30,631 nucleotides of DNA from a virus. Made by a program: the position numbers and the translations under genes. Shown here piece after piece: positions 1-30,631 of this stretch. The DNA lies in the IMG/VR virus record IMGVR_UViG_3300037247_001493, positions 1-30,631 of that record; one strand, 5' to 3'. Numbering within the stretch: the first letter of the stretch is position 1; each line of letters opens with the position of its first letter. The notes below the pieces were generated by a model. It did not search any database and had not been told where the DNA came from. It saw only the letters and a list, made by a program, of their open reading frames with translations.

Positions 1-2618
1 TCTTCTGCCCGGACCTCAACGTAGCCTGCTCTCTGCGCAAGCGCGTCGGGTGCGATAGACCCCGACGCGCTTGCATCAGTGATTTCCGGCAGCCACCGTA
101 GGTCTCGGACTTTCACGAAGCGATCACCGGACCGCCCATAGGACAGTATGGGAAGAGCCTGCAAGTCACGAGCAGCCTTCAGATTCGCGATGACTCTCTC
201 GGGAGTCCCTGTGGACTGAGCCACATCCACGGTGAAGATATACCCCTCGAGGGTCGGGGGAATCTTCAGGTAGTTGATCCCCACATCCTTGACCTTCGGC
301 GTGTCGGTGTCGCCTACGGCGTTGATGACCGCGGCCATCAGGAAGTAGGGTGCAGAGTTAGAGAAGGACGACCATGACATCGTGCTGGTGCCGTCCGCAC
401 CCGTCTCTGTACTGCCAGCGCCTAGAATGTTGTCGTTATCCGTGTTCCAGCGCGATGTTTGTGAGCCGCCAACAGTAACGGCCTGCGCCACAGTGGCAGA
501 GTCCAAGCAGAGCGTGTCCATCACCATGTCATCGGGGCCTGAAAGAATATCGAGTGTTGCTGACGTGCCCTCGCCGCCAGTAAGTGTACCAACCCCGACA
601 GGCGGGGACTGGCGTGCCCCTGCAAACGACACCGCGCCGATTACACTATGCGTTACAGCGGCATTAAAGGTGACAACTACGTCGTTCGCTCCTGTAGCGG
701 GTGCCGCCAGATACCACATGGAGATGCCAAGAAAACCGCCAAAGTTAGCTTTCGTGGTGCTGTTAATTTTGGTCATGGCCACTGCGTTGTAAGTCACACC
801 GGTTGGAATCGCGTCCGCCTCAACGTTGTCATGCGCACTCACGCTAACTATCAACGCCCTATTCGAGCCCGAGCCCGTGGTGTGAGAATGGGTGTTGGAG
901 CTAGCTGCCGCGCTAGTGTCGGAGCTCGCAGCGTCGAACGAGACAGCGGTGTTGTCCCTGTTCAGCACAAGACGGACGCCGAAGGCGTTGCTCGCCTCAC
1001 CCTGGCCTGGAGTGGCGGAGGGCAGGCGTAGCGCGCTGGTGGCGCTCAGGATATCGCCCGCGTCGTTGGCGGTGCGAGCCTCACCGTCCTTGCCGTAATT
1101 GACGTCGATGTACTCGCCCGACGTACTCACCGACAGCCCATCGGCGCTTACACCCACGCGCAGCCATGCACCGGATATGAGCGGCATCCCGCCGTCGATG
1201 AAGGGGAGGTCGATGTAGCCATCGTCCTCGCGGTTGATGCTCACACCCGACTGCGGGTTCGCATTGGGCTGACCGAGGAACTTGACCTCGGCTGTGTCGG
1301 TTGCTGTTCGGATCGCGAAGAGCAGACGCGGTGTCCCATCATCCTCGGCCGACACATAGATGGGCTCGATCTGTTGGTTCGCAACGACGTGGCGGTGCAT
1401 GGAGTGCCAGCCCTTGCCGTTGTGGGCGATCAGACGGGCCTGTCGCCCAGCCTTGCCACCGCCAATAGAGGCGTAGAGGAAGCCGCCCGACGAGTGCATC
1501 GCCCTGATGGGACCAAGCATCTCCGTGACCACGCCATCGCCGTCACTGAAGTCGTTAGGCACTACCTCGAAGCGACGCGCGCCATCGGCTGTGAACATCC
1601 GGTACGTGATAGGCGTGCTATCGTCGTCCACGCCCTGCTGGAACCACAACGCCCCGTCCGAGTGGACGGTCATGCGGCGTCCGTTGTCGCTATGGGCTGT
1701 GAGTGAGAAGACCTTGCGGGTCGTCCAGGTGCCCGGTGCGGTGTCGATTTCCCAGAGGCCTTCACGAGAAGCCAAAAATAATTTGTCCTCGTTGTCGACA
1801 CCGAGTAACACAGCCACGCCCTGGGGGCCGTTGCCGCTAGCGATGTCCACACCTTCATCGGTCCAGTCCACGCCATCGTTGCTGCTGCTATAGAACGTGA
1901 TGGTGCCAGCCGCCTCATGCCACACAACGGCGACAAGCTCGCCGCCAATCTCGACGAGTAACCCAGCGTCGATGTCCTCGTGGGCTGTGACGGAGTTGGA
2001 CAACAGATTGAGGCCGATAGCCGTGGTGGCCGCCGTCCACGTAATCCCGTCCGTGCTGAACTCCGCAACGTGGTCGTTAGTCACTGCGTAGAGGGCATGA
2101 AGCTTTGTCTTGTGCGGGATAAGGTCGAGGGCCACGGCCGTGGTGCCGCTGGCCACCGTGCCGCCACCACCCCAGGTCAGGGTAGAGCCCGTCAACTCAC
2201 GAGAAACGATATTGGCACTCGCCGCGTCCTCCCAGAGGCCCCACGCGCCCGCTTTGAAATCAGTCATGGCGCGCAGGACTTCCAGACCACTGTGGATGGT
2301 TGGCTCAGACCGGATAGGCAGACGGATGTCACCCGCCCGTCTTGTGTCACAGGTGGAGTCATAGAAGCGCCGGTACTCGTCTGGATTGCGTGCGCTGTCC
2401 GACGCCACGCGGTTCCGCCCAAAGCCATGACTGAGGTTGGGATGGACTTTGGTAGTGTAGGGCCCTATGCGTTCCTGACTCTGCCCTCCGAGGGTATCAA
2501 AGCTCTCTGTGAATAGCTCAACATCATATTCCTCAACAGGGACAAGTGCGTCCCGCCCGTTGCGCCGAACACGCCGCTGGACGACCTCATAGGTTTCGCC
2601 ATTGAGCTTAAGCTTCAT
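1..2618 (-). CDS. Large tail fibre / beta-propeller virion protein, partial (runs off the left edge)
   Basis: An uninterrupted frame of 872 codons starts at ATG 2618 and reaches base 1 without a stop, so the C-terminus is missing. The start (MKLKLNGETYEVV) overlaps the stop of the upstream gene as TGATG. Residues 160-500 look like a beta-propeller: two Asp-box-like motifs are visible, STDGITW at 188-194 and SSNDGVDW at 245-252, with further repeats such as HSDGALWF. Residues of about 570-760 form a second beta domain rich in S, T and G (SHTTGSGSNRALIVSVSAHD, then MWYLAAPATGANDVVVTF), of a type I know from phage and bacterial surface proteins. The last visible part, about 795-860, is a mixed alpha/beta segment. 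The likely role is glycan or receptor contact at the tail tip. The function is inferred from fold-like signatures and position. Confidence 0.8.
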   Translation of the reverse strand, partial: MKLKLNGETYEVVQRRVRRNGRDALVPVEEYDVELFTESFDTLGGQSQERIGPYTTKVHPNLSHGFGRNRVASDSARNPDEYRRFYDSTCDTRRAGDIRLPIRSEPTIHSGLEVLRAMTDFKAGAWGLWEDAASANIVSRELTGSTLTWGGGGTVASGTTAVALDLIPHKTKLHALYAVTNDHVAEFSTDGITWTAATTAIGLNLLSNSVTAHEDIDAGLLVEIGGELVAVVWHEAAGTITFYSSSNDGVDWTDEGVDIASGNGPQGVAVLLGVDNEDKLFLASREGLWEIDTAPGTWTTRKVFSLTAHSDNGRRMTVHSDGALWFQQGVDDDSTPITYRMFTADGARRFEVVPNDFSDGDGVVTEMLGPIRAMHSSGGFLYASIGGGKAGRQARLIAHNGKGWHSMHRHVVANQQIEPIYVSAEDDGTPRLLFAIRTATDTAEVKFLGQPNANPQSGVSINREDDGYIDLPFIDGGMPLISGAWLRVGVSADGLSVSTSGEYIDVNYGKDGEARTANDAGDILSATSALRLPSATPGQGEASNAFGVRLVLNRDNTAVSFDAASSDTSAAASSNTHSHTTGSGSNRALIVSVSAHDNVEADAIPTGVTYNAVAMTKINSTTKANFGGFLGISMWYLAAPATGANDVVVTFNAAVTHSVIGAVSFAGARQSPPVGVGTLTGGEGTSATLDILSGPDDMVMDTLCLDSATVAQAVTVGGSQTSRWNTDNDNILGAGSTETGADGTSTMSWSSFSNSAPYFLMAAVINAVGDTDTPKVKDVGINYLKIPPTLEGYIFTVDVAQSTGTPERVIANLKAARDLQALPILSYGRSGDRFVKVRDLRWLPEITDASASGSIAPDALAQRAGYVEVRAE

Positions 2619-3892
2619 CAGCGTTCCAGTATGAGGAAGCGATTAAATGGGGAAACGCTATCTCTCTGCTGACTCCACCCGAACCGCCTGGATGCCGCCA
2701 GCCGGGGCATGCGGGCATGGGGCAGCAGCAAGGCCACCTCATCCTGGCCCAGTTTTTGAATCTCCTTGTACCAAGGATCGCGGGTGCGGGCGTATTCGGT
2801 CCTACCCAGGATTTCAGCCGCTCTGGCCACCAAGAGGTCGACCTGCTCGCCATCAATCTCCACAACGTCGGTATCCACCGTGGGTAGAGTGAGCGTATTC
2901 AGACCGATGAGCCTCAGTATCCTGCCAGAGGCGGGTGCTACATTCTCGCTCAGGGGGAAGTAGTTGCCCTTGGGGCGATTCATCTCAGCCTGAACCTGTA
3001 TGCCCAGCAGTGTCCGGACAGTCGTTGGTAGCGTGTACTGCACGATAGGCGCCCCCACGTAGGCGTGAACGGCATCGAAGTAGGCCGTCTCGCCGTCCGC
3101 GACCTCGCAGCTAACGGTCATCTCGGTAGCGTCGACGGGCACTGCGGCGTCCACCAAGGTCACGCCAGGTCCTTCCCACTCGCTGCCCGCACTGTGGTAG
3201 GCGCCGTTTGAGTACGTAGAGCCGTCGAAAGTGACGCGGAGTCGCGCCGCGCTGGCCACCGAGGCCCAAACCCAGCCTGCAAAACGCAGCGTGCGGCCTG
3301 CTATTTCGTTGATGTTGACCGAGGTGAACAGGTTCTGCTCAAGGCCCTCCACGGCACCCGAGGCTGTTATCTTCGCGGACCGTATCCCGTGGATGAGCCG
3401 TGCGGTTTCGGCCGCCTTGGTCGGTGTGCCGATATCTGTCCAGTCGGTGAACGTGCCGACATCAAAGCTCGGATTGAGCAGCAGATTGTCCACGACCAGG
3501 GTCTCGTCTCGAACATAGACGTAGAGGTCTGAGAACAGGCTCTCGATGGCGCGATCGATGGCGTTGTGTTTGAAGGCGGGATCGATGAAATGTAGCTCAT
3601 ATCCGACGCCACTGGCGACCTGGTTGGTGAAGGCGAAGTTAACCGCCCCCGTGGTCGTAGACGCCACGTAGCCTCCGGAGGCCTTGATGCGGCGTATCTC
3701 CCCGCCGTTGTCCCCATCAGTCGGGATTATCCAACCCGTGAGACCGTCGTCTTCTTCTGTCAGGTTGGCCAACTCGGTGTCCACCCATGAAGTGCCATCG
3801 GAGAGCCCCGCAGACGTCGTGGTGAGAGCTCGATAGTCGCCGACGAACTCGCTGAGGAACCTCCGTATCGTGGAGCGAAGAGTCGTAGCCAT
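2618..3892 (-). CDS. Structural protein with an internal carbohydrate-binding-like domain
   Basis: This gene encodes 424 aa. The N-terminus (MATTLRSTIRRFLSEFVGDY, then alternating T/G/D-rich strands including DGLTGWIIPTDGDNGGEIRR) resembles small beta modules of phage neck and tail adaptor proteins. Residues of about 135-275 begin NLLLNPSFDVGTFTDWT and run to DAVHAYVGAP; the N-P-S-F-x-x-G-x-x-x-W pattern is typical of CBM_4_9-like jelly-roll carbohydrate-binding modules. The C-terminus returns to a helical region with EIDGEQVDLLVARAAEILGR. An adaptor with a glycan-binding insert is a reasonable reading but is inference. The stop overlaps the start of the next gene by TGATG, so the two are probably translated together. 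Confidence 0.75.
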   Translation of the reverse strand: MATTLRSTIRRFLSEFVGDYRALTTTSAGLSDGTSWVDTELANLTEEDDGLTGWIIPTDGDNGGEIRRIKASGGYVASTTTGAVNFAFTNQVASGVGYELHFIDPAFKHNAIDRAIESLFSDLYVYVRDETLVVDNLLLNPSFDVGTFTDWTDIGTPTKAAETARLIHGIRSAKITASGAVEGLEQNLFTSVNINEIAGRTLRFAGWVWASVASAARLRVTFDGSTYSNGAYHSAGSEWEGPGVTLVDAAVPVDATEMTVSCEVADGETAYFDAVHAYVGAPIVQYTLPTTVRTLLGIQVQAEMNRPKGNYFPLSENVAPASGRILRLIGLNTLTLPTVDTDVVEIDGEQVDLLVARAAEILGRTEYARTRDPWYKEIQKLGQDEVALLLPHARMPRLAASRRFGWSQQRDSVSPFNRFLILER

Positions 3893-4186
3893 TTACGAGA
3901 ACCTCACCAAGACTTCAAACGTATCTTGGGCACTGAGTACCCCTTGGCCGTCTGACAACGTGACGGTGTACTCGACTCTGTATGTACCCACCTCGTCCGT
4001 CACGCTGGTTGCAACCTGGTATGTGGCCTCATCGGCACTAACGGTCATGGCAGCGGCGTTTACTCGCAGGGTGTTTCCGACCGCATCCCACACGCTGACC
4101 GTGGCTGAAGTAATTGCGTGTTTCTTCCCATTCAGGGTAGCGCGGATACCTAGATTCACGTTGTCGGCAGTGTAGTAGTTAGGCAT
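3893..4186 (-). CDS. Small beta-sandwich virion protein
   Basis: This gene encodes 97 aa (MPNYYTADNVNLGIRATLNG to FEVLVRFS). The strand pattern, with phrases such as ATVSVWDAVGN and VGTYRVEYTVTLSDGQG, suggests one Ig-like or BppU-N-like sandwich. It is a stand-alone version of the kind of domain found at the N-terminus of the 432-aa protein at 8148-9446. Its stop codon is immediately followed by the ATG of the 424-aa gene. It probably acts as an adaptor or linker in the tail fibre complex. I see no catalytic residues, and the family assignment is by pattern only. Confidence 0.7.
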   Translation of the reverse strand: MPNYYTADNVNLGIRATLNGKKHAITSATVSVWDAVGNTLRVNAAAMTVSADEATYQVATSVTDEVGTYRVEYTVTLSDGQGVLSAQDTFEVLVRFS

Positions 4187-4197
4187 TTCGCCTCCGG

Positions 4198-4392
4198 CTA
4201 TACTCCACGGCTATCAGGGATCAGGGGCACTTCGCGAGTCTCCTCTATGATGGTCAGCGCGCGCCCGTCTTCTATGACGGCTACTAGGCGCGCGTCTTCT
4301 ATGACGGGCAGAGTGGGTGGGTGGACCAGCACCCCAGGGGGCACGGTTGCGGCCCCCTGGGATAACAGCATTATCTGCGCAATGATACCCAT
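4198..4392 (-). CDS. Short repeat protein (IEDxR-type repeats)
   Basis: This gene encodes 64 aa. The N-terminal 20 residues are hydrophobic (MGIIAQIMLLSQGAATVPPG). The second half consists of three to four imperfect 9-11-residue repeats: PVIEDARLVA, VIEDGRALTI, IEETREVPL, IPDSR. The DNA repeats too (cttctatgac on the plus strand around 4270 and 4297). Short beta-strand repeats of the form x-V-x-x-E-x-R-x-x are seen in small structural proteins of many environmental phages and may form a solenoid stalk; that is inference. It sits between small tail genes. The start is the first ATG, after the stop of the upstream gene. Confidence 0.65.
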   Translation of the reverse strand: MGIIAQIMLLSQGAATVPPGVLVHPPTLPVIEDARLVAVIEDGRALTIIEETREVPLIPDSRGV

Positions 4393-4395
4393 TCT

Positions 4396-4668
4396 TTACC
4401 CCGCAGTCAGAATCTTGGTAACGGCTTCCTTCAACTCATCAACCGTCCAGGGCTCCGATGAGGGGATTTTCCATCGCACGAGTGCCTTAGTGTACCTGCG
4501 CTCCCCCTCTTTCCTGGCATGGATGGTGATGTGCCATGTATCTGTTGGAAGATCATAGACCGTCCCCATGAGCACCGGCAGTGGAGTATGTCCTTTTCCA
4601 GTCCTCAAGACTTGCTGGTCACACCACGGCATAACTTCCTGGATGACCTTCTTCATGACTTCCTTCAT
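4396..4668 (-). CDS. Hypothetical protein in the tail cluster
   Basis: This gene encodes 90 aa (MKEVMKKVIQEVMPWCDQQV to KEAVTKILTAG). I do not recognise it. It starts with an amphipathic basic helix, has a central strand-rich part (DTWHITIHARKEGERRYTKA) and ends in a helix, suggesting a compact alpha/beta fold with no signal peptide or membrane segment. The ATG lies 3 bases after the stop of the 111-aa gene, and the gene ends just before the 64-aa repeat gene. Its place in the fibre cluster suggests a structural or assembly role, but nothing in the sequence proves that. Confidence 0.65.
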   Translation of the reverse strand: MKEVMKKVIQEVMPWCDQQVLRTGKGHTPLPVLMGTVYDLPTDTWHITIHARKEGERRYTKALVRWKIPSSEPWTVDELKEAVTKILTAG

Positions 4669-4671
4669 GAC

Positions 4672-5007
4672 TCACGCTCCAAAGGTGAACTCCGCTGAAC
4701 CGTGTCCGTATGTCCAGAATCGCTGGGAGTCATCTTCCCACTCCTTCGTCGCGGTCTGGTCCACGAACTTGAAAACGCCGCGCTTGCAGGTGTCATCGGC
4801 ACTATTGACAATCTGTGTGTATAGGCCTTCGCCAAGATGTGTTGTATCTGTCGCGTCCGTGTTGGCGAGGGCGCCGCCATCCTTTGTGAGTTTGATATCG
4901 CCGGTGGCGAATGTCACGGGCGTGCTCTCGTAGTCAGTTGCGCCGGCATCTATAAGAGGTAACTCGAAAGCATTCGCTACACCGTACTTGAACAGGATGT
5001 CCGACAT
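4672..5007 (-). CDS. Small tail-associated beta protein
   Basis: This gene encodes 111 aa. The layout is TFATGDIKLTKDGGALANTD, GEGLYTQIVNS, KFVDQTATKEWEDDSQRFWT and a closing YGHGSAEF. This matches a small beta-sandwich family I know only as hypothetical virion proteins of environmental phages (GD-x-K-x-x-K-D-G-G-A, then a G-x-Y-x-x-x strand, then DQ-x-x-K-x-W-E-D). It probably provides an attachment or collar module next to the depolymerase. The ATG overlaps the stop of the lyase-like gene as TAATG, which argues for coupled expression of the two. The family call is from memory and was not searched. Confidence 0.75.
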   Translation of the reverse strand: MSDILFKYGVANAFELPLIDAGATDYESTPVTFATGDIKLTKDGGALANTDATDTTHLGEGLYTQIVNSADDTCKRGVFKFVDQTATKEWEDDSQRFWTYGHGSAEFTFGA

Positions 5008-6539
5008 TACCGCACTCCTCGGCCCATGCCACGGGCCATGCCACTCCCCATCTTATCCAGCCGCCAGCGTATCTTGGTCCCGTGCAGGAAGTGCTCGATG
5101 AACGGGATGTCATAAGCGTCAGCCTTGGTTGGGCTTGCAACGTAGTCGATACTAGGGTCAAGCCCGTTGTCTTCCAGCCACGTGTCAGGGAGACTGTCGC
5201 CCGACGTGTCAGTCCAGGGTGTGCCGGCAGCGGGGGAAGGAGCGCCACCATAATCGTCAGGATGGTCCCTCGCCGACTCGGTGCTCGGCCCTGTCCCGTT
5301 GGTGATGTGGTCGACGATGTCGCTGTCGATGACATCTTGAATGTCGGAAAGGGTGCCATCAGCCTGAAGTTGATGCTGCGCCCCACAATCTGTTAACAGG
5401 TCAGCCCGTGAATCGACAGCGGACTGGATTCTGATCGGGACCAGAGGGTCGGCTAGGGGTGACTCACGCTGCCAGCCAGAAGGAAGTTCTTCCCCGGCAG
5501 TATAGAAATTCAACGTGGTATAACCGTGTTCAAAGAGAGCCCACTGGTCGGCATTGGGAGTAGAGCTTGGTGGGTGAGAGCCAAATATATTACCACTCAC
5601 ATAGAAACTAGCATCGACCGTCCACTCTATCTGGTTCGCCCTCCGGGATGCGCGGTACTCAACAAAGCTTGAGCCGTTTGAAAAGGGGCCTTCGGTGTAA
5701 TGATTGTTGATGTAGTCTACCTCTGGCCCTCCCGCACCGCCTTGGTCCCCATCTTTAAAGTTGTAGATGACATTGTTAACCCATTGGACACCTTGAGCGG
5801 CGATGCGCGGGTTTCGGTCTTCGTTGTGGGCGAGGATATTATGGTGACCAGAAATGCGGTAAGTCAACGCCACAGGAGGCTCGCTGTACAAGGGGTCGTT
5901 ATCTTGATCGCGCCCAAGCAACATCCCTTTGCTATGAGTCTCCAACCCCTCTGAGAGGAAACAGCGTTGGAGCGTAACGTCATAAGTGTCTGTGCCACCA
6001 GATGCCAGCTGTAGGACGTAAACTTGTACTACCTCGTCATTCCCCCACTGCATAGATAGATGGTCGATGATAATGTCGTGGCCACCATTTATGCCCATAC
6101 AGTCCTGCTGGCCAGGCGTACCCTTCGGTGCGCGAATCCGCATGTACCTCCAGACAATGTTGTGCGCCGACCCGTCACGGTCAGTGGAATATGCCCCTAT
6201 CCCATATGTCTGTATCCCGCCGCCAGGCGCAGTCTGCCCTGCGACGTAGATACCGTCAGTGGCAATTACAGGACCCGCCCCCGTGATGGTTCCACCCGTG
6301 GTGAAGACGATGATGTCCAGCTTACCTGCCGTCACCTGGTTCGTCAGGATGTCGGCAAAGCTACCAGCACCGCTACTGTTGGTATTCGTGACCTTGTGGA
6401 CACGAATGTCGGTCCGGTCATAGGTCGATAAGGCCAAAGCACCATGTCCCTCTGCGCCGGGGAAGGCGATGCGCTGCCAGGCCGCACCCGCGTTGGCTTT
6501 GACCTTGTAGCCGCTTGAGTCCAGTATCCCTGCCGCCAT
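5007..6539 (-). CDS. Pectate-lyase-fold protein, probable virion polysaccharide depolymerase
   Basis: This gene encodes 510 aa. It has the hallmarks of PL1-like pectate lyases with a right-handed beta-helix: AFPGAEGHG at 25-33, IVFTTGGTI at 77-85, VAGQTAPGGGIQTYG at 99-113, WRYMRIRAP at 130-138, IIIDHLSMQWGNDE at 156-169, HHNILAHNEDRNPR at 232-245 and WVNNVIYNF at 253-261. The acidic WGNDE and the RNPR arginine lie where calcium-binding and catalytic residues are expected. Near residue 450 there is a DTSGDSLPDTWLEDNGLDPS motif like the calcium-binding dockerin or thrombospondin-type repeats of secreted bacterial lyases. There is no signal peptide, as expected for a virion protein. The substrate is probably a uronate-containing capsule or matrix glycan (inference). 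The basic tail MGSGMARGMGRGVR is odd. Confidence 0.88.
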   Translation of the reverse strand: MAAGILDSSGYKVKANAGAAWQRIAFPGAEGHGALALSTYDRTDIRVHKVTNTNSSGAGSFADILTNQVTAGKLDIIVFTTGGTITGAGPVIATDGIYVAGQTAPGGGIQTYGIGAYSTDRDGSAHNIVWRYMRIRAPKGTPGQQDCMGINGGHDIIIDHLSMQWGNDEVVQVYVLQLASGGTDTYDVTLQRCFLSEGLETHSKGMLLGRDQDNDPLYSEPPVALTYRISGHHNILAHNEDRNPRIAAQGVQWVNNVIYNFKDGDQGGAGGPEVDYINNHYTEGPFSNGSSFVEYRASRRANQIEWTVDASFYVSGNIFGSHPPSSTPNADQWALFEHGYTTLNFYTAGEELPSGWQRESPLADPLVPIRIQSAVDSRADLLTDCGAQHQLQADGTLSDIQDVIDSDIVDHITNGTGPSTESARDHPDDYGGAPSPAAGTPWTDTSGDSLPDTWLEDNGLDPSIDYVASPTKADAYDIPFIEHFLHGTKIRWRLDKMGSGMARGMGRGVR

Positions 6540-6815
6540 CTAGTTAAACGTCCTCCCGAAGAAGCGCTTGCGCTTGAAAATACCAGACCGGTATCCGAGG
6601 GCGGTCTGAGGCTGCTGCTCTACGATTGCGCCGGCAGCCACGATGCCCGTGTACATGCCCCAAAGGTGCTGTCTGTCTAAGTTGGAAACGCTCCCGTCCG
6701 AGAATGGTAAAATGTGGTCATCGGCGCTACAGAAGTTCCAGGCCGATAGGCGATCAGCTAAATCAGTGTCACTCGTATCCAGTTCATTTTGTATGAATAT
6801 CGGTATAAGCGGCAT
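6540..6815 (-). CDS. Hypothetical protein upstream of the lyase-like gene
   Basis: This gene encodes 91 aa (MPLIPIFIQNELDTSDTDLA to KRKRFFGRTFN). I do not recognise it. The middle is acidic and serine-rich, while the C-terminus is strongly basic and aromatic (GIFKRKRFFGRTFN). No transmembrane segment is convincing. The stop TAG is directly followed by the ATG of the lyase-like protein, and the start lies 4 bases after the upstream stop, so it is tightly embedded in the fibre operon. It could be a small chaperone or linker for the neighbouring beta-helix protein; this is only a guess from position. Confidence 0.65.
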   Translation of the reverse strand: MPLIPIFIQNELDTSDTDLADRLSAWNFCSADDHILPFSDGSVSNLDRQHLWGMYTGIVAAGAIVEQQPQTALGYRSGIFKRKRFFGRTFN

Positions 6816-6819
6816 GGCC

Positions 6820-8148
6820 TTAGAATATCTCTCGCCAGGTCAGTGACCCTTCCACAGTCGCGGCAGATACACCGCCGATAGGTCTAACAGCGAGCACAAC
6901 TGTCCGTAAAGTCGTGCCATCTATAGCAACTCCCAAGGCCAGAGCACTTGCTAGCTCACCGCCACCCGAACCTTGCCCCGACCCACCTCCACCTGTTTCA
7001 ATATATCCGCCGTCCACGATTACGCCGCCCGTGAGCGTGTTGGCGGTTGCACCAACAGCCGTTTGGACAGCGCTATTAGCGAGATCACTATAGGTAAAGG
7101 TCCCGGCTACCGTAGGGTTGAATACCAATAACCACTCAAGGAGTTCGCTGGCTGTGTGTACCTGCATAGCGGCCTTGAGAAACTTGATAGTAGCGCCGAC
7201 ATGAGTAGCTTTTAGCCGAACACCTACTACAGCAAAGATGGAGTTCTCTGCGTTGGTAACTACTCCCACTCCGGCAGTCGAATGGTATCGGACGATCCCG
7301 ATGTCGTCCGTCCCACCTTCCGATATTACCGTGCAACAAATGACTCGCATTGAGCAGACGCCGGAATCAGTGGTCGTGACGATCTGGTAGCGAAGGGGGA
7401 GGTTCGGTGTAGAGGACCACGGAATTGTAAGGGTGTTCGCCACCTCGACTTCATGAACATAGACTATGCTGCCCTCTATCTCAAACCCAAAGCGCACGCG
7501 CCCTACGGAGAGCCACTGGAAATCGATCACAAATATCTGGGCCTTCGTCACGTTTAGAGTGAATCCGGAAGGATTGGCAGCGTCATCTCCCCCGTCTAAG
7601 GTATCGAGATTCCAGCTAGTTTGCGCAACAGTCGTATCTACTGCGCTCCCTGAATCTTTCGTCCTGGTGGTGATGCCTATCGTACCTGCATCAGATTCAA
7701 AGAAAGCCCCGTTATCGTCGTCGAATAGACCTATGCGGCGCTCACAGCCGGTCTTGACACCGCTGGCAAGCTCCAACACGCCCGTCATGAGGATAAGTTG
7801 CGACTTCCCGGGCTGATAGTTAAAGCGTCGGAATGTTTGTCTAGTGCGCAGACCGGCCGTGGTGTTGGTCGAAGTAAAGTCGATATACGGTTTGTTGGCG
7901 GTGGGGGTGGTCGTCGCCATTGTGCCTGATTCAAGCTGCTCATCCCAAAATAGCGGCGCGCTGTCAGCACCCAGGAGCTTGGAGTCAAAGATTGTAGTTG
8001 GCTCAGATACACGTAAACGCCCAAAGGCATCTACAAGAGGACTATGCGCGGTGAGGCTCTCTAGCTGCACCTTCTGATACTTAACCCCGCCACGGTCGTC
8101 AGCGGCATATACATCGCCGGTTCCTGGGAGGGTTGTGTTATCAGCCAT
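6820..8148 (-). CDS. Beta-rich tail fibre / receptor-binding-type protein
   Basis: The gene encodes 442 aa when started at MADNTTLPGTGDVYAADDRG. I chose ATG 8148 over a GTG three codons earlier because GGAG lies 4 bases upstream and it forms a TGATG overlap with the previous stop. The N-terminus (YQKVQLESL, VDAFGRLRVSEPTTIFDSK) is a pattern I know from tail proteins of environmental phages. The middle has a lectin-like jelly-roll look (FVIDFQWLSVGRVRFGFEIE). A glycine hinge (GGGGSGQGSGGG) near residue 385 separates a C-terminal strand-rich tail ending SLTWREIF. The role is probably surface recognition; no enzyme motif is seen. Confidence 0.8.
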   Translation of the reverse strand: MADNTTLPGTGDVYAADDRGGVKYQKVQLESLTAHSPLVDAFGRLRVSEPTTIFDSKLLGADSAPLFWDEQLESGTMATTTPTANKPYIDFTSTNTTAGLRTRQTFRRFNYQPGKSQLILMTGVLELASGVKTGCERRIGLFDDDNGAFFESDAGTIGITTRTKDSGSAVDTTVAQTSWNLDTLDGGDDAANPSGFTLNVTKAQIFVIDFQWLSVGRVRFGFEIEGSIVYVHEVEVANTLTIPWSSTPNLPLRYQIVTTTDSGVCSMRVICCTVISEGGTDDIGIVRYHSTAGVGVVTNAENSIFAVVGVRLKATHVGATIKFLKAAMQVHTASELLEWLLVFNPTVAGTFTYSDLANSAVQTAVGATANTLTGGVIVDGGYIETGGGGSGQGSGGGELASALALGVAIDGTTLRTVVLAVRPIGGVSAATVEGSLTWREIF

Positions 8149-9446
8149 CAGCTCCACTTCTCTCTGGTAAATGTGGTCCCGTCGTCGCTTATGGCTGCGG
8201 TCCCTATATCAGCATCGTCCGCATCGTTCCGCGACGTCTTGGTCGTAGAGGTCTGCGTTCCTTTGTTGCGACTGAGCGCCTTGAGCCACATAAGCGCGTC
8301 CTTAATCGAGGTCGTGGCCGCCACAACGCCCGAGGGCTCGGCGTGTGTATCAGTCTCGAGCACATCCACGACCTCTTCGTTAATGCTGGTCCGAGTCACC
8401 GCCGCATCCTGAGTCAAGATCGTGGTCGTGCCGTTATCCGTGATGGTGCAGTTGCCCCGAACATGAATCTCTAGGCTGGTGCAGCTTGCATCAATGATGA
8501 GTTGGCCAGCGGGACAGTCATAGCTCATCACATCGTTCAACCTGGCATTCTTGATCGTTAGTCCACCAGAATAATTCCTCACGTTCACCGTTGTTGCTCC
8601 CCCAGCACCAGGGAAGTTTAGGTCCGGCGCACCTCCGCCAGGAGTGGCACTGCTACAGTTGATAAAGCTGTGATTCGTGCCCACCCTCAATGTGATGTCG
8701 CCCGTGAGTTCACAGTCACGAGCGACAATCTCCGCAGATAGAAGGGCCTGGAGCTGGCATCTAAACGCTTGCATGAACTGAGTGCCACCCTGGGTCCCAG
8801 TCAGGATGAGACTCTCAAAGTGGCTGTTGTCCACATCCTGAGAGTCGAGGGTTACTTTGTTCATAATGCCGATGCCGATGAACTCGTACCCCTCGTAAGT
8901 CTGGGCTAACGTTAGTTGAGTATCGTTGATGAAGTAGAAGAATTGGGAGCCGAGGGAAGCGGCAATCGTCGTGGCAGCCGCGATGGTGGAGACGGGGTTG
9001 TCCGGAGTCCCGTCTGTTCCAAGTACGGTGTTGGTGTTCGCGGCCCCGTCGTCTATCCAAACGCCGAGGCCGTGGGGACCAACGTAGGCCATCTTGTCAA
9101 TTTGAGCTGCGCCCCGCGTAAACCGGTTCTCAATGCTGAACTCCGCCACCACATAGCCGACAACGCTTATGCCAGCTACGGTCCCCGTCGTTATGACCAC
9201 CTGGTAATCCTGACCAGTCGCATAGAAGGCGTCACTTGAAAGATCAACGAGGACATTGTTTTTTCCGGTGACAGAATCGAAATCCACCGTGAGCGTGATG
9301 CCCGCCGCGCTCTGGGTTACATCATTTCCCTTGTAGACGCTGACGACAGGCGTGCCTGCCAATGTGGTAGGAACGCCATTCGCGGCTGTCGTAAACTTGA
9401 TGTTGAGAGTCGCGTAATCCTCAGCGTAATCCCCAATGTAAGACAT
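8148..9446 (-). CDS. Tail fibre protein with beta-sandwich N-terminus and beta-helix-like body
   Basis: This gene encodes 432 aa. Residues 1-110 (DYATLNIKFTTAANGVPTT, VVSVYKGND, ITLTVDFDSVTGKNNV, FYATGQDYQVVITTG, VAEFSIENRF) form a module common at the N-terminus of environmental phage fibres and similar in layout to BppU-type attachment domains. Residues of about 130-340 contain strand-turn repeats (VSTIAAATTIAASLG, LILTGTQGG, LTIKNARLNDVMSYD) suggestive of a right-handed beta-helix without obvious catalytic residues. The C-terminus is acidic and threonine-rich (TSRNDADDADIGTAAI). It probably attaches by its N-terminus and contacts the host or matrix with its body. Translation is coupled to the next gene by TGATG. 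Confidence 0.82.
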   Translation of the reverse strand: MSYIGDYAEDYATLNIKFTTAANGVPTTLAGTPVVSVYKGNDVTQSAAGITLTVDFDSVTGKNNVLVDLSSDAFYATGQDYQVVITTGTVAGISVVGYVVAEFSIENRFTRGAAQIDKMAYVGPHGLGVWIDDGAANTNTVLGTDGTPDNPVSTIAAATTIAASLGSQFFYFINDTQLTLAQTYEGYEFIGIGIMNKVTLDSQDVDNSHFESLILTGTQGGTQFMQAFRCQLQALLSAEIVARDCELTGDITLRVGTNHSFINCSSATPGGGAPDLNFPGAGGATTVNVRNYSGGLTIKNARLNDVMSYDCPAGQLIIDASCTSLEIHVRGNCTITDNGTTTILTQDAAVTRTSINEEVVDVLETDTHAEPSGVVAATTSIKDALMWLKALSRNKGTQTSTTKTSRNDADDADIGTAAISDDGTTFTREKWS

Positions 9447-9466
9447 AAGGTGAAGCTATTCCTTCA

Positions 9467-9676
9467 TCACCAGGAGTGCGTACTCGTGGCCCGCTTGTGG
9501 CTCACGACCTGCTGGTCCAGGTATGCGTAGAGGTGGTCGACCAGCGCATCGGGGCCGCTCGTGCCCGTGTGGTCTTCGAGCCAGGCGTCGGCAGCGGTTA
9601 GCTGCGAGTCCGTCACAGGGTCGTTGTTGCCCGTCAGGGCGAACAGGTCTTTGATATTCTGCTTCGTCGCTGCCAT
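9467..9676 (-). CDS. Hypothetical small protein of the virion cluster
   Basis: This gene encodes 69 aa (MAATKQNIKDLFALTGNNDP to HKRATSTHSW). It is mostly helical, with an acidic middle and a histidine-rich end. A clear Shine-Dalgarno (CTAGGAGAGCAGT) precedes the ATG. I do not recognise the family. Helical 60-80-residue proteins in this position can be fibre chaperones or head-tail connectors, but nothing here distinguishes those roles. Confidence 0.7.
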   Translation of the reverse strand: MAATKQNIKDLFALTGNNDPVTDSQLTAADAWLEDHTGTSGPDALVDHLYAYLDQQVVSHKRATSTHSW

Positions 9677-9685
9677 ACTGCTCTC

Positions 9686-10348
9686 CTAGGCGGAAGTAAT
9701 AGTTTCTACGCCTGCCGCTGTCTTGAACTTCAGCTTATCCTCAGAGGCGTCATACCAAATCTGGGCCTCTACAGTACCATCGGTGTCGGTGATGAGCAGC
9801 TTCAGTTGCTTCGTCAGGTCAACGTAGGTACTGGGCGAGAGGATTATTCTCCCTGCCGTCGATGACATCTCCGTCTCCTCCTGGAAGGCGAAGGCGCCAG
9901 CGGAGATGTGTACTCTAGCGCTACCTGCTGTAGACAATCGCATAGTGTCAGCAGGCGAGTCTGTACTGCCAAAATAGATGATAGAGCCACGAATGGCCTG
10001 TGCGGGTTCACCGAAATAGATGGCCCTTGCCTGATTGTTGGGGCTTAGCAGGGTGAGTGCAACAGTGCTAGAACTTTCAAGAATTAGAGTTGTCTGGTTG
10101 TTTGCACTAACAGTTCCAGCACTACCATGCCAGAGATGCACTGCTGACCCCATACCCGCATCAGGCGAAGGGAACGAGGCCGCACCCGCAATCATCAGCC
10201 CGCCAGAACCCACCGTCACTAAGTCCCAGAAGTTGTCGGTGCCGTCGTTATAGATTTGCGAGCGGTTGCCGGTCCCGAACGAGAGCTTCACGTCGTTGTC
10301 GAAGCCCAGCGCAACGGCGCCGCCTGGCCCAACATCGATAATGGTCAT
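9686..10348 (-). CDS. Beta-rich fibre or decoration protein
   Basis: This gene encodes 220 aa. The sequence is a series of strands with G, S and T turns: VALGFDNDVKLSFGTGNRSQ, FWDLVTVGSGGLMIAG, VSANNQTTLILESSSTVALT, IYFGSTDSP, VHISAGAFAFQEET, then AQIWYDASEDKLKFKTAAGV near the end. The closing W-Y-D-A-S-E-D-K-L-K-F-K strand hairpin is common at the C-terminus of phage fibre proteins. No enzyme motif is visible. The ATG overlaps the upstream stop as ATGA, so expression is likely coupled to the 72-aa coiled-coil gene. A trimeric fibre or head decoration role is inferred. Confidence 0.78.
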   Translation of the reverse strand: MTIIDVGPGGAVALGFDNDVKLSFGTGNRSQIYNDGTDNFWDLVTVGSGGLMIAGAASFPSPDAGMGSAVHLWHGSAGTVSANNQTTLILESSSTVALTLLSPNNQARAIYFGEPAQAIRGSIIYFGSTDSPADTMRLSTAGSARVHISAGAFAFQEETEMSSTAGRIILSPSTYVDLTKQLKLLITDTDGTVEAQIWYDASEDKLKFKTAAGVETITSA

Positions 10349-10563
10349 GATCCAGCATTCACCTTGAGCCGCTTCGTCAGTTCCAGGATTTCGGCATCCC
10401 TCTCCGCCACCATCCTGCGCAGCGCGAAGTTCTCAGCCAGGAATCGTGCGGCTGGCATTGCATTGAACATCGCCTGGAGATCCTGCTCTCCCACGCGAAC
10501 TTCTGCCGTGAGAGCCTCGATTGGTTCAGGCATCTTGGCGTTACGATTGTTCTTGTTTCCCAT
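10345..10563 (-). CDS. Small helical (coiled-coil) protein
   Basis: The protein is 72 aa from MGNKNNRNAKMPEPIEALTA. I reject the earlier ATG at 10596 because it lies in the loop of a GC-rich hairpin, whereas ATG 10563 follows GGGGTAAGAGCA. The second half, FLAENFALRRMVAERDAEIL followed by ELTKRL, is a clear amphipathic helix with heptad spacing. It probably oligomerises and may pair with the neighbouring fibre protein, whose start overlaps its stop by ATGA. No recognised family. Confidence 0.68.
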   Translation of the reverse strand: MGNKNNRNAKMPEPIEALTAEVRVGEQDLQAMFNAMPAARFLAENFALRRMVAERDAEILELTKRLKVNAGS

Positions 10564-10575
10564 TGCTCTTACCCC

Positions 10576-10609
10576 AAAAGGCCCCGGGCCCGTCATTGGG
10601 CTCAGGGCC
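10576..10609 (-). terminator. GC-rich hairpin followed by four U: possible intrinsic terminator or attenuator
   Basis: In minus-strand RNA the arms GGCCC-tga-GCCC and GGGC-ccg-GGGCC fold around an AAUGAC loop and are followed by UUUU. It occupies the only sizeable gap in this part of the operon, between the 270-aa and 72-aa genes. The stem has an internal loop and the U-tract is short, so termination is probably partial. Confidence 0.5.
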
Positions 10610-10642
10610 TCCGTTCGTCCTCGTAGATGTCTTCGCCCTACG

Positions 10643-11455
10643 TCAACGAACTAACCAGCTCAGATTGATCGTGCTGTCCGTACCTGTACTCCAGAACTCG
10701 ATGCCGCCCACGCTTCCGTCCATCGGCACGGTGTACTCGCGTAGGTCATCCACATGGAAGGCGTCTGCGTCGCCCGTATCGTTGGCTACCACCTCAAGCA
10801 ACGCGGCTATCTGCTCTATCTCCACCGCGTCCAGCAAGGTGTCAGTCACGATACGCAACCAGTAGAGCTTCATGCCCTGTCCTGGGTACGAGGGCTGACC
10901 CTTGTGCAGGTCCATCGCTACCCAGGTGCCTCTTCCTGGAACCGTGTCAAACTCAAAATTACCGCTAGCCTTCCCAAACGGGGCACCACCAGAGGTTGTG
11001 TCTTCCGTGATGGCCGATGCTCTGAATCCACGCGAACTACTGCTGTACTCTCCAGTCAAGGTCGCGGCGTTGTTATTCAGGATGGTGCTGTCGATGGTGA
11101 ACCTAGCTCCTGCGATGGGGGCCACGGCGCCTATGTAGAGGAAGTCGTCGGTGTCCAGCGTGAACTGCACAATGCCCACCTGGGCACTGTCCAAGATGGC
11201 TCCAGGGCTGTCGCCAGGAGCCCGAAGGTCATGCCAGGCATTCGCAGACACGTCATGCCACCACACCTCCGCGATTCGAGGCGTGAGGCCTATGCGAGAG
11301 TCCTGAGCGGCCGATTCTGCAAGAAATTCGTCGGCGCCAGCACGCAGATTGATCGCCCGTCTACGCTCAGGATTCGTAACGACATCTTGCAATCCTGTCA
11401 GGGGCGCAATGCCCCTCATCTTGCGGATGCCCCTATCTTTAACCGTGGTAGGCAT
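10643..11455 (-). CDS. Virion structural protein, unrecognised
   Basis: This gene encodes 270 aa. The N-terminus is helical (LTGLQDVVTNPERRRAINLR followed by AGADEFL). The rest is strand-rich, with WWHDVSANAWHDLRAP, VGIVQFTLDTDDFLYIGAVA and MKLYWLRIVTDTLLDAVEIE. The aromatic-rich strands around residues 190-210 resemble a jelly-roll face. No enzymatic signature or membrane segment is seen. By position (several genes after capsid, before the fibres) it could be a neck, tail-tube or baseplate component. It is followed by the hairpin at 10576-10609, so it may end a transcript. Confidence 0.72.
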   Translation of the reverse strand: MPTTVKDRGIRKMRGIAPLTGLQDVVTNPERRRAINLRAGADEFLAESAAQDSRIGLTPRIAEVWWHDVSANAWHDLRAPGDSPGAILDSAQVGIVQFTLDTDDFLYIGAVAPIAGARFTIDSTILNNNAATLTGEYSSSSRGFRASAITEDTTSGGAPFGKASGNFEFDTVPGRGTWVAMDLHKGQPSYPGQGMKLYWLRIVTDTLLDAVEIEQIAALLEVVANDTGDADAFHVDDLREYTVPMDGSVGGIEFWSTGTDSTINLSWLVR

Positions 11456-11474
11456 TCAGAAGACCTCGTATGGG

Positions 11475-11861
11475 CTACAGTCTGATTGGTGTCTTACGCT
11501 CACGAGGCGGGCTCGTCAGGTCTATCGTGTGCCCCGTCTCTTCAAAGAACTTGGCCTGATACTGCACCAGGTCGTTCCATGCCTCGCTGGCCGCTTGCTG
11601 TGCGGCAGTGGCGCGGTCCCCCAGGTCTGCGGTGGCAGCGTCACGTGCGTCCTCAGCCTTCTCCCGAGCAGTTGCTAGGGCCGTGTTGGCTCTTGCCATC
11701 GCCGACTCAAAGGCTTTATTAGCCTTCTCTCGCTCCACCTGAATGGCCTCGTCCACTTTGGCGACTTCGGCCTTCTTGGACATCGCCACCACGTAGAGCG
11801 CGTTGGCCCTGAGAAGGGCAGCTTCCACGTCTGTGATCGGGACCTTAGCGTCTGTCGTCAT
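11475..11861 (-). CDS. Alanine-rich coiled-coil protein
   Basis: This gene encodes 128 aa. Residues 10-105 are almost wholly helical and rich in A, E, K and Q (EAIQVEREKANKAFESAMAR, then ANTALATAREKAEDARDAAT), predicting one long coiled coil. The C-terminus (GHTIDLTSPPRERKTPIRL) is extended and basic. No known motif. Its ATG overlaps the stop of the zinc-site protein as TGATG. A rod or chaperone role in the particle is plausible but unproven. Confidence 0.72.
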   Translation of the reverse strand: MTTDAKVPITDVEAALLRANALYVVAMSKKAEVAKVDEAIQVEREKANKAFESAMARANTALATAREKAEDARDAATADLGDRATAAQQAASEAWNDLVQYQAKFFEETGHTIDLTSPPRERKTPIRL

Positions 11862-12634
11862 CAGGCCGCCCCTGCGTGCGAGTTTTTGGCGTGCTTCTTC
11901 ATCTTGCTCTCAGCACGGGCCTTAGTCGCTGCCCTGAAACGATTCCCGCACTTGGCACAGGTCAGAATCGTCATAGACGCTTTTGGCTTGGACTTAGCTA
12001 CTGCGGGTGGCACTACTTCCGTTGAAGGCGCTTCACTAACTGGGGCGACAGGAGCAGCCTCAGCCGGGGCCTCACCCCTCGCCATCATAACCATGGTGCG
12101 CTGCCACTCCCTGTCGTCCAGTCTCTCCCTGCGAGCCTCTTCCTCTTTGATAAGAGCCCACTCCCGCCGGTGGCGCCTCTCCATGTGGAGCTGAACGTCA
12201 AACTCGGACGGGATGCCCTCTTTGCCACCGCCATCCTCGAAGCACCCCTTGCCCCGTAGGCCTATCTCATCGTAGTGCGCTCGGTCGGCATGGTCTGGAT
12301 GCAGGCGGCACATGAACTCGCCCCTCACGGGCGTTATGCCGACAGGCGGCGTGATGGACAACTGCATCGTACCGTCCGACCACCGCCACGCCCTCGGATT
12401 CGCAGGGTCGAGGAACGGACGGTGGACCACGTTCATCTTGGATGACTCGCCAGTGCGGGTGTTGTAGACCAGTATCCACCGGCCTCTGTCCACCTCAGTC
12501 ACCTTCGCCCCCACGGGCTGGCCCCCTACCGAGGATGCAAGCGCCTGCCCGGGCCGCATGGGGTAGTCGCCAACCGGCGCCGCTACCTCTTCTCCCAAGA
12601 AGTCCGCGACTGCCTGTTCCTGCTGTGTCGTCAT
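11861..12634 (-). CDS. Protein with two candidate zinc-finger sites in the virion gene cluster
   Basis: This gene encodes 257 aa. The C-terminus is a C2H2-like finger: C226 and C229 in LTCAKCGNRF, then H248 and H253 in KKHAKNSH. A second possible site earlier combines C109 (FMCRLHPDH), C131 (GKGCF) and H150/H155 (LHMERRHRREW). Residues 155-175 form a charged helix, and 185-215 is an Ala/Pro/Val/Glu linker. The N-terminal 100 residues look beta-rich (GRWILVYNTRTGESSKMNVV). It may bind nucleic acid or use zinc for stability. The gene lies among structural genes, so a packaged or assembly role is possible. The family is not recognised. Confidence 0.72.
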   Translation of the reverse strand: MTTQQEQAVADFLGEEVAAPVGDYPMRPGQALASSVGGQPVGAKVTEVDRGRWILVYNTRTGESSKMNVVHRPFLDPANPRAWRWSDGTMQLSITPPVGITPVRGEFMCRLHPDHADRAHYDEIGLRGKGCFEDGGGKEGIPSEFDVQLHMERRHRREWALIKEEEARRERLDDREWQRTMVMMARGEAPAEAAPVAPVSEAPSTEVVPPAVAKSKPKASMTILTCAKCGNRFRAATKARAESKMKKHAKNSHAGAA

Positions 12635-12635
12635 A

Positions 12636-13109
12636 TCAGTTCCTCACCAAGGCTCCTCCAGGGCCGAACGTGGAGCGGTACGTGCGCCACTTCTCTATCT
12701 CCTCAGCCCTGTCCACGTACTCCTGTATCAGGTCTCTGGGCGGTGGCAGAAGGTCTTCGTTGGGCGCTTCTGCGCGAAGCTCGTCCGCGATGTCCATCAC
12801 GTTCCCCACGCGGTACAGGGGCTCGTAGCGCCGTACCTGCTCCCACGGGACATTCTCGTCTGAGGCCACCCTATCGCCGTTCTTGAGATGGGCTATACCG
12901 GTGGGCACGAAGAGGGCCGCTCGTCGGTACATGGACCTTGGCCCCATGTCCCACTCGTAGGTCGAGGGCCAGTCACCCCTCATTACTCGGATCTGCTGGA
13001 ACCGGTGCCACTTCTGAAAGGTCGGGGGCGCCAGCCTGTCCTCCTCCTTCAGCCACAAGCACTTCTCGTCCGGCATCACCGTTAGGGCTGAGCTTTCCAG
13101 AACCATCAT
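12636..13109 (-). CDS. Hypothetical protein, 157 aa
   Basis: The sequence runs from MMVLESSALTVMPDEKCLWL to FGPGGALVRN. The N-terminal half has tryptophan-rich strands (FQKWHRFQQIRVMRGDWPST, YEWDMGPRSMYRRAALFVPT). The C-terminal third is a charged helix (LIQEYVDRAEEIEKWRTYRS). It has no membrane segment or known motif. Two ATG codons are adjacent at the start. The stop lies just before the ATG of the zinc-site protein. I cannot assign a role beyond probable virion or assembly protein by context. Confidence 0.68.
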   Translation of the reverse strand: MMVLESSALTVMPDEKCLWLKEEDRLAPPTFQKWHRFQQIRVMRGDWPSTYEWDMGPRSMYRRAALFVPTGIAHLKNGDRVASDENVPWEQVRRYEPLYRVGNVMDIADELRAEAPNEDLLPPPRDLIQEYVDRAEEIEKWRTYRSTFGPGGALVRN

Positions 13110-13112
13110 TGG

Positions 13113-13643
13113 CTATGCCGACACGGCCTTGATCACCGCGAAGTTAATCAGCACCGCGTCGGAGGCAGAGGAGGCCGACATGTTGGCCAGCGTGATGTCG
13201 AAGACACCTGCCCCTACGTCGGTGACATGGGCGAGGTATTCGCCCGACGTGCCGCCCGACTGGATGCTGAGGACAATGGTGTCGCCGATGGCCACCTCGG
13301 TGTTCGTTACAGTGAATGTAACCTCGGCGGCCGCAGCAAGAGCGGCGTTGTCCGTCGTGATCGTGCCAGTGACCTTGCTCAGGGTCACGCCGGTGCCCTT
13401 GTCCGTCTGCTGCGTGACCGCTCCGCCCGCGCCGGTCTTGTACCCGATGGCGCCGGCCGCGATCAGGAGTCCGCCTGCCGTAATAGCAAGGCCTCCCGCC
13501 GTGATGGTGAGGCCATTGGTTAGAAGAGTGAGGTCGGAACCGGCGTTATCGAAACGCGCCACCTCCGTGCCCTCTACGTAGACGAGGAGGCGGCTGTTTT
13601 CTCTATCTATCCAGACGCCGGTGAACCTCGAAGATCGTGCCAC
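13113..13643 (-). CDS. Head decoration / fibre-like protein with TAGGL repeats
   Basis: The protein is 176 aa and starts with GTG at 13643 (AAGGAG six bases upstream). Residues 35-70 hold tandem strand repeats: LTLLTNGLTITAGG, LAITAGG, LLIAAGAIGY. Then come TGAGGAVTQQTDKGTGVTLS, GTITTDNAALAAAAEVTFTV and VTDVGAGVFDITLANMSA, a set of phrases I know from small virion proteins in many phages and prophages, where a short beta-solenoid stem carries a beta-sandwich head. No enzyme residues. Its position one gene cluster after capsid fits a particle surface protein. Confidence 0.82.
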   Translation of the reverse strand: MARSSRFTGVWIDRENSRLLVYVEGTEVARFDNAGSDLTLLTNGLTITAGGLAITAGGLLIAAGAIGYKTGAGGAVTQQTDKGTGVTLSKVTGTITTDNAALAAAAEVTFTVTNTEVAIGDTIVLSIQSGGTSGEYLAHVTDVGAGVFDITLANMSASSASDAVLINFAVIKAVSA

Positions 13644-13693
13644 TTCATTCTCCTTACTGTCCCGCTAAATCAGGACTGTCCTTGGACTGTAAG

Positions 13694-13987
13694 TTAGCCC
13701 GTTATGTCTTTCCTGAGCGCCTGGGCCATGTTCCGGCCGCCCTCATTGAACAGCTCGGCTTCCACCGCCTCTAGGCGCTCAATCAGCCCTCTCAGTTCGC
13801 GGGGACTCGATATGACGTAGCCCACTCCTTTGTCGGGGAAGGTCAGCACCAGCCGCCGCTCCTTGGCATTGGCCAGCAGCACCATCCGGCGAAGAATCTC
13901 TATCTCCCCCGAAGGCGTCTTCCCACGCAGATGCGCGGGCACGTGCAGGCGGTTACCGCCGCCGATGGGGACTACTTTAGTAGTCAT
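13694..13987 (-). CDS. Hypothetical protein, 97 aa
   Basis: The sequence starts MTTKVVPIGGGNRLHVPAHL and ends with a helix (ELRGLIERLEAVEAELFNEG, then NMAQALRKD). The central strands (RMVLLANAKERRLVLTF, VGYVISSP) suggest a small alpha/beta fold. No family recognised. The first codons overlap a 16-base near-palindrome at 13970-13985 that could form a hairpin just after the start codon. The Shine-Dalgarno GGGAGA sits unusually close to the ATG. It follows the 246-aa gene by 5 bases. Confidence 0.66.
   Translation of the reverse strand: MTTKVVPIGGGNRLHVPAHLRGKTPSGEIEILRRMVLLANAKERRLVLTFPDKGVGYVISSPRELRGLIERLEAVEAELFNEGGRNMAQALRKDITG
13970..13985 (-). other. Near-palindrome immediately after a start codon
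   Basis: On the minus strand GACTAC-TAAA-GTAGTC follows the AUG of the 97-aa gene. As RNA it gives a 6-bp stem with a 4-base loop within the ribosome footprint. It could tune initiation, or it could be chance. Confidence 0.35.
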
Positions 13988-13992
13988 TCTCC

Positions 13993-14733
13993 CTAGACTG
14001 ACCAGCTCCGTCCGCCATCGCAGAACACGTAATCAACCTCGAACTCCTTGGCCGCCGCCTCCCGGTTCTCCAGCATCAGGATGGCGTAGAAGAGATCGGC
14101 GGGAGTAAGCCCTGCGACATAGCTCGCGATGCGGGACATCTCGTTGTTATCGGTCAGGCCCGCGAAGACATGGCTCGAGCCATCCTCGCCCACCTCGACG
14201 CGGCTCAGGATATACTCGTCCGCGGTCACGGTGCCTTTTCCAAGCACGGTCCCGTTGCCCGATCCCGCGGTCGCCGCCCCACCGTCGCCCACTAACGACC
14301 GAAGGTCGTCGGTGGTGCCGTCGTCGTCGTACTGCACGCCCGTCATGCCGCCAGAGCCGTTGTACGTCATCGTGGCGGTGGCGAACTTGGCCGGCATCAC
14401 AGGGGTGGCCACGACCAGCGTCTCGGTGTAGCCGTGGTACAAGGCCACCAAGACATCGTCGGCCACCTTGTACCGCGCCTCGGTCTGCATCCGGCCCTCA
14501 GCTGGTGAGAACAAGCCCGATGCGAGCACCACGTTGTCGTCGTCACCCGTGTCGGTCAGGAACTGCTGCACCCCACCGGTCTCATCGACGACATCGTTTA
14601 TCGTGCCCTCGTTGACAGACACCATGAACCAGCCCTCGCCCAGGTCCACCGAAGCGGCAGACCAGGTCACGTCCTCGAACGTGTTCATGAAGTCCTGGAA
14701 GTTGCGTAGTCTTCCGAATGATCCTTTAGGCAT
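13993..14733 (-). CDS. Structural protein directly after the capsid gene
   Basis: This gene encodes 246 aa. It starts MPKGSFGRLRNFQDFMNTFE with AAGGAGATAGGGA just upstream. The body is beta-rich (WFMVSVNEGTINDVVDETGG, VLVALYHGYTETLVVATPVM, ATATMTYNGSGGMTGVQYDD), and the end is helix then strand (DLFYAILMLENREAAAKEFE). The layout resembles a jelly-roll or concanavalin-like sheet. Its place after the major capsid gene suggests a minor capsid, decoration or head-completion protein. No catalytic motif is seen and the family is not recognised with certainty. Confidence 0.75.
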   Translation of the reverse strand: MPKGSFGRLRNFQDFMNTFEDVTWSAASVDLGEGWFMVSVNEGTINDVVDETGGVQQFLTDTGDDDNVVLASGLFSPAEGRMQTEARYKVADDVLVALYHGYTETLVVATPVMPAKFATATMTYNGSGGMTGVQYDDDGTTDDLRSLVGDGGAATAGSGNGTVLGKGTVTADEYILSRVEVGEDGSSHVFAGLTDNNEMSRIASYVAGLTPADLFYAILMLENREAAAKEFEVDYVFCDGGRSWSV

Positions 14734-14781
14734 TCCCTATCTCCTTGCCCATCCGCTTCTCAGGCGGCTAATGGGTACCCA

Positions 14782-14798
14782 CTAGTGAACGTCACTAG
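14782..14798 (-). other. 7-bp hairpin spanning the capsid stop codon
   Basis: CTAGTGA and TCACTAG are perfect complementary arms around CGT, and the TAG stop of the capsid gene lies in the first arm. It is not followed by a U-tract, so it is not a classical terminator. A further small stem (CCGC, 7-base loop, GCGG) follows in the same 60-base gap. It could protect the 3' end of capsid mRNA after cleavage. Confidence 0.4.
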
Positions 14799-15667
14799 CT
14801 TGTCGGGGCAGTGGCGTCTCCAATCCACTCAAATCCCCAGTTCTGGTTTCGGATGCCGTACACGTACTGGTCTCGGTGGATGATGTCCGAGCCGCCCAGT
14901 CCGCGCTTCTCGTTCCTGACCGCCACCATTGTGGGGGACGCGCCCTGCACGATGACCGCGCCACCCTCGGCGTAGATCCCGCCCTTCGCGTCGGCGCTGG
15001 AGTTGATGGCCAGGTTGCCCGCCATGTGCACAGAGGCCATGAACAGGACGCCCATGGTCATGAACCCACCTTTGAGCACCTGTGCGGTCGGCCCTTCGGG
15101 AATGGCAGCGGTGCCCACCGCGGCCACGAGTTCGTCTTGCAGGTCCTTGATGATGAACGGGTGGTTGGTGGCGTGGAACGGCCCCGCCCCGGGCTCGGTC
15201 TGGTTGCCCATGATGCGGGACACGCCCGCCGAGATGTGGCCGGATTGGGGCGTGGTGTTTGCCGTGCCCAGTGCGTTGGTGAAAGTGTCCAGGGTAGCCA
15301 GCCCGTCCTCATCCTTGCGCCGCTCGATGGCCTCCTGCCCCAACGGGCCAAGCAGGCTGAATCCCCGCTTGGACATTCGGCGGCTAACCTCGTCGAGCAA
15401 GAAGTATTGGACCACCATGCCTTGCGGGCGGAAGGTGATAACCGTGTCGGTGAGCGTCTCGGGGTTGTCAAACTCCTGGTCTTCGCCCACCGCGAAGGCG
15501 TTGAGCTGGGCGTACAGCGCCTCACGCCAGTTGAGGCCCGAACCCTCCGCCAGTTGCACGTTCTTCACCGTCCGCTGAAAGCCAGGCTCGTGCTCACGGG
15601 TGCGTCTGGCAGCGGCCAGCACGACGTCCATTGAGTCGTTCAGGGCATCTGTGGTTGTGCTTGCCAT
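14795..15667 (-). CDS. Major capsid protein (probable HK97 fold)
   Basis: This gene encodes 290 aa. It lies directly downstream of the scaffold-like gene, and AGGAG precedes the ATG. The N-terminal part (RTVKNVQLAEGSGLNWREAL) is followed by strands typical of a capsid spine and P-domain: DTVITFRPQGMVVQYFLLDE, TLDTFTNAL, GPFHATNHPFIIKDLQDELV. Near the end, IIHRDQYVYGIRNQNWGFEW reads like the last strands of HK97-type capsid proteins, which often close with a Y/V-x-x-x-x-x-G strand. It lacks the long cleaved delta domain of HK97 itself, which agrees with a separate scaffold gene. The assignment rests on position and overall pattern rather than a diagnostic motif. Confidence 0.85.
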   Translation of the reverse strand: MASTTTDALNDSMDVVLAAARRTREHEPGFQRTVKNVQLAEGSGLNWREALYAQLNAFAVGEDQEFDNPETLTDTVITFRPQGMVVQYFLLDEVSRRMSKRGFSLLGPLGQEAIERRKDEDGLATLDTFTNALGTANTTPQSGHISAGVSRIMGNQTEPGAGPFHATNHPFIIKDLQDELVAAVGTAAIPEGPTAQVLKGGFMTMGVLFMASVHMAGNLAINSSADAKGGIYAEGGAVIVQGASPTMVAVRNEKRGLGGSDIIHRDQYVYGIRNQNWGFEWIGDATAPTS

Positions 15668-15677
15668 TTACCTACTC

Positions 15678-16571
15678 CTAGGCTGAGACCAGGGCGCTGC
15701 CAGGTGCCTCATCCAACTGGGTGTCCAGGTACTCAGCTACTCGCTTTTCTTCAGCCTGCGTGACGCGGGCTCCGGTGTTGTATTTCTGAAGCAACGGTGC
15801 CACGGAGCCCTCAGCGGGCCCCGTCCTGCCACCTGCGTCAGTGTCCAGCAGGCCGGTTTCCTCCAGCGCCTTCTTGCGCCCAACCTCACCAGCGTTCTTC
15901 GCCTCTTCGATGGCCTTCTTTGCCAGGTCACGGTCAATGCCCCTCATGGTGAGGTTGGCTTGAGTGACCACTCTGGAAAGCTGAGCCAGCTTCTCTGAAG
16001 GCTCTAGGGCGGCGTCCCCGCTGATTCTGTTCCAGTCGTCCCGCACTGCGCTGAAACGCTCGTCCCGCTGGATGTCCACGACGGTGTTGCCATCCTCGTC
16101 CTTGCCAATGTCCGTCAGGGCCTCCAGCAGTCCTTGCGCCTGCACCCGTATACGTGACAACGATGTCCGGCTCCGGCTGTTCTGGTTTATCTCCTCCAGC
16201 TCTGCCGGTAGCCCTTCGTTCTCTCCTGAGTTCAGCGCCTTGATAAGCGCCGCGTTGCTATCCTGCACGGCCTTTTGGCCATCCAGGATTTCGTCCATCT
16301 TCGCGTCCCGTTCGGCGGTCCGCTGCCGGCCAACCTGTTCGGCCTTCCGATCAAGGCCCAGCTTGGCTATCTGCGCCTCGGCAGCCTCGAACTTGGCCTT
16401 GTAGTCAACCTCTTCCTCAGCAGCCTTGGCCGGGGCGTCCGCCTCGGCACCGACCTTGGGCTCTGCGGGCGGGTCCGTCTGGGCAGGGGGAGTCTCTGTG
16501 GCCCCATTTAGAGGCTGGGCAGGGCTGTTTCCGCCGATTAGCGGCGTGTCCAGCTCAGTGTTTTCAGCCAT
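15678..16571 (-). CDS. Capsid scaffolding protein
   Basis: The protein is 297 aa starting at MAENTELDTPLIGG. I chose ATG 16571 because GGAGAG lies 7 bases upstream; the frame extends 23 codons further up, but that stretch is the leader hairpin. The N-terminus is Pro/Ala/Glu-rich and disordered (ETPPAQTDPPAEPKVGAEAD). Residues 55-125 form a charged coiled coil (DYKAKFEAAEAQIAKLGLDR). Helices continue to a basic-acidic C-terminus (AEEKRVAEYLDTQLDEAPGS). Low complexity, high charge, helices and a position just before capsid are the usual scaffold signature. No protease motif is present. Confidence 0.86.
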   Translation of the reverse strand: MAENTELDTPLIGGNSPAQPLNGATETPPAQTDPPAEPKVGAEADAPAKAAEEEVDYKAKFEAAEAQIAKLGLDRKAEQVGRQRTAERDAKMDEILDGQKAVQDSNAALIKALNSGENEGLPAELEEINQNSRSRTSLSRIRVQAQGLLEALTDIGKDEDGNTVVDIQRDERFSAVRDDWNRISGDAALEPSEKLAQLSRVVTQANLTMRGIDRDLAKKAIEEAKNAGEVGRKKALEETGLLDTDAGGRTGPAEGSVAPLLQKYNTGARVTQAEEKRVAEYLDTQLDEAPGSALVSA

Positions 16572-16583
16572 CGTTTTCTCTCC

Positions 16584-16637
16584 AAAAAAGAAAGAGCGGC
16601 GATTACCGAACGCTCTCGCGTCTTTCATCGCCGCTCT
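16584..16637 (-). terminator. Strong hairpin with U-tract in the scaffold leader (terminator or attenuator)
   Basis: The minus-strand RNA has perfect 11-bp arms, AGAGCGGCGAU and AUCGCCGCUCU, followed at once by UUUCUUUUUU. The loop holds a second small stem, ACGC-GAGA-GCGU, capped by a GNRA tetraloop. The U-tract is followed immediately by the GGAGAG ribosome site of the scaffold gene. The sequence looks like an intrinsic terminator, yet it stands between a promoter candidate and the head genes, so partial termination, antitermination or RNA processing is implied. Confidence 0.7.
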
Positions 16638-16662
16638 CACGGCTAGGTCGGGCAGACTAGCT

Positions 16663-16836
16663 TTATGTCGTGGCTGTTACCTTAGATTCTAAACTCAGCA
16701 CCTGCAATAAGTCAAATGAGAGCACCAGAACGTGCTCCTGACGGTGGCGCTTATCCTTGATAATGACCTTCCCATCGTGCAGTTCAGCCATCTTGTACAC
16801 GCCGCAGCAATCGCACCTGATGTCCGCGTATTTCAT
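16663..16836 (-). CDS. Small Cys/His-rich protein, possible zinc-ribbon (Com-like)
   Basis: This gene encodes 57 aa. It starts MKYADIRCDCCGVYKMAELH, with its ATG overlapping the stop of the 1441-aa gene as TGATG. Cysteines 8, 10 and 11, and histidines 20, 31 and 35 (KDKRHRQEH), could hold a zinc ion. The layout IRC-x-x-C-G near the N-terminus resembles the first half of Com-type zinc-binding translational regulators and related small phage zinc ribbons, but the second Cys pair is missing, so the role is uncertain. The end (FDLLQVLSLESKV) overlaps the promoter candidate. It sits between the ejection-type genes and scaffold. Confidence 0.68.
   Translation of the reverse strand: MKYADIRCDCCGVYKMAELHDGKVIIKDKRHRQEHVLVLSFDLLQVLSLESKVTATT
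16686..16715 (-). promoter_or_regulatory. Sigma70-like promoter candidate ahead of the scaffold/capsid genes
   Basis: On the minus strand, TTGACT (16715-16710) and TAGAAT (16691-16686) are separated by 18 bases, each matching the consensus at five of six positions. Transcription would start near 16679 and give a leader of about 108 bases that contains the hairpin at 16584-16637. The -35 and -10 lie inside the end of the 57-aa gene. Confidence 0.55.
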
Positions 16837-19800
16837 CAGCGCGGCACCGCCATCGCCGGTTCACGTTCGGGTAACTGGGGTAACAGAGACGCGCGGTCCA
16901 GGACCGTCCCACCGCCAATACGTCTCAGAATCTCCATCTCGGCCCTCAGTTCCGGGTGCTGCGCCTTCGTCGCGTAGCCCCAGACGAGCAGGTGGCGGTC
17001 AATCTCCGCGTTCGTCTGCCGTAGCCGTATCTTCATGCCGTCAGCCTGTCGGAACGCCTCTTTCAGCCCCAGATTCTGATTAAGGAAGTCTTGCTTCGCC
17101 TCGCTGGGCAGCGCGCTCCATTCCTTAAACGCTCCCGCCTCATCCAGAAGCTCCGCCATAACCTCCCGCAGGCCCCAGTAGGGTTTCAGTATCTCTCGAG
17201 ACTGCCGAAGCTGAGTCACCAGGGGATGATCATTTCGGTGTACGAACTCCTCCACTTCGTCAATCACATCCTCGCCCCACTGCTCTCGCAGAGCGGCCAG
17301 CACGGTGCGCTGTTTGGCAAAGTCAAAGTCGCCCGTCACGGGGTCTTCCAGCTTCGCCTCTTCTAGGGCATCGAAGTAGGCGCGCAGCGCCCTGTCCAAC
17401 CTGTGCTCTCTTGGCTCCCGTTCGCCCAGTAATTTGATGGCCTCGGCGTTGAACTGCTCCACCTCATCGAGCCGTGTCGCCCGTTCCTGCTGCAACTCCG
17501 TGAGGCGATTCCGGAACTGTTTCCCCGGGCCCAACTCTTCCGCCACGGCAGCGACAGTCTGGTTGAACTCTTCGATACGCCCCTCTCGTGCCGCATAGTA
17601 GATGGAAATCTGATCTCCACGCTCCACCGCCGTCTCACGCCGGAGCCGAAGCTCTGTCTGCACATCGGGGCTTTGCTGAACATCCAAACGCTCATTAGGC
17701 CCAAGTTTGGGATTGTCGTAGTCTAGGCCGAACATCGCCTGAGCCGTGCGATCCAACAGCTTCCCCGTAACCTCAGAGCGCACGTTCAGACCCGTAGCCT
17801 GAATGAGCCTGCCCTGAGTGCCAAGCCGCTCCTCCCCGGGCGACAGCACACCCTCTGCGCCAGGGATGCGATCGGCAGCCAGGCGGGTGAGCTCCCCAGG
17901 TCCGATCGGCGAGAAAAGGTCGTCGGCGAGCTGCGCGGTGCGCGAGTAGATGCCTCCAGGTCCGACTTCATCAATGGGACGTCCAAAGAAGTCCTTGGCC
18001 TGCACCTGATTCTCTATAGCCCGTATGGGCACTGACTCTCTCGACGTGACAAACCCAACTGGGTTGAGGATCCGCAGTGCCGTATCCATCTGGCCGACGA
18101 CGTCCAGTAGTATCTCTGTTCCAGTACGCCCCGTGAGGGGGATATTGGGTGCCGCGAAGTCACGATTGTACCCGAAGGGGAGAGGGCCGAAGTTATCTTT
18201 CGATATCGGCACGTAGCGGTCGAAGGGAAGGTTCTCCCCCGTTGAGGCGAAGTGGATTAAGTTCGCGGTCGCCATCACGCCCAGATAGGCTGCTATCCAC
18301 TGCTTCCGCCACAGGGCGGCGTTCGGCCCCCGTATAGCCTGAGTGGCCTGCCTGAGCAACCCCTCACTCTCGCCGATTGAGAAGAACACCCTGCGCAGAA
18401 TCTCTCGAATAAAGCGGTTTTGGAACACGCTCTGCTCCGCCGTGATGGTGGAGTACTTGATGTTCGTGAACTGGGCGATCATACCGTTCAGGGCCTCGTC
18501 CGAGAGGTTTGGGAACTTCTTGGCAAACTGCGGCGCGATGTTGTTCTTGATATCGGTCAGTTGCGCCGCCGGATACCAGCCCTCGAACAGTCCGCGGCGC
18601 ATCGCGCTCTCGGCATCGCCCACGAGGCGCATAACCCTCTTCACGCCCAACATCCCCGCGTCGGCAGCGGCGAGACGTGGTATCTCATCGAGGTTCTGAG
18701 GCAGCAAGGTTACGTCAAACCGACTCAACCCCGCCTCGACGAGACCTCGCGGATGCACACCCGGCCTGCCCTCAACCAGTGGTGTCGTGCTGTTCCACTC
18801 TTTCAGCAGCCTCTCCCTCGCACCTGGCCCCAGGTTGGCCTGGACCATCTCGTAGACCGACTTGGGCCAGCGCGCCAGAGCTCGCACGGCCTCAACAGGA
18901 CGGCCAGCCCTGAGCTCGTCCACCATCGTGGCCCAGGTGCCGGTCAGATTGCGTTGGAGGAAGTCGCGCTGCTGAAAGATAGAGGCGAACAGCTTGGCCC
19001 GCTTCGGCAGGAACGTGGCCACGTCGATAGCTTTCAGCAGGTCAATGTCTCGCCCACCAACACGGACGGTACCCAGATTGACGGGGACGCCGTACATATT
19101 CTCTAGCCGATTTGCAAACTCGTTGGGTACCAGCCAGCGCCGCGTGAAGCCTGTCTGCCCAGTCTCAGCGTTGGCAAAGGGCTTACCCTCAAAGGCAGGT
19201 CCAACCTTGGGAGTCCGCCATCCCTTTATACCCACTCCGCCCGCGTCGGGAACCGCGATACCGACACGTTTGAAGTCGTCTATGAGCTGTACCTGCTGGC
19301 GGTAACGAACGCCCATTAGGCGAGATACGCGCCACTGCTCGTATGGGTTCCAGAACAGGGGCTCGAACCCTGCGTCGAGCATCTCATCGAAGGTGGCGTT
19401 CTGGCGCGGGAACTTGAACCCAGGCCGACGTCCCAGCGCGCCAGGCCCCAGTCCGGGCCCGGGGAAGCTCTTGGGCGTCTTCCAGCCACGATAGAAGTAG
19501 TCGTCCACGGTGGCCATCGCGGGGTCGAAGTCTATCCGCGCCGCCTCTTCCCAGTCGGTGAGCTTGCGTAGACGCTCATAGTGGGGCCTGAGACGTTCCG
19601 AGATCGTGAACTCTCCGGACGCGATCTTGCTCGGGTTGTGCAGCGCCCGATTCAGCTCGGTCAGCTCCGGTACATCACTCGGCCGTGGGGCCAGCCGGCC
19701 TCGTACCACTTGGCCTATGCCCAGGTCGCGCAGCTCTCGGTTGCCCTGGAGGACGACGATTTTGGCCTGGTCCTCCGCTTCTCTCAACGCACCGCCGTGC

Positions 19801-21161
19801 CGCCGTAGGAGCGTGCGTGGCACCTTCTCACCAATCGTCGCGACCCGCTGTATCTCCGCTAGGACTTCCTCCGGCGTAGCCTTCCCCCCAGCAATTGGAC
19901 GCAGGGGAGGAACCCCTTCAGGAAGTGCACGAGGCGCTTCAGGCGAGATGCCTTTTAGTCGATAAAATTTCCCGAACGACTCGGGCACATCCTCCGCCAA
20001 TTTCAGACTGAACTTGGCAAGCCGTGAGGGAGGCCAGCCCGCCGTGGAGACCTGTATAAGCCATTCTTCGCCCAAGCGTTGGTCAGGCCTGGTCTTGAGT
20101 CCTCGTTCTGTCTGGCGGCGCACCCACGTTATCGAACTGGGAGCATCGCCCTCTGTAGCTATCATGGCCCGCGTTAGGTTGTCAAGAATTTCTGACCGAC
20201 CCTGCGCACCAACTTGCTGCCCTGCCTCCTCCCGCGCAAGGCCCTCAATGATATTGAACGGCCTAGCAGCAGGTTCTCCAGCGGGGACCGGCCCAGGAGG
20301 AGCCCCGCTGGGGTCAGCGACTCGTGGCCCATTAGGAATCTCTGACGGCTTCGGTCGCACACCCGCCACTGGCCGTTCGGTCGCGGCAAGCTCGGTTATG
20401 TCACGCCGGACAAATGAAGGCGCTGGCCGGCCACGCCCTCTTGCCGCAGCGCCAACGAAGCGAGGGGCCTGCCCCAGCAGAGGGGCTACCAGCGTGCCCG
20501 GCGGGGTAGCGAACAGCACGGTCTCAAGTGCCGTGATGTCCTCGGCACGACGAGGCTCCTCACCGGCTCCCAGAGTGGCCAGTCCGCCCGTAACGGCACC
20601 CGCAATCTCCGCAGCGCCGCGGGGTGCATCCATGCGCCGTAGCTCGCGTTCGGCGAAACTTAGAACTTCGCGGGCAGTTCCTAAGAAGTCAGGCCCCGCT
20701 ACGGTCCGGAATGTCCTGCTCTGGGAGGGGGGGCGGCGGTTGCGGGCATCTTCCTCTGCAACAAGCCGCAACTCATCTGGGTCAAAGCCCATCTGCTCGA
20801 TGATGTCGTCAAGTCGACCCTGTGTCCCGGGGAGACGCAAATCGCCGACCCTCTCGATTGCACCACGAACAGTACCGGCCAGCGCCTCCACGAACGGGTC
20901 GAACTGGGGGATGCGAAAGCCGAACACGCCGCCCCTCTCTTCCCTCTGGCCGAAGGTCAAGTCCCCGATCGGGGTAACGAGGCGGCGGCTCAAGGCCGGA
21001 TCAACTGGGGGGAAATCGAATCGCGGGAACTCTACTGAAGGCCTTGGCCGTGTCTGCACGGGCGCGGCAGGCTGAGGCGCGGGTTCAGTAGGCGGCAGCG
21101 ATCGCCCGCCCTGGATGGCGTCTAGGACTTCACGCGAGAGAGGTTCTGACGGATCAGGCAT
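16836..21161 (-). CDS. Giant 1441-aa protein, candidate internal virion / DNA-ejection protein
   Basis: This is the largest gene in the window. The first 300 residues are Pro/Arg-rich and low-complexity (PTEPAPQPAAPVQTRPRPSV). The middle, about 400-900, mixes helices and short strands with many aromatic residues (ITWVRRQTERGLKTRPDQRL, FLQRNLTGTWATMVDELRAG). A hydrophobic helix (AYLGVMATANLIHFAS) lies near residue 960. The last 300 residues are charged helices (ERGDQISIYYAAREGRIEEF, EQFNAEAIKLLGERE). Size, helicity and placement with head genes fit an internal or polyvalent virion protein released with the DNA. I see no polymerase, lysozyme or protease motif. The start overlaps the upstream stop by 8 bases. 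Confidence 0.75.
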   Translation of the reverse strand: MPDPSEPLSREVLDAIQGGRSLPPTEPAPQPAAPVQTRPRPSVEFPRFDFPPVDPALSRRLVTPIGDLTFGQREERGGVFGFRIPQFDPFVEALAGTVRGAIERVGDLRLPGTQGRLDDIIEQMGFDPDELRLVAEEDARNRRPPSQSRTFRTVAGPDFLGTAREVLSFAERELRRMDAPRGAAEIAGAVTGGLATLGAGEEPRRAEDITALETVLFATPPGTLVAPLLGQAPRFVGAAARGRGRPAPSFVRRDITELAATERPVAGVRPKPSEIPNGPRVADPSGAPPGPVPAGEPAARPFNIIEGLAREEAGQQVGAQGRSEILDNLTRAMIATEGDAPSSITWVRRQTERGLKTRPDQRLGEEWLIQVSTAGWPPSRLAKFSLKLAEDVPESFGKFYRLKGISPEAPRALPEGVPPLRPIAGGKATPEEVLAEIQRVATIGEKVPRTLLRRHGGALREAEDQAKIVVLQGNRELRDLGIGQVVRGRLAPRPSDVPELTELNRALHNPSKIASGEFTISERLRPHYERLRKLTDWEEAARIDFDPAMATVDDYFYRGWKTPKSFPGPGLGPGALGRRPGFKFPRQNATFDEMLDAGFEPLFWNPYEQWRVSRLMGVRYRQQVQLIDDFKRVGIAVPDAGGVGIKGWRTPKVGPAFEGKPFANAETGQTGFTRRWLVPNEFANRLENMYGVPVNLGTVRVGGRDIDLLKAIDVATFLPKRAKLFASIFQQRDFLQRNLTGTWATMVDELRAGRPVEAVRALARWPKSVYEMVQANLGPGARERLLKEWNSTTPLVEGRPGVHPRGLVEAGLSRFDVTLLPQNLDEIPRLAAADAGMLGVKRVMRLVGDAESAMRRGLFEGWYPAAQLTDIKNNIAPQFAKKFPNLSDEALNGMIAQFTNIKYSTITAEQSVFQNRFIREILRRVFFSIGESEGLLRQATQAIRGPNAALWRKQWIAAYLGVMATANLIHFASTGENLPFDRYVPISKDNFGPLPFGYNRDFAAPNIPLTGRTGTEILLDVVGQMDTALRILNPVGFVTSRESVPIRAIENQVQAKDFFGRPIDEVGPGGIYSRTAQLADDLFSPIGPGELTRLAADRIPGAEGVLSPGEERLGTQGRLIQATGLNVRSEVTGKLLDRTAQAMFGLDYDNPKLGPNERLDVQQSPDVQTELRLRRETAVERGDQISIYYAAREGRIEEFNQTVAAVAEELGPGKQFRNRLTELQQERATRLDEVEQFNAEAIKLLGEREPREHRLDRALRAYFDALEEAKLEDPVTGDFDFAKQRTVLAALREQWGEDVIDEVEEFVHRNDHPLVTQLRQSREILKPYWGLREVMAELLDEAGAFKEWSALPSEAKQDFLNQNLGLKEAFRQADGMKIRLRQTNAEIDRHLLVWGYATKAQHPELRAEMEILRRIGGGTVLDRASLLPQLPEREPAMAVPR

Positions 21162-21372
21162 CTTCTCTTTTGTAAAGGTGATTCAGCACTGCCACGAACG
21201 CGACAAGGCCGGCTCCCACACCCATGATCCAGTACGGCGTAATGGTCGTAGCGAGGCAACCAAAATGAGGGGCCTCATATGGACTAATGCAGTTACCAGC
21301 GTCCCACATTATTAGCAGCCAACCGCCCCCACCGGCCGCCAAGGACCATGCCAGGTGTCTCAGATGTCGCAT
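21154..21372 (-). CDS. Small two-helix membrane protein (holin-like?)
   Basis: The protein is 72 aa from MRHLRHLAWSL. I prefer ATG 21372 to the TTG two codons earlier, which overlaps the upstream stop. Two hydrophobic helices, about 8-24 (AWSLAAGGGGWLLIMW) and 46-64 (YWIMGVGAGLVAFVAVLNHL), flank a loop with C28 and C39 that could form a disulfide. Both ends are basic (MRHLRH, YKRED), so the loop probably faces outward. Size and topology fit class II holins, but it lies inside the ejection-type gene cluster, so it may instead work with the giant protein in DNA entry. No lysin gene is adjacent. Confidence 0.7.
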   Translation of the reverse strand: MRHLRHLAWSLAAGGGGWLLIMWDAGNCISPYEAPHFGCLATTITPYWIMGVGAGLVAFVAVLNHLYKREDA

Positions 21373-21374
21373 GG

Positions 21375-23648
21375 TCAAATACGCTGGAACACCGTCCGGC
21401 CACCGCCACGCAGCAGTCGGCGCCGGTCGCGCTCGGCCTCACTCTCAGCCTGCGCTGTCCGTCTCCGCTCCTCGAGTATTCCAGTGGGGCTCTGAGCAAA
21501 CTCTGCGCTCAGGCCCTCAATGCGCTCCTGGGCAAATCGCGGAAAGTCCACCGTAGAGCGCGCCATCCTCTGGAATCGAGAGGCTGTTCGAATCTTCCCG
21601 CGCAGCCTCTCCTCCTCAGCCGCTCTCTGGACCCCCCCACCCGGCGGTGCTTCTGCCGTCAACTGAGGGAAAGACCGGAGAGACCGAAGAGTCCCGCTTA
21701 AGTCCTCCCCAATCGTCTGAAACCTACCTCGCTCTTCCCTCAATGAGCGTTGCTGTGCCGCACGAAAGGTCGGCGCGAATCCCTGAAGCTGTTCACGCCC
21801 GAACAGGAAACTCAGAAGAGGCACGTTTTCCCCAGCCGCCTCACGCAATAGAGACTCGAGCTGGTCAAACCCCTCTATGGGCTCTTCACGACGCATGAGC
21901 GGGGACGAGACGCCACTGGCTCCCAACTGGCTTCCTATACGGGCACGGACCGTCGAGGGTGTCTGAGTCTGGCCGGGGCGCAGGGCCGCTATGTTCCCCG
22001 CAGGGGCCACGCCCAGACCTTCCGCCCGCAGCGCGTCAAGTTGCTCGAACGTGGGAAAACCAGCCCTGCCTCCACCGCCTGGACCAAACCGCCCTGGTAG
22101 ATCACCTAGGACATTCTGCCGCTTCATCTCCTGGAGGCGTGGGCCAATTTCACGCTCGAAACTCTCCGCGCCGCCACTCTGGGCGATGAACTGGTCCATG
22201 GCGCTAAGCTGTTCCTGGCTGAAGGATTGCGGCACCTCCCCGAGGTCGAAGAGGGCCTGGTCGCGGAGGTCCTTGGCGCCCGCAGGAGTCGCAGCGTCAA
22301 AACGGGCCTCTTGCAACTCCAGGTTCCGGCCCACCTGCTGAAGTTGGGGGAACACGTTGACGAGATTCTGAGCGTCAATGCCCCCACCCTGTACGGCACT
22401 GAAGGCCAGGCCCTCGAAGATATCTTCAGGAATATCGGCGGCGTCCAGACCTACTTCGCCCAGCATTTCGGTTATGCGTTTCTTGGCAAGGTCTATATTG
22501 CGGAACTCCTGAGCTTCAAAGGCCTCCGACACGGCGGTCTGAAGTTGGTCGTACTGGCCGCTTTCAAGGAAGGTATTGCCGAACTCGGCAAGCTGTCCAG
22601 CCAGGGCCTCTTCGGAGATGCCGGGTGACTCCGCCAGGATTTTGGCGCGGAACTGCTTCAGCCCCTCCGTGAACATGCGCTTGGCCCTGGTCGCAGCCTT
22701 CTTGTCGTCTTCGTCAAGAATCAGGGACGGGTCGGCGGCGCGGCTCGATTGGCGCAGCAGGTCTTCGACCGCACGGCCCAGGTTGCCCTCCTTGGTGAAA
22801 AGCTCTGCCGCACCCTCGGCGCGTTCCCGCGCCCTGATCTGGCCTGGGCTCTCCGGAGCGGGGAACAGGTTCGTGCCCTCCAGGGCATCCTCATCGGTCT
22901 GTGCGGCCACGAGCTTGCCGACCGCCTCTCGGAAGTCCGCCACCTCCCCGACATCCACGGCCTGCCTGAGTATGTCCGGCATATTCGATTCAAGCTGACT
23001 AATGACGCCAAGCGCCTTCGCCTCTGCCTGCCTGCCGGATGCGAGCGAAGGGGTAACGCCACCACGGAACCGGGCGGGCAAGTCCGCGATCGGCGTGGCG
23101 GGGAAGACGAGCGCGTTGAAGGTCTCCTGGTCGATCAGGCCCGCATCGAGTTGCGCGTCCGCGCTTGCGCGCAAGCGTTGGCTGAACAGAGCGCGCTCGG
23201 GGAACTCACGCACAGCCGCGCCCTGCGTCTCCACCGCCTGCTGCGCGATCTCCTCAATCGTGGTGGCGGGCGCGCCCCGCTCCTCACGGAGAAGGTTATC
23301 TACGAGATAAGCGGTGAGGGCATCTCTCGTGGCCCCTTCAACTCGGCGTCCAGTGCTGCGCGACCACAGAGCCTCCGCCATTCGTTGCGTGTCCGTCAAG
23401 AATGTTTGCGCATCACTGAGCGTATAGACCTCTCGGCGAGGTGCCTGAGCGGGCCCAGCGAGCTGTGCAGCAGCCTGCGCGGCCTCAACCAACTCGGGCC
23501 TGCGAGCCGCTAGGGCCTCTGCGCCGGCCGTAAGAGCCTCCGCCGTGACTGGAACCGCGCCCTCTCTGGGCGGCTTGTTCAGCGCGTCGTTGAGCGCCTT
23601 GAGGATGCGCGCCAGGGCTGCGTCACGTCGTTCCTGCGGTGTAGCCAT
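21375..23648 (-). CDS. 757-aa helical protein, candidate internal virion protein
   Basis: Almost the whole length is Ala/Glu/Arg/Gln-rich helix (RDAALARILKALNDALNKPP, EALTAGAEALAARRPELVEA). A Gly/Pro-rich hinge (GRFGPGGGGRAGFPTFEQLD) lies near residue 530. The C-terminal 100 residues are very basic (FQRMARSTVDFPRFAQERIE, AQAESEAERDRRRLLRGGGR). There is no signal peptide, transmembrane segment or enzyme motif. Long helical proteins encoded beside portal are typical of internal core or ejection proteins of short-tailed phages, and I infer that here. Its ATG overlaps the stop of the 66-aa gene as TAATG. Confidence 0.72.
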   Translation of the reverse strand: MATPQERRDAALARILKALNDALNKPPREGAVPVTAEALTAGAEALAARRPELVEAAQAAAQLAGPAQAPRREVYTLSDAQTFLTDTQRMAEALWSRSTGRRVEGATRDALTAYLVDNLLREERGAPATTIEEIAQQAVETQGAAVREFPERALFSQRLRASADAQLDAGLIDQETFNALVFPATPIADLPARFRGGVTPSLASGRQAEAKALGVISQLESNMPDILRQAVDVGEVADFREAVGKLVAAQTDEDALEGTNLFPAPESPGQIRARERAEGAAELFTKEGNLGRAVEDLLRQSSRAADPSLILDEDDKKAATRAKRMFTEGLKQFRAKILAESPGISEEALAGQLAEFGNTFLESGQYDQLQTAVSEAFEAQEFRNIDLAKKRITEMLGEVGLDAADIPEDIFEGLAFSAVQGGGIDAQNLVNVFPQLQQVGRNLELQEARFDAATPAGAKDLRDQALFDLGEVPQSFSQEQLSAMDQFIAQSGGAESFEREIGPRLQEMKRQNVLGDLPGRFGPGGGGRAGFPTFEQLDALRAEGLGVAPAGNIAALRPGQTQTPSTVRARIGSQLGASGVSSPLMRREEPIEGFDQLESLLREAAGENVPLLSFLFGREQLQGFAPTFRAAQQRSLREERGRFQTIGEDLSGTLRSLRSFPQLTAEAPPGGGVQRAAEEERLRGKIRTASRFQRMARSTVDFPRFAQERIEGLSAEFAQSPTGILEERRRTAQAESEAERDRRRLLRGGGRTVFQRI

Positions 23649-23848
23649 TAGGCCTGCAAGTCCTTCAGATTCACGCCGAGGCGTTTGTACAGGGCCAGCA
23701 CGGGGCTGCTGCGCCGTCTGGATACCTTCCCCCCCTCGGTGCCCAGCTTGGGCAAGGGGCGTTGACGAGCGGTCCTATCTCGCCCCGCCCTGAGCCTGTC
23801 TAGGACACGTTCTGAAGAGCGGGCGAACGGGTTGCGAATCTCTGCCAT
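23648..23848 (-). CDS. Small basic protein downstream of portal
   Basis: This gene encodes 66 aa and is very rich in arginine (NPFARSSERVLDRLRAGRDR, KVSRRRSSPVLALYKRLGVN). It is probably unstructured in the first half, with a short helix at the end (LYKRLGVNLKDLQA). It could bind DNA or the acidic faces of portal or core proteins. The stop overlaps the 757-aa start, and its ATG follows the portal stop after 3 bases, so all three are probably co-translated. No known family. Confidence 0.68.
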   Translation of the reverse strand: MAEIRNPFARSSERVLDRLRAGRDRTARQRPLPKLGTEGGKVSRRRSSPVLALYKRLGVNLKDLQA

Positions 23849-23851
23849 GCT

Positions 23852-25639
23852 CTACTGCCTCGCCGGGTTCTGAGTAGCGCCATCAAGGCTTTGCCTCAAC
23901 GGATTTGTCGTGCTCTCTGGGATAGGCTGGCCCTCGGCAGGGTTGGGAACCTCGTTGGCGCTGCGAGCGCGGTCTGTCTGCTGTTGCTCAAGCTCTCTGG
24001 CCCGCCTGAGCTCGTCCTCGACACCCAATCTGGCCGCTACATCGTCAGCACGCACTTCAACCAGTGCGGGTCTGCGCCACAGACGAGTCTCGTCGATCCT
24101 CTGACTCCAGCCCGTCACATCCTCTGAGTGGTGCTGGCGGATGAAGTCTTCCTCGCTCATCAGGCCGAGCTCGAAGTCTCGCCTATCGGACTCCTTGGCC
24201 TGAAGTGCCAGCGCGGGGTTGATATCGGAGAACGTGATCCGCACACTGGTATCGTGCCCTATCTCCGACGCCTTCAGTATCTTGCCGTTAATGCCAATCT
24301 GCCCGAACGTCGAGAGTTCGTCCAGCACCAGCACCATCTGGAGCATCATTTGTCCCCCGATGCTGGCCAGATGCTCTAGTTGGATAATGGGGGTCTGGAA
24401 CTGGCGATTGGCGGCCTGAGACTGCAATGCGTGCTGCCCCACCGTGCTCACACCCTGCTGTCGGAAACCACTCAGGATGTCGGTGAAGGTGCCGCGATCA
24501 ATGCCTAAATCAATCTCTTGGGCCTGTTGGAACATCCAATTCTGGACCTGGGGGGTTTGCACAACCCAAACGCTATCCTTATTGGCTTGAACGTACCCGC
24601 CTACCTTTTCAGCCTCCGCCAGCTCCTCGGGGGAAAGCGTCTCAGTACCAACCAGGGCAAAGGCCGCGTCCACGCCGAGTTTGTGACGGGCGGCGGTACC
24701 CTGGGCGGCCATGCGGAGCTCATCCTCAACGGGCTCCAACATACCTCGCGCAATGAAAGCGGGATTGAAACCGCCCTTCACACTACCGTTGTGGGGCATG
24801 ATGCCCGCACGGGCGTAGGCATGAGCGAACCGCACGAAGCCCCAGGGATTGCGTTCCGTCCAGAGAATCTCGCCGTCCGCCAGTTTGACCGAGTGGTAGT
24901 CCTTCGTCCAGTAGTGAACGAGGTTCACGGTGTCAAACGGACCCATGTCTTTGTGGTCGACGACATGGAACACGTTCACGTTCTGCCGACGCACACGCGG
25001 TCCCGGATTAGCCTTCCGCCTCGTCAGCGTCTCCAGCTCATGGGCAGGCATCCCTTGCAGCTGTATCGCGCAGGGGGGCTGTTTCTGCTCCGGGTCCATG
25101 AGCACCGTTCGGGGATCGGGGGCTCGGATCCTGATTGGGTTCCAGTTGTCCTTCTGAACTCGAAATCTTACCTCTCGGGCGGCAAACTCGTCATCCGTCT
25201 CACCCTTCTCGCGTTTCGGCTCTACCGGCCTAGACTGCCAGTCGAATCCGACCTCGATAATGGCGTACTGGTAATGGATGAGGTGGAGCCACATCTGCGA
25301 GAAGGGCAGGACCATTTCGCGCAGCGCAGAGTCCTCCATGATGGTTCGGCCCGCCACCTCGATGCTGTCCGCGCCCTCCGTCTGGTCGGGTTTGCGCGAC
25401 ACACGGTGCCAATTGGGTGTGAAATTGATGAGCGTATCTGCGGCGCGATCCACGATGGCGGTGGGTCGTGACGGATACGTCTTGGGCCTGTCGGTGTGAT
25501 GGGGCCAGAGGTCGTAGTTTCGGTGGTAAAAGGTGTCTCGAGTATCCCAACCCGTGTGGCACGGCCCCCACTGGTCACGCAGATGGACCCGCGCTTGGTC
25601 TATGAACGCCGCCGTGGGCTTCTCGTCGAAGTTAGGCAT
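23852..25639 (-). CDS. Portal protein
   Basis: This gene encodes 595 aa and comes soon after the large terminase, as usual. The N-terminal helix region (AFIDQARVHLRDQWGPCHTG), the strand-rich wing (NWNPIRIRAPDPRTVLMDPE), and the DHKDMGPFDTVNLVHYWTKD and HAYARAGIMPHNGSVKGGFN segments fit portal proteins. Helices follow (MLEPVEDELRMAAQGTAARH, then SGFRQQGVSTVGQHALQSQA), and a long Gln/Arg-rich C-terminus (LRRARELEQQQTDRARSANE) would form the barrel or crown. It forms the dodecameric ring through which terminase pumps DNA. Length is normal for the family. The call rests on context plus overall pattern, with no single diagnostic motif. Confidence 0.86.
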   Translation of the reverse strand: MPNFDEKPTAAFIDQARVHLRDQWGPCHTGWDTRDTFYHRNYDLWPHHTDRPKTYPSRPTAIVDRAADTLINFTPNWHRVSRKPDQTEGADSIEVAGRTIMEDSALREMVLPFSQMWLHLIHYQYAIIEVGFDWQSRPVEPKREKGETDDEFAAREVRFRVQKDNWNPIRIRAPDPRTVLMDPEQKQPPCAIQLQGMPAHELETLTRRKANPGPRVRRQNVNVFHVVDHKDMGPFDTVNLVHYWTKDYHSVKLADGEILWTERNPWGFVRFAHAYARAGIMPHNGSVKGGFNPAFIARGMLEPVEDELRMAAQGTAARHKLGVDAAFALVGTETLSPEELAEAEKVGGYVQANKDSVWVVQTPQVQNWMFQQAQEIDLGIDRGTFTDILSGFRQQGVSTVGQHALQSQAANRQFQTPIIQLEHLASIGGQMMLQMVLVLDELSTFGQIGINGKILKASEIGHDTSVRITFSDINPALALQAKESDRRDFELGLMSEEDFIRQHHSEDVTGWSQRIDETRLWRRPALVEVRADDVAARLGVEDELRRARELEQQQTDRARSANEVPNPAEGQPIPESTTNPLRQSLDGATQNPARQ

Positions 25640-25642
25640 CTA

Positions 25643-25773
25643 TCACTTCTTCTTCCGCGCGAAGTCCCGAAGCTGCTTCTCCGTCATGCCGGTCTTCGTT
25701 TTTCCCCGCGGCGTTTGCGGGCTAGGTCGGCGCCGGCGAGCTTCCGCTGGCGTTCACTCTTTGCTGGCGCCAT
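25643..25773 (-). CDS. Small basic protein apparently split by a -1 frameshift
   Basis: ATG 25773 opens a 29-codon frame (MAPAKSERQRKLAGADLARK, then RRGEKRRPA) ending in TGA at 25684. The -1 frame contains a continuation that makes better sense: after RRGEK it reads TKTGMTEKQLRDFARKKK and stops at 25643. Joined, the protein is 43 aa. Its ends match a pattern I know from small phage and bacterial proteins (K-S-x-x-Q-R near the start, M-T-x-K-Q-L-x-D-F-A near the end). The shift point is GGGGAAAAAC. It may be programmed slippage, a real one-base loss in an A run, or an assembly error. The coordinates cover both frames. It overlaps the end of the 98-aa gene by 20 bases. Confidence 0.55.
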
Positions 25774-26050
25774 CAGCCTTCCGTTTGGCAGACTTGCGCT
25801 GTTCGGTTAGGGGAATGACCTCAATGATAGCCGAGCGTGGGAAAATGCTGCCATCATTGACGTTATCGCCGTCGCCATCATGACTGGCCGCAATGCTGAG
25901 GTGAGACTTCGTGTCAGCCATTATCCAGCCGACTGACTCACAGCGGGCCGGCTTCATTTGGTCAGCGAAGTGATCTTGGTCGACCCAGCGCCCGACTCCG
26001 TTCGTGTCACGCCAGATGACTTTGACTAGCTGCCCTCTTCGATCCGCCAT
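25754..26050 (-). CDS. Hypothetical protein between terminase and portal
   Basis: This gene encodes 98 aa. It starts MADRRGQLVKVIWRDTNGVG and continues through strand-like pieces (SVGWIMADTKSHLSIAASHD, FPRSAIIEVIPLTEQRKSAK) to a lysine-rich tail. The V-x-V-x-W-x-D start, the GWIMADTKSHLSIAAS strand and the IPRS-like IIEVIPL end resemble short proteins seen in this position in other phages, where they may be terminase or portal accessories. The ATG is 14 bases after the terminase stop, and GAGGCGGG lies in that gap. The function is not known. Confidence 0.7.
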   Translation of the reverse strand: MADRRGQLVKVIWRDTNGVGRWVDQDHFADQMKPARCESVGWIMADTKSHLSIAASHDGDGDNVNDGSIFPRSAIIEVIPLTEQRKSAKRKADGASKE

Positions 26051-26064
26051 CTAGCTATCCCGCC

Positions 26065-27639
26065 TCAGAAGCTCGGCGGTCGCGCGACCACCTTTTCTCC
26101 GGCCCCCATCACGGAGCCCACCCAGGGCTTCATCTGGAGCGCGATCCCGACCGCCATGGGATAGTCGTCGTTCGCGCCCGCTCTCGCCTCGGGCCTGGAA
26201 TCCTTGCCGGCTTTGATCACATCAAGGAATTGCTGGAGCCCCGCACGGTTGAACACCACCAGCGCGCCCTTATCGACCTGGGGCTTCATGTCGTTCCAGA
26301 TGTCCCACCGGTTGACGCCATCGGTGTGCCAGCCAGGGTCCTCCCTCTGGTGGTCCACGCCGCCCACTATCTTCTTTGTGTGCATCCGGAACAGTTTACG
26401 ATATCGTAGGTCGCGGGCCTTGCGTGCCGTGTCGCGCCCGTATCCGATATTCTCGATCGCCCAGAGGGGCCATCGGTACATCTCGAGCAGCTTCATGGAC
26501 CAGTAGACCAGATCGTCGGACTCGATCTCATTAGACATAATATCGGCCACAACGTGCATGGTCGTCAAGTCCAGCACTGCGGTGACGGAGTAGTCACGCC
26601 CCACGCCCTCCGAGGTGTCGGTGCCCGCCGCGTACTTGTGGCCAAGCAGGAACTTCTCGTAGATGTTGAGCGGCCCTTCACTCAGCATGGGCTGCCGGCA
26701 CAGCGTCATGAGGTACTGGTTGATGACGTCGATGTCGAAGAAGGCTCCCGCCTTGGGTGGCGCCAGCATCTCCTCTTCGGTGCGAGGATAGTTCTGCTCC
26801 ATGTAGAGTTGGGGCGTCATCCCCTTCAGATCTTCGTCGGGGATTGAGGCCATGGTGCGCTCGTACCACGCCTCATCCCTGCCCGGGCGGGCGAACACGC
26901 CCACGAACAGCTTTGTCCAGCCGCCCTTACCGGCCTGGGCCTGCCGGTAGATGGACTGGAACATCGACGTGGCTTTTCGCTTCTCTACGGTGCTGAGTAC
27001 CACAACCTGACCGCCTGCGTCGGTTGTCGGCTTGATCGCGGCCATCCCCTCCGCGAGATATTCATGATTATCAGCTTCATCCATGATTGCGATGGTGGCG
27101 GTGAAGCCGTGACCGGCCTTCTGCGTGCTGGGCAGAGCGTGAATTTCGGAGTCAGATCCTTTGAAAGAGAGATGTTCAGTACTTTGAGCGTCGAGGGGGA
27201 GCTGCCACGACTCGGGCAAGTTCTCGTAAACGTATCGAGCCTTCCTCATCAGCTCCGCAGCTTGTTTCTGACCCTCGGACTCCATCAAGGAGAGGGCGCC
27301 GTCATGGAACACGGATAGCCAGGCTACAAAGGAGGCGACAAGCCAGGACCAGCCGACCTGACGGGACTTGCCCACGACGGTCTGGAGGTCTTCGGGCCTG
27401 ATTTCGGCCTGACGCCCCTCGGCAGTCATTTTCCAGGGGCGTTCGAGCTGTTCAGCGCCCTCAATGAGATGGGGCCACATCTGGAACTTAATCCGCCCCC
27501 CAGTGGGCGCACCAGCCTGTGGCGGCTCGAGAATCCAGACGTGATCGAGGAACTTGACGAAGCTCCGCCCGGCCAGCGCCATCTCGCCCAGGGGCAGGGC
27601 CTGCTCGACCAGGTCGGGTGTCTGGGTCAGGTCAACCAT
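26065..27639 (-). CDS. terL: Terminase large subunit
   Basis: This gene encodes 524 aa. The ATPase half has the Walker A-type GKSRQVGWS at 90-98, Walker B TIAIMDEAD at 182-190 with the catalytic glutamate in MDEAD, and the coupling strand VVVLSTVEK at 212-220. The nuclease half has AAGTDTSEG at 337-345 (Asp 341), IENIGYG at 395-401, and an acidic pair in NDDYPMAVGIAL near the end, matching the RNase H-like metal sites. Together they show a complete motor that cuts concatemeric DNA and pumps it through the portal. Length is normal for the family. The start overlaps the upstream 63-aa gene by 13 bases and has no good ribosome site, so it is probably translationally coupled. Confidence 0.96.
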   Translation of the reverse strand: MVDLTQTPDLVEQALPLGEMALAGRSFVKFLDHVWILEPPQAGAPTGGRIKFQMWPHLIEGAEQLERPWKMTAEGRQAEIRPEDLQTVVGKSRQVGWSWLVASFVAWLSVFHDGALSLMESEGQKQAAELMRKARYVYENLPESWQLPLDAQSTEHLSFKGSDSEIHALPSTQKAGHGFTATIAIMDEADNHEYLAEGMAAIKPTTDAGGQVVVLSTVEKRKATSMFQSIYRQAQAGKGGWTKLFVGVFARPGRDEAWYERTMASIPDEDLKGMTPQLYMEQNYPRTEEEMLAPPKAGAFFDIDVINQYLMTLCRQPMLSEGPLNIYEKFLLGHKYAAGTDTSEGVGRDYSVTAVLDLTTMHVVADIMSNEIESDDLVYWSMKLLEMYRWPLWAIENIGYGRDTARKARDLRYRKLFRMHTKKIVGGVDHQREDPGWHTDGVNRWDIWNDMKPQVDKGALVVFNRAGLQQFLDVIKAGKDSRPEARAGANDDYPMAVGIALQMKPWVGSVMGAGEKVVARPPSF

Positions 27640-27818
27640 TTAGGTATACCGCACCCAATCCACAAGAGCAGCCTCTTGAACAACCCAGGTGGGCTCCAGG
27701 GCGAGTAGGGACCAATAGGAAAGGAGCCGAAGAAGAGACGCCCGTCGCGGTCTTTCTCTCGCATCAGCGCCTCAGCCGCCAGCCGACCGGTTTGCTCAAA
27801 GAGGGTCAGGTCAGGCAT
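27627..27818 (-). CDS. Small protein overlapping the terL start
   Basis: This gene encodes 63 aa (MPDLTLFEQTGRLAAEALMR to WIGCGIPKWLT). The first half is a charged amphipathic helix; the second is aromatic and proline-rich (FFGSFPIGPYSPWSPPG) and ends in a short hydrophobic stretch (FKRLLLWIGCGI). Its ATG overlaps the previous stop as TGATG, and its own stop lies 13 bases inside terL, so it probably drives terL translation. The function is not recognised. The long antisense frame over it is not convincing. Confidence 0.62.
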   Translation of the reverse strand: MPDLTLFEQTGRLAAEALMREKDRDGRLFFGSFPIGPYSPWSPPGLFKRLLLWIGCGIPKWLT

Positions 27819-28012
27819 CAGAGCCGCTTCCCTTCCCTTTTTACGAAGTGGCCCTCACCACCCTGGAAATTATGGACCCAGCCATCGTTCTCATGGAGAT
27901 ATGGGCAACTGGATACGCCTTTAGAGCACTGCGGCGGTTTAGGCTTTTTCAGCACGGCCCAGAGCACTACCATGCAGGCGCCGGAGACGAGCCCTGAAAC
28001 GAGATTAAGCAT
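27818..28012 (-). CDS. Small membrane-anchored protein
   Basis: The protein is 64 aa from MLNLVSGLVSGACMVVLWAV. I chose this ATG (8-base overlap with the preceding gene) over a frame that extends 37 codons upstream, because the extension lies wholly inside that gene. Residues 2-21 form one transmembrane helix, then comes a basic KKPKPP stretch and a polar domain with two cysteines (QCSKGVSSCPYLHENDGWVH). It may be exported in part or anchored to the inner face. It could be an exclusion or lysis accessory, but no family fits clearly. Confidence 0.62.
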   Translation of the reverse strand: MLNLVSGLVSGACMVVLWAVLKKPKPPQCSKGVSSCPYLHENDGWVHNFQGGEGHFVKREGKRL

Positions 28013-28310
28013 CAGGGCAGTCGCAGGATAAGGTGATTGTCTCGCTGAGGCCTTCACTTGAGACCGTTTCAAGGACATGCCAAGCTCGCGTCCGCCCGTT
28101 GCGAAAGGGAACGGCATGGGCATGATGCCGTCGGTGCATTTCCCCGAGCAATCTCATGGCCGATATGTTGCGGGCTACTAGTTTATCGCTGACGAGCAGA
28201 CCGCACGCAAAAGCCCAAGCGCCCGCCTGAAAGTCAAACTCCACTGTGGCGCACTCAGGAATAGCCAGATTGCCAAGAACGGTCTGAGGTAAGGTACTGA
28301 TGTCAAGCAT
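28005..28310 (-). CDS. Hypothetical protein, 101 aa
   Basis: It starts MLDISTLPQTVLGNLAIPEC. ATG 28310 is chosen over one five codons upstream because GGGAGG lies 7 bases before it. The body is mixed strand and helix (CATVEFDFQAGAWAFACGLL, ISAMRLLGEMHRRHHAHAVP) and ends LSETITLSCDCPDA. Four cysteines and a histidine cluster (HRRHHAH) could bind a metal, but the spacing fits no pattern I know. It is the first gene after the tRNAs in transcription order and begins the short cluster leading to terL. Confidence 0.62.
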   Translation of the reverse strand: MLDISTLPQTVLGNLAIPECATVEFDFQAGAWAFACGLLVSDKLVARNISAMRLLGEMHRRHHAHAVPFRNGRTRAWHVLETVSSEGLSETITLSCDCPDA

Positions 28311-28560
28311 CGACCGGCCTCCCATGGAACGGCGTCGTGTTCTATGATTATTCTACTCCCAGGACTCTGGGCTTGAGCGACCGCTGCAAGATCACGCTTT
28401 CAACGCCAGCCGCTCAAACCCCGTCTCGATGAGCCCTTCCGCCCTAAATACGAGCCAAGCTAATCCACCGATGGCTAGTCTGCGCTTTTTCCCCCGACAG
28501 CGAGTGATCGCCAATCTGTCACCTCGCCCTTGGCTCCCACCTCGGACTCATCCTAAATTC
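28311..28560. other. 250-base gap between tRNA-Pro and the next gene
   Basis: On the minus strand only very short frames (10-15 codons) are present, and I find no convincing promoter pair or terminator. The segment could be a processing spacer after the tRNAs or a relic of deleted genes. Confidence 0.5.
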
Positions 28561-28636
28561 TGGTCGGAGTGGAGAGGCTCGAACTCCCGGCCTCCGCGTC
28601 CCAAACGCGGCGCTCTGCCGTCTGAGCTACACTCCG
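28561..28636 (-). tRNA. tRNA-Pro (anticodon TGG)
   Basis: A complete cloverleaf can be drawn by hand. The acceptor CGGAGTG pairs perfectly with CACTCCG, and the discriminator A and an encoded CCA follow. The D-arm GCTC/GAGC has an 8-base loop, and the anticodon stem CCGCG/CGCGG carries loop TTTGGGA (anticodon TGG, reading CCA and probably other proline codons). The variable loop is AGGCC and the T-arm is GGGAG-TTCGAGC-CTCTC. The C1-G72 pair and A73 are identity elements of bacterial tRNA-Pro. It is 8 bases downstream of tRNA-Ser, so both are probably cut from one transcript. Confidence 0.96.
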
Positions 28637-28643
28637 ATACTGA

Positions 28644-28726
28644 CGGAAGGTGAGGGAATCGAACCCCCGAGCCCGTTAAGGCCAGCTCTTTTCGAGAGAG
28701 TTTCCTCGACCAACCGGACACCTTCC
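28644..28726 (-). tRNA. tRNA-Ser (anticodon CGA)
   Basis: This is a class II tRNA of 83 bases. The acceptor GGAAGGT/ACCTTCC is perfect, with discriminator G as in serine tRNAs. The anticodon loop CTCGAAA gives CGA, reading TCG; the stem ACTCT/AGAGC has one A-C mismatch at its base. A long variable arm (GCC, TTAAC loop, GGC) follows, then the T-arm GGGGG-TTCGATT-CCCTC. CCA is not encoded (TCA follows), unlike the neighbouring tRNA-Pro. It probably supplements host decoding of TCG codons. Confidence 0.93.
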
Positions 28727-28797
28727 GTCTATACCGGCCCCCAGGGATTGTGCCCTACCCCTGAGACTTACGCCAGCCCCTTCCTTTGGCTGCCCTG

Positions 28798-28902
28798 CTA
28801 CTTAACCCAGGGAGTAGGTCGTCGGGCTGCCCTAGCGCATGGCCGCCAGACCGGTATTTGCTCATATACGAGCGGCGGCTTTACCGTATTTGGCTCAGGC
28901 AT
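28798..28902 (-). CDS. 34-aa basic peptide
   Basis: The sequence is MPEPNTVKPPLVYEQIPVWR followed by a basic end (PCARAARRPTPWVK). An excellent ribosome site (AGGAAGGAG, 4 bases before ATG) makes translation likely. The gene starts 13 bases after the stop of the 49-aa membrane peptide. It is proline- and arginine-rich and probably unstructured. No known family. It is supported mainly by its ribosome site and spacing. Confidence 0.45.
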   Translation of the reverse strand: MPEPNTVKPPLVYEQIPVWRPCARAARRPTPWVK

Positions 28903-28915
28903 CACGCTCCTTCCT

Positions 28916-29065
28916 CTACTCAAAAAGAAGTTCTGTTATGGCCAGACCAGAGGCATAGATGAGGAAAAAGAAGAGCCCGAACAGCGTAAAGGGCAGGAAA
29001 ACGGTCAGCCCCAACACAACGCAAATCTTTTCAGTCCTCGAAAACCTTTTCCAGCGATCTTTCAT
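28916..29065 (-). CDS. 49-aa single-pass membrane peptide
   Basis: It starts MKDRWKRFSRTEKICVVLGL and continues through TVFLPFTLFGLFFFLIYASG. The basic N-terminus (K2, R4, K6, R7, R10, K13) followed by a long hydrophobic helix (about residues 15-40) predicts N-in topology. The ATG follows AAAGGAAG at 4-5 bases. Size and layout would suit a small holin, antiholin or superinfection-exclusion peptide, but none is provable here. It lies between the tRNA-like hairpin and the tRNAs. Confidence 0.55.
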   Translation of the reverse strand: MKDRWKRFSRTEKICVVLGLTVFLPFTLFGLFFFLIYASGLAITELLFE

Positions 29066-29100
29066 CAGTCTTCCTTTCTCCGCTAATCACCTCTGGCCAG

Positions 29101-29167
29101 GGCAGGTATCGGCTCTACGGCAGGACTCGAACCTGCGACCTCACCTGAGCTTGCCTGAATACCTGCC
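29101..29167 (-). ncRNA. tRNA-like hairpin with a perfect T-arm
   Basis: GCAGGTTCGAGTCCTGC (29136-29120) is a textbook T-arm, but I cannot draw a D-arm and anticodon arm around it. Instead, 9-base arms GGCAGGTAT (29167-29159) and ATACCTGCC (29109-29101) pair perfectly and enclose it, with an inner GCTC/GAGC stem. An imperfect alternative acceptor (CTCTAGG against CGTAGAG) would overlap the end of the 127-aa gene. It is either a decayed or rearranged tRNA, or a structured RNA mimicking one. Confidence 0.4.
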
Positions 29168-29185
29168 CTCCAGAAGGGGTTAGCC

Positions 29186-29569
29186 CTAGAGCGGCGGCCA
29201 AGCCTTCCCCGTCTGGATGAACTTCAGGTACGTCTCTGCCCGCTCCAGCACCTCCTTGATCTCCTCCGGACCCGCCACGACGCCGGACAGAGCCGCGCCA
29301 GCCATGTACAGCGCTTCCTTACGCCAGTGCTCGTCGCCCCTGTGCCCGTCAAGAAACCGCCTCAGTAATCGCATTCCGTCTCCTTCTTTGTCATCCTCCC
29401 CGTTTTGCAGAACTCCGCCCAGTTCGCGAAAAGGCTCTATCGGCGCAAATACGAGTTCCTCGCCCAGGGCCCCCCTTAAGCCAGCCTTTGCAGCAGGGTC
29501 CATTTCCAAGTTCAAGGCGAGGTCAATGGCGTACTCGAGTCGCTTCACCCTTGCTTCAAAATCTCTCAT
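29186..29569 (-). CDS. Hypothetical protein, 127 aa
   Basis: It starts MRDFEARVKRLEYAIDLALN and is helical and charged throughout (MDPAAKAGLRGALGEELVFA, EEIKEVLERAETYLKFIQTG). GAGGCAGAAAT before the ATG is a good ribosome site. There is no membrane segment or motif. Its position downstream of the terminase small subunit suggests an early-late accessory gene. The stop overlaps the possible 5' side of the tRNA-like element. Confidence 0.65.
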   Translation of the reverse strand: MRDFEARVKRLEYAIDLALNLEMDPAAKAGLRGALGEELVFAPIEPFRELGGVLQNGEDDKEGDGMRLLRRFLDGHRGDEHWRKEALYMAGAALSGVVAGPEEIKEVLERAETYLKFIQTGKAWPPL

Positions 29570-29663
29570 ATTTCTGCCTCCGAGCCCAAGGATTCCGGCT
29601 AACCTACGGGACTCCGGTCGCCATGTCTAGTCTGCGAGTTCGCCAATACCACCCTCTACTTGT

Positions 29664-29825
29664 TTACCAGAAGTAGCGTTTGGCGTCCATCTCTTCGACT
29701 GAGGGGCCGATCTTCCGCCCGCGTCGCTCTCTCCATTCCACAATAGACTGGGCCAGGGCATTGACCATACGCTGACCTAACTCTCGCCTGATGCGGGAGA
29801 GTGTTAGAATCCTCTCGCTAGGCAT
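29664..29825 (-). CDS. 53-aa basic helical peptide
   Basis: It starts MPSERILTLSRIRRELGQRM and ends VEEMDAKRYFW. I chose ATG 29825 because GAAGGGGAAA precedes it. An upstream GTG in frame would read through the 14-base repeat and overlap the stop of the 29-aa peptide. A charged amphipathic helix (MVNALAQSIVEWRERRGRKI) fills the middle. It could bind nucleic acid or a protein partner; the function is not known. Confidence 0.55.
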   Translation of the reverse strand: MPSERILTLSRIRRELGQRMVNALAQSIVEWRERRGRKIGPSVEEMDAKRYFW

Positions 29826-29837
29826 GCGCTTTCCCCT

Positions 29838-29954
29838 TCTACGCCAGTCTACAGCCACACGATCGCGATGACGATTCCCATGATCAGGGCCGAGCCCACT
29901 AGCCCGCAGCCCAGAGAGAACAACACATCGTCAATCATCCTCTACGCCAGTCTA
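29838..29954 (-). repeat. Two copies of a 14-base gene-boundary repeat
   Basis: TAGACTGGCGTAGA occurs at 29954-29941 and again at 29851-29838. Each copy begins at the TAG stop of a 29-aa membrane peptide and ends next to the following start. The repeat period is 103 bases, so the whole peptide cassette may have been duplicated. Confidence 0.75.
29849..29938 (-). CDS. 29-aa hydrophobic peptide (second of a pair)
   Basis: It starts MIDDVLFSLGCGLVGSALIM and ends GIVIAIVWL, in effect one transmembrane helix with an acidic N-terminus. The AGAGG of the repeat lies directly against the ATG, an unusually tight fit; a start at the GTG four codons later would have better spacing. It has the same length as the upstream peptide and also ends in the TAG of the repeat, but its charge is opposite (acidic versus basic N-terminus). 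Confidence 0.5.
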   Translation of the reverse strand: MIDDVLFSLGCGLVGSALIMGIVIAIVWL

Positions 29955-30041
29955 TAGACCAAAGACTTTGATGGCCAAGTGTGTGATCCCGACGCCAACC
30001 ATCACACCTATCAGGAAATCCCTCAGTAACTTGTGAATCAT
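29952..30041 (-). CDS. 29-aa hydrophobic peptide (first of a pair)
   Basis: It starts MIHKLLRDFLIGVMVGVGIT and ends HLAIKVFGL. A strong ribosome site (GGGAGGA) lies 7 bases before the ATG. One transmembrane helix with a basic N-terminus is predicted. It comes 26 bases after the terminase small subunit stop. Single-pass peptides of this size in phages act in lysis, exclusion or membrane targeting, but nothing here decides between these. Confidence 0.55.
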   Translation of the reverse strand: MIHKLLRDFLIGVMVGVGITHLAIKVFGL

Positions 30042-30067
30042 CGCACAATCCTCCCTCGCGCGCGTAC

Positions 30068-30628
30068 CTATTGACCAGAGTCAGCGTCTTCGCTCGTCTC
30101 CAGCACACGCCCTTCGCCCTCAATCGCCTTGACCCTGGCGTCCCTGAGCGCCTTGCCCGCGTCTACCAAGGCCTGCAAGTCCGTTAGGCTCATGCCATCC
30201 AGTAAATGCCAGTCCAATCCCACCACACCGGCGTGCTCAACCCGATTGACGAACATTCCGAGGTGTTTGCCCAGTAATTCGAGTGCTTTGTTGGCTACAG
30301 AGCCCTCGTATTCCCACGTTCCGGTGGGTTTTCCATTGCGATCCAGGACCGGTGAGGCTTGCATGGCGCGCTCTACGTTGGTCATTAGGCTGGAGAGGAC
30401 ATAGGCGGCGTTGAGTTCGGCCACATCGGCGTATCTGGCCTGTAGCTCAGCGATGCGTGGGGCAACTGTGGGGTTTTGAGCTAAGAGAGTGGCCTCGTGC
30501 TGAATGGTCTGATCGCTGGAGCCTTGAGCGTCATACGCTAGTCTATAGGCGTCGGCTTGAGTTTTGTCTGACGAAACCAGCTGGGCGAAGCGTTCTTGTT
30601 TGGCGGTGAGTTTAGCCCTAGCTATCAT
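30068..30628 (-). CDS. terS: Terminase small subunit
   Basis: This gene encodes 186 aa. The N-terminus (KLTAKQERFAQLVSSDKTQA, then DAYRLAYD, and later AQNPTVAPRIAELQAR) is the helix-turn-helix pattern of the Terminase_2 small-subunit family: K-Q-x-x-F, then A-Y-R-x-A-Y, then P-x-V-x-x-R-I. A helical middle (ALELLGKHLGMFVNRVEHAG) would make the oligomeric ring, and an acidic tail (GEGRVLETSEDADSGQ) could contact the large subunit. It recognises the packaging site and recruits TerL. The ATG is preceded in frame by TAA, so the protein is complete. It is separated from terL by 2.4 kb of small genes and tRNAs, which is unusual. Confidence 0.92.
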   Translation of the reverse strand: MIARAKLTAKQERFAQLVSSDKTQADAYRLAYDAQGSSDQTIQHEATLLAQNPTVAPRIAELQARYADVAELNAAYVLSSLMTNVERAMQASPVLDRNGKPTGTWEYEGSVANKALELLGKHLGMFVNRVEHAGVVGLDWHLLDGMSLTDLQALVDAGKALRDARVKAIEGEGRVLETSEDADSGQ

Positions 30629-30631
30629 TTA

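Follow-up and report, generated by a model that had tools for sequence, protein, structure and literature searches.

The locus considered here raises the question of why a phage should encode, amid its late structural genes, a protein that resembles the pectate lyases of bacteria. The window, i.e., the whole stretch of DNA that was analyzed, is an entire IMG/VR record, a linear fragment of 30,631 bases from an uncultivated phage. A first-pass annotation had recognized a PL1-type lyase at positions 5007-6539 without giving its strand; the ORF lies on the minus strand, where it is uninterrupted, complete and fills these coordinates exactly with a protein of 510 aa, and the plus strand across the same interval is interrupted by stops. 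We regard it as reasonably probable that this protein is an active PL1 subfamily-2 (PL1_2) depolymerase, which attacks a host exopolysaccharide or capsule that contains uronic acid, either within the particle or released along with it. The fold, the catalytic arginine, the intact frame, the position in a structural operon, the absence from relatives and the bacterial ancestry are given by the computations themselves; the lyase activity, the substrate and the attachment to the particle are what we infer.

At the sequence level, the protein matches PHROG 27797, a 'pectate lyase' family (E = 3.5e-25), and the pectate lyase of PDB 9buj (E = 1e-13), a similarity to pectate lyases that is far beyond chance. 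Every one of the signatures quoted by the first-pass annotation (APGGG, DHLSMQWG, RNPR, NNVIYNF and DTSGDSLPDTWLEDNGLDPS) is found in it, and the usual GGRGG motif is missing. The NCBIfam PelZ model also recovers it (E = 2e-13), below the equivalog cut-off: with 49.9 bits against a curated threshold of 840 for NF041900, an identity as PelZ was rejected. Its bacterial and phage relatives score 95-198 bits against the same model, and on these profile scores both they and the window lyase are placed in the PelZ superfamily rather than in PelZ proper. The Pfam PL1 model PF00544 has no match in the window lyase; this silence decides nothing, because the model likewise misses the relatives L045 and L066.

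An AlphaFold2 model built from 18 viral sequences (pTM 0.81, mean pLDDT 73, with poor stretches that include residues 1-11, 322-352 and 494-510) adopts a PL1-type right-handed beta-helix across residues about 25-400, followed by a helical/loop C-terminal region at about 400-487. Structure prediction, proposed earlier as a check on the lyase assignment, thus returned a lyase fold. The top match by both sequence and fold is PfPL1 of Pseudoalteromonas fuliginea (PDB 9buj; Z 43, 391 residues aligned, rmsd 2.5 Å), the first PL1 subfamily 2 enzyme to be solved (PMC11229556). The two have the entire fold in common, down to the helical C-terminal region and a pseudo-EF-hand, at 24% identity over the aligned residues; however, PfPL1 is secreted and belongs to a pectin-use locus, whereas the window lyase is phage-borne and lacks both a signal peptide and the GGRGG motif. 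The second-best structure is VexL of Achromobacter denitrificans (PDB 6fi2; Z 34, 311 residues), ahead of many pectate and pectin lyases with Z of 26-31. VexL has the same fold and an identical RNPR motif, but it is of another subfamily (PL1 subfamily 13), is 17% identical over the aligned residues and aligns only with window residues 23-399. It is periplasmic, works within a capsule-building system and cuts a poly-N-acetylgalacturonate (Vi-type) capsule.

The active-site residues were assessed over 137 aligned rows from phages and bacteria. R242, the first residue of the RNPR motif (residues 242-245; 5805-5816, minus strand), aligns with PfPL1 Arg220 and is invariant (137/137), and the D159-H160 pair of the IIDH motif (6060-6065, minus strand), which is conserved across PL1_2, is kept in 136 of the 137 rows for both residues. 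R245 is variable in the family, being an arginine in 65/137 rows. Arg220 is the residue that, according to the authors of the PfPL1 structure, would abstract the proton in what they propose to be metal-independent catalysis (PMC11229556). Most probably, R242 would remove the proton at C5 of a uronic-acid unit, and the ensuing beta-elimination would cleave the polymer and open the slime or capsule of the host. We note that the second catalytic residue named in that paper, 'Arg235' (PMC11229556, section 3.2), does not fit the numbering that yields Arg220, by which position 235 is a glutamate. An arginine is present at 235 in VexL, where it falls on window R245; hence, the label may be in VexL numbering.

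The C-terminal motif DTSGDSLPD (residues 444-452; 5184-5210, minus strand) had been likened in the first-pass annotation to a dockerin/thrombospondin-like repeat. That likening was not sustained: the motif corresponds to the pseudo-EF-hand of PL1_2 (PMC11229556), and in the profile alignment the PfPL1 segment DKNKDGIND falls on it. In PfPL1 this element holds a structural calcium (PMC11229556). No dockerin or TSP3 domain is matched by Pfam in the window lyase, and close relatives hit the bacterial TSP3 model (TSP3_bac) only below its cut-off. The aspartates D444, D448 and D452 are kept in 132, 130 and 126 of the 137 rows, respectively, and we accordingly see DTSGDSLPD as a built-in part of PL1_2 enzymes and, judging from the alignment, a putative calcium site. 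Loss of the catalytic arginine or of the calcium aspartates had been named as the outcome that would count against a lyase; R242 and all three aspartates are retained, and the assignment to PL1-type lyases is borne out by the fold together with the arginine.

The genomic setting bears on where such an enzyme would act. The minus-strand operon runs from the genes for the small (30068-30628) and large (26065-27639) terminase subunits down to the left end of the window. The lyase sits inside its packed late structural part: its ATG is abutted, with zero gap, by the stop of the upstream gene for a 91-aa protein (6540-6815, minus strand), and its own stop codon overlaps the ATG of a gene for a 111-aa protein (4672-5007, minus strand). 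Two genes upstream lies a 445-aa virion structural protein (6820-8157, minus strand; PHROG 1645, E = 1e-75), and related proteins occur in cyanophages and in Puniceispirillum phage HMO-2011. The earlier description of the lyase as sitting among fibers holds insofar as the neighbors are phage structural genes, none of them a proven fiber. The next protein, of 432 aa (8148-9446, minus strand), has a swappable N-terminal domain and is a candidate spike; its AlphaFold2 model (pLDDT 39) is unusable. Locus L006 encodes a spike-like protein whose C-terminal part is 52% identical to the 432-aa protein and whose N-terminal domain has a weak similarity (E = 2e-5) to the 111-aa protein. This is a hint, no more, that the 111-aa protein might be a free-standing anchor and that anchor and enzyme might form a split spike. 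As a separate observation, genes for tRNA-Pro(TGG) and tRNA-Ser(CGA) lie side by side on the minus strand (28561-28727) between those of the two terminase subunits.

Comparison with a sister phage, L022, points to the lyase being variable cargo. The portal (81% identity), capsid protein (90%) and a 424-aa protein (66%) occur with others in the same order in both phages, but the L022 counterpart of the 445-aa gene is only 38% identical, and a single 263-aa gene (PHROG 8198, of unknown function) occupies the place of the lyase, the gene for the 91-aa protein and four small genes in the window. The block at 3893-11455 (minus strand) is mostly replaced in L022, and the genes tested across it have a third-position GC of 0.56-0.67, as against 0.73-0.84 in the terminase, portal and capsid genes; the value is back to 0.73 in the 424-aa gene. 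We take this mosaic segment to be an exchangeable host-interaction block. The lyase was likewise not found in the fetched stretches of 17 viral loci with a relative of the 445-aa gene, which were retrieved via that gene or via the capsid gene; in L006 and L010 homologs of the 91-aa protein come after the 445-aa structural gene, and no lyase is seen there.

Scans with peptide patterns from the window protein alone came up empty in both viral and genome contigs; the relatives were found by alignment-based scans, and with a profile 19 lyase loci were recovered from viral contigs. Several of these adjoin terminase-, portal-, capsid- or tail-like genes, as judged from their sequences, and this recurrence in phage structural regions speaks for a depolymerase. 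The viral lyases are stand-alone or lie within proteins of 800-2,100 aa. Among them, gp095 of Cellulophaga phage phi10:1, annotated as a 'pectate lyase', is encoded directly after proteins shown to be structural by mass spectrometry; like the window lyase it is phage-borne and in or next to a structural or variable region, but identity is about 30%, the start resembles a signal peptide and the position in the tree is different. Such starts also occur in, e.g., L024, L025, L033-L035, L037 and L039, in which, as in phi10:1, the most hydrophobic 12-residue stretch of the first 40 aa averages 2.3-3.3 on the Kyte-Doolittle scale. The corresponding value for the window lyase is 0.58, in keeping with the earlier remark that it has no signal peptide; L023, L026, L028, L031 and L032 are similarly without one. 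Three unannotated faecal 'Bacteriophage sp.' entries (L003-L005; GenBank MT836244, MT836880 and MT835984) were stripped of their phage label in the careful tree: they look like misfiled bacterial contigs, since their lyases bear signal peptides, are in some cases tandem and are nested in Bacteroidota. Phage pectate lyases have already been described as variable depolymerases (PMC7468147, PMC6966330), and those of cryoconite phages, which we liken to the window lyase by description, were interpreted as serving host EPS recognition or as depolymerases (PMC7468147). The window lyase is a new, distant member of this set.

Is the enzyme then part of the virion? Trimeric tailspike depolymerases of Acinetobacter and Klebsiella phages, including 'pectate lyase' tailspikes, are modular, swappable beta-helix capsule openers. 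Like them, the window lyase is encoded with virion structural genes; unlike them, it has no N-terminal virion anchor and trimerization module, but is a single-domain protein built like a monomeric bacterial lyase. With only about 24 residues ahead of its core, no anchor, trimerization or chaperone domain was recognized in it. These features, and the monomeric state of PfPL1 (PMC11229556), would suit an enzyme that is released free at lysis and clears slime around lysed cells outside the particle, a variant of the favored reading as to catalysis and a rival to it as to location. We judge this unlikely, though worth serious consideration: the gene is packed among structural genes, and the overlapping 111-aa gene may, on its weak resemblance, supply an anchor. 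Hence, despite the missing anchor, the position of the gene places virion association slightly ahead of release.

A careful tree of 65 rows, from which the partial lyase L157 was omitted because of its long branch, bears out the bacterial ancestry proposed for the lyase. The window protein and L042, which comes from a Gemmatimonadota MAG, form a pair (bootstrap 99, SH-aLRT 88), and L140, also from Gemmatimonadota, joins next with weak support (83/70); the end branch of the window lyase is 1.6, and such long branches call for caution in reading the tree. Six changes of the phage label are needed on this tree, and supported branches force no fewer than four of these; a single phage clade appears in no bootstrap tree and is rejected by the AU test (p = 0.013). 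Under partial sampling, two Gemmatimonadota genomes gave scores of 3e-75 and 3e-66, as against 3e-41 or weaker for the best in Acidobacteriota, Pseudomonadota and Actinomycetota.

The company kept by these bacterial relatives is informative as to substrate. Four Gemmatimonadota lyases lie beside exopolysaccharide or capsule genes and not in pectin-use loci, although the loci are few and one of them, L042, a 3.7-kb contig, has a single informative neighbor, of the asparagine-synthase type. L140 is flanked by genes for a glycosyltransferase, sulfotransferases, a Bac_transf sugar transferase, a nucleotidyltransferase and an asparagine synthase; L155 by two glycosyltransferases, two sulfotransferases, Bac_transf, Poly_export (Wza type) and GNVR/AAA (Wzc type); and L157 by an epimerase, a Wzi capsule-assembly protein and an asparagine synthase. 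The group (99/95) of another phage lyase, L024, contains enzymes from Methylobacter (L057/L158) and Nitrosomonas (L046) along with L146/L159, and the neighbors in it are Bac_transf with UDP-sugar epimerases, a glycosyltransferase with a GalU-type nucleotidyltransferase, or glycosyltransferases with a sulfotransferase. A BLAST screen for EPS markers (5/85) was set aside as evidence, its references having been drawn from the tested loci; it also missed the EPS neighbors of L046 that Pfam later found. Given that its closest bacterial kin are encoded in clusters for making slime or capsule, the enzyme most likely acts not on plant pectin but on a bacterial surface polysaccharide akin to the product of such a cluster.

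This bears on the alternative that the lyase is an auxiliary metabolic enzyme, which the infected cell would produce and release so that the host profits from the breakdown of plant pectin in soil. The characterized PL1_2 enzymes are all active on pectin-type homogalacturonans (PMC11229556), and studies of soil viruses list pectate lyases among auxiliary genes (PMC6460857). Nevertheless, we consider it improbable: the window lyase lacks a signal peptide, its gene belongs to the late structural operon, no other pectin-use gene was recognized in the window, and the Gemmatimonadota enzyme that does lie beside SusC/SusD (L156) branches elsewhere in the tree, away from the relatives in polysaccharide-building clusters. 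Quite improbable, too, is a receptor protein that keeps the fold as a polysaccharide-binding adhesin with little or no catalysis, for, frequent as glycan binding is among beta-helix folds and variable as R245 and other residues are in the family, R242 and D159/H160 have been kept on a long branch (1.6), along which a protein that only binds could well have dispensed with them.

Returning to the depolymerase that we favor, its kinship suggests a broader scenario, which we advance only tentatively: phages might have repeatedly recruited little-noticed PL1_2 lyases kept in bacterial EPS-building clusters for trimming or releasing the cell's own slime, thereby turning a slime-maintenance enzyme into a key to that slime. 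Gemmatimonadota would be represented by the window lyase, with L024 as a second, independent case next to EPS-linked enzymes of Methylobacter and Nitrosomonas. VexL is a precedent for a PL1-fold lyase in a capsule system; for kinship between a phage tailspike and a beta-helix EPS enzyme, the precedent is WceF (PMC7949094). In a limited search we found no description of this kinship between phage and EPS-cluster lyases, which makes it a useful new lead: what is frequently recorded in viruses as an auxiliary gene for pectin degradation may instead encode an enzyme that cuts the host's own coat, a concrete and testable guess as to substrate. If true, the bacterial gene beside which a phage lyase branches would point to a host group and a polysaccharide, aiding host assignment and the prediction of depolymerase specificity for uncultivated phages. 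For the window itself, an attempt to guess the host from phage genes failed: the portal-type protein (23852-25639, named by position and length) was matched by tblastn to none of 50,697 phage records, which places the phage in a lineage without close cultured relatives, and 119 Gemmatimonadota genomes gave no match either, in a search run without a positive control.

Some further observations concern the wider family. Lipoprotein- or signal-peptide-like starts are seen in L024, L025, L033, L034, L035, L037, L039 and L029 (phi10:1), several of them among tail-like genes, and such N-termini are unexplained for proteins destined for the particle. The 2116-aa ORFs of L030 and L038 (IMGVR_UViG_3300032277_000222 and IMGVR_UViG_3300005748_000031) each have two or more segments that match the lyase profile (envelope 216-1659) and probably contain several lyase-like domains each. 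Finally, PL1_2-type lyases occur in exopolysaccharide or capsule clusters of both Gemmatimonadota and Pseudomonadota (L140, L155, L157, L158 and L159), several of which include sulfotransferases; these five might possibly be trimming enzymes of sulfated slimes.
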